Part shown: positions 1-64,000 of the stretch, one piece after another
Layout: each line of letters starts with the position of its first letter
How positions within the stretch are numbered: the first letter of the stretch is position 1
DNA from: an uncultured bacterium
Lineage (GTDB): Bacteria > Acidobacteriota > Aminicenantia > Aminicenantales > Saccharicenantaceae
DNA: 64,000 bases
NCBI GenBank assembly: GCA_937920515.1
Contig: CALEUG010000004.1
Span: 1 to 64,000, forward strand
Direction of reading: 5' to 3'
Made by a program: the position numbers and the translations under genes
The notes under the pieces: model-generated
What the model saw: the letters and a program-made list of their open reading frames with translations, nothing else
The model's database searches: none
Told to the model about the DNA's origin: nothing

Positions 1-449
1 AATTTTTTTTCCATGTCGCGGAAGTGAGTGCCTTTCCAGAAGACGCGACCGCAGGCCGGGCAGAGGGCGAACGACTCAGCCTTTTCATAGACAAAGGGCG
101 GAACCAGGTTTTTAGCCCTGGCTTTGGGCAGAAATTTAAGCTTCTGGTTGCACTCCAGGCAGCGCGAGTTGGGGTCAATTTTCTGGCGAAGCTTAAAATG
201 GTCCAGCACCTGCTCCACCTGCTCTTCCCAGCGTTCGCTTTCTACGAGCAGGGTCTTTGTCTTGAATGACTTTCGCTTGCTGGCCTTCTTGATCAACTCA
301 TGGTCACGGGTGAGGATGATGCGTCTTTCCCTGGCTGCCAGTTCAATCAGCTTTTCATCCTCAATCTTTTTATAATAGCTGACATCAAAACCGAGGAGGC
401 GAAGCCATCTGGCCAGCTTCCCCACCATGCAGTCGGCAATGAATTTCAT
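1..449 (-). CDS. Mut7-C RNase-domain protein (C-terminus cut by window edge)
   Basis: The reading frame runs from an ATG at 449 to the left edge without a stop, about 149 codons. It opens MKFIADCMVGKLARWLR, the typical start of Mut7-C (PF01927) proteins, which have a PIN-like RNase fold. Acidic residues of the presumed active site are visible (FIADCM near the start, ILTRDHELI near residue 50). The second half carries a CLEC...CPAC zinc ribbon, usual for the family. Mut7-C proteins are around 150-160 aa, so only a few residues are missing. The substrate is unknown. No strong ribosome-binding site is seen before the ATG. Confidence 0.8.
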   Translation of the reverse strand, partial: MKFIADCMVGKLARWLRLLGFDVSYYKKIEDEKLIELAARERRIILTRDHELIKKASKRKSFKTKTLLVESERWEEQVEQVLDHFKLRQKIDPNSRCLECNQKLKFLPKARAKNLVPPFVYEKAESFALCPACGRVFWKGTHFRDMEKK

Positions 450-750
450 CGCTTTACCAAAGGTAGCTTTCAACAAATTTCGCGGCCATCATAGGGTCAT
501 TCATTCGGGAGCGTTAGATCCGGCCTTATAATTTATTATACAACCACGCCTGTTTCCGGAAAATAAAAAGCTAACAGGCCTCGTGGGGAGCTTCCTCAAC
601 TATCCAGCAAATTCAATTCAGATTTCGATCAGCAGGCCTGAACATTGATAAGAAAGATCTTCCCTCTTCCTTCAGGTTACCTAAAATTTATCCTTATTGC
701 AGCCACGGAATCCACAGAAAAACAGGGAAATGAGTATTGTGTCCCCCGTT
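450..750. other. Intergenic stretch with one loose hairpin
   Basis: No coding potential is seen. A 7-bp inverted repeat (GCCTGTT at 548-554, AACAGGC at 573-579) with an 18-base loop lies here. A TATAAT-like box on the minus strand near 530-541 could serve the Mut7-C gene, but no clear -35 goes with it. Confidence 0.35.
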
Positions 751-1473
751 TTAAAGGCCGAGGAACTGGACGGCCAGGCCGGAGATAAGTATCAGGCCGC
801 CGGCCAGAGCATGGGAGTAGCGCTCGAGAAAACCGAGACGAATGAAGCTCAATCCCCAGGTGGAAAGGGCGATAATCGTCAGCATGGTCAGAATGGTGGT
901 CAGGCCAAAGGCGGCGGTGACCATGATTACGCCACTCGTCGAATGCTGAGCCGCCGGGTACATTACCAGCGGTATCAGCGGCTCGCAGGGCCCGAAGACA
1001 AAAATCAGAAAAAGCACCCAGGGCGTAATATTTTTCTTCTGGCCATGTTCGCCGTCCTCTTCATGAAGATGAAGATGGCCGTTTTCATGGGTGTGGGTAT
1101 GAAGGTGAACTTCACCGTCCGGATGATAATGAGTATGCTCATGGGGCCTGGAGCGGTAAGCTTTCCTCAACCCCCAGACTGAATAAGCAAGCCCGAAGCC
1201 AATCAGCAGCCAGGAAGCGATGCTGCCCCGGGTGGATTCCACTTTCTCCAGGTGACCGACGGCCACCCCCAGGGCAATTCCCAGGAAACCCAGGACAACC
1301 GAACTCAGCACATGCCCCAGGCCGCACAGAAAAGAAATCCACAGTGTCCTGCTCAGGGACCATTTCCTCGCCCGGCTGATAACGATAAAGGGAAGGTAAT
1401 GGTCGGGCCCGATCAGGGTATGCACAAATCCCAGTGTAGCCGCTGTGCCAACCAGAAGCCATAAATTTTGCAT
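751..1473 (-). CDS. His-rich UreH/NicO-type membrane transporter
   Basis: A 240-aa polytopic membrane protein. The first segment carries HTLIGPDHYLPF, similar to the histidine/aspartate signature of nickel/cobalt (NicO, UreH-like) transporters. About three hydrophobic segments precede a long His-rich loop (residues ~115-140, repeated HTH/HLH motifs), as in RcnA-like metal exporters. Further membrane segments follow, including the VFGPCEPLIPL motif. The likely role is transport of a divalent metal such as Ni or Co across the inner membrane; a TauE/SafE-like exporter is the alternative. The direction of transport cannot be read from sequence. An AGGAAGAAGG stretch precedes the ATG. Confidence 0.7.
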   Translation of the reverse strand: MQNLWLLVGTAATLGFVHTLIGPDHYLPFIVISRARKWSLSRTLWISFLCGLGHVLSSVVLGFLGIALGVAVGHLEKVESTRGSIASWLLIGFGLAYSVWGLRKAYRSRPHEHTHYHPDGEVHLHTHTHENGHLHLHEEDGEHGQKKNITPWVLFLIFVFGPCEPLIPLVMYPAAQHSTSGVIMVTAAFGLTTILTMLTIIALSTWGLSFIRLGFLERYSHALAGGLILISGLAVQFLGL

Positions 1474-1574
1474 TTAAACCTTCTTCCTCTAAGATTTAAT
1501 CCGGCCAGCTCAACCTGTTATCAAGCAAAAAGCGATAAAAATAAATTCCTTATCAGCCAGGGCAAATCAGAGTA

Positions 1575-1650
1575 TGGTGGACGGTAGGGGACTCGAACCC
1601 CCGACCTCAGCGTTGCGAACGCCGCGCTCTCCCGGCTGAGCTAACCGCCC
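1575..1650 (-). tRNA. tRNA-Ala (anticodon CGC)
   Basis: A 76-nt cloverleaf reads on the minus strand. The acceptor stem is GGGCGGT/ACCGTCC with one G-U pair and an encoded CCA. The D stem is GCTC/GAGC, the anticodon loop TTCGCAA gives CGC (decodes GCG, Ala), and the T arm has TTCGAGT. All stems close by hand folding. Confidence 0.95.
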
Positions 1651-2045
1651 ACAAACCCGATACAATCACCTAAAATTTACCATTAAAAAAGAAGATTTTC
1701 CACCCTGCTAAGTTGAAACTTAATACCCATTAACCTCTTAAGGCAAAGGTATATTTCTTCAGGCTAAGATTTTACATCCAGGGTAAGAGGCCTGGCTGGA
1801 AGAGGTCAGGATGATAGAAGGATGATAAGGACCGGGGTTGAAGTATCAAGTGATTTTCGCAGGCTGGCACCTGAAAAGAAGCTGGAATGCCTGAACAAGA
1901 AGCTGGGCCACCCGCTCCAGACCGGGCTATTACATACACCCGGGCGGAAGAATCAAGATCCTTGCTTCGTAGAGCGGACGCCTCAGATCGAAGATAATGA
2001 GTTCTTCTCCTCTGGATAGACTGCTCACAGACCTCAACATATTTC
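1651..2045. other. Intergenic, nothing recognised
   Basis: No ORF with a ribosome-binding site or a recognisable protein is seen on either strand between the tRNA and the promoter at 2046. Confidence 0.4.
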
Positions 2046-2074
2046 TTGACAGAAGACTGCATTTTGCGTATAAA
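2046..2074 (+). promoter_or_regulatory. Sigma-70-type promoter with long leader
   Basis: TTGACA (2046-2051) and TATAAA (2069-2074) are separated by 17 bp. The next gene downstream begins at 2434, so a transcript would have a leader of about 350 nt. That leader contains a hairpin at about 2260-2297 (GCTACGGAT pairing with ATCC...GTAGC). It could be a long 5' UTR or a separate small RNA. Confidence 0.6.
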
Positions 2075-2433
2075 AATGACTATAAAAATAGAAGAAATCA
2101 CCGGACGCCTGACATAACACAGGGAAGGAAGTCGAGCCTGGAAAGGAAGCGCTCAAGGCCGGTGGCACTTTTACCGGCCAGGCCCGCGGAAGAGTTTGCA
2201 GCCCTTACCCGGGTTGTTTCATTAAACATATGCTGTTCATTGTGTAATGGCTTAAATATTTGCTACGGATATGCTATAAATTTATCCGTGGTAGCTAAAG
2301 AAACTCTCTGCCACAGAACCAGCATTTTTGGGCTGGCCTGAAGTAGATGAACAGGAGAAGACCTTCTCGACGGCCAATCGACCTGTTTCACTGCCATCAT
2401 GCATATTAATTCGCCATGTATAAAGGAGGTAAC

Positions 2434-2943
2434 ATGAGATTAAAAAGGCCACAAACCCTGGCGCTGCTTATTGCTTTTCTGGTGCTATCTTCGGCCGCCA
2501 TTGCCCAGGAAAAAACCAGGGCGAAAACCGGAGAAGAAATGGAAATTGTCGGCCTGGGCTTTGAAAAGAAAAAACTGGCCGGGGCTGAAATAATCAAGGC
2601 CACCGTAATTGTCAGAAAACCGCGCCTGACCGGCAATGGTCCGGCAGAGAAAACCCAGTTTGACCTAATCCTGAAATCCAGAATTATTACCAATAAAGAC
2701 GGTGAATTCACCATTGAAATACCCGAGAATCAATTTAAAACAATTCCACAGGCCTCTAACTTTGAGCTCAGGCTGAAAATCAAGCCTCCAAAAAATTTCA
2801 ACGGTTCATATTTCAGCGATGAAACAACAACAGTCCTGAAAAAACAAGCTGGCCCCAGATACCGGCTGGCTCTTTACTGGATCCCCGATCGAACCAAAAC
2901 AAACAAAGGCACCTTTGCCGTCAGCTCCAAAGCTCAAACCTGA
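2434..2943 (+). CDS. Small secreted protein of unknown function
   Basis: A 169-aa protein. The start is chosen at 2434 because AAAGGAGGT (2422-2430) sits 3 nt before it. A signal peptide is clear: RLKR, a hydrophobic core, then a predicted cleavage around AIAQ|EK. The mature part is about 145 aa, rich in Lys and beta-strand patterns (EMEIVGLGF, TIEIPENQF), with no cysteines or catalytic motif recognised. It resembles a periplasmic or surface Ig-like or carboxypeptidase-regulatory-like fold, but this is weak. It is convergent with the aromatic operon. Confidence 0.65.
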   Translation: MRLKRPQTLALLIAFLVLSSAAIAQEKTRAKTGEEMEIVGLGFEKKKLAGAEIIKATVIVRKPRLTGNGPAEKTQFDLILKSRIITNKDGEFTIEIPENQFKTIPQASNFELRLKIKPPKNFNGSYFSDETTTVLKKQAGPRYRLALYWIPDRTKTNKGTFAVSSKAQT

Positions 2944-3147
2944 AGGAAATCAATTCTAATTCTCAAAAATTCACCCGCTGTAAAAATAGATCAGCACCAG
3001 ATCGACTTTTGAAATATATAACAAAAATCAGTCAGCGGACAGTTAGCGATGTCTTCATTATTTGTGAGATTTTCTCAGACCTGGTTTGGGCCCCAATCCT
3101 GTTTATCAATCAGGTTAATAACTCTGACAGTTAAGTTAATTCCTTAT

Positions 3148-3181
3148 ATCTTTGAGGAGTTCAATCAAAGATTATGTTTTT
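3148..3181. terminator. Possible terminator between convergent genes
   Basis: ATCTTTGA (3148-3155) pairs with TCAAAGAT (3165-3172) around a 9-nt loop. A T-rich run follows at 3176-3181 on the plus strand. It lies just beyond the end of aroQ and downstream of the secreted-protein gene. The stem is only 8 bp and AT-rich, so it is weak. Confidence 0.4.
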
Positions 3182-3625
3182 CTATTTTCCCCGGTCATTG
3201 ATAATTGATACTATTAATTCCAGGGCTGTCAGATAGCTTCTCCAGCCAAAACCGGCTATCAGGCCGGTGCAAACCGGGGCTGTAATGGTTGTGTTCCGGA
3301 ATGCTTCCCTGGCAAAAATATTGCTGAGATGAACCTCAATGGTCGGAATTTTTAAGTCGGCTAAAGCATCTCTCAAAGTATATGAATAATGAGTTAAGGC
3401 TCCCGGATTAATTATCAGACCATCCACCTTGCCAGCTGTTTCCTGTATTTTATCGATAAGATAGCCCTCATGGTTGCTCTGGAAAAAAAGGACCTCTACC
3501 CCGAGCTCAGACGCCCTGGACACCAGGCAATTTTCGATTTCAGATAAGCTCTTTAGCCCGTAAATGCTTCTATCACGTTCCCCGAGGAGATTGAGATTTG
3601 GTCCGTTCAGAATCAGTATTTTCAA
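3182..3625 (-). CDS. aroQ: 3-dehydroquinate dehydratase, type II
   Basis: This enzyme converts 3-dehydroquinate to 3-dehydroshikimate in the shikimate pathway. It is 147 aa, the normal type II length. The family N-terminus ILNGPNLNLLGERD is followed by a FFQSNHEG stretch, an INPGALTHYSY active-site segment and VEVHLSN. The start codon is TTG at 3625, supported by GGGAGG six bases upstream and by the exact match to the family N-terminus. It overlaps the end of aroKB by 53 nt, an unusually long overlap. It is the last gene of the trpE-to-aroQ operon. Confidence 0.93.
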   Translation of the reverse strand: MKILILNGPNLNLLGERDRSIYGLKSLSEIENCLVSRASELGVEVLFFQSNHEGYLIDKIQETAGKVDGLIINPGALTHYSYTLRDALADLKIPTIEVHLSNIFAREAFRNTTITAPVCTGLIAGFGWRSYLTALELIVSIINDRGK

Positions 3626-5174
3626 CGAGCACCTCCCTAAGAGAATCTTCTATTAATTTTCTTTCCACCTTTCTGATCACTATCCCTTTTCTGACATCGA
3701 AAAGAACGAAATCCAGGCCGGTGGCTGTTGACTTCTTGTCATATTTCATCAGATTAAAAATCTCCTCTTCTGCGGCTTCAATTTCTGTCCTTAAGCCCAA
3801 TTGCTGAAATATGTTTTTTATACGTTCCTTATAATTGCCGGGGTCCAGGCCCAGTTTCTCCGACAAACCAAGGGCGAAAACCAGCCCGAGTGCGACTGCC
3901 TGTCCGTGGGAAATTTTAAAACCAGAACAAGCTTCTATGGCATGCCCCAGGGTATGTCCTAAATTAAGCTGTTTTCTCAAACCGGATTCATAAGGGTCCT
4001 GCTCGACAATTTTCTTCTTTACCATCAGCGCTCTTAAAATTAAATCTTCTAATACCCTTACATCACGATTTTTTATCAGCTGGAGATTCTCTTCCACCAG
4101 GTCAATCAAACCCAAATCAGAGATGAGACCGGCTTTAATCACTTCCACCAGTCCCGAAGCCATTTCAGAAAACGGAAGCGAGTAAAGAAAAAAGGGATTG
4201 ACCATTACCAGTCCGGGTGGATAAAAAGTCCCCACGCAATTTTTAATATTCCCCAGGTTAATCCCAGTTTTGCCACCCAGGCAGGAGTCGACCATGGCCA
4301 GAAGAGTGGTTGGCAGGTGAAAATGAGTTATACCCCTTAGAATAGTAGAAGCCACAAAGCCACAGATGTCTCCAGCTACCCCGCCTCCTATCGACACCAG
4401 AATGGAATCTCTCTTGACTCCACTGGCCAATAACCAGCGCCAGATTGCCTCCACCTGTCTTAAATTCTTATGGCTGTCAGTTGCCGGCATTTCAAATAGC
4501 CTCTCGTTATTGAAGCCTAAAATATTCTTGTGATGCTTGAGCACCTGACGGTCAACCACAAAAAAGGCCCGGTCTTCAATAATTCTCATCATTTCTTCAT
4601 CTGACAATCTGATAAACCTCTTCAGGCTTAACCTCGTCCCGTCTGATCGCAGGTTCACCTCAAATCCGGTCAGCTCTTGATTTAAAAAGTCTTCTATCCT
4701 CTCGGCTACTTCCCGCACGGAAAGGCCGGTAATTTTGATTTTATTCGGGAGTTTCTGGTAGCCAGATAACCGTTCCCGGTAAAGTTTTATAAAATCCTCT
4801 ATGGTAAAGCCGTCAATCACCGGTCTTGTTGCTTCAGATTTCAACCTTGGCCAGATGCTTTCCGGCAAATCCTCAAGGCACAAGACTATCCCTGTCTTTA
4901 AAATTAACTCCAGGTTGACCTCATCCAGGAGTGTTTTTCCTCCAGTAGAGATCACCAGATCATTTTCTTCCCTGAATATTTTTCTGATTGCTTTTCTTTC
5001 AAGTTTCCGGAAATAACTTTCCCCGTAATTCTTAAAAATTTCTCGCACCGTAAGACCTGTTTCTTTCTCTATTAATTCATCTGTATCCAGGTGGTTTCGA
5101 CCGAGTCGCCTGGCCAGCAATCTCCCGACTGTGGTTTTGCCTGTGCCGATAAATCCGGTTATCACTACATTCAT
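3573..5174 (-). CDS. aroKB: Shikimate kinase / 3-dehydroquinate synthase fusion
   Basis: A 533-aa bifunctional protein. Residues 1 to ~165 are shikimate kinase: Walker A GFIGTGKTT at 7-15 and DTDELIEKETG for shikimate/Mg binding. Residues ~185-520 are 3-dehydroquinate synthase: GGGVAGD, the FASTILRG NAD-binding region, and zinc ligands in the EVIKAGLI, NLGHTLGHAIE and HGQAV segments. The two activities (steps 2 and 5) are not consecutive, but aroK-aroB pairs are commonly adjacent in bacteria. The start lies 13 nt after aroC ends, with only a weak Shine-Dalgarno. A short Ser/Arg-rich tail after the synthase domain overlaps aroQ. Confidence 0.93.
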   Translation of the reverse strand: MNVVITGFIGTGKTTVGRLLARRLGRNHLDTDELIEKETGLTVREIFKNYGESYFRKLERKAIRKIFREENDLVISTGGKTLLDEVNLELILKTGIVLCLEDLPESIWPRLKSEATRPVIDGFTIEDFIKLYRERLSGYQKLPNKIKITGLSVREVAERIEDFLNQELTGFEVNLRSDGTRLSLKRFIRLSDEEMMRIIEDRAFFVVDRQVLKHHKNILGFNNERLFEMPATDSHKNLRQVEAIWRWLLASGVKRDSILVSIGGGVAGDICGFVASTILRGITHFHLPTTLLAMVDSCLGGKTGINLGNIKNCVGTFYPPGLVMVNPFFLYSLPFSEMASGLVEVIKAGLISDLGLIDLVEENLQLIKNRDVRVLEDLILRALMVKKKIVEQDPYESGLRKQLNLGHTLGHAIEACSGFKISHGQAVALGLVFALGLSEKLGLDPGNYKERIKNIFQQLGLRTEIEAAEEEIFNLMKYDKKSTATGLDFVLFDVRKGIVIRKVERKLIEDSLREVLVENTDSERTKSQSPRGT

Positions 5175-5187
5175 TTTCGAAACCCGA

Positions 5188-6288
5188 TTATTTTAATTTC
5201 AGATTTTTTAAGTATGACCGGAAATTCCTGATTACTTCCTGGAGATTATCCCCACCGAATTTTTCCAGGAATAACCCGGCTATTTCCAGAGCCAGGACAT
5301 TTTCGGCCACTATTCCGGCTGCCGGCACAACACAGATATCGGTCCTGAGCTCCGGGGTTCGGGCCGGCTCCAGAGTTCGAAAATCAAAAGAATCCATCCT
5401 TTTCCTTAGGGTCGGAACCGGTTTAACCGTCAACCTGACGATTAATTCTTCTCCATTCGAAATTCCGCCTTCTATTCCCCCGGCCCTGTTGGTCCCCCTG
5501 CGGACTTTTCTTCCCCGTAAAATAATCGGGTCATTATTTTCAGAACCTCTGAAGACCACCTTCCCTATTTCCAGACCTTTGACCGCCGGAATGGAGAGCA
5601 GGGCTCCTCCAATTCTGTATTCAAACCTCCTGTCATAATGAACATGTGATCCCAGGCCGACCGGTAAACCCCTGGCTCTGACCTCTGTCACTCCACCAAC
5701 CGAATCGCCATTTTTTCTGGCTTCTTCGATCGCGAGCGTCATCCTCTTTTCTGCTTCCGGTTCAATACAGTATAAAGGCGAAGAAAATCGCCTCTGTTCA
5801 ATAAATTCAAAACTGTAGTCATAATTTCTAATGCTAATACCGGCAATGGCCACGGTATGCGAAACAAAGTTAATACCAAAATTCTCCAGGAAAGCCCTGG
5901 CCAGGCTTCCAAGAGCCACTCGAACGGAAGTCTCTCTGGCGCTGGCTCTTTCCGCCACCATATGAATATTTTCAAACCCGTATTTCAGACATCCGGCCAG
6001 GTCAGCATGACCCGGCCTGGGTACAAAATCTTCCAGTTCTTTAACATCGCTATTTCTGATAATTACAGCAATCGGGGCTCCTGTGGTTTTCCCGTTTCTC
6101 AAGCCGCTTATAATTTCAAATTCTTCAGACTCAAGTTTCATACGGGAACTTCGTCCCGAAGTATTTCTCCTGGCCTCCAGCTCCCTTTTAATTCTTTCCG
6201 GTTCAATCTTTACCCCGGCTACCATACCTTCAAGTATTCCAACCAGGTATTTACCGTGTGATTCCCCGGCCGTTAAATAGCGCAGCAT
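5188..6288 (-). CDS. aroC: Chorismate synthase
   Basis: This enzyme makes chorismate from EPSP using reduced FMN, the branch point to Trp, Tyr and Phe. The start is chosen at 6288 (MLRYLTAGESHG, 366 aa) because GGAGG lies seven bases before it; the ATG two codons upstream is too close to that site. Family motifs are visible: LTAGESHGK, GRSSRMKLE, FVPRPGHADLAG, ASARETSVRVA and GGIEGGISNGE. The length is normal. It lies in the operon 33 nt after aroE and 13 nt before aroKB. Confidence 0.94.
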   Translation of the reverse strand: MLRYLTAGESHGKYLVGILEGMVAGVKIEPERIKRELEARRNTSGRSSRMKLESEEFEIISGLRNGKTTGAPIAVIIRNSDVKELEDFVPRPGHADLAGCLKYGFENIHMVAERASARETSVRVALGSLARAFLENFGINFVSHTVAIAGISIRNYDYSFEFIEQRRFSSPLYCIEPEAEKRMTLAIEEARKNGDSVGGVTEVRARGLPVGLGSHVHYDRRFEYRIGGALLSIPAVKGLEIGKVVFRGSENNDPIILRGRKVRRGTNRAGGIEGGISNGEELIVRLTVKPVPTLRKRMDSFDFRTLEPARTPELRTDICVVPAAGIVAENVLALEIAGLFLEKFGGDNLQEVIRNFRSYLKNLKLK

Positions 6289-6321
6289 AGCCATACCTCC
6301 ATGAGTAATTCGGTTCTTTAT

Positions 6322-7194
6322 TTATTTTTTTTTATTTTTTTTCCCCCGAACCTGACTCTGCAGGCCGAACAGAATTTCGTAACCAGACCGCCATTCGCGA
6401 TATGAAGTTCTGATTCCGGTCCAGATTTTCAGGGACTCCAGAGCTTGAAAAAGCAACATGTCCACCCCGTTATATACAACGGCCTGAGCCTGGCAACCGG
6501 CCCGCATAAAATCAGTAAACGGTGGATTATATATCAGGTCGATAAAAATTTTGTTTTTTAAAATCAGTTTTCCCAGCCATTGAAACCCGGAATCCAGACC
6601 ATTCAGACCAACGGGAGTGGCGTTAACCAGGAGATCTGCTTCAGATGCCGCCTCTGTCAACCGTTCATCATACCAGCCCAGAAGATGCAGTTCCAAACAG
6701 GACGAAAAATCTTCTGAAAGCTTTTGTCCTCTCATAATTGAACGAACCGCCACAAAAATTTCCCGGCAGCCAGATTTATAAAGGCCGTAGATCACAGCCC
6801 GGCTGGCCCCTCCGGCCCCGAAAATCAGAACTTTCCGGATCGGAACCTTGATCTTCCTTAAAGACTTCTTAAACCCCACCCAATCTGTATTAAACCCAGT
6901 AAGATGCCCCCTGTCATTTTTTATCACATTGACGGCTCCGATGGTTCTGGCCGCCTCATCCACTTCATCAAGATAACTGATTACCTTCTCCTTGTAAGGA
7001 ATGGTCACGTTCAAGCCCTTGAAGTCCGAGCTTTTAAACTGACGAAAAAACCGGCCCAGGTCTGTTTCCGAAATCTCAATAAGTTCATAAGACATTGCCA
7101 GATTTCTGGCTTTACTCACGGCGGCAAAAAGTCCGGGTGACAGGGAATGGCCCAGCGGTTTTCCGATCAGCCCCAGTTTGATTTTTTTATCCAT
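6322..7194 (-). CDS. aroE: Shikimate dehydrogenase
   Basis: This NADPH-dependent enzyme reduces 3-dehydroshikimate to shikimate. The 290-aa protein shows GKPLGHSLSP near residue 11 (shikimate-binding Ser residues), NVTIPYKEKV with the catalytic Lys, GFNTDWVGF, and the nucleotide-binding FGAGGASRAV. It ends in a lysine-rich tail (GKKNKKK). It starts 3 nt after the aroA stop, with no strong ribosome-binding site, suggesting translational coupling. Confidence 0.93.
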   Translation of the reverse strand: MDKKIKLGLIGKPLGHSLSPGLFAAVSKARNLAMSYELIEISETDLGRFFRQFKSSDFKGLNVTIPYKEKVISYLDEVDEAARTIGAVNVIKNDRGHLTGFNTDWVGFKKSLRKIKVPIRKVLIFGAGGASRAVIYGLYKSGCREIFVAVRSIMRGQKLSEDFSSCLELHLLGWYDERLTEAASEADLLVNATPVGLNGLDSGFQWLGKLILKNKIFIDLIYNPPFTDFMRAGCQAQAVVYNGVDMLLFQALESLKIWTGIRTSYREWRSGYEILFGLQSQVRGKKNKKK

Positions 7195-7197
7195 TTT

Positions 7198-8478
7198 TTA
7201 TCCATCTGCAAGACGCCTGAAATCAGAAATAAACTCAGGGTAAGAAATGGACACACAGTCAAAGTCTTCAATTTCTGTGCTTCCGCCGGAAGTTATGGCC
7301 GCAGCCACCGTCATGGTCATGGCGATTCTGTGATCTCCAAAGCTTTTCAGCTTTGACGGCCGGAGTTCAGCTGGACCGGCAATTATCAACCCGTCCTCTG
7401 TTTCTTCCACGACCGCTCCCATTGCCCCTAAGTTCCTGGCCATGGCTTTCAACCGGTCGGTTTCCTTGAACCGTAATTCCCTGGCTCCGGAGATAATTGT
7501 GGTTCCCACGGCTCGGGTGGCCAGTAGAGCAATAAGGGGAATTTCATCAATCAGGCCTGGAATTTCCTCATCCTGAATCTGGGTTGATTTCAGGGCTGAA
7601 TGCTGAACACGAATATTTCCGACCTCCTCACCGCATTTGTATTCAAGGTCAAGTATTTCAACCCTGCCACCCATCCTTTTAATCACTTCAATAAGTCCGG
7701 TTCTGGTCGGGTTGAGATTTACTTTTTCAATTACCAGGTCCGAATTAGGGATAAGGAGAGCAGCCACCAGAAAAAAAGCAGCCGAGGAGAAATCTCCGCA
7801 AACCGAAATCTCGCCACCTTCTATTTCAATCTTGCCGGGCACCCTTATCAATCCATTTTCTCTGGTTATGCCTGTGCCCAGCCAGGAAAGCATCCTTTCT
7901 AAATGATCCCGGGACCTGATTGATTCTCTGATCACAGTAGGACCTTCAGCTCCAAGGCCGGCCAGGATAACAGCAGATTTAACCTGAGCACTGGGCACGG
8001 GCAGCTTGAAATCAATTCCGGTTAATGGTCCGCCCTTTATGGCTATAGGCAGAAGGGAATCACCGTTTCGTCCTGAAACCTTAGCCCCCATCCTGACCAG
8101 GGGCTCTACCACCCGTCGCATCGGTCTTTTTCTCAGTGACTGATCACCGCTTAAAACTGAAAAAAAAGGCTGACGAGCGAGAAGGCCGGTCAGAAGCCGG
8201 GCTGTCGTTCCGGAATTTCCACAATCCAGTATTTCTTCGGGTTCGCGCCATTCATCAGGGCTGATGACAATCTCTTTATGATTTATTTCTATTGGCTTCC
8301 CGAGCTGCTTTAAACATCTGATGGTGGAAAAAGTATCATCAGAGAGAAGAGGGTTTATGATTCGAAACCCTTTGGTGGCCAATGCCCCGACCAGAAGGGC
8401 CCGATGCGTTATGGATTTGTCCGGAGGGGGCAGGTACTTTCCCTTCAGTTTTCTGGCTTCAGAAACCAGCATTCTCAT
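7198..8478 (-). CDS. aroA: EPSP synthase (3-phosphoshikimate 1-carboxyvinyltransferase)
   Basis: Transfers enolpyruvate from PEP to shikimate 3-phosphate. The start is set at 8478 ([13 protein letters not shown], 426 aa): AAAGGAGG lies seven bases before it, inside the end of tyrA, giving a 20-nt overlap. Conserved motifs in order: PPDKSITHRALLVG, DCGNSGTTARLLTG, SLRKRPM, PSAQVKSAVILAGL, KETDRLKAM and DHRIAMTM. It lies between tyrA and aroE in the aromatic operon. Confidence 0.95.
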   Translation of the reverse strand: MRMLVSEARKLKGKYLPPPDKSITHRALLVGALATKGFRIINPLLSDDTFSTIRCLKQLGKPIEINHKEIVISPDEWREPEEILDCGNSGTTARLLTGLLARQPFFSVLSGDQSLRKRPMRRVVEPLVRMGAKVSGRNGDSLLPIAIKGGPLTGIDFKLPVPSAQVKSAVILAGLGAEGPTVIRESIRSRDHLERMLSWLGTGITRENGLIRVPGKIEIEGGEISVCGDFSSAAFFLVAALLIPNSDLVIEKVNLNPTRTGLIEVIKRMGGRVEILDLEYKCGEEVGNIRVQHSALKSTQIQDEEIPGLIDEIPLIALLATRAVGTTIISGARELRFKETDRLKAMARNLGAMGAVVEETEDGLIIAGPAELRPSKLKSFGDHRIAMTMTVAAAITSGGSTEIEDFDCVSISYPEFISDFRRLADG

Positions 8479-9307
8479 ACCATGACCTCCTTTTCTCCGC
8501 TTCGGCATTCAGGATATCAATGAGACTATCAATGCTTCCCTGTTCAATCATCAGCATCAACTCATCTATCCTGCTTTTCAGCAACTTGCTCAGGTTTTTA
8601 AGATTATCCCGGTTCGTCAGGAGAAGATCGTTTCCCATCATTCCGGGAGTCAACACCAGTCGAGTCGCCCCTAAAAAACCGGTCGAAACAAAATCATCCA
8701 CCTTTTGATTCTGCCCCCTTTTCTCCAGATAAATGGAGAAGAGAGCCAGGGAAATCAGATAGGGAAAATGACTGGTCAGAGCTGCCAGCAGATCATGTTC
8801 TTCGGCCGATATCTCAACCGGCAGAGCCTCAATTTTGACAACCACTTCCTTCACCTCTCTGAGTTCTTCTTTCCTGGATTCATCGGGGTAACAGAGGAAA
8901 AAAGGCTTGCCCCGAAACAGGTCAGGATTCCAGGCCATCTCCTCTCTTTTTACCGTACCGGCCATCGGATGTCCGCCCACAAATTTTGGGCGGGGAAAAT
9001 TTTTCATTTCAGCAATAATTTCCCTCTTGCTGCTGCCCGTATCCAGAACCACCTGATCAGAGCTCAGAACCGGTCCTGTTTTTCTTATAAGCTTTATTAT
9101 TTCTCTCACCGGCGTACTGAGAACAATTAGATCTGCTTTCTCAATTCCTCTGGATAAGCTAACGAATTCATCAAGTATTTTTCTGTAATGATGATTATTT
9201 CTAAGGTCATATCCATAAATTCTTTCAGCCACACCATTTTCCCTGAAGGCTCGAGCCAGAGAACCACCTATCTGCCCCAGACCGACTATAAATACTTCGG
9301 AAATCAT
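8459..9307 (-). CDS. tyrA: Prephenate dehydrogenase
   Basis: Oxidatively decarboxylates prephenate to 4-hydroxyphenylpyruvate, the Tyr branch (arogenate could be an alternative substrate). The 282-aa protein opens with the Rossmann motif [12 protein letters not shown], followed by [17 protein letters not shown] and [13 protein letters not shown] segments typical of TyrA. There is no C-terminal ACT domain, so allosteric Tyr inhibition by that route is not expected. No chorismate mutase domain is attached; that activity is in PheA. The start overlaps the aroF stop by ATGA. Confidence 0.92.
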
Positions 9308-10317
9308 GTTTCCCTCCCCAGGACCTGGCTCAAAGATTTAATTTCAGCCATCAGTTCTCTGAATTCAGCCAGGTTTAGAGATTGAAAGCCATCGCTTAAA
9401 GCAGCTTCTGGTTCTGGATGGACTTCAATTATCAGTCCATCCACTCCGGCGGCCACCGCCGCTCTGGCCACCGGCCCGACCAGGTCTCTTACTCCGGTGC
9501 CATGGCTTGGGTCAGCTATTACAGGTAGATGGCTCAATTTTTTTATAAGAGGGATGGCAGAAATATCAAAAGTATTCCTGGTATATTTTTCAAAAGTTCT
9601 TATACCTCTTTCACAAAGTATGACTCTGGAATTGCCGGCCGAAAGAATGTATTCGGCTGACATCAAAAATTCCTCGATCGTAGCCATCATCCCCCTTTTC
9701 AGGAGAACGGGCTTAGCCGTTCTGCCAATTTTATCCAGCAAAGAAAAATTCTGCATATTCCTGGCTCCAACCTGTAATATATCAGCCACCTGACTGACCG
9801 TTTCGATGTCACCGGCGTCCATAACTTCGGTTATCACGGCCATTCCGGTAAGCCTTTTGGCTTCTTCCAGGTATTCCAATCCTTTTTCTTTTAAACCCTG
9901 GAAGGAATAAGGAGAACTTCTTGGTTTATAGGCACCTCCCCGCAAAATCATAACTCCCATTTCTTTCAAGGCCTGGGCCGTTTCTAAAATCTGCTGCCTG
10001 CTTTCCACCGCGCAGGGTCCGGCCATTAATACCAGCCGGTTGTTACCTATCTCAACTTTACCGTTTATTCTTATTATTGTGTTCTCTGGCTTTATTTCCC
10101 GGCTGGCCAGCTTAAAAGGGCTCAAAATTCGCACCACCTTTTCCACAGCGGTCAGCTTTTCGAATTCTTCAATTTCCACCGGCGTTCTGCCAATAACCCC
10201 GATAATCGTTCTTTCTTTACCTCTGGAAATATGGGGTTTCAATCCTAACTGATTTATCCGGGTGATAACTTCCGAGATGGATTTTAAAGAAGCATCTGCT
10301 TTCATTACGATAATCAT
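9304..10317 (-). CDS. aroF: DAHP synthase, type I-beta with N-terminal ferredoxin-like domain
   Basis: Catalyses the first step: PEP plus erythrose 4-phosphate to DAHP. It is 337 aa. Residues 1 to ~70 form the ferredoxin-like (ACT-like) regulatory domain seen in Thermotoga-type enzymes. The barrel carries [11 protein letters not shown] (metal Cys), [21 protein letters not shown] and DPSHGTG. The start is supported by GGGGAGGATAG before the ATG. The N-terminal domain commonly gives Tyr/Phe feedback in this subclass; that is family knowledge. A 62-nt gap separates it from trpA. Confidence 0.93.
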
Positions 10318-10379
10318 TTCTATCCTCCCCGGTATTTTTTCTGACCTGTTAATCCTGCCATGATTGATTCTCTTTTAAG

Positions 10380-11207
10380 TCAGGGCTCCTCAATTGCTTT
10401 TTTTAGCTCTCGAAGGAATTCGGAAATTTCCCCGGTTCTGAAATCTTTTTCCCTGCCCATCATGACTTTGACCAGGGCACTTCCCACTATTATTCCGTCA
10501 ACTTTTCGGGCCAGATGCCCCGCCTGTTCTGGTTGACATATTCCAAAGCCAGAATAAACTGGTTTGGAAGTAATGCTTTTGATCTGGCTAACTTTTTCTT
10601 CCAGGTTCGGGTCGAACTTTTCCCCGGGGCCCGTCACCCCGTATCGCGAAACCAGATATATAAACCCCTCCGAAGCCAGGACTATTTGTTTCATCCTGGG
10701 AAAGGAGGTGTTCGGGGCCACCATCAGGATTACAGAAATTCCAGCCGCCCTGAATATTCCATCAAGAAACTCGAGTTCTTCGCAGGGAAGGTCGGCAAAA
10801 ACAACTCCCTCAATTTCATGCTCGGCCAGTTTATCGGCAAAGGCTTTAAAGCCAAATCGATAAACCGGATTGAGATAGCTCATAAAAACCAGAGGCACTT
10901 TAATTTCCTTCTTGAATTCCGGCATAAACTCCAGAAAACTCTTTAAAGAAAATCCACGTTCCAAGACCCACTCTGAAGAATGCTGAATATACCGGCCATC
11001 GGCGATCGGGTCAGAAAAAGGTAACCCGATTTCAATCAGGTCAGCACCCGCTTCCTGGGCCGCCAGCAATAACTCAACAAATTTATCTCTGTCCGGATAG
11101 CAGGCCGTAAAAAACGGGACAAGCACTTTTCTTCCGCTCTTTTTTTTCTCGAAGGTTATTGTTTCGAGTCTGTTCCTTTTTCTCTCATTCATTATTCTTT
11201 TTTCCAT
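10380..11207 (-). CDS. trpA: Tryptophan synthase alpha subunit
   Basis: Cleaves indole-3-glycerol phosphate to indole, which passes to TrpB. The 275-aa protein has the catalytic EIGLPFSDPIADG segment (Glu and Asp), VPFFTACYPD, and the phosphate-binding GFGI and VGSALVK. The start at 11207 lies in the tail of trpB (23-nt overlap) with GGAGG six bases upstream. An extra lysine/arginine-rich stretch of about 15 residues precedes the usual family start; an internal ATG at 11192 is possible. Confidence 0.93.
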   Translation of the reverse strand: MEKRIMNERKRNRLETITFEKKKSGRKVLVPFFTACYPDRDKFVELLLAAQEAGADLIEIGLPFSDPIADGRYIQHSSEWVLERGFSLKSFLEFMPEFKKEIKVPLVFMSYLNPVYRFGFKAFADKLAEHEIEGVVFADLPCEELEFLDGIFRAAGISVILMVAPNTSFPRMKQIVLASEGFIYLVSRYGVTGPGEKFDPNLEEKVSQIKSITSKPVYSGFGICQPEQAGHLARKVDGIIVGSALVKVMMGREKDFRTGEISEFLRELKKAIEEP

Positions 11208-12369
11208 CCATAACCTCCCGGTTTTTTAAGTCTTTAAGCCCGCTCCCCGAAAGATTAACCACGGCAATCCGGTCAGAGGTAAAATTTCGATGTTTATCGA
11301 GCCAGGCCAGGGCATGGCAGGATTCCAGAGCAGCGATGATTCCTTCCCCTGAAGCTATTTCCCTGAAAGCTATTAAAGCCTCCTCATCGGTCACGCCGCT
11401 AACTTCTATTCTTCCCTTTTGCACCAGAAAGGCTATCTCCGGACCCACCCCGGGATAATCCAGTCCGGCCGAGATAGAATATGAATTTAAGACCTGGCCT
11501 TCATCATCCTGAATAAAGCGCGTATAAGCTCCATGAAAAATTCCGGTTTGCCCCCGCAAAAGGGAAAGGGCATGGTGGCCGCTGCTGCTACCCTTACCGG
11601 CAGCTTCCACACCGATAAGCCTGACTCGATCCTCACTCAGAAAAGGGTAAAAAAGACCGATAGCATTAGAACCACCTCCTATGCAGGCCACAAGATAATC
11701 AGGTAATCTTCCTTCTTCCTTTAATACCTGCTTCTTGGTTTCCAGGCCTATAACCGATTGAAAAGTCTTTACTATCAAGGGATAAGGATGCGGCCCCACG
11801 GCAGAACCCAGCAGATAATAAGAATCTTGAGGGTGGGCGGCCCAATCGCGCATGGCCTCACTGGTGGCCTCTTTGAGGGTTTTAGAGCCTGCAGAAACTT
11901 CCACCAGCTCTGCCCCGAGCAGCTCCATTTTCCTCACATTTTCACTCTGCCTTTTTATATCCCTTTCACCCATATAAATCGTGCAATCAAAGTTTAAGAT
12001 GGCAGCCACCGTGGCCACGGCCAGACCATGCTGTCCGGCACCGGTTTCAGCAACTAATCTTTTTTTCCCCATTCTTCGGGCCAGAAGGGCCTGTCCGAGA
12101 CAGTTATTGAGCTTATGGGCTCCGGTGTGATTGAGGTCTTCGCGCTTTAAATAAACCTTTAAACCATATCTCCTGGAAAGATTGCGGGCCAGATATAAGG
12201 GAGTCGGCCGTCCACAGTAGTTTTTAAAATAAAAATCCAGCTCTTTTTTGAAATCTCTGTCCCGTCGCGCAGCCAAAAAAGCCCGCTCCAGCTCAAGCAA
12301 GGGCTCCATCAGAGTTTCCGGGACAAATCTCCCCCCGAACTGGCCATATTTAGTTTTTGACAGTCCCAT
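11185..12369 (-). CDS. trpB: Tryptophan synthase beta subunit
   Basis: PLP enzyme that condenses indole with serine. It is 394 aa, normal for TrpB1. It shows YGQFGGRFVPETLM at the start, the PLP lysine in NHTGAHKLNNCLGQ, ETGAGQHG, the PLP-phosphate loop CIGGGSNAIG, and GLDYPGVGPE. GGAGG precedes the ATG by eight bases. Its beginning overlaps the end of trpF by 61 nt. Confidence 0.95.
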   Translation of the reverse strand: MGLSKTKYGQFGGRFVPETLMEPLLELERAFLAARRDRDFKKELDFYFKNYCGRPTPLYLARNLSRRYGLKVYLKREDLNHTGAHKLNNCLGQALLARRMGKKRLVAETGAGQHGLAVATVAAILNFDCTIYMGERDIKRQSENVRKMELLGAELVEVSAGSKTLKEATSEAMRDWAAHPQDSYYLLGSAVGPHPYPLIVKTFQSVIGLETKKQVLKEEGRLPDYLVACIGGGSNAIGLFYPFLSEDRVRLIGVEAAGKGSSSGHHALSLLRGQTGIFHGAYTRFIQDDEGQVLNSYSISAGLDYPGVGPEIAFLVQKGRIEVSGVTDEEALIAFREIASGEGIIAALESCHALAWLDKHRNFTSDRIAVVNLSGSGLKDLKNREVMDGKKNNE

Positions 12370-12953
12370 TTTCTTATCCTCCAGACAAAATCTTTCATTT
12401 TTTCAGGATCTTTTTTGCCCGGGAAACTTTCCACTCCTGAGCAGACATCCACGCCAAAAGGCTCTACCAGACGAAGGGCTTCAACGATGTTTCCCGGATT
12501 CAGGCTACCGCTGAGAAAGAACCGGCCGGCGTTCTTGAGTTCCCTGGCTATCGACCAGTCGAAAGGTTCACTTTTTACCGCTGAATCAAGAAGGAAAAAA
12601 CCCCGGCCCAGAGATTTAATCTCCGGAAGGTTTGGCTGTGTTCCTATCTTAAATGCTTTAAACCATTTACACTTAAGGCCGCGCACATATTCTTCGCCTT
12701 CATGACCGTGGAGTTGAACCAGGTCCAGAGCTAAATCCCGATAAACCTCTTCCACCAGAGCTGCTGGCTCATCAACAAAAACACCGACTCTTATCAACCA
12801 CGCTGGCAGATGCTGAATTATTTTTCGGGCGCACCCAACACTTATTTTTCTCTGGCTTTCTGAAAAAATAAAACCGATGGCCTCAACTCCCAGGCTCAAG
12901 GCCAGAAGTGCATCCTCCAGATTGGTAATCCCGCAGACTTTAATCCTGGTCAT
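12309..12953 (-). CDS. trpF: Phosphoribosylanthranilate isomerase
   Basis: Third step of the Trp branch (PRA to CdRP), a 214-aa TIM barrel. It has KVCGITN with the catalytic Cys, EAIGFIF, VGVFV, VQLHG, and the catalytic Asp in GVDVCSGVE. The tail is longer than usual because it runs 61 nt into trpB (WDCQKLNMASSGG...). The start overlaps the trpC stop by ATGA. Confidence 0.93.
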   Translation of the reverse strand: MTRIKVCGITNLEDALLALSLGVEAIGFIFSESQRKISVGCARKIIQHLPAWLIRVGVFVDEPAALVEEVYRDLALDLVQLHGHEGEEYVRGLKCKWFKAFKIGTQPNLPEIKSLGRGFFLLDSAVKSEPFDWSIARELKNAGRFFLSGSLNPGNIVEALRLVEPFGVDVCSGVESFPGKKDPEKMKDFVWRIRKWDCQKLNMASSGGDLSRKL

Positions 12954-13711
12954 GCTGATAGCCCCCCAAGAAGATATTTAATTGTGGAATCAAGATCTTC
13001 CGCCTCCATAAAAATGCTCCCAATCAGGAAGCCATCAGCTCCGTTCTGTTTAAAAAAGCGTATATCTGATGGCGTTTTTAAGCCGCTTTCTACAATTCTT
13101 ACCTCTCCAATCTTTCTTTGCAGCACCTGCTCCAGAACCTTTTGCCCCCGTCTTAAATCAACAGACAGGTCATGCAAATTCCTGTTGTTAACACCCACGA
13201 CCTTAATCGGCAGACCAGCGATCTCATCTACTTCTATAACAGAACTAACTTCCACCACCGGTTCCATTTCTAACCTCCGGCAGACTTCAAGCATAAGGGA
13301 AAGACGTTCCCCGCCGAGCAGTCCGGCGATAAGAAGTATACTGTCCGCTCCAGCATTGCGGGCTTCAACCACCTCATGAGGATGGATAAAAAAGCCCTTT
13401 TTGAGAACGGGAAGGGAAACAGCTCTTCGTATTTCCATTAAGTCCTTTTCCCCGGTTAAAAAATAATTTTCGTCAACCACAACCGAGACTGCCGAAAAAT
13501 TCGCTTTCTGGTAGGCCAGGGATACTTCAGCCGGGCTTAAAGACAGCTTGAATTTACAAACAGGAGTGGCTCTCTTAAATTCTCCTATTATTCCATTTTT
13601 ACTTTTAATAAACTGCACCAGAGATAAAGGTCTGGTCAGGTTTTTCAGCTCCACTTTTTTCGGAAATGATTTTATTTCCAGTTCTTGTCTTACCTTGTGC
13701 AAAAAACTCAT
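12950..13711 (-). CDS. trpC: Indole-3-glycerol-phosphate synthase
   Basis: Ring-closing decarboxylase of the Trp branch, a 253-aa barrel. Segments IIGEFKRATPV, SAVSVVVDENYF, PVLKKGFFIHP, DSILLIAGLL, EVSSVIEVD, VGVNNRNLHDLSVD and VESGLKTP follow the family order with the catalytic Lys/Glu positions. It overlaps trpD and trpF by four bases at each end, indicating tight translational coupling. Confidence 0.93.
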   Translation of the reverse strand: MSFLHKVRQELEIKSFPKKVELKNLTRPLSLVQFIKSKNGIIGEFKRATPVCKFKLSLSPAEVSLAYQKANFSAVSVVVDENYFLTGEKDLMEIRRAVSLPVLKKGFFIHPHEVVEARNAGADSILLIAGLLGGERLSLMLEVCRRLEMEPVVEVSSVIEVDEIAGLPIKVVGVNNRNLHDLSVDLRRGQKVLEQVLQRKIGEVRIVESGLKTPSDIRFFKQNGADGFLIGSIFMEAEDLDSTIKYLLGGLSA

Positions 13712-14721
13712 TTTTTCCTCTCGTTGAATTTCATAAAAGCAGTCAGTTTTATAAAGGCCCTTCCTGAATCAACAACTTCAGAAGCCTTCTCCACTCCCTC
13801 TTTAATATCAGCCGCCAGCCCGGAGACAAAAATTGCGGCACCGGCATTAAGAAGGACATAATCCCGGTAAACAGATTTTTCTCCTTTAAGAACACTGAAC
13901 AGGATTTTAAGACTATCAGTCATAGAGTTGATTTTAATGTCGCCGGCAGAAGGTCTTATTCCGAATTCCTCGGGCAATATTAACATCTCTCTCAACTGAT
14001 CACCTTCAACCAGCAGAGCAAAGCTCGGGGACTGAGCTGATATTTCATCCAGACCGTCCTGAGAATGAACCAGAAGATATCTCTGCCCGCCGAGCAAACG
14101 GAGCACTCCGGCTGAAACCTCCATGGCCTTCCGGTTGAAATATCCTATCAACTGCCTTTTAACTCCTGTCGGATTAAGCAGAGGCCCCATCAGGTTAAAA
14201 ATAGTTTTTATACCCAGCTCCTTTCTGATGGGCTGGATCTTTTTCATCTGAGGCTGAAAATATGGGGCATGGATAAATCCTATACCCACTTCCTCAATAG
14301 AACTTTTAATTTTTTCCGGGGAATCAGCGATTTCCACCCCAAGCCCTTCAATTAAGTCCGTACTGCCGCAGATACCGGAGATGGCCCGATTACCATGCTT
14401 GGCCACTCTGGCTCCGGCGGCGGCCACCACAAAGGAAGCTATGGTTGAAATGTTGAAGGAATGGCATCCATCTCCCCCGGTACCCGCCAGGTCGACCAGG
14501 TTTTCATGCTCTATTTCTATTCCAATAGACTTTTCTCTGAATACCTTGACAAATCCAGCAATTTCTTCAGCTGCTTCTCCTTTGGTCCTCAGCCCGGCCA
14601 GAAGCCCTGAAATTTTTATAGGATTTATTTCTTCTTCCACAAGTTCCTTGGCAATCCTCTGGGCCGTGGACAAATCCAGATTTTTGCCTTCGCAGATTGT
14701 CCTTAAAGCTTCTTCAACCAT
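13708..14721 (-). CDS. trpD: Anthranilate phosphoribosyltransferase
   Basis: Attaches phosphoribose to anthranilate. The start is placed at 14721 (MVEEALRTICEG, 337 aa), which has GGAGG five bases upstream and overlaps the trpG stop by 8 nt. Upstream in-frame ATGs would add 16 unlikely residues inside trpG. The PRPP-binding DLAGTGGDG, the KHGNRAISG loop, and the FMFAPxxHPA-equivalent FIHAPYFQPQM are visible. TrpD is not fused to TrpG here. Confidence 0.93.
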   Translation of the reverse strand: MVEEALRTICEGKNLDLSTAQRIAKELVEEEINPIKISGLLAGLRTKGEAAEEIAGFVKVFREKSIGIEIEHENLVDLAGTGGDGCHSFNISTIASFVVAAAGARVAKHGNRAISGICGSTDLIEGLGVEIADSPEKIKSSIEEVGIGFIHAPYFQPQMKKIQPIRKELGIKTIFNLMGPLLNPTGVKRQLIGYFNRKAMEVSAGVLRLLGGQRYLLVHSQDGLDEISAQSPSFALLVEGDQLREMLILPEEFGIRPSAGDIKINSMTDSLKILFSVLKGEKSVYRDYVLLNAGAAIFVSGLAADIKEGVEKASEVVDSGRAFIKLTAFMKFNERKK

Positions 14722-15292
14722 TTTTCCTCCCCAGTTCAAAAAAATTCCTGAGAAGTTTTCGACCTTCAAAGGTTAAAAATGATTCCGGATGAAACTGAAC
14801 TCCTTCAGTCAGGGTTTCTTTTACCCTCAGACCCATAATTTCTGCCTCAGCCGTATAAGCCGATATCTCCAGTTCAACCGGTAGAGAATCCTCATCCACA
14901 ATCAAAGAATGATATCTGGTTGCTTCAAAGGGATTGGAAAGGTCAAAAAAAATTGTTTTGTTATCGTGAAAAATTTTTGAGGTTTGGCCATGTAGAATTC
15001 TGGAGGCGGGAATAACTCTGGCTCCAAAGGCCTGGGCCAGACACTGATGCCCCAAACAGACCCCCAAAATCGGGACCTGCCCTGTAAATTTCCTGATAAC
15101 CTCCAGACACAGTTCAGCCTCTACAGGATGACCAGGCCCGGGGGAAATGACGATATAATCCGGCGAAAGCCTGAGTATCTCTGCCAGGCTGAGCTCTCCT
15201 CTTCTCCGCACCAGAACCGGTTCATTGAACAGACAAAATTCCTGATAGAGGTTAAAGACAAAGGAGTCATAATTATCTATGATGAGAATCAT
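14714..15292 (-). CDS. trpG: Anthranilate synthase component II (glutamine amidotransferase)
   Basis: Supplies ammonia from glutamine to TrpE. The 192-aa protein has the class I amidotransferase triad: Cys79 in GVCLGHQ, with His and Glu in QFHPES, plus the oxyanion PGPGHP. It might also serve p-aminobenzoate synthesis (PabA); no pabB is in this window. Its start overlaps the trpE stop by ATGA. Confidence 0.93.
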   Translation of the reverse strand: MILIIDNYDSFVFNLYQEFCLFNEPVLVRRRGELSLAEILRLSPDYIVISPGPGHPVEAELCLEVIRKFTGQVPILGVCLGHQCLAQAFGARVIPASRILHGQTSKIFHDNKTIFFDLSNPFEATRYHSLIVDEDSLPVELEISAYTAEAEIMGLRVKETLTEGVQFHPESFLTFEGRKLLRNFFELGRKNG

Positions 15293-16728
15293 ATTTCCCT
15301 CCTGTTTTCAGCCAGCTGAACGGCCTGGACCAGAGCGGCTATCTTATTTCTGATTTCTTTATATTCGTGTTCTGGAACTGAATCGAACACTATACCGGCC
15401 CCACCCTGAATTTCGAACGAACTGCCCTGGCAGATAATCATTCTGATACCGATACAAAAATCGAGCTGGCCGTTATCGCTCAAATAGCCGACCGCTCCTC
15501 CGTAAGGTCCTCTGGAGACCGGTTCAAGTTCATCAATTATCTGTATGGCGCGCAATTTCGGAGCTCCGGTCACCGTGCCCGCCGGAAATGTGGCCTGAAT
15601 AATGTCAAAAAAAGTGGTACCCGGTCGGAGCCGGCCCTCAACCCGGGAAACCATATGCATCACATGGGAATATTTTTCCACCTTCATCTTCTCAGGAACA
15701 ACCACCGAACCGGGAAGACAGATTTTCCCCAGGTCATTCCTGGCCAGGTCAATCAGCATTATATGTTCAGCCCGCTCTTTTTTATGGTTCAAAAGCTCTG
15801 CCTCGAGCCGGACATCCTCCAGAGAGTTTTTCCCCCTTCTCCTGGTTCCGGCAATAGGGCGGATAATTGCCTTTTCATCAGCTACTTTAACATGCGATTC
15901 CGGAGAGGAACCTATCAACTGAAAACAGCCAAAATCAAAAAAGAACATATACGGCGAGGGGTTAATAATTCTCAGGGCCCGGTAGATTTCAAAAGGTTCA
16001 ACTTCCGTCCTGCCTGAAAATTTAATTGATAAAACCGTCTGAAAAATCTCGCCCAGTTTTATGTACTCCTTAGCTCTACAAACCCGGTCGATAAATTCCT
16101 CAAAAGAGAGACTGCAGTCCAGCGGGCGAGAATGGTCTGAATTTTCATAATTAAATAAAGACAGAACCAGCTGACTGGCCAGGACTCTCTTGATCGAAGA
16201 AATGAAATTTATAGCACTAACTTCATCTGACCTGTCCTGAATGATTATGAGATATCCGGTGTTTTTAACCTGATCAAAGACCAGCAGCCGGCTGGTGCGG
16301 AAAAAGTTGACCAGGGGCAGAGACAGGTCTTTGTCCCGGAGATTGATCTCATCAAGAAAAGAAACAAATTCATAAGAAATATATCCGGCCCAGCCGCCGA
16401 TAAAGGGAATATTTTCCAATCCAGGGATAAAATTATTTTCAACGGATTTATATTTAAATACTTCATTCCAGACCTCTCTGATATTGCTTTTCTTAATCGG
16501 GCTGGAGTCTCTTCCGATCTTCAGTTCATTACCTTTAATTACAATCTTTTCCTGAGCTGAAAAACCGATGAAGGAAAAACGCCCGGCTTTTTCTCCAGAC
16601 TCAACACTTTCCAGAAGGAAAACAGCCCCATGCTTGCGCAGGAGCATAAAGGCTGAAACCGGAGTATAAAGATCAATCGGAACCTTTTCCCAGATCACTA
16701 ACTTACTGCCGATATCAATTACCTCCAT
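15289..16728 (-). CDS. trpE: Anthranilate synthase component I
   Basis: Converts chorismate to anthranilate with TrpG, committing it to Trp. It is 479 aa. The N-terminal LLESVESGEKAGRFSF contains the LLES Trp-feedback motif. The C-terminal chorismate-binding domain shows SPSPYMF-like INPSPYMFFF, IRPIAGTRRRG, EHIMLIDLARNDLG, TFPAGTVTGAPK and GGAGIVFDS. The conserved Trp-binding motif suggests allosteric inhibition as well as attenuation. GGAGG lies four bases before the ATG, directly after the terminator T-run, so readthrough places the ribosome site free. Confidence 0.95.
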   Translation of the reverse strand: MEVIDIGSKLVIWEKVPIDLYTPVSAFMLLRKHGAVFLLESVESGEKAGRFSFIGFSAQEKIVIKGNELKIGRDSSPIKKSNIREVWNEVFKYKSVENNFIPGLENIPFIGGWAGYISYEFVSFLDEINLRDKDLSLPLVNFFRTSRLLVFDQVKNTGYLIIIQDRSDEVSAINFISSIKRVLASQLVLSLFNYENSDHSRPLDCSLSFEEFIDRVCRAKEYIKLGEIFQTVLSIKFSGRTEVEPFEIYRALRIINPSPYMFFFDFGCFQLIGSSPESHVKVADEKAIIRPIAGTRRRGKNSLEDVRLEAELLNHKKERAEHIMLIDLARNDLGKICLPGSVVVPEKMKVEKYSHVMHMVSRVEGRLRPGTTFFDIIQATFPAGTVTGAPKLRAIQIIDELEPVSRGPYGGAVGYLSDNGQLDFCIGIRMIICQGSSFEIQGGAGIVFDSVPEHEYKEIRNKIAALVQAVQLAENRREI

Positions 16729-16737
16729 TTTTCCTCC

Positions 16738-16775
16738 AAAAAAAAAGACCCACCTGTTGGCTTAACAGGTGGGTC
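16738..16775 (-). terminator. Attenuator terminator of the trp/aromatic operon
   Basis: A perfect 12-bp GC-rich stem (arms 16764-16775 and 16747-16758) with a 5-base loop is followed on the minus strand by nine Ts (16746-16738). It ends ten bases before the trpE ATG. The 5' arm GACCCACCTGTT is region 3 and the 3' arm AACAGGTGGGTC is region 4 of the attenuator. Confidence 0.95.
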
Positions 16776-16818
16776 TCGGGATTTCCTGTTTCAGAGGGTC
16801 TCGAGGCTTACGGAAATC
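16776..16818 (-). promoter_or_regulatory. Attenuator spacer stem supporting the antiterminator
   Basis: Region 2 (GGGTGGGTC, within 16818-16832) can pair either with region 1 inside the leader ORF (GACCCACC, within 16861-16874) or with region 3 (16764-16777). Between regions 2 and 3, GATTTCC and GGAAATC also pair (7 bp) and would stack under the 2:3 helix, bringing the two arms together. This is pairing done by hand. Confidence 0.8.
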
Positions 16819-16896
16819 TCACCGACCCACCCTCTTCATAAACCAATACCAGTAGTATCGGTGCAGGTGGGTCTGGCTAAAATTTCTAAGCCTCAT
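16819..16896 (-). CDS. trpL: trp/aromatic operon leader peptide (YYWYWF)
   Basis: A 25-codon ORF. Residues 14-19 are Tyr-Tyr-Trp-Tyr-Trp-Phe, all aromatic, encoded just after attenuator region 1 and before region 2; the stop codon lies inside region 2. A ribosome stalled for any aromatic aminoacyl-tRNA would mask region 1 and free region 2 to pair with region 3 (antiterminator). Translation to the stop covers region 2 and lets the terminator form. Its ATG lies 11 nt after the -10 box, so the mRNA has almost no 5' UTR. The frame is open upstream to 17025, but the promoter lies inside that extension. Confidence 0.92.
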   Translation of the reverse strand: MRLRNFSQTHLHRYYWYWFMKRVGR

Positions 16897-16906
16897 TTCG
16901 CTTCGG

Positions 16907-16934
16907 ATTATATAAAAATAAACTGGTCTGTCAA
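16907..16934 (-). promoter_or_regulatory. Promoter of the aromatic supra-operon
   Basis: On the minus strand TTGACA (16934-16929) and TATAAT (16912-16907) are both perfect consensus hexamers with a 16-bp spacer. The expected start site is near 16900, four or so bases before the leader-peptide ATG. Confidence 0.92.
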
Positions 16935-17019
16935 GACCTCCGGTGTTGTTTTGCCAACTTTTTATTACATCAGGTTGATTAGGTGATAAGCATGACCTCT
17001 GGCCAAAATGGATTTTCTG

Positions 17020-17047
17020 TTGCAATTTCTAAAATTTTTTATATTAT
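17020..17047 (+). promoter_or_regulatory. pheA promoter
   Basis: TTGCAA (17020-17025), a 16-bp AT-rich spacer and TATTAT (17042-17047) precede the pheA leader ORF. It diverges from the aromatic-operon promoter about 90 bp away. Confidence 0.65.
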
Positions 17048-17074
17048 TAAATCAAACATTCAGGAAAGATATAA

Positions 17075-17173
17075 ATGCCAAGCAGACCGTTACCGGAAAT
17101 GAAACAGATTAATAGGTTATTTGCCCGCTCTTATTTTTACTTTAGCTACGGAGAAGGCTCTGGCCCTCCGTAA
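17075..17173 (+). CDS. pheL: pheA leader peptide (YFYFSY)
   Basis: A 32-codon ORF with a modest AGGAAA site 7-8 bases before its ATG. Residues 20-25 are Tyr-Phe-Tyr-Phe-Ser-Tyr (17132-17149). Directly after these codons TACGGAG (17147-17153) pairs with CTCCGTA (17166-17172), the 1:2 hairpin, and the stop codon lies at its end. GGCTC-TGGCCCT (from 17156) can instead pair with AGGGCCA-T-GAGC at the terminator's 5' arm, with one bulged base. Stalling at the Tyr/Phe codons would favour this antiterminator. An internal ATG at 17099 is an alternative start. Confidence 0.88.
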   Translation: MPSRPLPEMKQINRLFARSYFYFSYGEGSGPP

Positions 17174-17195
17174 CGGATATAAATCTGGAGGAAAA

Positions 17196-17232
17196 GGGCC
17201 ATGAGCTGGAAGAGCTCATGGCCCTTTTTTTT
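17196..17232 (+). terminator. pheA attenuator terminator
   Basis: A perfect 12-bp stem, GGGCCATGAGCT (17196-17207) with AGCTCATGGCCC (17213-17224), has a GGAAG loop and is followed by eight Ts (17225-17232). It lies between the leader ORF and pheA, about 20 nt before the pheA start. Confidence 0.94.
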
Positions 17233-17252
17233 GACCAGATGAGGAGGTTATC

Positions 17253-18356
17253 TTGAAAAGCTCATCCCGGATAAATATTTTAACTGCGAAAAACAATTCA
17301 GCCCTTAAAGAAATCAGACAGGCCATCGATGCCCTGGATGAAAAAATACTGAGATCAATCGAAGAAAGAATGTCCCTGGCCTTAAGATTGAGTCGCCTTA
17401 AAGACAGAATCTCCGACCCTCAAAGAGAAAAACAGGTCTTGAACCATTTCAAAAACCACGCCGGTCCGCTGCTTTCAGAAAAATTCGTGGTCGGACTGGC
17501 CCTGGCTCTGATCAAAGAAAGCAAATCGTTACAGGGCCGAAAGTTTAAGCTGATCGGTTTCCAGGGCGAAAAGGGGGCTTACAGTGAAGAAGCTGCCTTG
17601 AAATATGACCCGCAGCTCATTACCATGCCCTTCCTGGAATTTAAAGAGGTGTTTGATGGCGTCTCCAGTAATTTTCTGGATTACGGCATTGTCCCGGTAG
17701 AAAATTACACCGAAGGACAGGTATCCGGGGTCGGAGACCTGCTTATCACCAGCCATCTGAAGATTGTGGCTGAAATCAATTATCCTGTTCATCACTGTCT
17801 CCTTGGTGTTTCTGGAACTGATCTGGCTCAAGTCAGGATAGTGTTTTCTCATCTCCAGGCTCTCGGGCAATGCCGGGATTTTCTCCAGAAATATAACATT
17901 GAACCAAAACCATTTTATGACACAGCCGGGGCAGCCAGGATGCTGGCCGAAAGACAGCTGAAGGAAGCCGGGGTAATAGCCAGCAAAAAATGTGCCCAGA
18001 TTTACGGACTCCAGGTCTTAAAAGAAAACATTGAAGACTTCCCCGGAAACCGGACCAGGTTTCTCATCATCAGTAAAGAGGGCCTGACTGAAGGAGCAAA
18101 ATGTTCGGTGGCCTTTTCTCTAAAAAATGAACCCGGGGCCTTAAGCCAGATTCTTCTTCCTCTGGCTAAAAGAAAAATTAATTTGACCAGACTGGAATCC
18201 AGACCGAATAAGAATCATCCCGGTGAATATTTTTTCCTGCTTGATTTTGAGGGTTCCTTGTCCGAAGAAAAAATAAGGACCTCCCTCCAAGAATTAAAAA
18301 AAAGAAGTCTCTTTTTTAGATTTCTCGGCTGTTATCCGGTTTTTAATCAACTTTAG
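17253..18356 (+). CDS. pheA: Chorismate mutase / prephenate dehydratase (P-protein)
   Basis: A 367-aa bifunctional enzyme of the Phe branch. Residues ~18-95 are an AroQ-type chorismate mutase (IRQAIDALDEKILRSIEERM). Residues ~100-275 are prephenate dehydratase, starting FQGEKGAYSEEAA and ending with the NRTRF signature. An ACT domain follows (NEPGALSQIL, LTRLESRP), the usual Phe-inhibition site. The start codon is TTG at 17253 with GAGGAGG five bases upstream. It is probably the only chorismate mutase here and would feed TyrA as well. It sits divergent from the aromatic operon, behind its own attenuator. Confidence 0.95.
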   Translation: MKSSSRINILTAKNNSALKEIRQAIDALDEKILRSIEERMSLALRLSRLKDRISDPQREKQVLNHFKNHAGPLLSEKFVVGLALALIKESKSLQGRKFKLIGFQGEKGAYSEEAALKYDPQLITMPFLEFKEVFDGVSSNFLDYGIVPVENYTEGQVSGVGDLLITSHLKIVAEINYPVHHCLLGVSGTDLAQVRIVFSHLQALGQCRDFLQKYNIEPKPFYDTAGAARMLAERQLKEAGVIASKKCAQIYGLQVLKENIEDFPGNRTRFLIISKEGLTEGAKCSVAFSLKNEPGALSQILLPLAKRKINLTRLESRPNKNHPGEYFFLLDFEGSLSEEKIRTSLQELKKRSLFFRFLGCYPVFNQL

Positions 18357-18754
18357 ACTTTCCAGCGTCGCCTTATCTCCCTGTCCCTGGCTATCAGAAA
18401 TTTAGCTTCTTATAAAAAACCGGCTTAGAAGAGAAAACTCCCCGGGGACGTTTTATTTTTCAGAATGATACAAATTTTGTTAAGGTTGAAAATATTTCCA
18501 TTAAATTTATCCCTTTACCGGGTCAGAGCCCTGCTGAAAAAACGGTAAAATCCAGGTATTCGAGTATCTTTATCCTGAAGCTGAAGGGTAACAGAATAAT
18601 TCCCTGCGCTGCCATTTTCACATTTATAATCAATTATTTTTGTTGCTTCTTGAAAAAAAACAAATTATCAATAAATCCACTTGATGCCCTGGCTATATGA
18701 AACCTGGAAATCAACGGTGCCTGCCCGCTCGGTCACAAACAAAACTTCGTCCGC
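18357..18754. other. Intergenic, nothing recognised
   Basis: About 400 nt between pheA and the his promoter. No ORF with a ribosome site and no strong terminator was found. Confidence 0.4.
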
Positions 18755-18783
18755 TTGACATAAAACCAATTATGCTGTATAGA
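18755..18783 (+). promoter_or_regulatory. his operon promoter
   Basis: TTGACA (18755-18760), a 17-bp spacer and TATAGA (18778-18783) lie about 200 nt before hisG. A short ORF (18794-18853, 19 codons) opens ten bases after the -10. The 190-nt leader can form a long-range stem between TTAATTTCCCG (18868-18878) and CGGGGAATTGA near 18920-18930, with G-U pairs. No terminator-like T-run follows a stem. Confidence 0.7.
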
Positions 18784-18982
18784 TAAAATCATCATGAAAG
18801 GCAAAACAGAATATTACATCAAGTATTGCCTGACCAGAACCTGCCTGCATTGACCCTGACCTCCTCTTAATTTCCCGCCAGAGTCCTGAGCATTATCTTT
18901 TTCTACTGTCCAGGATTTAACGGGGAATTGATAACCGACTTTTTCTCTCTCCAAACTAATTCGTCTTAAAGGAGGTAAGGAC

Positions 18983-19849
18983 ATGGCAAGCAAAAACGAA
19001 ACCTTCAAGATTTTAATAGCCAAAGGAAGACTTTTACCGGCCATCGGTAAACTTCTCCAGGAAGCCGGTTTGATTCAGGAAATAAATGATCAGTCTTATC
19101 TTGTCCCCACCGACGATCCCGGGATAAAGGCAAAATTAATGAAGCCCCAGAACATTCCTCAACTGGTCGAACTCGGCTCTTATGACGCTGGTTTTACCGG
19201 CCATGACTGGGTGGTCGAAAAGAAAGCTCAGGTGGAAGAGGTGCTGGATCTTGGCTTCAATCCGGTAAAAATCGTCTCGGCCACCTCAAAAACAAATTCA
19301 CTTTCTTTTCTCAAAAGAAAAAAAATAATAGTGGCCTCGGAATATGAAAATATCTCCAGAACATATCTGGAAGAGAAGGGTTTTAACTATCATTTCCTCA
19401 GAACTTTTGGCGCCACCGAAGCCTATCCGCCGGATGATGCTGACCTGATTATTGACAATACAGCCACGGGTAAAACACTCAGAGAAAACGGGCTTAAAAT
19501 CGTTGACGTCCTTCTCCGATCCTCAACCAGGTTGATAGTCAATCCGGCCGTAAAATCAGACCCCTGGAAGAGAGAAAAATTAGAAGAAATCATAACTCTC
19601 CTCAGAGCTGTCTTAAACGCCCGGGAAAGGGTCATGCTGGAGATGAACGTTGGCCCTGACCGGCTGGAAGAAGTAATCCGGGTTCTCCCCTGCATGCGAG
19701 CGCCAACGGTCGCCCCTCTTTATAACGGCACCGGGTTTGCCGTTAAAGTGGCGGTCAAAAAAAAGGAAGTGCCCGGGTTAATTCCATTGCTCAAGAAACT
19801 GGGAGCCACCGATATTCTGGAATACGAATTCCGCAAGGTTATCATCTGA
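18983..19849 (+). CDS. hisG: ATP phosphoribosyltransferase, long form
   Basis: First, committed step of His synthesis (ATP + PRPP). The 288-aa protein is a long-form HisG: the catalytic domain opens KILIAKGRLLPAIGKLL, carries the PRPP-loop DLIIDNTATGKTL, and is followed by the C-terminal regulatory HisG_C domain (~residues 210-285, MRAPTVAPLYNGTG and an ACT-like fold). Long forms work without HisZ and are inhibited by His. AAAGGAGGTAAGGAC precedes the ATG. It is the first gene of the his operon. Confidence 0.94.
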   Translation: MASKNETFKILIAKGRLLPAIGKLLQEAGLIQEINDQSYLVPTDDPGIKAKLMKPQNIPQLVELGSYDAGFTGHDWVVEKKAQVEEVLDLGFNPVKIVSATSKTNSLSFLKRKKIIVASEYENISRTYLEEKGFNYHFLRTFGATEAYPPDDADLIIDNTATGKTLRENGLKIVDVLLRSSTRLIVNPAVKSDPWKREKLEEIITLLRAVLNARERVMLEMNVGPDRLEEVIRVLPCMRAPTVAPLYNGTGFAVKVAVKKKEVPGLIPLLKKLGATDILEYEFRKVII

Positions 19850-19857
19850 GGCCAGCC

Positions 19858-20901
19858 ATGAAAACTCTATATTTTTCCACTTCCAGACCTGAAGACAATC
19901 AGCTTAAAAACTATATTCGCCTGAATCTGAATGAATCAAGCCTGGACCTGCCCGGGGAACTTAAAAAGAAAATTCTGGAGAACTTAAAAAAGCTACCATG
20001 GAACAGATATCCTGATGAAGCCAGTCCAGAGCTGAGGCAGGCCCTGGCCGGTTATTGTAAAGTTAAAAAGGAAAACATCCTTCTGGGCAACGGTTCCAAT
20101 GATTTGATTCAAAACATCATCAGAGCTTTTGGCTGCAGCAGGCCGATAATTCTCTTCAAACCCTCTTTCTCCATTTATGCCAGAGAAGCCCGCATCCAGC
20201 AGGCAAACTACCTGGAAATCACCATTCAGCCGGGCCAGGGCTACCAGGCCGGAAGCTGGCTTAAAAATCTATCTTCAGCCGGCTTGATTTTCCTTGATTC
20301 ACCCAATAACCCCCTGGGCTGTACGATCAATTCAAATTTTCTCAGAACCGTTCTGGACAATATAAGGGGGATAGCAGTGGTTGACGAAGCTTATGCCGAA
20401 TTTGCTGACAGAAGTTACTGCAGCTGGGTTGGCCGGCATAAAAACCTTATAATTCTCAGAACCTTCTCCAAAGCCTTCCGGCTGGCCGGAGCTCGCTTCG
20501 GTTATTTAGTGGCTTCAGAAGAACTGGTCAATCAGGTCAGAAGAGTTCAGCTGCCTTTCTCCGTGGGTATTTTTCAGCAGGTGGCGGCCCTGACTGTCTT
20601 AAATCAAAAATATCTGATTCTTAATCAGGCCGCCAGAACCAGAAAAGAAAGGCAGCGACTTTTCAACCGGCTTCAGACTTTCAAGCACTTTGAACCCCTG
20701 CCTTCAAAAGCCAACTTCATCCTGGTCCGGTCCAGAAATTTCCCGGCCGCTGAAGTTTATAATTTCCTCAGAAAGAAAGGCATACTGGTCAGGATTTTTG
20801 ACCTGCCCGAACTCAGTCATTTTTTCCGGGTCACCGTTGGCACCACCCGGGAAAACAATTGCTTCCTGGATGCTCTGGAGACTCTGGAAAAGGAGATTTA
20901 A
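19858..20901 (+). CDS. hisC: Histidinol-phosphate aminotransferase
   Basis: PLP aminotransferase, 347 aa. It begins like other HisC proteins (YIRLNLNESSLDLP), has the LGNGSNDLIQNI loop, DSPNNPLGCTI, VVDEAYAEF, and the PLP lysine in RTFSKAFRLAGARFGY. It starts 8 nt after hisG and ends one base before the hisB ATG. A secondary role in aromatic transamination (Phe/Tyr) is possible, since no dedicated aromatic aminotransferase is in the window. Confidence 0.93.
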   Translation: MKTLYFSTSRPEDNQLKNYIRLNLNESSLDLPGELKKKILENLKKLPWNRYPDEASPELRQALAGYCKVKKENILLGNGSNDLIQNIIRAFGCSRPIILFKPSFSIYAREARIQQANYLEITIQPGQGYQAGSWLKNLSSAGLIFLDSPNNPLGCTINSNFLRTVLDNIRGIAVVDEAYAEFADRSYCSWVGRHKNLIILRTFSKAFRLAGARFGYLVASEELVNQVRRVQLPFSVGIFQQVAALTVLNQKYLILNQAARTRKERQRLFNRLQTFKHFEPLPSKANFILVRSRNFPAAEVYNFLRKKGILVRIFDLPELSHFFRVTVGTTRENNCFLDALETLEKEI

Positions 20902-20902
20902 G

Positions 20903-21508
20903 ATGACAAAACAAGCTGAGATCAAAAGAAAAACAAGGGAAACAGAGATTGAGGCCAGAGTTAAACTGGAAGGCTCAGGCCAGTTTACCATCAGTACCCC
21001 TATCGGTTTTCTGACCCATTTGCTCGAGTCCTTCGCCTTTCATGGATGTTTTGACCTGGAGTTTAAAGCCACCGGCGACACCGCTGTTGACCAGCATCAC
21101 CTCCTGGAAGACTGCGGCCTGGTACTCGGAAAGCTCTTTCGGATCACGGCGGAAGAACTAAAAGGCCTGAATCGCGCCGGGTTTTTCGTCCTGCCCATGG
21201 ACGACGCGCTGGCTCTGGTGGCCGTTGATCTCTCAGGGCGTCCTTACCTGCAATATGAACTGAAGACCAGAAGGCGGTTCTGTGGCTCACTTGATACCGA
21301 CCAGATGGAAGATTTTTTTAATGGTTTCTGCCGGGGACTGATGGCCAATCTGGTGGTTAAGGCTAAAGGGAAAAATGACCATCATAAATTAGAGGCGGTC
21401 TTCAAATCACTGGGCCGGGCTCTCAAATACGCGCTCTCCTCAGAGCCCGGAATTTCGGAAGTTATAAAAGACTCCCTGCCGAGTCTTAAAGGAGTGATTG
21501 ACCTATGA
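20903..21508 (+). CDS. hisB: Imidazoleglycerol-phosphate dehydratase
   Basis: A Mn-dependent dehydratase, 201 aa. The start at 20903 has AAAGGAG upstream inside hisC; the open frame extends further back but that part is out-of-frame hisC sequence. Metal-binding motifs HHLLEDCG and DHHKLEA, plus FGFLTHLLESFAFHG-like residues, are clear. There is no histidinol-phosphatase domain fused, so that step must be provided elsewhere. Confidence 0.94.
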   Translation: MTKQAEIKRKTRETEIEARVKLEGSGQFTISTPIGFLTHLLESFAFHGCFDLEFKATGDTAVDQHHLLEDCGLVLGKLFRITAEELKGLNRAGFFVLPMDDALALVAVDLSGRPYLQYELKTRRRFCGSLDTDQMEDFFNGFCRGLMANLVVKAKGKNDHHKLEAVFKSLGRALKYALSSEPGISEVIKDSLPSLKGVIDL

Positions 21509-22101
21509 TTGGCCTTATCGATTATGGAGCGGGAAACCTTAACTCTCTTCTGAAAGCTATCAGATTTCTGGACTATAGGGCACAGCTATTATCATCACCG
21601 GAACCGTTTCCAGAGATTGACAGGTTGATAATACCCGGTGTTGGCTCTTTCAGACCGGCTTTAGAAGAACTTAAAAGAAGAGAACTTTTACCATTTATCA
21701 GGGAATGGCTGGAAGCCGGTAAGCCGCTGCTGGGCATATGCCTCGGGCTGCAGCTTCTGAGCCAGGGCAGCCAGGAAGCACCAGAAATACCGGGTTTAGC
21801 TTTTTTCCCCGGTACCTGCCAGAAACTCCAGGCTCCGAAAGTGCCTCATATCGGCTGGAATGAGGTAAAGATTCTTAAAGATGACCCGGTCTTCGACGGC
21901 CTACCGGAGAAAAGTTACTTTTATTTTGTTCACAGCTTCGCTCTGACTGAAGTAAGTTCTTCAACTCTGGCCATTACAGATTACGGAACAACATTCAGCT
22001 CGGTCGTAAAAAGCGGCCGGATTTATGGCTGTCAGTTTCATCCGGAAAAAAGCGGCCGGCCCGGCCTTAAATTTTTAAAAAACTGGGTGGAAAAATGTTA
22101 A
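21505..22101 (+). CDS. hisH: Imidazole glycerol phosphate synthase, glutaminase subunit
   Basis: Glutaminase partner of HisF, 198 aa. It has [11 protein letters not shown] at the start, the nucleophile Cys79 in [23 protein letters not shown], and the His-Glu pair in QFHPEKSG. It overlaps hisB by ATGA and hisF by 7 nt, consistent with equimolar expression of the HisH-HisF complex. Confidence 0.94.
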
Positions 22102-22847
22102 CCGTAAGAATAATACCCTGTCTGGATATGGATGATGGCTTTGTGGTCAAGGGCCTCAGGTTCAGAGATTTGAAAAAGGTTGGAGACCCCGTCTCTCTGG
22201 CCAGAAAGTATTACTTAGAAGGTGCCGATGAAATTGTTTTTCTTGATGTCGGGGCCACGGTAAAAAGTAGAAACACCATGATTGAAGTGGTTAAAAAAAT
22301 TTCGGCTGAAATTTTCATCCCGCTGACGGCGGGAGGGGGAATAAAAACGGCCGAAGACATCCGTAATCTCCTGCTGGCCGGGGCGGATAAGGTCTCTCTG
22401 GGTACAGCCGCTGTGGAAAACCCGGCCCTCATAACCGAAGCCGCCAGACGTTTCGGTTCCCAGTGCGTGGTTATTTCCATAGATGCGGCCAGAGCCAGCC
22501 ACGGCTGGCATGTTTTTACTCACGGCGGCCAGAAGGACACCGGGCTCGATGCTCTCGACTGGGCCAGAACCGTGGAAAGACTTGGAGCCGGAGAAATACT
22601 CCTCAATTCAATTGATCGCGATGGGACCGGAGCTGGATACGACCTTGAACTTCTAATAAAAACCGGAGAGGCCGTAAAGATACCGGTTATCGCCTCTGGT
22701 GGCGGTAAGGAATTGCACCATATTGAAGAAGCAATCATTCGGGGAAAAGCCGATGCGGTTCTTCTGGCTTCAGCTTTCCACTATGGTCGGCTGACCATTC
22801 CTCAGGTAAAAGAATTTTTAAGAACGAAAGGAGTAAGGGTAAGATGA
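22095..22847 (+). CDS. hisF: Imidazole glycerol phosphate synthase, cyclase subunit
   Basis: A (beta/alpha)8 barrel of 250 aa that forms IGP and AICAR. The catalytic Asp11 lies in [11 protein letters not shown] and the second in [10 protein letters not shown]. Phosphate-binding [10 protein letters not shown] and ASGGG motifs are present. The start overlaps hisH by 7 nt; the stop overlaps the hisA fusion by ATGA. Confidence 0.95.
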
Positions 22848-24136
22848 TCATTCCTTCCATAGACCTGAGACAGGGAAAAGCAGTTCAGCTGAGACAGGGA
22901 AAAACACTGGTGCTGGAAAGAGAAAATCCCCTGGCTCTGGCTGCAGAATTTCACCGCTACGGACCGCTGGCCGTAATAGATCTGGATGCCGCCTTGGGCC
23001 AGGGTAACAATTTAGATTTAATCCAGAAACTCTGCCAGCGGTATGAATGCCGGGTGGGTGGAGGAATACGGACCGCCGAACAGGCTTCAGACCTGCTGTC
23101 AGCCGGCGCCGCCAAAATTATAATCGGTTCCTCTGCCTGGAAGGAAGGCAGAATCAACCATGATTTTCTCCAGCAGCTCAAAGAGGCCGTCGGGGCAGAT
23201 AGTTTGATTCTGGCTCTCGATTGCTACGGCCAAGAGGTGGTAATAAAAGGGTGGACAGAAAACACCGGAGTTAACATCTTTAAGGTTATTCCTGAAGTCA
23301 GTGAATATGTCTCTGAGTTTTTGGTAACGGTAGTTGACCGGGAAGGCTGCCTGGAAGGAACAAATCTCAAGCTCTTCGAGAAAATAAAACAGGAAAGTTC
23401 TCTTCCGGTTACGGCCGCCGGTGGAATCACCACTGTTGAAGAAATTGCTGCTTTGAGCAGTATGGAAATGGATGTTCAGCTGGGGATGTCTATTTATTCC
23501 GGGAAAATCTCCCTGAATGAGGCTTTCCTGGCCAGCCTCAACTGGCAGAAGGGAGATCAGGGGCTCCTGCCAACGGTGGTGGCTGACGAAGCGGGCCAGG
23601 TTCTGATGCTGGCCTGGAGTTCATCTGAATCGCTGAGAGAGTCTTTGCTGCGGTGGCAGGCCTGCTTCCATTCACGCTCAAGAAACAAAATCTGGGTTAA
23701 AGGAGAAACCTCGGGCAATTTTCAGAAGTTGCTAAGAGTCCGCAGCGATTGTGATGGCGATAGTCTTTTGTTTGTGGTCAGGCAGCTCGGAAATGGAGCC
23801 TGTCACAAAAGAAGAAAGTCCTGCTTTGGCCTCTGGCCTTTTAGCCTTTTTGAACTTCAAGACATTATCAAAGATAGGCTGAACAACCATTACCCCGGCT
23901 CTTACACAGCCAGTCTGGATGACCGCACGGTACGGGAAAAGTTAGTGGAGGAAGCAGGAGAACTGATTATGGCCAGAAGGCCGGATGAAATAATCCGGGA
24001 AGCTTCAGACCTCATTTATTTCCTGACCGTTCTTCTGGTCAGAGAAGACATTGACCTGACTCAGGTGCTGGGAGAGTTGAGAAGACGACGAAGGAGCGGC
24101 CGGAGCGAAAAAACAGCCGGTTTGAAGATCAAATAA
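22844..24136 (+). CDS. hisAIE: Trifunctional HisA-HisI-HisE fusion
   Basis: A single 430-aa frame holds three consecutive-pathway enzymes. Residues 1 to ~235 are HisA (ProFAR isomerase): IPSIDLRQGKAVQL with the first catalytic Asp, GGGIRTAEQA, LALDCYG with the second Asp, and AAGGITTVEE. Residues ~238-330 are HisI (PRA-CH cyclohydrolase): VLMLAWSS, KGETSGNFQ, RSDCDGDSLL, GACHKRRKSCF. Residues ~335-425 are HisE (PRA-PH): VREKLVEEAGEL, EASDLIYFLTVLL. No start codon with a ribosome site separates the parts. HisIE fusions are common; having HisA attached is unusual. The three activities are steps 2, 3 and 4. Confidence 0.93.
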   Translation: MIIPSIDLRQGKAVQLRQGKTLVLERENPLALAAEFHRYGPLAVIDLDAALGQGNNLDLIQKLCQRYECRVGGGIRTAEQASDLLSAGAAKIIIGSSAWKEGRINHDFLQQLKEAVGADSLILALDCYGQEVVIKGWTENTGVNIFKVIPEVSEYVSEFLVTVVDREGCLEGTNLKLFEKIKQESSLPVTAAGGITTVEEIAALSSMEMDVQLGMSIYSGKISLNEAFLASLNWQKGDQGLLPTVVADEAGQVLMLAWSSSESLRESLLRWQACFHSRSRNKIWVKGETSGNFQKLLRVRSDCDGDSLLFVVRQLGNGACHKRRKSCFGLWPFSLFELQDIIKDRLNNHYPGSYTASLDDRTVREKLVEEAGELIMARRPDEIIREASDLIYFLTVLLVREDIDLTQVLGELRRRRRSGRSEKTAGLKIK

Positions 24137-24153
24137 CTCTGGAGGTAAAGAAA

Positions 24154-25455
24154 ATGAAGGTGTTCAATTACCGAAATTTGCCCCTGGAGGATCTCGGGAA
24201 GTTCCAGGATATTGACCCGGCCGTACTGGAAAAGGTTACAGCCATAATCGAACAGGTCCGCAAAAATGGTGACCGGGCACTCAGAGAATTAACCCTGAAA
24301 TATGATGCCTGCTTTCTATCCTCTATAAAAGTGGACCTGAAAGAAGAACTTAAAAATTGCGCCAGACTTAACCCACAATTGAAAAAAGCTCTGGCCCGGG
24401 CCATCAAAAATCTTCGCCGGGTAGCCCGAAGACAGGTTAAGAACTTAAAGCGGGCCGGCCATTTCAGGATACAACCTCAACCCGGAGTAATCCTCGAGCA
24501 AAAATTAAGGCCTATTAAAAGAGCAGGAATTTATGTCCCCGGCGGTCGTTATCCGCTTATTTCTTCTCTTTACATGGCTGCCATTCCGGCTCTGGAAGCC
24601 GGAGTTGAAGAAATAATCATATGTACCCCACCTGATAAAACAGGAAATATCCCACCAGAAATAATTTTTCTGGCTGACCTTCTTGGCCTTAAAGAAGTTT
24701 ATAAAATAGGTGGGGCTCAGGCCATCGCCGCCATGGCTCTGGGCACCGAGACCATCAAAGCGGTGGATAAGATTGTTGGACCCGGAAACATCTACGTCAC
24801 TGCCGCCAAGAAATTATTGTACGGAAAAGTTGATATTGATTTTATCGCCGGCCCGACCGAGCTTACAATTATTGCCGACAGCTCGGCCCGGGCTGAGCTC
24901 TTGGCCGCCGACCTTCTGGCTCAGGCCGAACATGATGTGCTGGCCAGGCCGGTCCTGGTCAGCCTGAGCAAAAAGCTGGCGCTTCAGGTAAAAAGAGAGC
25001 TTGAACTCCAGCTCAGCCAGCTGCCTGAACCACGGGTTGCTTCTGAAGCCCTCAGAAATAACGGCCTGATAATCATCTGCTCAAAGCCCCAGCAGGCCTG
25101 CGCCATAGCCAACCGGATAGCACCCGAACACCTATCTCTTTTTGTAGAAAATCCGGAAAAATATGCCAGATCTTTAACCAACTATGGCTGTCTTTTCCTC
25201 GGTCAGAACTCTGCCGAAGTTTTTGGCGATTACTGCTCTGGCAGCAACCACATCTTACCAACCAACGGAGCCAGTCGCTATACAGGCGGTCTTAACTGTG
25301 TGGATTTTTTCAAATTTGTCTACCAAATAAAAATTGAAGACCGGGCTGTAAAAACGCTGGCCAGGACCGCCTCTCTGCTGGCCAGAACTGAAGGCCTCAC
25401 AGCCCATGCTCGTTCCGCTGAAAGACGCTATCCTGGCCAGAAAGGCAAAATCTGA
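24154..25455 (+). CDS. hisD: Histidinol dehydrogenase
   Basis: Oxidises histidinol to histidine in two NAD-linked steps, zinc dependent. It is 433 aa, full length. It shows PLISSLYMAAIPALEAGV, KIGGAQAIAAMALGT, DKIVGPGNIYVT, DFIAGPTELTIIAD, the QAEHD zinc/substrate motif, and EHLSL and GSNHILPTNGASRY near the C-terminus. CTGGAGGTAAAG precedes the ATG, 17 nt after the fusion gene. It is the last gene of the his operon. Confidence 0.95.
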   Translation: MKVFNYRNLPLEDLGKFQDIDPAVLEKVTAIIEQVRKNGDRALRELTLKYDACFLSSIKVDLKEELKNCARLNPQLKKALARAIKNLRRVARRQVKNLKRAGHFRIQPQPGVILEQKLRPIKRAGIYVPGGRYPLISSLYMAAIPALEAGVEEIIICTPPDKTGNIPPEIIFLADLLGLKEVYKIGGAQAIAAMALGTETIKAVDKIVGPGNIYVTAAKKLLYGKVDIDFIAGPTELTIIADSSARAELLAADLLAQAEHDVLARPVLVSLSKKLALQVKRELELQLSQLPEPRVASEALRNNGLIIICSKPQQACAIANRIAPEHLSLFVENPEKYARSLTNYGCLFLGQNSAEVFGDYCSGSNHILPTNGASRYTGGLNCVDFFKFVYQIKIEDRAVKTLARTASLLARTEGLTAHARSAERRYPGQKGKI

Positions 25456-25937
25456 CATGATTAAATAAACATCATGATGGTTAAGGAACCCGGGCTGGCA
25501 GGTCATCGGGCCTAGTTTTTCATTGAATATAATTGAATATAATTAAAAAAGCCGGGAAAGGAAAGGACCGCTGCTTCAGACAAAAAGCCTGAGTCTTCCT
25601 TGAATTGCTTCTGAAGAAAATGAGGTCAAAAAAGCAGAACCTGTTTAGATAATTACTGGATTTCATTTCAGGTGTAAAATAAAGGGAGAGGGAAATAATG
25701 CTCCCAATGTCAGGATAAAAGCCTGGCTTAAATATTTTTCAGAGATGAAGAAAAGAGTTAAGGCTCCGGGGGAGAGACCTATTCAGATTATCAAACAGAA
25801 AGACATTTTTTAAAACCTCTACGGTCAATTAAAACTCCATGTTATAAATGGCCGAGAGGCTTAATTTATTTTTAATGGATGTTTCGATAAAAAGTGATAT
25901 AGACCCTGCCTGGATGAAATCTATCAACCCAATCGCT
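25456..25937. other. Intergenic with a short AT tandem repeat
   Basis: About 480 nt between convergent hisD and purM. Only a two-unit 10-bp tandem (TTGAATATAA, around 25523-25542) and a weak CCCG/CGGG stem before a T-run at about 25515 were seen; neither is a convincing terminator. No coding region is recognised. Confidence 0.4.
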
Positions 25938-26939
25938 CTATTCGATCACCACCTCATGTGGTCCTTTGACCAGCTCGCCGATGAGGTAGGCTTTCTGGCC
26001 CAGCTTCTGGAATAGCTTGAGGGCCGGCTCGACCTCTTTCGGGCTGACGACCAGGGTCAGACCGATACCCATGTTGAAGGTGCGGAACATCTCGCGCTCG
26101 GCCACCTGGCCGCGGCGCTGTATTTCGTTGAAGATGGGAAGAACCGGCCAGGTACCCCTGTGAATTACCACCCGGAGTCCGTCCGGGATAACCCGCGGGA
26201 TGTTGTCGTAGAAACCGCCGCCGGTGATATGAGCCATGGCTTTGATTTTAATCTTCTTCAGCGCTTCAAGAATTACAGCGGTGTATATCTTGGTCGGCTT
26301 GAGCAGTTCTTTTCCCCATTTGTTCTTGATTTCTTCTTCCGAAAAAACACGGCGGGCTAAGGAATAGCCGTTGCTGTGCAGGCCGGAGGAAGCCAGGCCG
26401 ATTACTTTATCGCCAGCTCTGCAATGGCGGCCATCAATGATTTTTTCCGCATCCACGATACCCACGCAGAAACCGGCCAGGTCCCATTTGCCGGGTTCAT
26501 AGAGCCCCGGAAGCTCTGCAGTTTCTCCACCGATCAGGGCGCAGTTGGCCTCGCGGCAGCCGCGGACTATTCCCCTGACCACCTCAACCATCTGATTTTT
26601 ATCCAAACGGCCGGTGGCAATGTAATCGAGGAAGAATAGCGGCTCGGCCCCCAGAACCACCACGTCATCAACGTTCATGGCCACCAGGTCAATGCCAATG
26701 GTGTCATATTTTTTGAGCAGGTCGGCAATTATGAGCTTGGTGCCGACTCCATCAGTGGAGGAGACCAGCACCGGCCTCTTCATTCCTTTAAGCCGCGGGG
26801 CAAACAACCCGCCAAATCCCCCGATTGAGCCCAGGACTTCCGCCCGCTCGGTCATCTTGACCAGCGGCTTTATCTTCTGAACGAATGAATCCGCCTCGTC
26901 AATATTAACTCCTGCTTTCTTATAGGTAAGCCCACCCAT
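25938..26939 (-). CDS. purM: Phosphoribosylformylglycinamidine cyclo-ligase
   Basis: Purine synthesis: ATP-dependent closure of FGAM to AIR. The start is set at 26939 (MGGLTYKKAGVNID, 333 aa) because AAAGGAG precedes it; a longer frame to 27008 lacks that support. Motifs: TYKKAGVNI, LVSSTDGVGTK, MNVDDVVVLGAEPLFFLDY, GGETAELPG, GLASSGLHSNGYSL, AHITGGGFYDNIPR. Codon use is visibly more GC-rich at third positions than the flanking his and asd genes. It stands alone between amino-acid operons. Confidence 0.95.
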   Translation of the reverse strand: MGGLTYKKAGVNIDEADSFVQKIKPLVKMTERAEVLGSIGGFGGLFAPRLKGMKRPVLVSSTDGVGTKLIIADLLKKYDTIGIDLVAMNVDDVVVLGAEPLFFLDYIATGRLDKNQMVEVVRGIVRGCREANCALIGGETAELPGLYEPGKWDLAGFCVGIVDAEKIIDGRHCRAGDKVIGLASSGLHSNGYSLARRVFSEEEIKNKWGKELLKPTKIYTAVILEALKKIKIKAMAHITGGGFYDNIPRVIPDGLRVVIHRGTWPVLPIFNEIQRRGQVAEREMFRTFNMGIGLTLVVSPKEVEPALKLFQKLGQKAYLIGELVKGPHEVVIE

Positions 26940-27191
26940 GTTGCTCTCCTTTCTTATAGTTAGCCTTGCTACCTGCTTAAAATTATCATCCCTTCTTATT
27001 ACAGTCAAATTGCATCTTCTTTCAGGTCAGGAAATCATAGATAGCGCATCATTAAAGAATGATCATAGTATCAAACAAGAAACCTTGTACCTCATTTCTA
27101 CCATGGCTGCTTAAAAATCAATAGCCACCCACATTTCCCTCTATCAAAACAAGAAAATCAGCCTGAGACCAGGTGCTTTAGATTTAATCGG

Positions 27192-28322
27192 TCATTTCCA
27201 TTCCATGGTGTAGCGTTTGACATGAAGGAGGCCTTCAGCGTCTTCTTCAATTGTATACAGCTTGCCGGCCTTTATCCGCCGGGCCACGGCCGGAAGAAAA
27301 ACCCTGGCCACGTAGCGGCCCTCGGTGTCAAAAACGTCGTAGAGAACATCTTTCCCCTTTTGCTCTTTCACAAACGGCCTGACAAAAAGCCAGCCGCGGT
27401 CATCCAGGATGAAATCCTGAACCGGCGGAAAATGCTGGGGCCACTCCACCTTCATATCCGCTGAAGGCCCCTGGTCGCCCCAGAGTTCTTTTGATCTTTT
27501 GTCCCGATCAGCCTGGGTAAGAACTTCAGGGTCATACTTCTTGATTATCTTTCTGATGATTTTTCCTTCCCGATTAACCACCTTAAATTCATACTCAGTG
27601 GTGATTCCCCAGACGACATCTCCTTCCGGGGTCAGGTCAAAATTAAGGCGGGGAAAATAGGGGTTAAAAACATCGTTTCGGGCAATAGGAATACTGGCAA
27701 TAGTATGGAGTGGTTCCAGCTCGGGGTTAAAGCGGGCCAGCTCTGTTCTGAAATCCTGGTCCATTACCGTGTGGCTCCCGGCGATATTACCCGTGACATC
27801 CATTTTTGCCTGCATAAGCATCCACATCTTACCGGCGGACAGGTTCCTGACAAACTGCCCATCAAGTCCGAGAAGGCTCACCCGCCGCAGAGCAGGATCA
27901 GTAACCATGATATTTTGCTGCGGGGTAATCTGGAAGTAAACCGGGCTCTGGAACTCCCCCGGTCCCTGACCGTGTCGGCCGAGAGCCCTGATAAACTGCC
28001 CCTGCGGGTCAAAGACCTTGATCTGCACTGCCTTCCGGTCAAGGACATAAATGTTGCCGGAATCGTCAGCATCAACAGCAACAGGCATGTCCAGCATGGC
28101 CTCTTCGCTCGACCCTTTGACCCCAAGCACCAGGTCCTCTGTTGTGAATAAGGTGGTCCTCAGGCCGCTGGGCGGCGCCGGGTTCCTGGGATTGTAAACT
28201 ACGGTAACGCCATCTTCCGATTTTATCTCAACTTTATCGCTTCCTTTGCAGGCTGGTAAAAAGAGCAAAGAGAGGAGTATTAAACCGATAAACAGTACTT
28301 TAAAGCAATCAGATTTGTTCAT
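27192..28322 (-). CDS. 6-bladed beta-propeller lipoprotein
   Basis: A 376-aa exported lipoprotein. The start at 28322 has AGGGGG upstream. A lipobox LFLPAC follows a hydrophobic segment, predicting lipidation of Cys25. The body holds NHL/propeller-type repeats: DDSGNIYVLDRKAVQIKVFD, GQGPGEFQSPVYF, VFDTEGRYVARVFL. Such proteins form families in Bacteroidota and Aminicenantes-like genomes; the ligand is unknown. It faces away from asd, and its upstream side contains repeat copy 1. Confidence 0.8.
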   Translation of the reverse strand: MNKSDCFKVLFIGLILLSLLFLPACKGSDKVEIKSEDGVTVVYNPRNPAPPSGLRTTLFTTEDLVLGVKGSSEEAMLDMPVAVDADDSGNIYVLDRKAVQIKVFDPQGQFIRALGRHGQGPGEFQSPVYFQITPQQNIMVTDPALRRVSLLGLDGQFVRNLSAGKMWMLMQAKMDVTGNIAGSHTVMDQDFRTELARFNPELEPLHTIASIPIARNDVFNPYFPRLNFDLTPEGDVVWGITTEYEFKVVNREGKIIRKIIKKYDPEVLTQADRDKRSKELWGDQGPSADMKVEWPQHFPPVQDFILDDRGWLFVRPFVKEQKGKDVLYDVFDTEGRYVARVFLPAVARRIKAGKLYTIEEDAEGLLHVKRYTMEWK

Positions 28323-28612
28323 ATTGATACCCCCTTTTAAAATTAGCAATTATCTATACCTCAGTTTTATATTATCAGCCTGTCAAGAAAAATCAAACCT
28401 TATTAATATTGGCAGACTCTGGTATAAGCTCAACCAAGAGGTCAAACCCTTTAGACCTTCGTCGACTCTCTTTATGGACAATACTTTCCTCCTATTTTTG
28501 ACCATTCTTAACCTTTCATAGATCTTGCTCTCCCGGCAAATGAAGGAAAACCACCTGGCTCTTCAGCCAGAAGTGTGGTGAAAAAAATAGCGGGGAGTGT
28601 GGCCAGAACTCC
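28323..28612. other. Intergenic containing repeat copy 1
   Basis: Divergent intergenic space between the lipoprotein gene and the asd promoter. Its middle is the 146-bp repeat (28411-28556). No gene is recognised. Confidence 0.5.
28411..28556 (+). repeat. 146-bp dispersed repeat, copy 1
   Basis: Matches 39226-39371 in the same orientation without gaps, with about nine mismatches by hand alignment. The central ~50 bp (about 28459-28510) are identical. No terminal inverted repeats or flanking target duplications were seen. On the minus strand the conserved core holds AGGAGG (28493-28488) six bases before a TTG (28481), then an ORF of about 32 codons here and 19 in copy 2. This could be the 5' end of a decayed gene, or simply non-coding sequence. 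Confidence 0.85.
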
Positions 28613-28641
28613 TTGACAGACCATCGCATTTCTGCTATTTT
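28613..28641 (+). promoter_or_regulatory. asd-lysC promoter
   Basis: TTGACA (28613-28618), 17-bp spacer, TATTTT (28636-28641). It gives a leader of about 225 nt before asd that contains a short ORF and two hairpins. A second possible promoter (TTGCTG/TATATT) lies near 28703-28730. Confidence 0.65.
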
Positions 28642-28664
28642 TCGCAAACAAAGAGGAAAACAGG

Positions 28665-28769
28665 ATGGAAGGGTTTGTAGCTCAGGTCAACGGCCAAAAT
28701 AATTTTGCTGCCATTTTGAATTTTGTTATATTTTTTCCCTCCCTTAATCTCCCCAGCATGATAATGTGA
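28665..28769 (+). CDS. Candidate asd leader peptide ending Ser-Met-Ile-Met
   Basis: A 34-codon ORF with AGAGGA about seven bases before the ATG, wholly inside the asd leader. Its last four residues are Ser-Met-Ile-Met, and its stop is three bases before a 17-bp hairpin. The same coding string occurs in the short ORF upstream of the metH cluster. It may be a methionine/isoleucine-sensing leader peptide; the absence of a T-run terminator argues against plain attenuation. Confidence 0.45.
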   Translation: MEGFVAQVNGQNNFAAILNFVIFFPSLNLPSMIM

Positions 28770-28771
28770 AG

Positions 28772-28842
28772 ACCGAATGCTTGCCTTCTTTATGAAGGCA
28801 GGTATTCGGTGATTCCGCCCATCAGATGACAGATATCATCTG
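28772..28842 (+). promoter_or_regulatory. Two tandem hairpins in the asd leader
   Basis: Hairpin 1: arms 28772-28788 and 28794-28810 pair over 17 bp with only two G-U wobbles around a 5-nt loop. Hairpin 2: CAGATGA (28823-28829) with TCATCTG (28836-28842). Neither is followed by a T-run, so they are not ordinary terminators. They lie between the short leader ORF and the asd ribosome site. Confidence 0.7.
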
Positions 28843-28873
28843 TCTGCTTCCATTTCTCTCAGGAGGTACAACT

Positions 28874-30061
28874 ATGGTGAATTCAACCCGGACCTTAAAT
28901 GAAGATAAAGAACAGATTTCAACCAGACGGGGAAAACATTCAGGTCAGGAGTTTAAACCTGGAAAGAGAAAATTAAAGGTGGCCGTTCTCGGTGCTTCTG
29001 GTCTCGTCGGCCAATATTTTGTCAGGCTACTGGCCGGTCATCCTTATTTTGAGTTGAGCTTCCTTACCTCATCAGAAAAAAATGCCGGGAAAAAATTTAA
29101 GGAGCTGGCCTGGCCAGAGCTTTTCTCTCCAGCCAGCCAATGTCCTTTAGCCTCACCTTTGCCAGAGCATATTTCCAGCCTGACCATGCAAGTTCTCGGG
29201 ACCAACCTGGCCACACGGTTAAAAGATGAAGATATCCGGGTGGTTTTCAGTGCTCTGCCCGCTTCGGTAAGCCGGGAAATAGAACCTCCTCTCCGAAACC
29301 AGGGGCTGGCCGTATTCACCAATTCTTCTGCCTGCCGGCTGCTTGATGATGTGCCCGTGGCTATCCCTGAAGTAAACCAGGAACATCTGGCTCTCGTAAA
29401 TTTTCAGAAAGAAAAATACGGCGGGTTTATCGCTGCTGGCAGCAACTGTTGCGTGGCCGGATTGGCCCTCAGTCTCAAACCCCTGCTTAACTGGGAAGTA
29501 AAAAAAGTCAGACTGACAACCTTTCAATCAATATCGGGGGCCGGATTCTCTGGCCTCCGAACTCTTGACATCTATAACAATGTTATTCCTTTTATCAAAA
29601 ACGAAGAACAAAAAATAGCCATAGAAACAAAAAAAATTCTGGGCTCGTATAACAGCTATAAGATAATAAATAATTCCTTCCCGGTTCTGGCCACCTGCGC
29701 GCGTGTACCGGTCCGGTTTGGTCATTTAATTGATGTTGAAGTGGAATTTCAAAATCCACCCCATCTTGAAGAAATAATCCACCGAATGGTCTCATTCCCC
29801 GGGCTGGCCAAGGCCTCTCTCCCTTCAGCCCCTGAACAACCAATTCTAATGCTGGACGAAGAGAATCGTCCGCAACCCGCTTATGACCTCTGGGCGGGAA
29901 CCCCAGAAGCCGCCCGGGGAATGGCCGTCTGTCTTGGTCGGTTGCGCTACCAGAACCATTCACTCCGCTATTTGATTTCAGTCAATAACCTGATCCGCGG
30001 TGCAGCCGGTAACTGTTTGCTGACCGCTGAACTGGCTCTTACTCTTGGATACCTGGATTAA
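28874..30061 (+). CDS. asd: Aspartate-semialdehyde dehydrogenase
   Basis: Reduces aspartyl phosphate to aspartate semialdehyde for Lys/Thr/Met. The start at 28874 has AGGAGGTACAACT upstream (395 aa); an upstream in-frame ATG at 28826 lacks support. About 35 poorly conserved residues precede KVAVLGASGLVGQYFVRLL. The catalytic Cys is in AAGSNCCVAGLAL and SGAGFSG follows. Sequence style (SALPASVSREIE) is that of the archaeal/fungal-type ASADH branch. It is directly followed by the aspartokinase gene. Confidence 0.92.
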   Translation: MVNSTRTLNEDKEQISTRRGKHSGQEFKPGKRKLKVAVLGASGLVGQYFVRLLAGHPYFELSFLTSSEKNAGKKFKELAWPELFSPASQCPLASPLPEHISSLTMQVLGTNLATRLKDEDIRVVFSALPASVSREIEPPLRNQGLAVFTNSSACRLLDDVPVAIPEVNQEHLALVNFQKEKYGGFIAAGSNCCVAGLALSLKPLLNWEVKKVRLTTFQSISGAGFSGLRTLDIYNNVIPFIKNEEQKIAIETKKILGSYNSYKIINNSFPVLATCARVPVRFGHLIDVEVEFQNPPHLEEIIHRMVSFPGLAKASLPSAPEQPILMLDEENRPQPAYDLWAGTPEAARGMAVCLGRLRYQNHSLRYLISVNNLIRGAAGNCLLTAELALTLGYLD

Positions 30062-30073
30062 ATGGAGGATAAA

Positions 30074-31537
30074 ATGGTCAAACAGAAGTCAAAGACCGTT
30101 GAAAAAGTAAAATCCGTGCTTAAATTCGGAGGAAGCTGTTTAAAAGATAGCTCTTCCATCCTCAAGGCCGCTTTAATCATCAAAAACCGGAAGGAAAAAG
30201 TGGCCGTGGTGGTTTCAGCTCTTCAAGGAATTACCGACCTGCTGCTTGATGCCTACTACAAGTCTCTCAGCCAAAACAAAAATTACAGAGGAACACTTGA
30301 TTATATCCGGCAAAAACATCTTGTTCTGGCTTCTGAACTTCTTTCGCTGCAAAGGTTCGGAAAAGCCACAGAAATTTTTTCCGGGATTTTTGATAATCTG
30401 GACCGTCTTCTCCAGGGAATAAGTCTGGTAGGTGAAACCAGTCCTGGATTAAAAGCCCGTGTCCTGAGTTCCGGAGAAAGACTGTCTGCCTTCTTATTGG
30501 CTCTGGTTTTTGAAGAAACGGGTCGGAAAGCCAGGGTCTATGAAAGCGACCGGATCGGACTTGTTGTGGACCGCCAGTCCGAGGAAGCTGAGGTCAATCT
30601 GCAAAAATTTGATAAAAACTTTCTCTGGGTCCGGCAGGAAATTGAAGCCGGTTCTTTCCTTCCGGTGTTTACCGGTTATTTTGGTTGCACAGAAGATGGT
30701 CAGGTAGCTCTCCTGGGCCGCAACGGTTCTGATTACAGCGCCGCGGTCTTGGCCAGAGGATTGCAGGCGGAGACTCTGATCACCTTCAAAGATGTGGCCG
30801 GTTTCCTGACGGCCGATCCGTCTATTGTTGCCCAGGCCGCTTTAATCCCTGTTCTGAGTCGAACTGAATCGGCAGAGCTCTCCTATTTTGGAGCAAAGAT
30901 TCTCCATCCTAAAGTCTGGGAGCCCATTTCCGACCGGAAAATTACCGTCGAAATCAGAAACTATGAACAACCCGAAATCAGCGGTACCACCATCACCAGA
31001 AATCCTGTTCGCTGCAAAAATATAATCAAGAGTTTTTCCATCAATAGAGATATTTCGGTGCTCAGAATAGAAGGTCCTGGTGTCGGTTATAAACCCGGAA
31101 TAATTGGCCAGATCGGCTCACGCCTCTCAGAGAAAGAAATAAACATTCTGACAGTTTTAACTTCCCAGACCTGTATTAACCTGATTCTGAACCAAACGGC
31201 CGCTGAACAAGCTCGAGAGATTATAATTAAACTCAAGGAACCAGCCATCAGGAAGTTGACCATAGAAAATGACCTGGCCCTTATCGCCTGTGTGGGCACC
31301 GGGGTGAGAGAGACACCTGGAATAGCAGATCGCATTTTTTCCATTCTGGCCCGGAATAAGATTAATCTGGAATTCTTTTCCAGTGGAGCATCCGAAGTGG
31401 CCATCTACCTGATTGTAAAAAATAAGGATGCTTTAGAGACAATAAGAGCTCTCCACCGGGAACATTTCCAGAAGAAAACAGCCGACGAGAGAGCAGAATC
31501 AAATCCTCACTCTTCCGGGGATACTTTTGTTACCTGA
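30074..31537 (+). CDS. lysC: Aspartate kinase with C-terminal ACT domains
   Basis: Phosphorylates aspartate, the entry to the aspartate family. The start at 30074 (487 aa) has GGAGG five bases before it; an ATG at 30062 directly abuts the asd stop. It shows SVLKFGGSCLKD (KFGG), SSGERLSAFLLAL, LGRNGSDYSAAVLA, FKDVAGFLTADP and FGAKILHPK. Two ACT domains occupy ~residues 320-470 (ISVLRIEGPG..., LALIACVGTGVRE) and usually bind Lys or Thr. It is the ThrA/MetL-like class but no homoserine dehydrogenase is fused or present in the window. Confidence 0.92.
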   Translation: MVKQKSKTVEKVKSVLKFGGSCLKDSSSILKAALIIKNRKEKVAVVVSALQGITDLLLDAYYKSLSQNKNYRGTLDYIRQKHLVLASELLSLQRFGKATEIFSGIFDNLDRLLQGISLVGETSPGLKARVLSSGERLSAFLLALVFEETGRKARVYESDRIGLVVDRQSEEAEVNLQKFDKNFLWVRQEIEAGSFLPVFTGYFGCTEDGQVALLGRNGSDYSAAVLARGLQAETLITFKDVAGFLTADPSIVAQAALIPVLSRTESAELSYFGAKILHPKVWEPISDRKITVEIRNYEQPEISGTTITRNPVRCKNIIKSFSINRDISVLRIEGPGVGYKPGIIGQIGSRLSEKEINILTVLTSQTCINLILNQTAAEQAREIIIKLKEPAIRKLTIENDLALIACVGTGVRETPGIADRIFSILARNKINLEFFSSGASEVAIYLIVKNKDALETIRALHREHFQKKTADERAESNPHSSGDTFVT

Positions 31538-31783
31538 ATATAACATTATTCTGTGACAGGAACCATTACATGTCATAAGCTGAAATTACAGAAAAAATAC
31601 TGGTCTCAAGCGAGCCGGGGCCGCTTAAGATCGGGATCGATTTCAGTTATAACCTAAATTTATGCTCAGGATTTTTAATTCAGACCGGCCAGCAGACTGA
31701 CCGGGAAACTTTGAAATAAATTCTGGAGAGAAAACCGGCTATAGTCCGGAGAACGGGGTGTTCAGATGGCCGGGTTAAAGGGG

Positions 31784-31819
31784 AGGGCCGGAGAGAACTT
31801 CTTTTTCCCCGGCCCTTTT
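31784..31819. terminator. Terminator between lysC and the sulfhydrylase gene
   Basis: GGGCCGG (31785-31791) pairs with CCGGCCC (31809-31815), extended by inner purine/pyrimidine pairing, and is followed by TTTT on the plus strand. It lies between two convergent genes and could serve both directions. Confidence 0.75.
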
Positions 31820-31823
31820 GAAA

Positions 31824-33230
31824 TCATAAATAATTCAGGGCCTGATTCAGGTCTTCAACTATATCATCAGGATTTTCTGCCCCCACACAAAGTCTGATAA
31901 GCTGAGGTGGAATATCGGCCAACCTTCTGGCTTCCTCTCCCTGTTGCTGGTGAGTGGATATGGCCGGAATGGTGGCCAGGCTTTTTATACGTCCGAGGTC
32001 AGTGGCTCGGAAAATAAGACGGAGGCGGTCAAATACTTTTCGGGCATTATCGGGAGTTCCCTCGACTCTGAAACTCAAAAGATGCCCGTACCGATTTACT
32101 GGCTGACCCCGGCCGTCATCTGAATCAACCAGCTTCAGATACTTGCTGGCCAGCGAATGCAGCCGGTGGGAAGTCAGACCAAGGTAATCAACCCGGCTGA
32201 CTCGCGGATGCTGACTTAAAAACTCTGCCACTTTCAAACAGTTCTGGCTCAAAAAGTCCATGCGCATTCTGAGAGTTCTAAGGTCATTAAGTATTAAGAG
32301 AGCATTGAAAGGAGAAATAGCCGACCCATAATCCCTGGCCGGCCAGAATTTTAAATATTCGGCAAAGTTTTCTTTAAACTTCGGGTCTGGATTTTTCAAC
32401 CTGGTAATAATGGGCCGGCGGCTGATTATAGCACCACCGATGGCCAGTCCGCTGGCAGTCATGGATTTGGTCAGGGAATGGACTACAATGTCTGCGCCCC
32501 AGGCTATCGGTCTCATCAGGGCCGGGGTGGCACAGGTGGCATCAACAATAAGCGGTATTTCCCAGGCATGAGCTAAATCAGCCAGAGACTTAATCTCGCA
32601 GAAAGATTGCCGGGGGTTGCTCGGCGCTTCAACATAAAGAAACCGCGTGTTTTCATCGATTTTTGCTTTCCACTCTTCCAGCTCTTCAGGATGCTCAATC
32701 CAGCGCACCTCCAGTCCTCGTTCCCTGGCTTTTCTCACAGAAAACAGTTGATATGTCCCGCCATAAACCTGAACAGAAGAAACGAAGTTAATTCGTTCGG
32801 GTCCTTCTTTCTGTTTTACCAGAAAGGGTTCAGTGGCCAGATTAATAGCGGCCATTCCCGAGGAAGTTACGGCGCAAGAAGTTTCATAACCGCTCTGATA
32901 TCCCTCAAGCAGGGCCAGCGCCTGTTCTAAGTAATAAGTTGTTGGGTTGGATATTCTGGTATAGGCCCAGCCCGGAATAAGATAGGCCTGAGCCGCTTCC
33001 AGCTCGTCAGAGTCGCGATACCCCTGAGAGGTGGCCAGGTAAAGAGGTTCTATGACTGCACCCTGGTTCCGGATAATGGCTTCATCGATGGAATAAAGCC
33101 CGTGTACCGCAATGGTGTCAAATTTCAAGCTACTGGTTCTTCTTTTAATCTCTTCCTGTTCCATCAGATTTTTTCTTGCTTCCTGAAGGTATTTTCCCAC
33201 GCCCTGATTGAATTCCAGTTCATTTGACAT
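31824..33230 (-). CDS. O-acetylhomoserine sulfhydrylase-like PLP enzyme
   Basis: A 468-aa Cys/Met-metabolism PLP protein. Segments TIAVHGLYSIDEAI, GWAYTRISNPTT, VTSSGMAAINLA, FLYVEAPSNPRQ, VDATCATPALMRPI and the PLP Lys in VVHSLTKSMTASG are clear. Size and sequence favour O-acetylhomoserine sulfhydrylase (direct sulfhydration to homocysteine); cystathionine gamma-synthase or gamma-lyase are alternatives. About 35 extra residues precede the family start. AAAGGAGG lies just before the ATG. It is 108 nt downstream of metF on the same strand, probably in the same Met gene set. Confidence 0.85.
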   Translation of the reverse strand: MSNELEFNQGVGKYLQEARKNLMEQEEIKRRTSSLKFDTIAVHGLYSIDEAIIRNQGAVIEPLYLATSQGYRDSDELEAAQAYLIPGWAYTRISNPTTYYLEQALALLEGYQSGYETSCAVTSSGMAAINLATEPFLVKQKEGPERINFVSSVQVYGGTYQLFSVRKARERGLEVRWIEHPEELEEWKAKIDENTRFLYVEAPSNPRQSFCEIKSLADLAHAWEIPLIVDATCATPALMRPIAWGADIVVHSLTKSMTASGLAIGGAIISRRPIITRLKNPDPKFKENFAEYLKFWPARDYGSAISPFNALLILNDLRTLRMRMDFLSQNCLKVAEFLSQHPRVSRVDYLGLTSHRLHSLASKYLKLVDSDDGRGQPVNRYGHLLSFRVEGTPDNARKVFDRLRLIFRATDLGRIKSLATIPAISTHQQQGEEARRLADIPPQLIRLCVGAENPDDIVEDLNQALNYL

Positions 33231-33337
33231 GAAACCTCCTTTGGAATTTTTGAGTTTTTAATAAAAAAAGTCTGATTCTTTGTCCGGGAAATTAATCATT
33301 CCTGCTTTCCCCTTGATCGGTGATTTTAGCGTGATGC

Positions 33338-34285
33338 TCATATTTGCCGGCCATAAACCGCTTCCAGAAGAGCACGGGTGGCTTCACCTTTGCCCATGGT
33401 GAAGATGTGAATTCCTGGAGCCCCGTGATTTAGCATTTTTTGCACCAGACCGGCCATATATTTTGTTCCGGCCCTGAATTCATCTTCTGGCGTTCTCGCT
33501 TCCTGCAAGCGGCAGATTAATTCTTCAGGAATTGTGACGTAAAATTTTCCGGGCAGATTATAGACAGTTTTAAGGCTGACGACGGGTTTTATGCCGGGGA
33601 TGATAGGTGCACCAAGAGAAAAAACAGCAGCTCGGTCGATGAACCTTTTATAAATTTCAAAATCAAAAATCATCTGGGTAAAGACGAAATCTGCGCCGGC
33701 CTCTATTTTGGCTTTAAGGTTTTTCAGATCTTCGGTCGGGTTGGGAGATTCAGGGTGCTTTTCCGGATAACCCGCTACCCCGATGCAGAAATCAGTTGGC
33801 TCAGGGTTTTCACAGGGATAAAGATACTGACCGCGATTCAGGGCAGCCACCTGTCTTACGAGTTCTTGGGCATGATGATATTCATCCTGAGTCTCACCCG
33901 GCCGATGATTTTCGTATTCACCCCTGACGATGAAAAGATTTCTGACCCCGAGCAAATAAAGATCTATAAGCATGTCCTCGAGCTCGTATTTGCTGAGCCC
34001 GTAGCAGAGAACATGCGGGATAACTTCTATCCGGTATCTATTCAACAATGCAGCGGTGATGCCGATGGATCCCGGTCTTTTAACTTCTGGTACCTTGATG
34101 ATTTTATCCGGTAACTCCAGGTATGTTATTTCTGGTGGATGTCTGGTAACGCTGATGAAATCAACCGGGAACTCCAGAAGGCGGTCAAGAACTTTATATA
34201 TTTCCTCCAGATTTTTTCCCCTATCCGGTGGAAGTATTTCAATTGACAGGATTCTTCCCTGTTTAATTTTATCCGTGATTTTCAT
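33338..34285 (-). CDS. metF: Methylenetetrahydrofolate reductase
   Basis: Makes 5-methyl-THF, the methyl donor for MetH. The start is set at 34285 (MKITDKIKQG, 315 aa), with GGGAG eight bases upstream in the end of metH (17-nt overlap); the longer frame is metH antiframe. It has LSIEILPPDRG, FISVTRHPP, IPHVLCYGLSK, RNLFIVRGE, IGVAGYPEKHPESPN, AGADFVFTQMIFD and GAPGIHIFTMG. The flavin-binding barrel appears complete. Confidence 0.92.
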   Translation of the reverse strand: MKITDKIKQGRILSIEILPPDRGKNLEEIYKVLDRLLEFPVDFISVTRHPPEITYLELPDKIIKVPEVKRPGSIGITAALLNRYRIEVIPHVLCYGLSKYELEDMLIDLYLLGVRNLFIVRGEYENHRPGETQDEYHHAQELVRQVAALNRGQYLYPCENPEPTDFCIGVAGYPEKHPESPNPTEDLKNLKAKIEAGADFVFTQMIFDFEIYKRFIDRAAVFSLGAPIIPGIKPVVSLKTVYNLPGKFYVTIPEELICRLQEARTPEDEFRAGTKYMAGLVQKMLNHGAPGIHIFTMGKGEATRALLEAVYGRQI

Positions 34286-36611
34286 TTTTCGACTCCCGGA
34301 TAATAAGTCTTTTACACAGGCCGAGAGCCTCCACGGCGTCGCGGGCGTATTGAACGCCAAATCTCTCAGCCAGCTCTTTATTCATAGAAGCGCCCCCGGC
34401 CATCACCGGAATAGCCAGTCCGGCGGCCTGCAGAGCTTCCTTTACTTCCTTCACTCGACCGACCGTGGTGGTCATCATGGCTGAAAGACCAACCAGGTCA
34501 GGTGTGTTTTTCTGGCACTCAGACACAATTATTCCGGCTGGAACATTGCGACCGAGGTCAATGACTTCAAATCCGGAACTTTTCAAAATTGTGGCCACAA
34601 TTTTTTTACCGATATCGTGGACATCACCTTCGACCGTGGCCAGTATTATCCGGTCTTTTTTGTGAGAAAGGCTTTCTGGAATCAGGCTGGTGAAAAAATC
34701 AAAGGCCGTTTGAGCTGTTTCGGCGGCCAGAATCAGATGAGGCAAAAAAATTTTTCTTTCGGCATAAAGCTGGCCGATTTTTTCCATGGCTGGTGAAAGC
34801 CAGTGCTGACTTAACCAGAGAGGGTCTTTTTCTTCAAGCTGAAGTGAAATGGTTTTGAACAATTCATTCTTTTGGCCCCGCAGGAGCAAATTCAACAAAT
34901 GGTCTTCCTGGCCGATTTCCGTCTTCACCCTTTTGAGCTGCTTGAGTTCAAGTGCCCCCGATAATACTTTCATGGTGGCCTGTTCTGCGCTGTTCAGGAT
35001 TACGGCCCGCAGACCCGCTTCAAGACACAGGGCGAGGAAAGCAGCGTTCAGATTTTCTCTTTCGGGCAACCCGACGCTTAGGTTGGAAAGGCCAATGATT
35101 GTTTTAAGCCCGAGAAAATTAAGCTGACGAATAGTCTCAAGCGTAATGTGGTAATCATTACCTGTACCATGAGGCAGAACCAGCGGGTCAAAATATATTC
35201 TTTCCAGGCTGAGGCCGGTCTGGGTGATAATGGAAATAGCTTTTTTGACAGCAGCCAACCGGCTCTCAACTGTTTCTGGAACTTCCTTTTCCATGGTTAG
35301 AACAACAAGTATTCCTCCATGCCGGCGGACAAGATTAAGCCGATGCATCAGATGTGCTTCTTCAGCAGTCGAGGAGTTGATGATCGGTCGTCCAGGATAT
35401 TCGCGCAGGGCCACCTCCAGCAGAGAATCATCCTGAAAATCAAAACTGATGGGCAGCGTGGAATGACGGTCGAGTTCCTGCACTAATTTTTTTACCTGCT
35501 CCCGGTTGATAAGCTTTTCAATCCCCGGATTGAGGTCTATAGCATCTGCCCCTTCTGTTTCCTGATCCCGGGCCAGCCTGAGAATTTCAGAGAAATTTTC
35601 TTTTTGAATCTGGGATTGGAGTGTTTTCCTGGCGCTGGCATTAATCCTTTCACCGATCAGGAGAAAGGGCTCGGTTTGTTTCAGCCTGGTTCTGGAAGTA
35701 ATACATTGAACCTGTTCTACCCTTCTTTTATTAGGCCTGGCCCGGCCAATCTGCCCGGTCATGGCTTTGATGTGCTCTGGACCGATGCCACAGCATCCAC
35801 CGACGATATTTGCTCCCAGCTCGACAAAATCTTTAACATACAGGGCAAACTCCAGTGGAGAAGTTGGATAAATCACCTGACCTTTAGAAAGAGCGGGCTT
35901 CCCCGCATTTGGCTCAATAGAGAGAGGTTTTAAGCTGTACCTGGAAAGTTCGCCGAATAGTGGAAGCATCTGCTCCGGAGCCAGGGAACAGTTAAGGCCG
36001 ATGACATCCACCTCTAAGTCGTTGAGCACTGAGCAGAAAATATTTACTGAGGTGCCGGTGACCGATAGACCTTTATCGTCAAAGGTCATCTGGGCGATTA
36101 GGGGCAGATCAGAGTTGAGATCTCTAACGGCCAGAACAGCCGCCTTGAGTTCCTTTAGGTCGGACATGGTTTCCAGAATCAGACCATCTACGCCGGCCTC
36201 AATCAAAGTCCTGGCCTGCTCCTGGAAGGTCTGGTAAGCCAGCTCAAAGGAAAGTTCTCCCAGCGGCTCAAGAAACAGGCCCGTCGGGCCAAGGTCGCCA
36301 AAAACAAGCTGATTACCGGAGCCGGCCGACCTGGCAATCTTAACTGCGGCCCGATTTATTCTTTCCAGTTCACCTTCCAGGTGATAACTGCGGAGTTTGA
36401 GGCGGTTGGCGCTGAAAGTGTTGGTCTGGATGATATCAGCCCCGGCTTCCAGATATTCTTCCTGGAGTTTCCGGACCTCATCCGGAGCAGTCAGGTTGAG
36501 TATTTCAATCAGTTTTTCCCGGTGACCTCTTTTTATAAGTTCAGTGCCATAGCTGCCATCGAGGAAGAGAATTTTTTCTTCTAAAAGACGAGAAAATTCA
36601 TTTCTGTTCAT
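34269..36611 (-). CDS. metH: Cobalamin-dependent methionine synthase (core, no activation domain)
   Basis: A 780-aa protein transferring the methyl group of 5-methyl-THF to homocysteine via B12. Residues 1 to ~290: homocysteine domain (ILFLDGSYGTELIKRG; zinc Cys in GLNCSL and GGCCGIG). About 310-570: pterin-binding domain (LLIGERINASARKTLQ, DAIDLNPGIEK). About 580-775: helical cap plus B12 domain (DVHDIGKKI, SAMMTTTVG, MAGGA). It lacks the C-terminal AdoMet reactivation domain, which is the separate gene just upstream. That arrangement is like the split system of Thermotoga. Confidence 0.93.
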   Translation of the reverse strand: MNRNEFSRLLEEKILFLDGSYGTELIKRGHREKLIEILNLTAPDEVRKLQEEYLEAGADIIQTNTFSANRLKLRSYHLEGELERINRAAVKIARSAGSGNQLVFGDLGPTGLFLEPLGELSFELAYQTFQEQARTLIEAGVDGLILETMSDLKELKAAVLAVRDLNSDLPLIAQMTFDDKGLSVTGTSVNIFCSVLNDLEVDVIGLNCSLAPEQMLPLFGELSRYSLKPLSIEPNAGKPALSKGQVIYPTSPLEFALYVKDFVELGANIVGGCCGIGPEHIKAMTGQIGRARPNKRRVEQVQCITSRTRLKQTEPFLLIGERINASARKTLQSQIQKENFSEILRLARDQETEGADAIDLNPGIEKLINREQVKKLVQELDRHSTLPISFDFQDDSLLEVALREYPGRPIINSSTAEEAHLMHRLNLVRRHGGILVVLTMEKEVPETVESRLAAVKKAISIITQTGLSLERIYFDPLVLPHGTGNDYHITLETIRQLNFLGLKTIIGLSNLSVGLPERENLNAAFLALCLEAGLRAVILNSAEQATMKVLSGALELKQLKRVKTEIGQEDHLLNLLLRGQKNELFKTISLQLEEKDPLWLSQHWLSPAMEKIGQLYAERKIFLPHLILAAETAQTAFDFFTSLIPESLSHKKDRIILATVEGDVHDIGKKIVATILKSSGFEVIDLGRNVPAGIIVSECQKNTPDLVGLSAMMTTTVGRVKEVKEALQAAGLAIPVMAGGASMNKELAERFGVQYARDAVEALGLCKRLIIRESKNENHG

Positions 36612-37179
36612 GGTACCATCCTATAAGACAGGTGGTGGTTTTCCTGGGCAGCATAACACCGCTTTCCAGGACTTCTATTTCTGATTCCGGAATCCGGAGA
36701 AGTTGCCGGACAAGGAAAGAATTCATCCTAATTTCCACAGAGCCGTAACCAGGTGAAAAACGCCGGGTGCCCGGTCCAAAATTCTTCCTCAGATAACAAT
36801 CAAAACTGCGGTTCAGGGTTTCCAGGGATTCTGAGCCCCAGGCCTCCAGGAGCAAAACTTCGAGAGCATGATTTTTCTCGCCGAGGTCATTGATCAGCCT
36901 GTCGAGTCTCTGTCCCAGAGTGGAAGCAAACACGGTTAAACTCTTAATGTTTTCAAAAGAAGCCGGAATAAGCCGGGCGGGGAAAAAACCGGCCGGGGCA
37001 GTAAGGTGATAGATAACCGGGTCAATGTATTTTATAGCCAGGAGGTAAAGATGATTGGCTTTAATGACCAGTTCAAGGTTAGCAGATGTTCGAGATAAAC
37101 GGAGACCAGCCCTGGACCAGAAATGTTTTTTATCAGGTAAACACCAGGATATATCGGGATTATATTTTTCTGGATTCAT
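36598..37179 (-). CDS. Stand-alone MetH reactivation (AdoMet-binding) domain protein
   Basis: A 193-aa protein matching the MetH activation domain (PF02965-like). RRFSPGYG resembles the AdoMet-contacting R-x-x-x-GYG of E. coli MetH, near residue 140; further family-like segments are KSLTVFASTLG and LEAWGSESLE. It would serve MetH in trans for reductive methylation of oxidised cobalamin. It overlaps the metH start by 14 nt, supporting a matched pair. AAAGGAG precedes the ATG; GAGCCGGGCTC directly before the start can fold and partly cover that site. Confidence 0.8.
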   Translation of the reverse strand: MNPEKYNPDISWCLPDKKHFWSRAGLRLSRTSANLELVIKANHLYLLAIKYIDPVIYHLTAPAGFFPARLIPASFENIKSLTVFASTLGQRLDRLINDLGEKNHALEVLLLEAWGSESLETLNRSFDCYLRKNFGPGTRRFSPGYGSVEIRMNSFLVRQLLRIPESEIEVLESGVMLPRKTTTCLIGWYHEQK

Positions 37180-37317
37180 GAGCCCGGCTCCTTTATATTG
37201 ATTCTCCTTTTTATTTTCTCCTTCATTTCGGACTCGTAAAAAGAATAGACAATGACATAACGAGTTAAGGATTCTGGAAAGCCGAGCACAGGCGGATTTA
37301 AGAGGCTGGCTGGGAAA

Positions 37318-37354
37318 CCCGGTACAGGATCTTAAATCCTATCCTGTACTCGGG
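37318..37354 (-). promoter_or_regulatory. Hairpin in the metH-cluster leader
   Basis: Thirteen base pairs with one bulge: CCCG and GTACAGGAT on one arm, ATCCTGTAC and CGGG on the other, around a 10-nt loop that contains the stop codon of the short leader ORF. A ribosome finishing that ORF would open the stem. No T-run follows. Confidence 0.7.
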
Positions 37355-37451
37355 CAGGCATTATCATGGAGGCGTTTATTTCGTTTATCTTAAAAAAGAG
37401 AGCCGTCGGGAAGAGGACATCCTCACTGAAAATCGATTCTCTCAGTTTCAT
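37332..37451 (-). CDS. Candidate metH-cluster leader peptide containing Ser-Met-Ile-Met
   Basis: A 39-codon ORF opening seven bases after a -10 box, so essentially leaderless, and lying wholly in the 270-nt leader of the Met gene set. Residues ~28-31 are Ser-Met-Ile-Met, encoded by a sequence identical over CATGATAATG to the end of the asd leader ORF. The stop lies in the loop of the 37318-37354 hairpin. Confidence 0.42.
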   Translation of the reverse strand: MKLRESIFSEDVLFPTALFFKINEINASMIMPARVQDRI

Positions 37452-37458
37452 CTTTTGA

Positions 37459-37487
37459 TTGATAACAAAAATCTCTATATCTGTCAA
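37459..37487 (-). promoter_or_regulatory. Promoter of the Met gene set
   Basis: On the minus strand TTGACA (37487-37482), 17-bp spacer, TATCAA (37464-37459). The leader to the first gene start at 37179 is about 270 nt. Confidence 0.65.
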
Positions 37488-37583
37488 GAAGTCTACCTCA
37501 AGAAAGTCCTGCTCTCATTTATCCTGACTGCCATCCTCTCCCTCCTTATCCACCACACTTCTGGCTGAAGAGCCTTATCGAAA

Positions 37584-37612
37584 TTGACATCAGTTATTTT
37601 GTTTGGTAATTT
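37584..37612 (+). promoter_or_regulatory. Promoter of the cysteine/cystathionine synthase gene
   Basis: TTGACA (37584-37589), 17-bp spacer, TAATTT (37607-37612), about 28 nt before the expected ribosome site. It rules out the upstream in-frame ATG at 37584 as the start. Confidence 0.65.
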
Positions 37613-37646
37613 TTTTTGCAAATTTAACTTACTAACCAGGGAAAAG

Positions 37647-38627
37647 ATGCTGAGAAACGGCGTTTATGATAATGTCTTGCAGCTCATCGGGCAGACGCCT
37701 GTGGTGCGTCTCAATAATTTTGGTCAAGGATTGAAAGCTGAAATATACGCCAAGCTGGAGTTCTTAAATCCTACCGGCAGTATCAAAGACCGTAGTGCCT
37801 TTTATATGGTGGCCAAAGCCCTAAAAGAAGGCAGAACAAAACCAGGTGATATCATTATTGAAAATTCTTCGGGCAACATGGCCTTGGGTCTGGCTCTGGT
37901 GGCCATTCAGCTTGGTTTCAGATTAAAGGTGGTGGTAAGAGATTGCCTATCCAAAGAAAAGATGAACATGTTAGAAGCCATGGGTGCAGAATTGATAAAA
38001 GTGGACAGTTCTCTTCCCCCAGAGCATCCTGACTCATACAATAATATCACGCCAAGATTAGCCTCTGAGATACCGGATTGTTTCTTCCCGGACCAGCATA
38101 ATAATCGAGATAATAATGAAGCCCATTATCTGACCACCGGGCCAGAAATATGGGAACAAATGGAGGGACGCATTGATTATTTTATTGCCGGAATTGGAAC
38201 AGGCGGAACTATTGGTGGAGCGGGCAAATATTTAAAAGAAAAGGATCCCAGAATTAAGGTAATAGCTGTAGATCCCGTTGGTTCAGTTTTCTATGATTAT
38301 TTTTATACCGGAAAAAGATCGCAACCGGTTAGGTATTCGATTGAAGGGCTCGGAGATGAATTCATCATAGGTTGTGCCGATTTTGGCCCCATCGATGAAA
38401 TTGTCCAGGTTACTGACCGGGATGCTTTTTTGACCTGCCGAGAACTGGTCAGAAAGGAAGGCCTGTTGGCAGGCGGTTCCTCGGGTGCAGCCCTGTGGGC
38501 AGCTTTGAAAATAGCCAGGGAGCTCGACCGACCTGCCCGAATAATTACCATCTTTCCGGATAGTGCCTTCCGCTATCTTAGTACAATTTTTAACGATAGC
38601 TGGATGAAGGAAAAAGGATTCTTTTAA
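37647..38627 (+). CDS. Cysteine synthase / cystathionine beta-synthase-like enzyme
   Basis: A 326-aa fold-type II PLP enzyme. The start at 37647 follows AGGGAAAAG and the promoter at 37584. The PLP lysine is in PTGSIKDRSAFYM, the substrate loop is ENSSGNMALGLA, and the phosphate loop GIGTGGTIGGAGKYL. The segment YSIEGLGDEF is the type seen in CBS-like and O-phosphoserine/O-acetylserine sulfhydrylase-like enzymes (YxxEGxG). There are no CBS regulatory domains. Product (cysteine or cystathionine) cannot be decided; it would link homocysteine/serine or sulfide/acetylserine. Confidence 0.85.
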   Translation: MLRNGVYDNVLQLIGQTPVVRLNNFGQGLKAEIYAKLEFLNPTGSIKDRSAFYMVAKALKEGRTKPGDIIIENSSGNMALGLALVAIQLGFRLKVVVRDCLSKEKMNMLEAMGAELIKVDSSLPPEHPDSYNNITPRLASEIPDCFFPDQHNNRDNNEAHYLTTGPEIWEQMEGRIDYFIAGIGTGGTIGGAGKYLKEKDPRIKVIAVDPVGSVFYDYFYTGKRSQPVRYSIEGLGDEFIIGCADFGPIDEIVQVTDRDAFLTCRELVRKEGLLAGGSSGAALWAALKIARELDRPARIITIFPDSAFRYLSTIFNDSWMKEKGFF

Positions 38628-38643
38628 GCTGGCTAATTTTTAA

Positions 38644-38884
38644 TCAGGCCTTACCTTCATAAGTCGGGCTGGTATATTTTTTCGGTTCAGCGTCTTCTTT
38701 CCCGTGCGTCCCTTCAGACCGGAAAGCCACATCGGTCAGACAGAGTTGATAGTCCGGGTATTTAATTTTTTTTCCCTTGCCAGAGCCACCCTCCAGCCAT
38801 GGCTATCTTCAGAAATAGAACCGACCAACTGGATTTTTTCCCAATTACCAATATTGATCTGGAAAGACCAGACTTGGGGCAGCT
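38644..38884 (-). pseudogene. Decayed gene fragment with poly-A frameshift
   Basis: On the minus strand a protein-like stretch (NWEKIQLVGSISEDSHGWRV...) runs about 35 codons, then continues in another frame after an eight-A run (KYPDYQLCLTDVAF... EGKA stop). The two pieces together look like the C-terminus of a secreted, beta-rich protein. The family is not recognised. There is no intact start. Confidence 0.4.
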
Positions 38885-38949
38885 CTCACTTAAATCAAAA
38901 CGCCAGAGTTCTTATCACTGACCATTAAAATCAGAAAATATCCCTTCCC

Positions 38950-39105
38950 TTAGAATCTGGCTTCAACTTTCAGGTCTTCCACCTGCCCTTCAGCGGTCGT
39001 GCCCCGGTACATATTGCAGGAATGAGGTTGAGGACTTTTCATCTGAGACTGAAGCGGATGGAGATCGTCGCTTGCCGGAAAAACAGTTAAGACATCTTTT
39101 TCGAA
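38950..39105 (-). pseudogene. Second decayed gene fragment
   Basis: An open minus-strand stretch of about 50 codons (DVLTVFPASDDLHPL ... EDLKVEARF stop) with no start codon. It lies 65 bp upstream of the previous fragment and could be a different piece of the same lost gene. Evidence is only protein-like composition and a plausible C-terminus. Confidence 0.3.
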
Positions 39106-39225
39106 TCTATCTCTACTTCAAAAATGTCGAAAAAGTGTCTTGCTTTTTGGGGTCACTACACAATTACTTATGCCCCAGGCTTGATATTAAAAGCCTCACC
39201 GGATAGAATCAGACTTTATTCCACA

Positions 39226-39371
39226 GGCAGACTCTGTTATAAACTCAGCCACAAGGTCAAACCCTTTAGACTTTCGTCGACTCTCTTTATGGACAATACT
39301 TTCCTCCTATTTTTGACCATTCTTAATCTTTCATAGAGCTTGCTCTCCCGGCAAATGAAGGGAAACCACCT
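39226..39371 (+). repeat. 146-bp dispersed repeat, copy 2
   Basis: The second, directly oriented copy of 28411-28556. It ends 40 bp before the DDAH-like gene at 39411. The two copies bracket the asd-to-cysteine-synthase block (10.8 kb apart). Confidence 0.85.
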
Positions 39372-39410
39372 TTTGCCCCGGGGGCGACTTTATTTTATTA
39401 TAGAAAGGCT

Positions 39411-40298
39411 ATGAATAATAACTTCGGGGCGCAGAGCATGGTGGGCCGGCTGACCGGGGTGGTGGTCAAGCGGCCGGCTGAGGCTTTTGTGAGTGAGGAG
39501 AAAATCGAGCGGGAATGGCGGGGGCTGGGCTTTACAGCCGCGCCTGACCTCAGGCGGTCCAGCCAGGAATTCGCCAGGCTGGAAGAAATTCTCAGGCAGG
39601 AAGGGGTGGAAATATTCTATCTTCCGGCTGACGAGCGAACCACGCTTGATTCAATTTATACTCACGACCCGGTGCTCATTACCGGGGCCGGAGCCATCAT
39701 CCTGCAGATGGGGAAAAAGGAGAGAGACGGCGAGCCGGCAGCGTTCGAGGATGCCCTGAAAAGCTGGGGTGTGCCCGTTCTCGGAAGGCTCAGCGGAAAA
39801 GCCACGGCCGAAGGGGGCGACCTGCTGTGGCTGGACCAAAAAACCCTCATTGCCGGACGCGGTTTCAGGACCAACCGGGAAGGAATAGAACAGCTCCAGG
39901 AAATTCTCCGGCCGCCCGGAGTCAAGGTTCTGGCTTATGACCTGCCATACTGGCGCGGCCCCGCGGAAGTCCTGCACCTGATGAGTTTTATCAGCCTGCT
40001 TGATGTGGACCTGGCCGTGGTTTATAAAAGGCTGCTGCCGGTGGCTTTTTACTGGCTGCTTCTCGAACGTGGTATTGAACTTATAGAAATCCCCGAAGAA
40101 GAATTCTCCACCCAGGGCTGCAACGTGCTGGCCCTAAGCCCCCGCCGGGTAGTAATCCTGGAAGGTAACCCGATCACGGCCGGGCGCCTCCGCCGGGCCG
40201 GATGCTCTGTCTATGAGCTTCCCGGCTCTGAAATCGCCTTCAAGGGCAGCGGCGGCCCCACCTGCCTCACCCGCCCCCTCTTAAGAAGGCCTGTTTAG
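39411..40298 (+). CDS. Amidinohydrolase of the DDAH/arginine deiminase superfamily
   Basis: A 295-aa protein of the pentein fold. It begins GVVVKRPAEAF and has YTHDPVLITGAGAI, the EGGDLLWLD motif, a candidate catalytic His in VLHLMSFISLLD, and the nucleophile Cys in GGPTCLTRP near the C-terminus. The order is that of N-dimethylarginine dimethylaminohydrolases and related arginine-type hydrolases. The substrate is not certain. There is no good ribosome site before the ATG (GAAAGGCT only). A broken second copy lies 2.5 kb downstream. Confidence 0.8.
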   Translation: MNNNFGAQSMVGRLTGVVVKRPAEAFVSEEKIEREWRGLGFTAAPDLRRSSQEFARLEEILRQEGVEIFYLPADERTTLDSIYTHDPVLITGAGAIILQMGKKERDGEPAAFEDALKSWGVPVLGRLSGKATAEGGDLLWLDQKTLIAGRGFRTNREGIEQLQEILRPPGVKVLAYDLPYWRGPAEVLHLMSFISLLDVDLAVVYKRLLPVAFYWLLLERGIELIEIPEEEFSTQGCNVLALSPRRVVILEGNPITAGRLRRAGCSVYELPGSEIAFKGSGGPTCLTRPLLRRPV

Positions 40299-40527
40299 AA
40301 ATTTCCATAAGCTTAAGTGTCCTAAGGAGCGCTGATTTCAATAAATTCCGGCCTGCCCTGGTTTCACCTCTGCTGCCTCAATAAATTGCCTTAAAGCCGG
40401 ACACCATTTATCACCCCGAACAAAAGATGGCAATTGAATTCTGATTTTATATATAATATCACCGAAAAACCAGAAAGAGGGTGAGAGTATTCCTTATCTT
40501 TCTTTTCACCCTTGAAAGGAGCATCAG

Positions 40528-42687
40528 ATGCGGTTTTTATTAGGGAAAAAGCCTCTCAGGCCTATTGCTTTTTTCTTAATTCTAACGGCGGCTTTTACAT
40601 TCATATTCCAATCTTGTAAGCCCGGAGCTGATTCGACCGGGTTACCCAAACCCCCGGTCGCAGAAAAAATCAAAAAAGAGCTGACCATCCACGGTCATAC
40701 CCGGGTGGACTATTACTACTGGCTTAATGAGCGTAATAATCCCAGGGTCATTGCTTACCTGGAAGCAGAGAATGAATATTTAAAAGCCGCCATGAAACAC
40801 ACCGAGAAGCTGCAGGAAAAACTCTACGCCGAGATGGTCGGGCGACTCAAACAAACTGATATGTCCGTTCCCTATCGGTCGGAAGGTTATTATTACTATA
40901 CTCGTTACGAAGAGGGCAAGGAATATCCCTACTATTGCCGAAAAAAGGGGAGCCTGGAGGCCGAAGAAGAAATCATGCTCAATGTCCCCGAAATGGCTGA
41001 GGGACATGCCTATTTTCAGGTTAGCGGACTCTCGGTAAGCCCTGACAATAAGATACTTGCCTACGGGGTTGACACGGTCAGCCGTCGTCTTTACACAATT
41101 TATTTCAAGGACCTGGCCACCGGGCAAATACTGCCTGATCGTCTTGCCAACACCACAGGATATGCTGCCTGGGCCAACGACAATAAAACCGTGTTTTACA
41201 CCGTTAAGGACGAGACCACACTCAGGCCCTACAGAATCTTCAAGCATGTCCTGGGCTCTGACCCGAAAGAGGATGTGGAAATCTATCGTGAAGAGGATGA
41301 AACCTTCAACGCTTCTGTTTTTAAAACTAAATCTAAAAAATACCTGATGATTGCCTCCACCAGCACTCTTTCCGATGAATACCGGTTCCTGGATGCCGGC
41401 AACCCGGAAGGTAAATTCAAGGTCATCCAGCCCCGGGAAAGAGGGCTGGAATACAGCGTTGACCATTTCGGAGACAGGTTCTACATCAGGACAAACTTAA
41501 ACGCCAAAAACTTCAAGCTGGTCTCAACTCCTGTCAATCGAACCACCAAGGAAAACTGGGTTGATGTTATCCCCCATCGGGAAGATGTCCTGCTGCAGCA
41601 ATTTGAAATCTTCAGGGATTTCCTGGTGGTCAACGAGAGGAAAAATGGTTTGACCAACCTGAGAATAATGAGATGGAAAGATAAGGCTGAGCACTACCTT
41701 GACTTTGGAGAAGAGACCTACGCCGCTTATATTTCGGTTAACCCGGAATTCGACACCGACCTGCTTCGGTATGGCTATACCTCTCTAACCACTCCCAATT
41801 CAACCTTTGATTACAACATGAAAACCAGAGAGAAAATTCTGCTCAAGCAGGAGGAAGTCCTGGGGGACTTTGACCCGAACAATTATCAGGCTGAAAGACT
41901 GTATGCTACAGCCGCGGACGGGGTTAAAATTCCCATCTCTCTGGTTTACAGAAAGGGGCTGGAGAAAAACGGGAAAAATCCTCTGCTCCTCTATGGCTAC
42001 GGCTCTTACGGGGCCAGCACAGACCCGGGCTTCAGCTCGGCCAGGCTCAGCCTTCTGGACCGGGGCTTTGTCTATGCCATAGCTCATGTCCGGGGCGGGC
42101 AGGAACTCGGACGGGACTGGTACGAGGCCGGTAAACTCCTTCAGAAGAAAAATACCTTCACGGATTTCATTGCCTGCGCCGAACATCTTATTGCCGAAAA
42201 GTTCACCAGCCCGGATAAGTTATTCGCCATGGGAGGAAGCGCCGGAGGACTACTGATGGGAGCAGTGGTCAACATGAGGCCCGATTTATTCAAGGGCGTA
42301 ATTGCCGCCGTTCCCTTCGTCGATGTCATCACCACCATGCTCGACACCTCCATACCCCTGACCACAAGCGAATTCGATGAATGGGGCAATCCGGCCGACA
42401 AAGAATATTATGATTACATGCTGTCCTATTCGCCCTATGATAATGTGGAGGCCAAGGCTTATCCGGCCATGTTAGTTACCACCGGCCTTCATGACTCCCA
42501 GGTTCAGTACTGGGAACCGGCCAAGTGGGTAGCCAAACTCAGGGAACTGAAAACCGACAATAATCCGCTGCTTCTCTACACTAACATGGAGGCTGGCCAC
42601 GGCGGGGCATCAGGCCGTTTTCGCCGCTTAAAAGAAACTGCGCTTCAGTACGCCTTCCTGCTCGATTTAGCCGGGATCAAGGAATGA
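40528..42687 (+). CDS. S9A prolyl oligopeptidase / oligopeptidase B-like lipoprotein
   Basis: A 719-aa serine peptidase exported as a lipoprotein (lipobox around FIFQSC, Cys near residue 30). An N-terminal segment (DYYYWLNERNNP) is typical of S9A, followed by a 7-bladed propeller region and the alpha/beta-hydrolase domain. The catalytic triad is visible: Ser in GGSAGG, Asp in TGLHDSQVQYW, His in EAGHGG. RGGQELGRDWYEAGK is a family signature. It would cleave short peptides, possibly in the periplasm or at the cell surface. GAAAGGAGC precedes the ATG. Confidence 0.92.
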   Translation: MRFLLGKKPLRPIAFFLILTAAFTFIFQSCKPGADSTGLPKPPVAEKIKKELTIHGHTRVDYYYWLNERNNPRVIAYLEAENEYLKAAMKHTEKLQEKLYAEMVGRLKQTDMSVPYRSEGYYYYTRYEEGKEYPYYCRKKGSLEAEEEIMLNVPEMAEGHAYFQVSGLSVSPDNKILAYGVDTVSRRLYTIYFKDLATGQILPDRLANTTGYAAWANDNKTVFYTVKDETTLRPYRIFKHVLGSDPKEDVEIYREEDETFNASVFKTKSKKYLMIASTSTLSDEYRFLDAGNPEGKFKVIQPRERGLEYSVDHFGDRFYIRTNLNAKNFKLVSTPVNRTTKENWVDVIPHREDVLLQQFEIFRDFLVVNERKNGLTNLRIMRWKDKAEHYLDFGEETYAAYISVNPEFDTDLLRYGYTSLTTPNSTFDYNMKTREKILLKQEEVLGDFDPNNYQAERLYATAADGVKIPISLVYRKGLEKNGKNPLLLYGYGSYGASTDPGFSSARLSLLDRGFVYAIAHVRGGQELGRDWYEAGKLLQKKNTFTDFIACAEHLIAEKFTSPDKLFAMGGSAGGLLMGAVVNMRPDLFKGVIAAVPFVDVITTMLDTSIPLTTSEFDEWGNPADKEYYDYMLSYSPYDNVEAKAYPAMLVTTGLHDSQVQYWEPAKWVAKLRELKTDNNPLLLYTNMEAGHGGASGRFRRLKETALQYAFLLDLAGIKE

Positions 42688-42791
42688 AGAGATGGGGACG
42701 GGGGCTACCCGCTTTCCCCTCCATAGCAATTCTTTGATAAGCCGGCGAAAGAGAGCCAGGAACAGCAGTTCTGGGTCCGGGTCAGGTCAGG

Positions 42792-43195
42792 GTCTATAAA
42801 AGGCTGCCACCCGGAGCTTTTTGCTGGTTTCTCCTGGAACGCGGGGGCCAGCTTGTAGAAATACCCTAAGAAAAATTCCCCACCCCGGGCTGCAAGGTGC
42901 TGGCTATATCGCCGCGCCAATTTCAGGCCGAATCCTTCATCACCCCACCACCATCAACATCAAGGGCAACTTTTATCGCCTGAAAAGAAGGTCAAGGCGG
43001 GTCCCATACGTGAGCCTGAAGTAGAGGAAATATGAATGAGGAGGTTGATAAATTTTCAATGACCGGGATGGATAAATTTTCGATGCCCCTTAACAGCCTG
43101 CGCCGGTCAGACTGTTTTGTCCATGAGCTTCCCGGGTCTGAAATTGCCTTGAAGGGCAGCGGCGGCCCCACCTGCCTCCCCCGCCCCTCTGGAGA
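42792..43195 (+). pseudogene. Broken second copy of the DDAH-like gene
   Basis: 42792-42946 translates as VYKRLPPGAFCWFLLERGG..., aligning with the intact gene's VYKRLLPVAFYWLLLERGI but with an in-frame stop. About 145 bp of unrelated sequence follows, then 43093-43195 matches the C-terminus again (CFVHELPGSEIALKGSGGP) including the catalytic Cys. The N-terminal half is gone. The interrupting piece contains an imperfect tandem of about 24 bp (GATAAATTTTC...ATG twice, 43048-43090). Confidence 0.85.
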
Positions 43196-43214
43196 GAATG
43201 CCATCAGAATAGCC

Positions 43215-43448
43215 TTAAAAGTTCTCGAGGAGTTCAAGGATAACGGACAGGCGTCTGCTGCCGTCCACATAAGCGTAGCGACCACCTTCGTAATTGCCAT
43301 TCTGAGCAAGCGGGAGGCCACGTTCCGCCAGCAGCTTGATTTTCTCATCCATTCCCTTAACCTCAAAAGCGAGGTGATGGACACCTTCGCCATGCCGGTC
43401 AAGAAACTCGCGCCAGGTGCTTGGCCCGCCGACCGGCTCTATAAGCAA
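43215..43448 (-). pseudogene. Truncated VOC-fold (glyoxalase / methylmalonyl-CoA epimerase-like) gene
   Basis: About 77 codons matching the C-terminal half of a VOC-superfamily protein: LDRHGEGVHHLAFEV, AERGLPLAQNG, ILELLENF. The metal-binding His of HHLAFEV and the Glu of ILELLE are kept, but the N-terminal half is missing; upstream sequence on this strand is the leader of the M29 gene. Only a TTG could serve as a start. It is most likely a remnant. Confidence 0.75.
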
Positions 43449-43546
43449 GATACATGACCGTTGCCGGCAGAGACAGATTTTTTTGTCGAATTAATACTAA
43501 ATACTGTAAAATACTTGCGCCAATAAATAAAAAACGAGGTGAGGTC

Positions 43547-44551
43547 ATGAACAAGATTGAGCAGGCGATCCTTAATTCGCTCAAAGTCAACCTGGGTTAT
43601 AAGGATGGCGAAAAGGTAGCCATCGTCAGGCAGGACTGGAACCCGGCTTTCGGGGAACAGCATCTTAAGAAATTTGAAATGGCCACAGCGCTCTGCCAGA
43701 AAATGTATGAAGTTTTCCAGCAGGCCGGAGTGGAGGTGGAGCTTTTAAGTTATGTGCCGCCGGAAGCCCGGAGCGGCGTTGACGCCACGCCGGAACTTTA
43801 CGAAAGAATCGGCTACAGGGACATAATCTTTATGCCAACAGTCTTTTCTCTGACCCATACAAAATTCCGTAAGACTCAGACCGAAAAAGGTTCCCGGGTG
43901 GCCAGCATGCCCGGTTTCACCCTGGAAATGTTTGAAGAAGGCGGCCCGATGGACGTGGATTACAACCTGCTCCATCAGCAGACTGAAGCCCGGGCTGAAA
44001 AACTCAGACAGAGCCGGTATGTCCGGGTGATTGCCGAGGACACCGACATTACCGTTGAAATAGACCCGCAGCTGGTTCATGTTTCGAGCGGAGTGCTCAC
44101 CCAACCCGGAAAATTCGGCAACCTGCCCGGGGCCGAAGCTTACGCGGTGCCGGTTCACGAGGGAAATTCTCATGGATACTTCACGGTGCCGGCCGGCTGG
44201 GGTGGTAGTGGCCCCTTAAAATATCGGGCAAGATTTTTCGTGGAAAGGGGTCGATTTGTGGATGTCCGTGGTGACACTCCGGAGGCTCAGGCTTACATAG
44301 ATAAAGAAGTAAAACCGCTGATTTTCGGAGGCCGGGACTTCAACATCCTGGCCGAGCTGGGCATCGGGACCAATCCCAACATCACCGGCGAGTACGTGCA
44401 GAAAAAAGGCTGGAATACCCTGGTGGCCGAAAAAATATTTGGCTCCATCCACTTCGCCAACGGCAACAGCAAGGGCATGGGCGGACAGAACGATGTCCCC
44501 GTGCATATCGATTGGGTCGTCCCGAATGTCAGGACTGAGTTTCTAAGCTGA
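43547..44551 (+). CDS. M29-family aminopeptidase
   Basis: A 334-aa metallopeptidase resembling the thermophilic aminopeptidase T / M29 family. The start at 43547 follows GAGGTGAGGTC; the frame extends 31 codons further up but lacks support. Typical features are the C-terminal zinc-site region (GRDFNILAELGIGTNPN, EKIFGSIHFANGNS, VPVHIDWV). It probably releases N-terminal residues in the cytoplasm, as no signal peptide is seen. Confidence 0.8.
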   Translation: MNKIEQAILNSLKVNLGYKDGEKVAIVRQDWNPAFGEQHLKKFEMATALCQKMYEVFQQAGVEVELLSYVPPEARSGVDATPELYERIGYRDIIFMPTVFSLTHTKFRKTQTEKGSRVASMPGFTLEMFEEGGPMDVDYNLLHQQTEARAEKLRQSRYVRVIAEDTDITVEIDPQLVHVSSGVLTQPGKFGNLPGAEAYAVPVHEGNSHGYFTVPAGWGGSGPLKYRARFFVERGRFVDVRGDTPEAQAYIDKEVKPLIFGGRDFNILAELGIGTNPNITGEYVQKKGWNTLVAEKIFGSIHFANGNSKGMGGQNDVPVHIDWVVPNVRTEFLS

Positions 44552-44567
44552 GTCTGCCAGTGATTTC

Positions 44568-45656
44568 TTATTTCGCTTTACGCCTCGCCCCTTCAGCATC
44601 AGCAGACTTGAGTGCAGCAAAAACAGAATAGGGTATGACGGGCACGGGTTCGTTATGAATGGTTTCCTGAGGAGCGCAGGCCGCCTCAGCCACCCTCATC
44701 AACTCTTCATCTGAAGCCTTCCCCAGACCGATCTCATCAAGAGTTGTTGGTAATCCAACGTCGCGGCAAAAATTATACACTTCATCAATCACTTCAGCCG
44801 GTTTATCGGTTAAGAACAAAGAGGCCAGAACCCCTACGGCCACTTTTTCGCCATGATAATATTTATGTGTCTGCTCTAATACCGTCAGTCCGTTGTGTAT
44901 CGCATGAGCCGCAGCCAGACCGCCGCTCTCAAACCCCAGACCGCTCAAAAGCGTATTGGCTTCCACTACACGCTCGAGGGCCGGCGTCACCACTCGTCTC
45001 TCATTGGCAGCCAGGGCTAATTTCCCATAGGAGAGAAGCGTGTCATAGCACAGCCTGGCCAGGGCATATGCAGTCATAGAGCCAACATCGCCGGTCATAT
45101 TGGAAGCATGCTTCTTCTGGCAAGATTCTGCTTCAAACCAGGTGGCCAGAGCATCCCCCATTCCAGCTACTAACAACCTGACCGGAGCCCGGGCTATAAT
45201 CTCAGTATCAACAAGAACCAGGTCCGGGTTTCTGGGCAGGAACAGATACCTCTTAAATTCGCCATTGATGGTGTAGATAACAGATAGAGCACTGCAAGGT
45301 GCATCGGTGGAGGCCAAAGTGGGCACAATGATAACTGGAATCTTACACTCATAAGCCACGGCCTTGGCCGTATCAAGGGTTTTCCCCCCGCCTATGCCTA
45401 CCACCACTTCAGACTTCTTCTCTTTTACAATTTTCACCAGTCTCTCAATTTCCTCATCGCAGCATTCTCCCCCGAACCTTTCAAAATGAGCCCTGACCGA
45501 TTCAAAACAGGACTGGAAGTCCTGAAGGTAATGCTGGTAAACGTAGGGGTCACATACCACCAGTCCATTCTCACCAAAACGTTCCATCTCCTGGCCCAGG
45601 CGCTTTCTAACATCCCTGCCCTGGACATACCTTCCCGGAAAGATTGTCGTGCTCAT
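44568..45656 (-). CDS. gldA: Iron-containing glycerol dehydrogenase-like oxidoreductase
   Basis: A 362-aa member of the GldA family. The start at 45656 has GGAGGG upstream. Motifs: VVVGIGGGKTLDTAKAVA (NAD), PTLASTDAPCSALSV, and metal ligands Asp in GMGDALATWFEAE, His in AAAHAIHNGL and His in YYHGEKVAVGV. It would oxidise glycerol to dihydroxyacetone, or reduce small keto/aldehyde compounds. It is convergent with the M29 gene. Confidence 0.88.
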   Translation of the reverse strand: MSTTIFPGRYVQGRDVRKRLGQEMERFGENGLVVCDPYVYQHYLQDFQSCFESVRAHFERFGGECCDEEIERLVKIVKEKKSEVVVGIGGGKTLDTAKAVAYECKIPVIIVPTLASTDAPCSALSVIYTINGEFKRYLFLPRNPDLVLVDTEIIARAPVRLLVAGMGDALATWFEAESCQKKHASNMTGDVGSMTAYALARLCYDTLLSYGKLALAANERRVVTPALERVVEANTLLSGLGFESGGLAAAHAIHNGLTVLEQTHKYYHGEKVAVGVLASLFLTDKPAEVIDEVYNFCRDVGLPTTLDEIGLGKASDEELMRVAEAACAPQETIHNEPVPVIPYSVFAALKSADAEGARRKAK

Positions 45657-45884
45657 TTTTCCCTCCAATACCCAAAATGTTGTTTGTTTTATTTTATCAC
45701 AGCAGGAAAAAAATATATATCGGCATCTGATTCAAAACAGGCTTGTTAATAGAAACTCCTTTTTTTCTGCCCGGCTTATTCACATCCGATTTTAACCAAG
45801 GGGTTTTTTTATATTCCTCATTTGACTGACCTGTTCGTTTATAGGATATTGTTAGACAAAGAAATTTCGCGCCCGGAGGGTGTC

Positions 45885-47231
45885 ATGAAAATGAAATTGT
45901 CATCGTTTTCCCCGACTGCAAATCTTTTTAAAAAAATCAACAGCAATCTAACGAAGAATCTCGGACTGAAAACAGGAAAAACCGGAACCGTGATACTCCG
46001 CCTTTTCCTGATTTTTTTCCTGGCCAGTCAGCCTGCCGCCCTCATGACATCAGCCGGACAGAATCCCAGAACAAACACAATAGCTATTGTCGGAGGAACG
46101 CTCGTTGACGGCACCGGGAAAGAGCCGGTGGCCAATGCCGTTATAATCATCGAAGGCGATAAGATAAAGGAAGTCGGGCAGGCCGGGAAGGTCAGGATAC
46201 CAAAGGAAGCGCAGAAAATCGACGCTTCCGGCAAATGGATACTGCCGGGATTTATAGATTGCCACATCCACCTGACTTCCGAGACTTCTGACCTGGAGTA
46301 TTACCGCGACAGCAACAGCCTGGCCACCCTGCGGGCGCTGCAGCTCATGAATATGTACCTGCGGTGTGGAGTAACCGCGGTGCGCGATGTTGGCTCGCAT
46401 GTGGAAGCAATGCAGGCGCTGCTGAGGGCCCAGAGAAACGGCTACATTGACAGCATTCGAGTCTATCCCTGCGGGGATTTGCTCACCATCACCGGCGGGC
46501 ACGGCTACGGCATGCACGGCTCAATGGCAGTTGATGGTCCCTGGGAATGGCGCAAGGCTGTGCGTCAGATGTATGCTTCCGGCTTCAGGCATATCAAGAT
46601 TTCTCCGCAGTTCACCCTGGAAGAAGCCAGGGCCGCGGTGGAAGAAGCGAAAATGCTGGGCCTGCGCATAACCGCTCACGGCGGGGGGTTCTCCGACACC
46701 ATGCCGCCGACCATGACCAAGGTGGCCATCCAGGCCGGCGTGGAGTGCATCGAGCACTTAAACGAAATGGATGATGAGGCTCTGGACCTGATGGCTGAGC
46801 GCGGTGTTTTTAATGTGCCGACTCTCATGACCTACTATGCCAGCTACCAGAGGGATGACATCAACCGCTTCCTGGTAGAAAAACGCGGCTGGACCATGGC
46901 CATGCACGAGATGCTGTTCAAGAAAGCCTATCAGAGGAAAATTGTCATGGGCATCGGCACCGACGCCAACGGCGAATACCGTGAAATGTATCCCGGGATC
47001 TATTTTGACGAGATGCGATATTTCCAGAGGCTCGGCATGAGCCCGATGGAAATCATTGTCTGCGCCACCAAAAACGGGGCCCGCATCCTGGGGCTGGAAG
47101 ATGAACTCGGAACGGTTGAGGCCGGCAAAGCCGCCGATCTTCAGATATTAAAAGGAGACCCGCTTAAATCGTTTGATAACCTGGGCAGCCCGGAAATAGT
47201 CATCCTGCGCGGCAAGGTCTACAGGTTTTAA
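45885..47231 (+). CDS. Exported metal-dependent amidohydrolase
   Basis: A 448-aa protein of the imidazolonepropionase-like amidohydrolase group. The start at 45885 follows GGAGGGTGTC; a long basic N-terminus leads to a hydrophobic segment (LRLFLIFFLASQPAA, residues ~38-52), a signal or membrane anchor. Metal site: HxH in DCHIHL, His in TAHGGG, His in CIEHLNE and Asp in GIGTDANG. GGTLVDGTGKEPV and LGTVEAGKAADL frame the barrel. It may act on dipeptides or cyclic amides; the substrate is not known. It probably forms an operon with the membrane gene 10 nt downstream. Confidence 0.86.
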   Translation: MKMKLSSFSPTANLFKKINSNLTKNLGLKTGKTGTVILRLFLIFFLASQPAALMTSAGQNPRTNTIAIVGGTLVDGTGKEPVANAVIIIEGDKIKEVGQAGKVRIPKEAQKIDASGKWILPGFIDCHIHLTSETSDLEYYRDSNSLATLRALQLMNMYLRCGVTAVRDVGSHVEAMQALLRAQRNGYIDSIRVYPCGDLLTITGGHGYGMHGSMAVDGPWEWRKAVRQMYASGFRHIKISPQFTLEEARAAVEEAKMLGLRITAHGGGFSDTMPPTMTKVAIQAGVECIEHLNEMDDEALDLMAERGVFNVPTLMTYYASYQRDDINRFLVEKRGWTMAMHEMLFKKAYQRKIVMGIGTDANGEYREMYPGIYFDEMRYFQRLGMSPMEIIVCATKNGARILGLEDELGTVEAGKAADLQILKGDPLKSFDNLGSPEIVILRGKVYRF

Positions 47232-47241
47232 GGAGGAACAT

Positions 47242-48117
47242 ATGAATGAACGTTCATATAATTCTTCAGGCAGTAACTTTGAGAGGGTTTTTATCGGGCT
47301 GATAGCCATCCTGGCCGGAATTATCCTCATCTACCTGGCCGTAATGGGACCGCTCCTAACAGGAACAATCAAATACAGGACGGCTGAAGACATCAACAAC
47401 CAGCTCCTCGGGCAGGACCTGGTCAACCTGGTAGTCCTGTCCTCCATACTCATAACCGGGGGCGTCCTTCTCCTGCGAAGAAAAAATGCGGCCAGATACC
47501 TGCTGATAGCCACTCCGCTGTTTTTAATTTATTACGCCATCAGCTATACCATCGGCTGGGAATGGAGCTCAGCACAGTATTCCGGAAACAACGAAAAGTA
47601 CTTCTTCTATTTCCTTTTCATCCTGATTGCCGCCCTGCTGATCATGCTTTACTGCCTGTCCGTATTCCCGAAGAATGTCGTGGCCTCATTCCAGAAAAAG
47701 TCGCTTACCATCTATTCCATTCTTTTTGTCCTCTTTCTGCTGATTTTTGCCGGGATGTGGATAAAGGAAGTAATGGAAGTGATAAAGACCGGGACCACCC
47801 GGGCCTACGATATTGCGCCCACTGCCTTCTGGCTGGTCCGTGTTTTTGACCTTGGCTTTTCTATCCCCCTGGGCCTGCTCAGCGTTTACCTTCTCTGGAC
47901 CAGGGCGGCCAGAGCCTATCCTTTAATCCACATGTTTTATGGCTTTTTCTTCACCCAGATTCTGGCCGTAAACGCCATGGGCTGGATGATGTTCGCCAGG
48001 CACGACCCGTCTTTTGCCCTGCGCGACCTGGTGGTCTTCTCCATCCTGGCCCTGATAATAATTTTCGGCTTTGTCTACGTGAGGCGAAACTACAGGGTCC
48101 AGCCGGACTCAGCTTGA
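47242..48117 (+). CDS. Polytopic membrane protein of unknown function
   Basis: A 291-aa protein with about seven hydrophobic segments (residues ~16-36, 61-80, 85-105, 125-147, 159-177, 197-222, 225-245, 260-280). It starts 10 nt after the amidohydrolase with an AGGAGG site, so the two are likely cotranscribed. No catalytic motif is recognised. Confidence 0.65.
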   Translation: MNERSYNSSGSNFERVFIGLIAILAGIILIYLAVMGPLLTGTIKYRTAEDINNQLLGQDLVNLVVLSSILITGGVLLLRRKNAARYLLIATPLFLIYYAISYTIGWEWSSAQYSGNNEKYFFYFLFILIAALLIMLYCLSVFPKNVVASFQKKSLTIYSILFVLFLLIFAGMWIKEVMEVIKTGTTRAYDIAPTAFWLVRVFDLGFSIPLGLLSVYLLWTRAARAYPLIHMFYGFFFTQILAVNAMGWMMFARHDPSFALRDLVVFSILALIIIFGFVYVRRNYRVQPDSA

Positions 48118-48585
48118 TAATAACTTATTAAGTCAGAAGCGGTCGGTTATACCAGCTATAATTTTATTCTGCGGTAGGCTTTTCTTTCCCGGGATTTGCT
48201 TCGAATTGCTTCTTACCGTGCAGATTGTAACAAGCAAGCTAACACCGGCCGAAATTTTATCTTATGTAATAAACAGAAGACCAAAGAAACGAGTGGGCCT
48301 GCATCAAGCCTGAGACTTTCAGCCAGGTCTAAGAACGTCCCCTGGCCCGGGCTGATAATTGAGGCCTAAAATGGGAAGATTACGATAGCCAGAACGCGAA
48401 CAAAACTTGACATGGCCAAACCGGACATGGCTCTCACAGGTTTTTCATCATCTCCTGGAAGAGCAAAAAAGAAAAAAATAGTAATTTGCCACCTGCTGAT
48501 CGATAGGCATCGGCTCTCCCCCGTAGACCCGTCAGCAACCAGGGAAAAAGGTATTCTGGATAAAAATCGAATTAAAGAAAAGAGA
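48118..48585. other. Intergenic, nothing recognised
   Basis: About 470 nt between convergent genes. No ORF with ribosome site and no known RNA fold was found apart from the hairpin that follows. Confidence 0.4.
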
Positions 48586-48609
48586 AGGGAAGGGCTAATG
48601 CCCTTCCCT
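48586..48609 (-). terminator. Terminator of the outer-membrane protein gene
   Basis: A perfect 10-bp stem AGGGAAGGGC / GCCCTTCCCT with a TAAT loop. On the minus strand it is followed by TCTCTTTTCTTT, a broken T-run, placed 32 nt after the stop of the beta-barrel gene. Confidence 0.75.
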
Positions 48610-48640
48610 GAGTTTAGAGTCAGCTATAAGTTACCGTTCA

Positions 48641-49300
48641 CTAAAAAGAAATACCGACCATGAACAGCCAGGTCCTGGTCTTGATTGAAGAAGGCTCTCC
48701 CACTGTTTCTTCAATGATATTTGAAATCCCCAGGTCATAACGTGCATCGAGGGTGAGCTTTAAAAGGCCCAGTTTCTGGGTCAACCCCAGACCGAAAGCA
48801 ATTCCAAATTCGTTATCTTTGATATCATCCTTGATATCTTCTCTTTCCTCTGGAAAGCCTGCCACCTTCATTACGAATTCGGCCTTGGTGTTAAAACCGT
48901 AATAAGGTCCGGCATAGATGGAGGGAACGGTCAGGCCACCAGAACCGAAGCTATACTTCAAGAGAAGCGGAATTTCAATATAATCAACGTTAGCACTTAA
49001 AGTTCCTGAGAACTCGCCCTCAGCAAATGAAATCTTGGCCCCTTTCTGGACGAAGAGAACTTCAGGCTGGATGGAAAATGGGCCGGGCAGGCCGATCTCC
49101 AGGAAAATCCCGCCGGCCAGGCCCAGCTTGTTTTCCCACTTGTAGCCTTCAAATGTTTCAGGAACAGACTTGATGTTGGCCAGAGTTATCCCGCCCTTGA
49201 AGCCATAACTTACACCGGCCAGAACCGGGGTAGAAACCAGGGTCAACAGAAGTAATGAAGCCAGGGTCAGGCACAGTCCTTTCATTGTTTTTCTCATCAC
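48641..49300 (-). CDS. Outer-membrane beta-barrel protein (PorT/OMP_b-brl type)
   Basis: A 219-aa protein with a signal peptide (hydrophobic run, cleavage around VLAG|VSYG) and alternating hydrophobic strands: YGFKGGITLANI, IQPEVLFVQKGA, VDYIEIPLLLKYSF, IYAGPYYGF, LTLDARYDLG. It ends in a terminal aromatic (FMVGISF), the usual outer-membrane assembly signal. The function is unknown; such small barrels occur widely in two-membrane bacteria. AGGAGG lies before the start. Confidence 0.8.
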   Translation of the reverse strand: MMRKTMKGLCLTLASLLLLTLVSTPVLAGVSYGFKGGITLANIKSVPETFEGYKWENKLGLAGGIFLEIGLPGPFSIQPEVLFVQKGAKISFAEGEFSGTLSANVDYIEIPLLLKYSFGSGGLTVPSIYAGPYYGFNTKAEFVMKVAGFPEEREDIKDDIKDNEFGIAFGLGLTQKLGLLKLTLDARYDLGISNIIEETVGEPSSIKTRTWLFMVGISF

Positions 49301-49559
49301 AATTTACCTCCTGAAAAATTTTTGCCAGAGCAAAAGCAAACCTAAATCTTATCCAGAATACACTAATTCATGTTTTTATGCAAACAGGTTTTCAGGTAAG
49401 GGGAAGAGTGAAAAGTAACCGTCAGGAGTCTGCCATCTTTCCGACCGAAAACAGGCCGCGCTTTGCAAAGTTTCAAGAAGGCCGGTAAGTGAGCCAGAAG
49501 CGAGGCGGCTCAATTTCTTAAGCTGTAATTCCAGCTCTACTGACTGAATCAATTTACAG

Positions 49560-50804
49560 TCATATCTGCCTGCGGACGTCCTTCTTGCCCTTCATGGACA
49601 TCAGGGCCGGCACAAACGGGATCTCCCGACCTTTAAGCAGCCAGTGCCAGTAGACCCACTCAAAAGCCAGCTTGGACCAGTGATTGATTCGGGTTTCTTT
49701 CAGCAAGGACATCGGACCCACAACTGGTAATGGATATTTGCCAGGCAGAGGCTCTATTTCATGGTTATAGTCAATGACCACCGCCCGGCCGAACCCCGTC
49801 TCAATAAAACAGTTAGCATGGCCGTCGAATTTAACCTCCGCCTTTTTTCCATCAATCTCGGCCAGGATAATTTTTTCCAGTATTTCAGATTCATAATGAA
49901 CCACCGAGCCGGCCTTGGTCCAGTCATTGCCAGCCGCATCGCCGATAACGAAAATATCGGCATACTTCTCCGAGCGAAAACCTGATTTATCCACCGGCAC
50001 ATAATTCATCTCGTCCCCAAGGCCGGAGCGCTTGATAACTTCAGAGCCCATGTTGGTCGGCACTGTAACCAGCAGGTTAAAAGACACCTCGCGGCCGTCG
50101 TAGCAGACCACCTTACCAGTGGCCGGGTCGATTTTTTCGGTCAAAAAGAAACTTTCCACCTCGATTTTCTTTTTAGCCTGCAGGTCGCCCAGGTAACGAG
50201 TGGCCACCGGTCTGGTGAAGGCACCCGAAATTGGCGTTACATAAACCAGCCTGATATTATCCCTTACCCCCTTTTTTCTGAAATACCAGTCAGCCAGGAA
50301 GGCAAACTCCAGCGGCGAAACATTGCACTTGATGGGCATTTCACTGATGTGAACAACCAGCGTCCCTTCCCTGAATTCCTTAAGCTTTTCGGCCAGGGCA
50401 GCCGCCCCGTCGATAGAATAATAATCGAAAATGTTCTGGCGCCAGCCGTCCAGCATCCCCGGCGTCTCCTCCGGCCTGGGATGGGTGCCGGTGGCAATAA
50501 GCAGCAGGTCGTAGTTAATTTCCTGTCCACCGGCCAGCTTTATTTTTTTGCTATCGGGCTTTATCTCCTCGACCTCAGTGGCCAGGAAATCTACTGACCC
50601 GGGCAGTAAACTTGAGCGACGCCTGACCAGGTCTTCCGGATGATAGATTCCAAAGGGCACCAGCAGAAAGCCGGGCTGATAATAATGGTTATCGTCCCTG
50701 TCGATGACCGTGATTTTCCAGCCGCGATTCTTAAGCGGGCCGGCCAGCCTGTTGGCCATGATGGTGCCACCGGTTCCGGCTCCGAGTATTACCAGGTTCT
50801 TCAT
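49560..50804 (-). CDS. Sulfide:quinone oxidoreductase-like flavoprotein
   Basis: A 414-aa FAD-dependent pyridine nucleotide-disulfide family protein. The N-terminal Rossmann motif is VILGAGTGGTIMANRL, followed by YYQPGFLLVPFG, LLIATGTHPRPE, the SQR-like MPIKCNVSPLEFAF with its Cys, VPTNMGSEVI and FVIGDAAG. Later cysteines (VVCYDG, ANCFIETG) are near but not at standard SQR positions, so polysulfide chemistry is uncertain. A membrane-associated C-terminus (FEWVYWHWLLKG) fits quinone reduction. AAGGAG precedes the ATG. Confidence 0.8.
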   Translation of the reverse strand: MKNLVILGAGTGGTIMANRLAGPLKNRGWKITVIDRDDNHYYQPGFLLVPFGIYHPEDLVRRRSSLLPGSVDFLATEVEEIKPDSKKIKLAGGQEINYDLLLIATGTHPRPEETPGMLDGWRQNIFDYYSIDGAAALAEKLKEFREGTLVVHISEMPIKCNVSPLEFAFLADWYFRKKGVRDNIRLVYVTPISGAFTRPVATRYLGDLQAKKKIEVESFFLTEKIDPATGKVVCYDGREVSFNLLVTVPTNMGSEVIKRSGLGDEMNYVPVDKSGFRSEKYADIFVIGDAAGNDWTKAGSVVHYESEILEKIILAEIDGKKAEVKFDGHANCFIETGFGRAVVIDYNHEIEPLPGKYPLPVVGPMSLLKETRINHWSKLAFEWVYWHWLLKGREIPFVPALMSMKGKKDVRRQI

Positions 50805-50937
50805 CTTACACTCCTTGTCAGGCCGTTACCTGGCAGTCAGGGCACAGGCCTGTTCTGATCAGGGCTGATTATAGCTCAATTCCTTTCTATATACTTATCT
50901 ATATACTTAATTTCTTCGGTTCTCCGGCTTTCTGCCA

Positions 50938-51621
50938 TTAGCCGCTGGCAGAAAGCTTAACCTCATTAACCAGTCTGGCTTTTAGCAAGCGGATAATATT
51001 TCTGAAATAATACTTTTCGCCCTCCACCCGGAAACCAAGTTCTCCGAGAATCCTCTTCCAATCAGATTCAATAAAATCCAGGGCGTAAGCACACTCAAAT
51101 TTTCTGAATATATAGCGAAAAATAAAAGATCTCTGGTGAAGGCTGAACTCGGCATAATCAAGAATGACCAGACGGCCATCCTGCCTCAGGTGGCGGCGAG
51201 CGTTCTCCAGTATGATCTTTCTTACGGACTGGGGAAAGCCGTGAAGGACAAAACTTATAAAGACCAGGTCAAATTTTTCATTCAGGTCAAAGGTCACATC
51301 TATCCGCTGCCGCAGAAAAGTTACCCTGGCTTCTTTCTCAAACCTCCGCTCAAACTGCTCCTGCATTTCCTGGAGCACGTCCAGTCCCTTAATCTTCCCT
51401 GAAGGGCCCAGCTGCTCCAGCATCAGGGCCGCATTTCGACCTGTGCCGCAACCCAGGTCCAGGATTGAATCCTCTTTCTGAATACCGATTTCTCCTGCGG
51501 CCCTGGCTATGAACCCGCCGTAGGCACCGAAGGACAGCAGGTTCAAGAGCCGGTCGTAATGCCTGGCAATAAAAGGAGTGAGTTCCACTTTCGATTCCGG
51601 ATACAATTTGCTGGCTTTCAT
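50938..51621 (-). CDS. Class I SAM-dependent methyltransferase
   Basis: A 227-aa Rossmann methyltransferase. Motif I is SILDLGCGTGRNAALML, motif II KGLDVLQEM, motif IV-like KFDLVFISFVLHG, and post-motif YAEFSLHQRSF. The substrate is unknown; UbiE/MenG-like small-molecule or quinone precursor methylation is one possibility but not supported further. It stands between the SQR-like gene and the enolase-superfamily gene on the same strand. Confidence 0.82.
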   Translation of the reverse strand: MKASKLYPESKVELTPFIARHYDRLLNLLSFGAYGGFIARAAGEIGIQKEDSILDLGCGTGRNAALMLEQLGPSGKIKGLDVLQEMQEQFERRFEKEARVTFLRQRIDVTFDLNEKFDLVFISFVLHGFPQSVRKIILENARRHLRQDGRLVILDYAEFSLHQRSFIFRYIFRKFECAYALDFIESDWKRILGELGFRVEGEKYYFRNIIRLLKARLVNEVKLSASG

Positions 51622-51728
51622 GTTTGCTTATTATGGTGATTGACTGGCATTTCAGTCTTCGGTTCTAACCTCTATATTTTCCTCAATTTGACCTGCACTG
51701 AACGTCCCCGGCTACTGATCCCGGTTTC

Positions 51729-52838
51729 TTACGGTTTCAATATTTCTTTTCTTACCGTTGCCTTTTCGATGCGTTCTTCCACCGGGTTGACGCCTATCCC
51801 CGGACCATCAGGCACCCGGATATGCCCGGGCCGGCTCAGGCTGATGGGGGGCTCAATCAGGTCTTCCCGGTAATAGCGGGCGCTGGCTGACAGGTCATTG
51901 GGGTATTTGAAATCGGGCAGGGTGGCGATATGGAGATTGTGGGCCCGCCCGATTCCGCTCTCCAGCATGCCGCCGCACCAGACCCCCACCCCGTACCTCT
52001 GGCAATAATCGTGAATTTTCCTGGCTTCAACTATTCCGCCGACCCGGCCCACCTTGATGTTAATGATCCGGCAGCTGCCCATTTCCAGGGCAGCCCGGGC
52101 TGAGTCAAAAGAGATGATGCTCTCGTCCAGGCAGAGCGGCGTGGTCATCCTCTTCTGGAGCTGGCTGTGGTCCCAGAGGTCGTAGGGCGGGAAAGGCTGT
52201 TCCAACATCAGCAGGTTGAAGGCATCCAGCCTTCTCAGGTGTTCGGCCTGCTCGATGGTATAAGCTCCGTTGGCATCGGCCTGGAGCAGGAGGCCCGGGA
52301 ATTTTTCCCGTACAGCCTGGCAGACCTCCACGTCCCAGCCCGGCTTGATCTTGATCTTGATCCGCTCGTAACCCTGGCCGAGGTAATTTTCTATCCGGGC
52401 CAGCAGTTCCGGCACCGAATCCTCTATCCCGACACTGACCCCGGCCGGTATTTCTTCCCTGACCCCGCCCCAGAGCCGGCTGAGCGGCAGGCCCTGCTTT
52501 TTGGCCTTCAAATCCCACAGGGCCAGCTCCAGTCCGGCCCGGGCCATCTGGTTGCCGCGAAAAACTTTAGCCGCTTCATAATAATCTTCCGGCTCGACTA
52601 TCCCGCGGCTGAAAACCAGCGGAACCAGAAAATCCCTGATTATATGCCAGGCGGTTTCGGTGGTTTCCCCGCTGTATAGGGGCTTTTCCTCGGCCACACA
52701 CTCGCCGTAGCCGACCACTCCACCTTCATAAACCCGGATGATGATAAAGGTCCGGTCATAAGCTCGACCGAAGCTGGTCTCAAAAAAATGAACGTAAGGA
52801 AGCCTCAATAAATTCAGTTCAATCCTTTCGATAGCCAT
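51729..52838 (-). CDS. menC: N-acylamino-acid racemase / o-succinylbenzoate synthase (enolase superfamily)
   Basis: A 369-aa enolase-superfamily protein of the MenC2/NSAR group. Catalytic KxK lies in RIKIKIKPGW, metal ligands in LLQADANGAY (Asp), LMLEQPF (Glu) and CLDESI (Asp), and the second Lys in IINIKVGRVGG; CGGMLESGIGRAHN follows. Many members racemise N-succinylamino acids, make o-succinylbenzoate, or both. No other menaquinone genes are nearby. The next upstream gene encodes a GNAT transferase, which favours the racemase role. Confidence 0.85.
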   Translation of the reverse strand: MAIERIELNLLRLPYVHFFETSFGRAYDRTFIIIRVYEGGVVGYGECVAEEKPLYSGETTETAWHIIRDFLVPLVFSRGIVEPEDYYEAAKVFRGNQMARAGLELALWDLKAKKQGLPLSRLWGGVREEIPAGVSVGIEDSVPELLARIENYLGQGYERIKIKIKPGWDVEVCQAVREKFPGLLLQADANGAYTIEQAEHLRRLDAFNLLMLEQPFPPYDLWDHSQLQKRMTTPLCLDESIISFDSARAALEMGSCRIINIKVGRVGGIVEARKIHDYCQRYGVGVWCGGMLESGIGRAHNLHIATLPDFKYPNDLSASARYYREDLIEPPISLSRPGHIRVPDGPGIGVNPVEERIEKATVRKEILKP

Positions 52839-53007
52839 CTGACACCTGCCTTCTGGCCGGGCAGATTGATAAGCCCGGCTTTATGATTTTTCTATTTTCT
52901 TTTAGGCTGCCAGCCATTTTCTCCAAAACCAGCCACCTGCCATTCATCTTTGACGTGAAGCGGCTTCTTTCTATCTTCCTTTTTGTCGGGTTTTCCTCTT
53001 CCAGCGA

Positions 53008-53877
53008 TTACTTTTCCTTCCGCATGGTCAGCAGAAGGTCCTGCTTTTTTATTTTTTCGGCCGGCAACTTTTTTAATAGATAATAACACTGCTCGCCAAA
53101 AATAAAATCGACCACGGCATAGCCCCTGGCAAAATAATGAGTCAGTACCTGCCGCAGGGCTGCCTGCCAGCTGCCAATCAGCTCTGGCCTGGCCTGTAAC
53201 GACTTGATGTCCCGGACCGTTTCGGCCAGGAAAACCGGGGCGACCAGCTTCAGGTTGACCGGGCCGGGACGGTAACTGCCATCTTCCGCGCTTACTCCTT
53301 CCAGGGCTTTCGGCAGAAAACTCAGGTCGATGCTTTTTTCCTCCTTTTCTTCTGCCTTTTTCTGGACCCTGACCGATTTTATGGGCCATTCCACCAGCAA
53401 GCGGTCAGTGGGAATTCCCGGTCCCAGTTTGAGCTGGGGCGTTTCTCCGTAAAAATCCGGAAGGTAACGCCGACAGATAACCCCCAGCGTGTGAAAATTA
53501 AGGTTGGCATTCCGGCTCTGCATCGGGTCGTAGGTCCAGGTGATGAGATCCAGCCCCATCTTCAACACTTCCCGGCGCTGGGCCCACTTCAGTTTCTTGC
53601 CCAGACCGTAGCCCTGGAACTGCGGCAGCACCGCCAGCAGGTGGGAATGATGACAGAATTTTCCGTTATAAATGGCCGGAAAGGAATAGACAAAGCCGGC
53701 CAGTTCCTCATCAACGAAAGCCCCCAGCACCAGCCCGCCCATGAAAGTTGAGATGCAGAACTGGTGGACCGGCGTCAGGTCCAGGTCCGGATGCTTCCAG
53801 ACCGCTCGCTGAATATCAATCAATCCCGCAAATTCACTCCTGTCTGTCAACCTGCGGATTGAAACCTTACCGACCAA
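53008..53877 (-). CDS. GNAT-family acyltransferase
   Basis: A 289-aa COG3375-like GNAT protein. The start is set at the TTG at 53877, which has AAAGGAG seven bases upstream and overlaps the glycosyltransferase stop by 11 nt. The acyl-CoA site is LPQFQGYGLGKKLKW, preceded by GFVYSFPAIYNGKFCHHSHLLAV and followed by WTYDPMQSRNANLNFH. COG3375-type proteins often neighbour NSAR/OSBS enzymes, where a GNAT succinylates D-amino acids. It has an extended C-terminal part of ~110 residues. Its neighbour toward menC is 169 nt away. Confidence 0.78.
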   Translation of the reverse strand: MVGKVSIRRLTDRSEFAGLIDIQRAVWKHPDLDLTPVHQFCISTFMGGLVLGAFVDEELAGFVYSFPAIYNGKFCHHSHLLAVLPQFQGYGLGKKLKWAQRREVLKMGLDLITWTYDPMQSRNANLNFHTLGVICRRYLPDFYGETPQLKLGPGIPTDRLLVEWPIKSVRVQKKAEEKEEKSIDLSFLPKALEGVSAEDGSYRPGPVNLKLVAPVFLAETVRDIKSLQARPELIGSWQAALRQVLTHYFARGYAVVDFIFGEQCYYLLKKLPAEKIKKQDLLLTMRKEK

Positions 53878-54961
53878 GTCTGACTCCTTTCTGCAAGGCC
53901 AGGAACTCGTAGTGATTGACCATCTTCTGAGCCATGGCCTCGACTGAATGTTTGCTGGAAACCAGCTCATAAGCCCGGGAGCTCAGGCTCTGGGCCAGGC
54001 TGCGGTCGAGATAAAGCTTCAGCATGGCCCGGGCCAGGGCGGCGGGGTCGCCCGGCGGAACCAGAAAGCCCGTCTCGCGCTGAATGATCAGGCCGGTCAT
54101 TCCAGGAGCCATCACCCCGATTACCGGAACTTTCCAGACCATGGCTTTGAGTATGTATTCCTCGGGCAGAGAATAAGCACCTAAGACAAAAAGGTCCAGG
54201 GCCGAAATAACCTCGGCTAACTGTTCGTTAAAGCCCAGGTAAAAATACAGGTTTTCAAATTCCATGGCCTGTTCCTGGCGAAGCCTTTCCAGGTTCAGGG
54301 CTCCAATTCCCAGAATAATTACCTTCAGTCTGGGTGCTTCCTGGTCAAGAATCCTGACTGCCTCAAGGTGGCTCTTGAGTGTTTTCAGGTCTTCCAGCGG
54401 ACAGAGCAGTCCCGTTAGGAAATGCTCGGGCTGGAGGTTGAGCTCCTGGCGCAAAAAATCCTTTCTGGCATTCTGGAATCGGGAGAAATCCAGTCCCGGC
54501 GGAATGACTTCCAGTTTCCCCTGGCCCAGGTTATGCTTCAGGAGAAGCCTCTTGTTCTCATCGTTATTGCAGACCACCGAATCAACCTGGCTCAGAATGC
54601 CGAGTGCTTCTTTCAGGCTCCAGTCAGGCTTCCAGGAAGCCAGCCGGACCTTGACTCCCGCCTTCTGGGCCGCTTTCCAGACGGAACCGGCGGCCGCCCG
54701 GTCGAAGAAATGGACGACCTGTATCTCGTTTTTCTTGAAAAGCCGCTGCAGTTTCCAGGAAGACAGCCAGCCGGAACTGCCGTCCAGCCGGTGGTTAAGC
54801 ACCCTGATTCCCTGCAACCTGGCCCGGGAAGAAAGCTTGCTGCCAGGAGTACTAAGGATGAAAAATGGAATTTTTTTCTTCCTGAGCTCCTGAGAAATCA
54901 GAAATAATTGTTTGAGCTCCAGTTCGTCCTGCGGATCACTGGCTACGAGACACAGGCTCAA
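53867..54961 (-). CDS. GT4-type glycosyltransferase
   Basis: A 364-aa GT-B glycosyltransferase. The C-terminal half is clear: KLEVIPPGLDFSRF, VIILGIGALNLERL, LYFYLGFNEQLAEVISALDLFVLGAYSL, EEYILKAMVWKVPVIGV, TGLIIQRETGFLVPPGD. It probably acts in lipopolysaccharide or surface-glycan synthesis together with the GT2 enzyme it overlaps by 26 nt. The sugar is unknown. Confidence 0.85.
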   Translation of the reverse strand: MSLCLVASDPQDELELKQLFLISQELRKKKIPFFILSTPGSKLSSRARLQGIRVLNHRLDGSSGWLSSWKLQRLFKKNEIQVVHFFDRAAAGSVWKAAQKAGVKVRLASWKPDWSLKEALGILSQVDSVVCNNDENKRLLLKHNLGQGKLEVIPPGLDFSRFQNARKDFLRQELNLQPEHFLTGLLCPLEDLKTLKSHLEAVRILDQEAPRLKVIILGIGALNLERLRQEQAMEFENLYFYLGFNEQLAEVISALDLFVLGAYSLPEEYILKAMVWKVPVIGVMAPGMTGLIIQRETGFLVPPGDPAALARAMLKLYLDRSLAQSLSSRAYELVSSKHSVEAMAQKMVNHYEFLALQKGVRLGR

Positions 54962-55715
54962 TTCTCTCTCCTTTTTTCCAGACCTCTTTCAGCTTGGCGT
55001 ATTTAAGAAAGACAGAATAAGCGGCCAGCGTGGAGATTACCAGCCCGGGAAAGCCGTCGAGCCAGCCCCCTTTACCAAGGTAGGTTCCCAGAAACCTGGC
55101 GGCCGGAGACACCCAGAAATGATAGAAGCGAGCCCTTTTCCTTTTCAAATACAGTTCCTGGGCCCGCCTCTCCGAAACCCGGTTCAGATAATTCAGGTGC
55201 TCGGAAATGGAAGCGAAGGCCAGGTGCTCGACCGGGTTTTTCAGCCGGCCGGCCTTGCCGGTAAAATTCAGGGCCACCCGGAACCGATCGCGGACCCATG
55301 ATCCCTTATCCCTGCGGTATAACCTTATCCTGAGGTTGGGATACCAGCCCGAATGCCTGACCCAGCGGCCGAGATAGAAACTCAGGCGCGGAACCAGGTA
55401 ACCTTCGGCCTCGTCCGGTTTCTGCTTGATTTTGAGAAGCTCCAGCTTCAGCCCGCGCGACAGCCTTTCGTCTGGCTCCAGCGACAGTATCCAGTTGAAA
55501 GTGGCTTTCTCCTGGCCAAAGTTTTTGAGCACGGCATAATCGGCAGAACTGTGCCGGTAGATCTTATCGGTGAAACAGGTGGCAACTTTTCTGGTCAGGT
55601 CGGTGCTGAGGCTGTCCACCACCACGATTTCATCGACCACTCCCTGAAGCGATTCCAGGCAGTCTATTATCTTTTTTTCATTATTGTAGGTTACGACAAC
55701 CGCCGTGATTTTCAC
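54936..55715 (-). CDS. GT2-family glycosyltransferase (WaaE/LgtF-like)
   Basis: A 259-aa inverting glycosyltransferase. It begins ITAVVVTYNNEKKIIDCLESL, has VDEIVVVDSLSTDLT, the acidic WILSLEPDERLS, and GWYPNLRIRLYRR; the C-terminal hydrophobic part (GLVISTLAAYSVFLKYAK) may associate with the membrane. The pattern fits LPS inner-core beta-glycosyltransferases, though without neighbours such as waaA this is an inference. It is followed closely by the GT4 gene. Confidence 0.85.
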   Translation of the reverse strand: MKITAVVVTYNNEKKIIDCLESLQGVVDEIVVVDSLSTDLTRKVATCFTDKIYRHSSADYAVLKNFGQEKATFNWILSLEPDERLSRGLKLELLKIKQKPDEAEGYLVPRLSFYLGRWVRHSGWYPNLRIRLYRRDKGSWVRDRFRVALNFTGKAGRLKNPVEHLAFASISEHLNYLNRVSERRAQELYLKRKRARFYHFWVSPAARFLGTYLGKGGWLDGFPGLVISTLAAYSVFLKYAKLKEVWKKGERIEPVSRSQ

Positions 55716-55757
55716 AGGTAAATATTAACATAACCCCGGCCCGGCACTCAAACGGAA

Positions 55758-57335
55758 TTAATGTCGACCGACCTGGCTGAGACTGACCTTTCTGTTGGCC
55801 AGGATGGTACCCAGGACTTTTTCCAGCCTGGCCTGGGCCAGGTTGTAATCAACCAGGGCCTTGAGCTCGGCCGAGCGGGCGGCGGCCAGCTTTTCCTGGG
55901 CGTCCAGCACAAAGAAGCTGGTGGTCAGCCCAACGGCCAGTTTCTTGGTCTCGGCTTCCAGCAGCTTCTCCGCATATTCTCTGGCCACCCGGTAAGCTTC
56001 AACGCTCTTGGCCAGAGTTTCAATGTTATGAACTGCTTCGCTGACTTCCAGCATGACCTGCTGCTCCCGGGCTTTCTGCCTGGCCTCGGCCGCAGCCAGT
56101 TCCACCCGGGCCAGGGCCAGTCTGGACCGGCCGAGATAATCGGCCAGGGGTATGGTCAGGGTAAAATTGACCGACCAGTTGTTGTAGAGGAACCTGGAGG
56201 CATCGCGAAAAGAATCCCAGAGGCTGCCCGGGGTCTTGCCGACAACCTCACCGGTCCAGGGATTATTATCACGGTAAATAAGCCGATCGCCAGAAATTCC
56301 AGGGCTCCAGTAAGAAACACTCATATCCAGCTGGGGAAGCATCTGGTTCCGGACAAAGTCGTAATCAAACTTTTTGCTCTCGATGGTCAGGCTGTCAATC
56401 TGCAGGTCAGGCCGCATCATCAGCGCCGTCCGCAGGGCTTCGTTCAGGTCAATCCGGACCGGCTTGAATTCCGGTCTTTCCGCGGGCACCAGGGTAACCG
56501 AGCCCAGTTCGGAACCGCTGGCCAGGTTCAGCATGACTTTTAACCTGTCCTCAGCCGTCCGGACCGCAGCTTCAGCCTGGACGATCTCGGCCTCTCTCTG
56601 GGAAACGGCCGCCTGGACGTTGAGAATTTCGATGGCTGCCTGCTGCCCGACCTCAATTTCTTTCCTGGTCTTGGCCAGCTGGTCGCGGGCCAGCTGCAAC
56701 GACTGCTGCTTAACCTTCAAATTTTCCCGGGCCAGCACCAGGTTCCAGTAGGCATCCTCCACCTGGTAGATGGTCTCCATAACCTGGCTCTTGAGCTGGG
56801 CCTCGGAGATGGCATAGTTCTGGCGAGCGATTATAATTTCTCGCCTGGCCACCCGCGGTCCAAAATTTCGGAGCAGTGGCTGGACAAAATTAAACCGCAA
56901 CTGGGTGTTATAATAGGGGTTGAAAAGCTGGAAGAGCTGGTTGGTGTTGGTGCTGTAATTGGACATGGCCACCGAAAAAGTTCCGCCGATCGGCAGCCGC
57001 TGCGATAGCCTGGTTTCGTAGTTCTGGGAAGAGGTGATGTAAGTCCCTGACCCCTGAATCCACCAGGTTGAAGGCTGCTCATTCCGATTGCTGCCGTAGC
57101 TCATTTCCAGGCTGGGAAGAAAAACTTCTCTGGCCACGGCAATATTTTCACTGGCTTTCTCGGTGGAATAGACTTCGGCTACCAGGTTAAGATTGTGCTT
57201 AAGAGCCCGGTAGATAGCTTCGTCCAGGCTCAGAGAAACTTCTCTGGGGGTGGATTCCTGGGCATAAAGGCCAGAAGCCAGCGCAACCAGGAAGATAAGA
57301 GTAAGACAAATTTCAGTATTTGATTTTCTCGCCAT
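55758..57335 (-). CDS. TolC-family outer-membrane efflux protein
   Basis: A 525-aa export-channel protein. The start at 57335 follows GAGGTGATAAC. A signal peptide (LIFLVALASGLYAQ) is followed by two OEP repeats with long heptad-like helices (residues ~60-300 and ~330-520), containing VEDAYWNLVLARENLKVKQ and EVSEAVHNIETLAKSVEA. No inner-membrane pump or adaptor is adjacent in the window. It reads on the same strand as the glycosyltransferases 42 nt downstream. Confidence 0.9.
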   Translation of the reverse strand: MARKSNTEICLTLIFLVALASGLYAQESTPREVSLSLDEAIYRALKHNLNLVAEVYSTEKASENIAVAREVFLPSLEMSYGSNRNEQPSTWWIQGSGTYITSSQNYETRLSQRLPIGGTFSVAMSNYSTNTNQLFQLFNPYYNTQLRFNFVQPLLRNFGPRVARREIIIARQNYAISEAQLKSQVMETIYQVEDAYWNLVLARENLKVKQQSLQLARDQLAKTRKEIEVGQQAAIEILNVQAAVSQREAEIVQAEAAVRTAEDRLKVMLNLASGSELGSVTLVPAERPEFKPVRIDLNEALRTALMMRPDLQIDSLTIESKKFDYDFVRNQMLPQLDMSVSYWSPGISGDRLIYRDNNPWTGEVVGKTPGSLWDSFRDASRFLYNNWSVNFTLTIPLADYLGRSRLALARVELAAAEARQKAREQQVMLEVSEAVHNIETLAKSVEAYRVAREYAEKLLEAETKKLAVGLTTSFFVLDAQEKLAAARSAELKALVDYNLAQARLEKVLGTILANRKVSLSQVGRH

Positions 57336-57344
57336 TGTTATCAC

Positions 57345-57685
57345 CTCAAGCCTCCTGACATCGGTCCCGTTGCCGGTCTGGAATTAAGTTTAACAGAAGC
57401 GTTTTGAATAAAGCAAACTTAATTCTCCCATTAAATATACGATTCAAGAATGGGAAAGTTACAACTGGACTCCTTGAGAAGAGACGGCCGGCAACCAGGA
57501 ATTTTCCCGCCGGGTTCATCCATATTAACGGGATCAAGGCCACCGCGGTCCGGTCCGTTAAACAGAATCCGGGCGCCAGCTTCCAGGGCCACCACTCAGT
57601 CGGAAGCAGGGAGAGCGGCGCCCGGCATTAACTTGCCGGATTCATCCGATCGGCCGGGCCTGAAGAATTCAGCCGGTCTTATCTT
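57345..57685. other. Intergenic, nothing recognised
   Basis: About 340 nt upstream of the TolC gene and downstream of tsaD. Short plus-strand ORFs here lack ribosome sites. No hairpin-plus-T terminator was seen. Confidence 0.4.
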
Positions 57686-58702
57686 TTATCTCGGATAGGC
57701 GTCCAGGTCCAGGTCGGTAGAGGTTACAGGGGAAGCCAGGTATTTCTTCCAGGCCAGGGCTCCGACCATGCCAGCGTTATCGGTACAAAGGCGGGGAGAG
57801 GGAACAAATGACGGCAGGGCATAGCCGGTGGCCAGCTCGGAAAACCTGGTCCGCAGCCTGGTGTTACGGGCCACACCTCCGCATAGTATCAGAGAGGCCG
57901 GCCGGAATTCTTCCAGGGCTCTGTGGACATTTTCCAGAAGCGCCCGGGCCACCGTCTCTTCAAAGCTGGCCAGGAAATTGCTGAGCTCTGGATGTTCTGC
58001 GGTCAGCTGATTTTCCCTGATTATTTTCAAAGCAGCAGTTTTAAGCCCGGAAAAGCTGAAATCATAGCCGGCAACTTTCATCCTGGGCAGGGAAAAATGA
58101 AAGCGGGAACTGTCTCCGCCGCGGGCCAGACGTTCTATGACAGGTCCACCCGGGTAGCCCAATTTCAAGAACTTGGCCACCTTGTCCAGACATTCTCCGG
58201 CCGCATCATCCCGGGTTTTGCCCAGCAGCCGGTAGCTCAGCGGTTTTTCCAGAAAATAGAGAGAAGTATGTCCGCCAGAAACCAGCAGGGCCAGCACCGG
58301 AAATTCAATCCGCTTGTTTTCCAGAAAGGGAGCTTCTATGTGAGCCTCAAGGTGGTCGACGCCTATTAGCGGTTTTTGATAATAGTAAGCCAGTCCCTTG
58401 GCAAAGGTCAGGCCGACCAGAAGCGAACCAATCAGGCCAGGCCCCTGGGTAACGGCGTAAAGGTCTATGTCTTGAAGGCTGACTTCAGCCTGAGCCAGAC
58501 TTTCTCCGACCACATAATCGATCGACTTGATGTGCTGCCGGGAAGCCAGCTCGGGCACTACCCCGCCGTAGGGTGAATGGATTTCGTCCTGGGATAGAAT
58601 GATGTTACTGAGAATTCTGCCCTGCTCCAGGACGGCAGCCGAGGTTTCGTCGCAGGAAGTCTCCACCGCCAGCAGGAAACGGGGCTTTCTTCTTCTGGTC
58701 AT
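57686..58702 (-). CDS. tsaD: tRNA threonylcarbamoyladenosine biosynthesis protein TsaD
   Basis: Transfers threonylcarbamoyl to A37 of ANN-decoding tRNAs with TsaB/TsaE. It is 338 aa. The opening is LLAVETSCDETSAAVLE, metal ligands lie in GVDHLEAHIEAP (HxxxH), and the ATP/substrate motifs are LLVSGGHTSLYFLE, GKTRDDAAGECLDKVAK, LGLYPGGP-like LGYPGGPVIE, LILCGGVARNTRLR and LCTDNAGMVGALAW. CGGAGAATGAT precedes the ATG. Confidence 0.95.
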   Translation of the reverse strand: MTRRRKPRFLLAVETSCDETSAAVLEQGRILSNIILSQDEIHSPYGGVVPELASRQHIKSIDYVVGESLAQAEVSLQDIDLYAVTQGPGLIGSLLVGLTFAKGLAYYYQKPLIGVDHLEAHIEAPFLENKRIEFPVLALLVSGGHTSLYFLEKPLSYRLLGKTRDDAAGECLDKVAKFLKLGYPGGPVIERLARGGDSSRFHFSLPRMKVAGYDFSFSGLKTAALKIIRENQLTAEHPELSNFLASFEETVARALLENVHRALEEFRPASLILCGGVARNTRLRTRFSELATGYALPSFVPSPRLCTDNAGMVGALAWKKYLASPVTSTDLDLDAYPR

Positions 58703-58938
58703 ATCATTCTCCGGAAATTAACAGGCAGATACATTTTAACCCAGGAACTGAGGCTTGACTACCTCTGGCCCGGCATTGCTATCAATTAACATCGTCAGCT
58801 ACCGGGTAGGCCAGTCCGGGGCCAGGGGCGGGTAATCATTAATTGATAATAAAAAAGGCACCGGGCCAGAAGGACTGAGCACAGAAGATGATTTTTCCGC
58901 CCTGTCCTGTAATGTTCATTTTTGATTATTTAATTTGT

Positions 58939-59976
58939 TCATTTCAGTGTCGTCATTATTTTCCCGATCTCCCGGGTAAAGGGCGGCTTTATTATCGCTT
59001 TCTCGGTGATGATGGCCGAGATCAGCCGTCCGGGAGTGACGTCAAAGGCCGGGTTTTTTACCGGAACTTCAGGCAGGGTGAGGAGCCGGCCGCCGAGCCT
59101 TCGAACTTCTTCCGGGTTCCTTTCCTCTATCGGAATTTCCCGGCCGGTCCGGAGCTGAAAATCAAAGGTGCTGAGCGGGGCAGCCACATAGAACGGAATC
59201 CGGTGTTGTCTGGCCAGAACCGCCAGGGAATAAGTTCCTATCTTATTGGCCGTGTCGCCGTTTCTGGCAATCCGGTCTGCTCCTGCAATAACCAGGCCAA
59301 CCTCGCCCCTGGCCATCAACCAGCCGGCCATGTTGTCGGTTATCAAGGTGACGGGAATCCGGTCTCGAGCCAGCTCCCAGACGGTTAGCCTGGCCCCCTG
59401 CAGAAATGGCCTGGTTTCACAGGCCAGGACTTTGATTTTCTTTTTGCGGGCAAAGGCCGACCTGATGACACCAAGGGCTGTGCCATATCCGGCCGTGGCC
59501 AGGGCTCCGGCATTACAGTGGGTCAGGATAGTGGCTCCATCGGGGATAAGACCTTCTCCGTTCTCCCCGATTTTCCTGTTTATTTCCAGGTCTTCCTTTT
59601 CTATCTTCCGGGCTTCGGCCAGCAGGATTTTTTTCAACCGGCTGAGGTCTGTATTTTTATTTTCTTCAAAAACCCTCTTCATCCTCTCCAGAGCCCAGAA
59701 CAGATTCCTGGCGGTTGGCCTGGTCCGCCACAGCCGCCGGTAAAATCTGTCAAAATCTCTCTCCGGGTCCGCCCCGGGTTTCAGGCTCCTCATTCCCAGG
59801 GCCAGGCCGTAGGCCGCCGCTATACCGATGGCCGGGGCTCCCCTTATCACCATGTCTTCTATGGCCCGGGCCACCTCTTCCACGGTTTTCAGGTTGAGGT
59901 ACTGTTCTTTCCACGGCAGCCGGCGCTGGTCGACCATGACCAGCACTCCGTTCTTCCAGGCTATAGCCGGCAGCAT
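58939..59976 (-). CDS. mtnA: Methylthioribose-1-phosphate isomerase
   Basis: Methionine salvage: MTR-1-P to MTRu-1-P. The start is placed at 59976 (345 aa), two bases after the preceding gene's stop, with GAGGAGGTGAGC upstream. Motifs: VIRGAPAIGIAAAYG, LTHCNAGALATAGYGTALG with the catalytic Cys, ETRPFLQGARLT, and AGADRIARNGDTANKIGTY with the catalytic Asp. Ribose-1,5-bisphosphate isomerase is an alternative for some relatives. Confidence 0.92.
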   Translation of the reverse strand: MLPAIAWKNGVLVMVDQRRLPWKEQYLNLKTVEEVARAIEDMVIRGAPAIGIAAAYGLALGMRSLKPGADPERDFDRFYRRLWRTRPTARNLFWALERMKRVFEENKNTDLSRLKKILLAEARKIEKEDLEINRKIGENGEGLIPDGATILTHCNAGALATAGYGTALGVIRSAFARKKKIKVLACETRPFLQGARLTVWELARDRIPVTLITDNMAGWLMARGEVGLVIAGADRIARNGDTANKIGTYSLAVLARQHRIPFYVAAPLSTFDFQLRTGREIPIEERNPEEVRRLGGRLLTLPEVPVKNPAFDVTPGRLISAIITEKAIIKPPFTREIGKIMTTLK

Positions 59977-59978
59977 GC

Positions 59979-60839
59979 TCACCTCCTCTTCCAGTCCGGA
60001 GTCTCCTCGTCCGGCCATTTCCATTTATTTATCCAGAGCCGGTAAGTACGACTGAACTCAGTCCAGGCTTCCCCGGCCAGGGAGTCCTTGAGCCGGCGGT
60101 AGCAGAAAACAATCTGGTTGTCGTTATCGCGATGGATTTCCAGTCCGGGCAGCCCCAGTTCCCTGGCCATGACCGCTTCTTCAAAGCTCTCGCGGTATTT
60201 TCCCCGGTGACCGAAAAGCTGCGAAAGAAGATAATGGTAATAGCCACAGGCCGGGTCTGACTCCAGGGCTTTTTCCACTATTCCGATAGATTTAGTGATA
60301 ATTTTTTCCTGCTCTTTTTCCGCCACTGCCGGCAGCAACTCGAGCTGGCTGTCTATCAATCGGCCCAGGGCAGCCCGGACCACCGGAGAGAATTTGCCCC
60401 GCTCGCTCAGGATGGAATACAGGCGAATAGCCGGTCCGCTGAGTCCCTGTTCCTCGAGGGAAACAGCCAGCCCCAGCAGACTGACCTCCCGGGCCCAGCC
60501 CTCAGCCTTCTCCTCGCCCAGGGCCGCAGCCTGGCTGAAACTGCGGCTGGCTTCTGGCCACCTGGCCAGCTTAACCTCGGCCAGGCCCTTGAGCAGGTAA
60601 GCCCGGGCCGATGGTCTCTTCCTGACCTCCCGTTCCGCCTCTTCCAGCGATTTCTTGTAAAATGCAATCGCCTCTTCGGTCCGAAAAGACTTTTCCCGTT
60701 CCTGGGCCCTGGCCAGGTGCAGCCTGGCTTTCTGCAGGGACGAAGCGCAGCCGGAAAGAAGCAACACCAGGGACAGGATGATTATTACCCCTGACAATGT
60801 CTTGTTGTCCGGTGTTGTTTTTGGCAGAATTCGAGTCAT
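59979..60839 (-). CDS. TPR-containing lipoprotein
   Basis: A 286-aa exported lipoprotein (lipobox VLLLSGC, Cys ~31). Tetratricopeptide-like helical repeats follow: FRTEEAIAFYKKSLEEAE, RAYLLKGLAEVKLARWPEASRSF, EKALESDPACGYYHYLLSQLF. It probably scaffolds envelope proteins. It is 2 nt upstream of mtnA and ~25 nt downstream of the next gene, so likely cotranscribed, with no obvious functional link. Confidence 0.75.
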   Translation of the reverse strand: MTRILPKTTPDNKTLSGVIIILSLVLLLSGCASSLQKARLHLARAQEREKSFRTEEAIAFYKKSLEEAEREVRKRPSARAYLLKGLAEVKLARWPEASRSFSQAAALGEEKAEGWAREVSLLGLAVSLEEQGLSGPAIRLYSILSERGKFSPVVRAALGRLIDSQLELLPAVAEKEQEKIITKSIGIVEKALESDPACGYYHYLLSQLFGHRGKYRESFEEAVMARELGLPGLEIHRDNDNQIVFCYRRLKDSLAGEAWTEFSRTYRLWINKWKWPDEETPDWKRR

Positions 60840-60864
60840 CGCCCCTCCCCCGTCTTCATTTCCG

Positions 60865-61434
60865 CTAAATCTTTTCCATTGCTTTTTTCAACAGCTGGCG
60901 GACCTCGTCTTCAGTGAGCAAGGTCCAGCCCAGTTTCAAGAATTCCGCGCAGACCTGGTCCACAGTCTTCCAGAAATTTTTCCGGAGGACGGCCGCCTGG
61001 ATTTCCGAAAGGGCTTCTTCCAGCCTGGGCCTGAACCCGGCTACCAGCCGGCGGTAATCACCATTTTTCAACTCGAAGGAGAACAGCTTTTCCAGGAAAG
61101 GATCCATCAGCCCCAGCACCGGGTAAAGAGCCCGAAAGGCCGGCCGCAGTGCCCTGAAATCCCTGTTCTTGATTTCTTCCTCATAGGCAGCCTTGAGCTC
61201 CGGCCTGCTTTCAAAAAAATCCAGGACAAATTCGGCCGGCTTGTTTTTGAGAGTCTCCGGTTCCAGCCAGACCTTAACTTCAAGGATTTTCTTTTTGACT
61301 TCCGCCCGACGGGTAACTGCCCAGACCAGCGAAGAAAAAATGACCGGCAGCAGGGCCGGCGAACCGGACGGGAAAAAATCGACGAGAATTTTCCTGGACT
61401 GCTTGAGGAAAGCGACCAGTTTTTTTTCGTCCAT
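60865..61434 (-). CDS. Hypothetical helical protein
   Basis: A 189-aa protein of mainly amphipathic helices (FLKQSRKILVDFF, ILEVKVWLEPETLKN, EEALSEIQAAVL, EDEVRQLLKKAMEKI). No signal peptide or conserved motif is recognised. It lies between lepA and the TPR lipoprotein on the same strand; GGGGGTGG precedes the ATG. Confidence 0.6.
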   Translation of the reverse strand: MDEKKLVAFLKQSRKILVDFFPSGSPALLPVIFSSLVWAVTRRAEVKKKILEVKVWLEPETLKNKPAEFVLDFFESRPELKAAYEEEIKNRDFRALRPAFRALYPVLGLMDPFLEKLFSFELKNGDYRRLVAGFRPRLEEALSEIQAAVLRKNFWKTVDQVCAEFLKLGWTLLTEDEVRQLLKKAMEKI

Positions 61435-61529
61435 TCCACCCCCTTCAATTCTTCTTGCAGGTCATAAAAAACTCCAGTCGCAAGAAACCTGATTATCTGT
61501 CGACACCGCGGCTATTATAGACGAAAATT

Positions 61530-63323
61530 CTACTTGACTTCCAGAATGGCCAGGAAGGCTTCCTGGGGAATGTCCACCCGGCCGACTCTCTTCATCCTCT
61601 TCTTGCCTTCCTTCTGCTTTTCCAGGACTTTCATCTTGCGGGTGTAATCGCCGCCGTAGAGCTTGGCCAGGACATCTTTCCGGAATGGCTTAACGGTCTC
61701 GCGGGCAATGACCCTCTTGCCGATGGCCGCCTGCAGCACCACCTCAAACTGTTGACGCGGGATGGCCTGGCGGAGCCTCTCCACCAGCGAGCGCCCGACG
61801 CGGTAAGCCTTGTCCTTATGGACGATAACAGACAGGGCATCCACTTCCTCGTAATTCACCAGGATGTCCAGCTTGACCAGCGGAGCTTCTCTGTAACCGG
61901 CCAGTTCATAGTCCATCGAAGCATAGCCCTGGGAGAGCGACTTGAGCTGGTTGTAAAAATCAAAGACGACTTCATTGAGCGGCACCAGGTAATCCAGCAG
62001 CACCCGGCTGGTGGAAATGTACTCCATCTTTTTCTGAACGCCTCGCCGATCATCCAGGAGCTGCAGCAGGTTGCCCAGGTAGCGGTCGGGGGTCAGGATC
62101 AGGGCCTCGATAATCGGTTCTTCTATCCGGTCGATGTACTGAGGCTCCGGCAGCTGCGAGGGATTATGAACTTCCTGCACTTTTCCCCCGGTGGTCACCA
62201 CCCGGTAACTGACGCTGGGGGCAGTGGTAATAAGGCTCAGGTTGAACTCCCGCTCCAGCCTCTCCTGGATGATTTCCCGGTGGAGCAGGCCCAGGAAGCC
62301 GGCCCGGAAACCGAAACCCAGGGCCGGGGAATTTTCAGGTTCAAAGTGGAAGGAAGCGTCGTTGAGCCTTAGCTTTTCCAGGGCATCGCGCAGGTCTTCA
62401 ATGCTGCTTTCACCGGCGGGGTAGAGCCCGCAGAAGACCATGGGCTTGGCTTCCTTGAATCCGGGCAGGGGCTGTTCGGCCGGCCGCAGCCTGTGGGTGA
62501 TGGTCTCGCCGATGCGGGCATGGGCCAGGTTCTTTATCCCGGCGATAAGGTAACCGACTTCGCCGGTGGAAAGCTCCTCCACCCGGACCGGCTTGGGAGT
62601 CAGGTAACCGATTTCTTCCACCTGGTACTCGGCGCCGGCGGCCATCAACACAATCCGGTCCCCGGTTTTTATGGTTCCGTCCACCACCCTGACCAGGACC
62701 ACCACCCCGCGGTAAGGGTCAAACCAGGAGTCAAACAGCAGGGCCTTTAGCGGCGAGGCGGCGCTACCCCTCGGCGGGGGAATTCTCTGGACCACGGCTT
62801 CCAGCACCTCTTCCACTCCGGTTCCTTTCTTGGCCGAGACCAGAAGAGCCTCTTCCCGCTTCAACCCGACAATATGTTCCAGCTGCTTTAGGGTCATCTC
62901 TATGTCAGCCTGGGGCAGGTCTATCTTGTTGATGACCGGGATGATCAAAAGGTCGTTCTGGATGGCCAGGTAGGCGTTGGCCAGGGTCTGGGCCTCAACG
63001 CCCTGGGAAGCGTCTATGACCAGGACCGCTCCCTCGCAGGCCGCCAGGCTGCGCGAGACTTCGTAGGAAAAATCCACGTGACCGGGGGTATCAATCAGGT
63101 TAAGAATGTATACTTCGCCGGAGCGGCTGCGGTAGGTCAGCCTGGCCGTCTGGGCCTTGATGGTGATGCCCCTTTCCCGCTCCAGGTCCATGGTGTCCAG
63201 GACCTGCTCCTTGAGCTCGCGAGGAGACAGGGCCCCGGTCAGCTCGATAAAGCGGTCGGCCAGGGTGCTCTTGCCATGGTCGACGTGGGCAATGATCGAG
63301 AAATTGCGTATTCTGTCCTTCAT
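61530..63323 (-). CDS. lepA: Elongation factor 4
   Basis: Ribosome-associated GTPase that back-translocates or remodels stalled ribosomes. It is 597 aa, the normal length. G1 is [16 protein letters not shown]2/switch [15 protein letters not shown]3 [12 protein letters not shown]4 [11 protein letters not shown]. The LepA-specific C-terminal domain ends with [28 protein letters not shown]. It is a housekeeping gene with no special context here. Confidence 0.97.
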
Positions 63324-63539
63324 TATTTACACCGCTCATTTATCCGGATGACCGGCCGTTTTCAGCCAGAAAAGAGGCAGGCTGTTTTCATATTTTAATG
63401 GAAAAAGGCGGTGCTGACAACTGCCCGCCCGGGCAGACCGGCCAGTCTTTCCTTGACTTTTTCCCGGCCATAGAGTACCTTTTTATCTGGAATCGGAGAC
63501 ATCTCAACCCGTTTGAGTAAACTCCGGAAGGAGGCCTGC

Positions 63540-63731
63540 ATGTTAGGTTCAATCGGACCGACCGAACTCTTATTAATCCTGCTTATCGTTATCATCATCT
63601 TCGGAGCCAGAAAGCTTCCAGACCTGGGTAAATCCCTGGGTGAAGGTATAAAGAATTTCAAGAAAGCGGTCAGCAGCGGCAAGGAAGAGCACCCTTCTGA
63701 TAACCAGACCAAGCCGCCGGCTGCCAGTTGA
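63540..63731 (+). CDS. tatA: Twin-arginine translocase subunit TatA
   Basis: A 63-aa protein. The start at 63540 follows AAGGAGG; an upstream in-frame ATG at 63513 would add nine residues. One membrane helix ([16 protein letters not shown]) is followed by the [20 protein letters not shown] amphipathic helix typical of TatA, then a charged tail. It would form the Tat pore for folded proteins. TatB or TatC are not in the window. It is on the strand opposite to lepA. Confidence 0.93.
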
Positions 63732-63755
63732 AAAACTTCTTCTGAATCCTGAGCA

Positions 63756-64000
63756 ATGCCCGAAAACCTTTATGCGGGTTTTGATTTAGGTGGAACCCAG
63801 CTCAAATACGGTCTGATCAATTCCTCCGGGCGGATAATCTATAAGAGGCAGGTCCCCAGCCCGCCCGATATCAACTCCCTCATGGCTCTTATCCAGAAAA
63901 CCTGGTCGGAGCTGGACTGCAAATATCCCGGGCGGATAAAGTCAGCCGGCTTCGGTTTTGCTGGCTTCTTCAGCCTCAAACAGAAAAGGATAATGCAGTC
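63756..64000 (+). CDS. ROK-family sugar kinase (partial)
   Basis: The first 81 codons of a kinase continue beyond the right edge. It opens LYAGFDLGGTQLKYGLI, the ATP-binding DxGGT of ROK proteins, then a stretch with SAGFGFAGFF. Glucokinase is the usual role. The ATG lies 24 nt after tatA with no strong ribosome site visible. Confidence 0.85.
   Translation, partial: MPENLYAGFDLGGTQLKYGLINSSGRIIYKRQVPSPPDINSLMALIQKTWSELDCKYPGRIKSAGFGFAGFFSLKQKRIMQ

Follow-up and report, generated by a model that had tools for sequence, protein, structure and literature searches.

A putative leader-peptide attenuator with codons for several aromatic amino acids before a trp/tyr/aro operon

We analysed a stretch of 64,000 nucleotides (here called the window) from the genome of an uncultured bacterium (G000). 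Upstream of a 14-gene operon for aromatic amino acid biosynthesis it carries an element that we read, with a probability of about 0.88, as a ribosome-mediated attenuator of transcription; its leader peptide would be multivalent for aromatic amino acids, with a codon mix set by the products of the operon. We observed the parts of such an attenuator, their conservation and covariation in related genomes, and a correspondence between the leaders and the operons behind them.

The operon lies on the minus strand. Its first gene, trpE (15289–16728; Pfam Anth_synt_I_N and Chorismate_bind), is followed by trpG-trpD-trpC-trpF-trpB-trpA-aroF(DAHPS)-tyrA-aroA-aroE-aroC-aroKB-aroQ (3182–15292). Gene coordinates together with domain assignments, made for nine window proteins, agree with an earlier note on this DNA, which had described 14 genes comprising Trp genes, tyrA and the common shikimate pathway: all seven trp genes are present, as are DAHP synthase, tyrA and genes for all other shikimate steps, including a fusion of aroK and aroB (aroKB). 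The operon makes Trp and Tyr, and overlaps and short gaps between its genes suggest that it is transcribed as a single unit.

Leader peptide and competing RNA structures

A sigma-70-type promoter (16907–16934, minus strand) matches the consensus at 12 of 12 positions, with TTGACA at 16934–16929 and TATAAT at 16912–16907 separated by 16 nucleotides, and is the only perfect site of this kind in the window. The leader ATG lies 10 nt downstream of the −10 box, a spacing that may make for a nearly leaderless mRNA. The leader ORF (16819–16896, minus strand) has 25 codons and reads MRLRNFSQTHLHRYYWYWFMKRVGR before its stop codon, with RYYWYWFMKRVGR as its C-terminal part; homologous leaders occur in seven other elements. 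This short ORF 3' of the promoter is rich in codons for the products of the operon. Its control codons TAC TAC TGG TAT TGG TTT (YYWYWF; 16840–16857, minus strand) specify three Tyr, two Trp and one Phe. Among ATG-initiated ORFs of 12–40 codons in the window, only the leader contains six consecutive aromatic residues, and no such ORF arose in 40 first-order shuffles of the window. Promoter, ORF and run are thus as the earlier note had described them.

Folding of the minus-strand transcript gave the competing structures that this note had proposed to look for. Region 2 (GGGTGGGTC, 16824–16832), within the end of the leader ORF, can pair with region 1 (GACCCACC, 16866–16873), as it does in the minimum free energy fold, or with region 3 (16777–16764). 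Region 3 in turn can pair with region 4 (16758–16745), forming a hairpin (16745–16777) of 14 bp with a 5-nt loop next to a run of nine T (16738–16746). Regions 1–4 are complements of the GACCCACC/GGTGGGTC type. The pairings 1:2, 2:3 and 3:4 are mutually exclusive, region 3 is common to terminator and antiterminator, and 3:4 is a rho-independent terminator. Sequence and folding thus bear out the two competing stems and the nine T of the earlier description, and correct it in two details: the terminator was given as 12 bp, and the distance from the T run to trpE as ten bases, where it is nine (ATG at 16728). With each segment folded alone, the antiterminator is the more stable, at −27.2 kcal/mol versus −23.7 kcal/mol for the terminator.

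Two further helices emerged from folding that the first description lacked. An outer stem joins leader codons 2–4 (helix 0, 16887–16894) to a segment after the stop codon (helix 0', TAAGCCTC, 16803–16810) and stacks on 1:2 as a protector in the minimum free energy fold. The antiterminator has a second arm beyond 2:3, formed by x (GATTTCC, 16812–16818) and x' (GGAAATC, 16780–16786). The 0' and x arms adjoin, which makes protector and antiterminator alternatives.

Pairing in both the antiterminator and the terminator was compared with shuffles on an alignment of five genomes. Standard pairs occupy 95.6% of antiterminator cells (shuffled, 91.0 ± 2.2) and 96.4% of terminator cells (shuffled, 89.3 ± 2.2), and sliding the partner by one column lowers both to 46–58%. 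Compensatory changes are few overall, the five-pair core of 2:3 being invariant across the alignment; each structure has three doubly changed pairs, all of those in the antiterminator lying in x:x'. The arms of 0:0' vary in sequence between genomes while keeping their complementarity, as judged by eye in G003, G013, G119 and G434. In seven of the eight elements, region 2 begins 10–11 nt 5' of the stop codon.

Ribosome placement in a folding model

When the entire transcript was folded at equilibrium with the ribosome masking its site, stalls past the second Tyr codon gave no useful information, because region 1 paired with region 2 across the ribosome; with such pairing allowed, no antitermination is predicted beyond Y15 in G000. 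We consider such pairing sterically unlikely, since few bases flank the ribosome. We adopted a model in which the ribosome is placed at each codon in turn and only the RNA downstream of its edge (+15) is folded. In G000 the probability of 2:3 is then 0.98–0.99 for stalls at Y14 to W18, the first five codons of the run, falls to 0.63 at F19 (0.40 with the edge at +17), and is 0 at K21 and all codons after it, including the stop. G003, G012, G119 and both elements of G434 (G434a and G434b) follow a similar course, from high values along the run to zero at the stop codon, and the runs of the relatives end where masking of region 2 begins. In the downstream-only model, a ribosome on the run thus frees region 2 and one at the stop codon masks it.

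We propose the following mechanism. RNA polymerase would start at or near the leader ATG with a ribosome following. When charged tRNA-Tyr and tRNA-Trp (and, with weaker effect, tRNA-Phe) are plentiful, the ribosome would reach the stop codon and cover region 2, leaving regions 3 and 4 to form the terminator before trpE. A shortage of any of these tRNAs would stall the ribosome in YYWYWF, where it bars region 1 from pairing and leaves region 2 free; region 2 would then pair with region 3, and x with x', so that no terminator forms and the 14-gene operon is transcribed. Untranslated RNA would adopt 0:0' and 1:2, making termination the default. The kinetics of the switch, its OR logic and the relevance of Phe in vivo are inferred.

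The earlier note had suggested that the leader averages the supply of Tyr, Trp and Phe. This is probably wrong: in the folding model one stalled codon of the run suffices, which is closer to an OR gate for any shortage, as in ilvGMEDA. Its further view, that the leader reads all three aromatic amino acids, is strongly supported as regards an attenuator of mixed specificity and holds less well for Phe; Tyr and Trp dominate the run, and the single Phe codon at its edge is absent from the runs of G003 and G119. Phe is probably the weakest of the signals.

Related elements and their codon sets

Relatives were sought through TrpE searches (trpE is present in 9 of 60 relatives) and with a four-leader covariance model. 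Seven homologous elements were found beyond that of the window: in G003 (MCKWLKDIEMTHLYWYYWYWYAQRVGR), G013 (MLKEFTPTHQYWYYWYWFMLRVGR) and G012 (MAKMLKEYTPTRQYWYFWYWYTMRVGW) of the same genus, in G434 (G434a, MKQTVSCMCRFWWHKRTGL; G434b, MKIKQASFYYRLFWRFRRTGL) and G053 (MQKESGRKQIQRNTHPYYPLYYYYYYF) of another family of the same order, and in G119 (MGERERKIIILINSEIHPRYYYWWYMRVGL) of another family of the same class. Those outside the model-building set scored E-values of 3.7e-8 (G434b), 3.9e-13 (G012), 2.2e-5 (G053) and 1.2e-6 (G013). All eight elements have a promoter with 10–12 of 12 matches and a 16-nt spacing, and in six the ATG lies 8–10 nt past the −10 box, so that translation may be nearly leaderless there, start sites being predicted. 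The earlier note had named loss of the aromatic run with retention of the stems as one observation that would refute its reading; when we looked for it in the relatives, all seven elements kept the run, and their stems show some compensatory changes.

Some of these loci are incomplete in the assemblies. One terminator arm is missing at both G013 attenuators (L003, near 1400 and 700–800) and in G053 (L164, near 8390); strong hairpins may have suffered losses in the library or during assembly, or the arms may be truly absent. In G012 (L162, 1535–1962) the attenuator is intact and the entire trp/aro operon behind it is absent: the gene next to the element is the one found beyond the operon end in the window, so the operon is missing, either by a recent deletion or by an assembly join.

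Wider searches yielded little of this type. Weak model matches in G463, G017, G044, G410 and G454 (E > 0.2) are taken as chance, the two examined having no aromatic leader. In G018 and G019, trp operons lie next to aroC and lack an attenuator element of this kind. The pattern TAYTAYTGGTAYTGG gave ten matches over 396 genomes of the phylum, with a leader of this type only in G000 and G003; the other matches fell within larger ORFs, or in short ones where the context of this leader is lacking. TrpE relatives in a whole-genome collection were mostly from Chloroflexota (39–46% identity). In 80 regions upstream of such relatives the covariance model had no match, and a scan for ORFs dense in aromatic codons returned WWW-type leaders from several loci in gammaproteobacteria and few candidates otherwise. 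A second leader type, apparently unrelated, was seen before trpE in L096 (G052), L098 (G041) and L141 (G472) and before pheA in L144 (G018); its sequences are FFSFWLWAGSAAA, LWSWAVPAAR, WWWAVHAAL and FYFSSYYFQAPAA, with an aromatic run, an Ala-rich end, a GC hairpin over the ORF end and no clear terminator.

The codon sets of the homologous elements largely match the aromatic amino acids that each operon serves in its genome. G003 and G119 have the runs YWYYWYWY and YYYWWY; their operons follow the gene order of the window with an aroH-type chorismate mutase added, and prephenate dehydratase (PDT) was found in neither genome, nor CM_2 in G003. The aroH-type gene (CM_1) lies between trpA and aroF (L093 of G003, 12365–12748; L139 of G119, 11990–12397), inserted there in both genomes that have no detected CM-PDT. 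The leader of G053, YYPLYYYYYYF, has no Trp codon and precedes aroF-tyrA-aroA-aroE-aroC-aroKB-aroQ, in a genome where we found pheA and neither trpE nor a true trpB. In G434, where PDT is present and tyrA was not found, G434a reads RFWW, without Tyr, before trpEGDCFBA-aroF, and G434b reads FYYRLFWRF, with all three aromatics, before aroA-aroE-aroC-aroKB-aroQ alone. In G013 the contig breaks off after trpEGD, and a second contig carries both trpB and tyrA; pheA is divergent in G013 and in G012.

When each leader was scored for W, Y and F and its genome for trp genes, tyrA and PDT, 20 of 21 cells agreed in presence or absence, a value equalled by 3 of 630 reassignments. This post hoc comparison ignores kinship, covers seven elements (G012 left out), three of them from one genus, uses a pathway profile defined after the leaders were known, and relies for gene absences on metagenome-assembled genomes that are 87–96% complete. 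The sole mismatch is G434b, with two Tyr codons in a genome where tyrA was not found. Phe codons are present in every one of the five operon-bearing elements whose genomes have PDT; the two elements from genomes where PDT was not found have none.

The region upstream of trpE also holds, back to back with the trp/tyr/aro element, a predicted Phe/Tyr attenuator (17075–17232) that had not been noted before. On the plus strand, a leader ORF (17099–17173, with a further in-frame ATG at 17075) reads MKQINRLFARSYFYFSYGEGSGPP before its stop codon and contains the run YFYFSY; G012 and G013 have the homologous leaders SYFYYFYFSF and SYSYFYYFRY. It is followed by a strong terminator hairpin with a T run (17196–17232), recognized from the sequence and from ribosome-placed folding and with a counterpart in G012, and then by pheA (17253–18356; chorismate mutase, prephenate dehydratase and ACT domains by domain assignment). 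In G000 and G012, the model predicts the same stall and stop behaviour as for the trp attenuator. Besides PheA, no chorismate mutase (CM_1 or CM_2) or PDT was found in the G000 genome, so PheA would serve both Phe and Tyr, which fits a Phe/Tyr leader. The his operon of the window has no His-rich leader; 5' of hisG (about 18740–18860, plus strand) lie a promoter-like site with TTGACA and an ORF of 19 codons, MKGKTEYYIKYCLTRTCLH, which is not His-rich.

How much of the aromatic run is actually read may be asked separately from whether the element attenuates. It is possible, rather than probable, that a real attenuator senses Trp and/or Tyr only, with a Phe codon that is passive and kept by ancestry or position. 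The single Phe of the run sits where masking of region 2 sets in, with the intermediate 2:3 probabilities given above, and the leaders of G003 and G119 do without Phe; moreover, the Phe-Tyr-Phe leader AroR of C. glutamicum has ineffective Tyr codons (PMC11802643), so the presence of a codon is no proof of sensing. The distribution of Phe codons nevertheless follows that of PDT, and G434b has three of them.

Explanations in which the peptide is not read at all fare worse. In most elements the TAC/TGG run forms a local fold of its own (−9.1 kcal/mol for G000 and −9.3 for G003) and could be a pause hairpin in the loop of 1:2 with incidental amino acids; we hold this to be very unlikely, as G053 keeps YYPLYYYYYYF without any hairpin, synonymous TAC/TAT changes are frequent, and codon identity follows pathway content. 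That the hairpins belong to a riboswitch, a T-box or a switch bound by a TRAP-like protein, with an ORF that is not the sensor, is scarcely credible here, even if many aromatic operons elsewhere are under such control: what is conserved is the ORF, the stop-codon spacing and the competing stems, and no Rfam regulatory family matched at its gathering score. At that score the window gave only a tRNA, with the Trp leader and the other curated families unmatched; low-threshold matches were far below the gathering scores of their families and included nothing relevant.

We consider it reasonably probable that one ancestral attenuator was re-coded before differently assembled operons, its codons spelling the aromatic amino acids that can be made and acting on the entire shikimate pathway as an OR gate. 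The codon sets would then be Tyr, Trp and Phe; Tyr and Trp; Tyr and Phe; mainly Trp; and all three for the common pathway alone. As far as we searched, such re-coding of one element across operons would be new. Branched pathways pose a control problem in that common steps must answer several end products, and the solution in the window seems to be encoded in about six codons. In the natural variants a different gene set comes with a different codon set on an unaltered RNA switch, a ready experiment for exploring how multivalent attenuators balance one signal against another. Leader codons might also help to predict auxotrophies of uncultured bacteria.

Comparison with known attenuators

With E. 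coli trpL the element shares a leader peptide, regions 1–4, a U-run terminator and control of trpE, as well as antitermination upon stalling and termination with the ribosome at the stop codon. It differs in that trpL reads Trp alone, whereas the run in the window consists largely of Tyr and Trp codons and is placed between regions 1 and 2 instead of inside region 1, and in that the window operon adds tyrA and the shikimate pathway. The divergent pheA leader is the counterpart of the Phe leaders of E. coli pheA (pheL, before CM-PDT) and pheST but, unlike them, mixes Phe and Tyr in similar number. In ilvGMEDA and thrABC of E. coli, textbook cases of multivalent attenuation, a single leader covers more than one of the amino acids that the operon serves; these are branched-chain amino acids or Thr and Ile, whereas the window leader reads aromatics. 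We know of no case in which such a leader occurs as one RNA element re-coded before different operons.

In the literature, ilvGMEDA and thr are counted among the attenuated operons (PMC1183508), and the trp leaders of actinobacteria contain UGG repeats (PMC1262725). A table from 2005 (PMC1173090, Table 7) lists putative attenuators upstream of tyrA supraoperons, with aroA'-aroB'-pheA-aroF-tyrA-trp of Desulfovibrio vulgaris as an example; they share with the window operon a predicted terminator and antiterminator before aromatic genes, and the word 'leader' is absent from that paper, so leader peptides are not described there. The earlier note knew of no mixed aromatic leader. One does exist in AroR, which precedes the DAHP synthase gene aroF (Neshat 2014, according to PMC11802643) and responds to limitation of Phe, not of Tyr; AroR has no Trp codons, and neither trp genes nor a shikimate supraoperon is mentioned there. 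A leader with Tyr and Trp, or with a Tyr run, was not found in searches of the open-licence literature. As judged from its sequence, the window element is a classical leader-peptide attenuator that is multivalent for aromatic amino acids, and its most notable feature is that one element has apparently been re-coded in line with pathway content.
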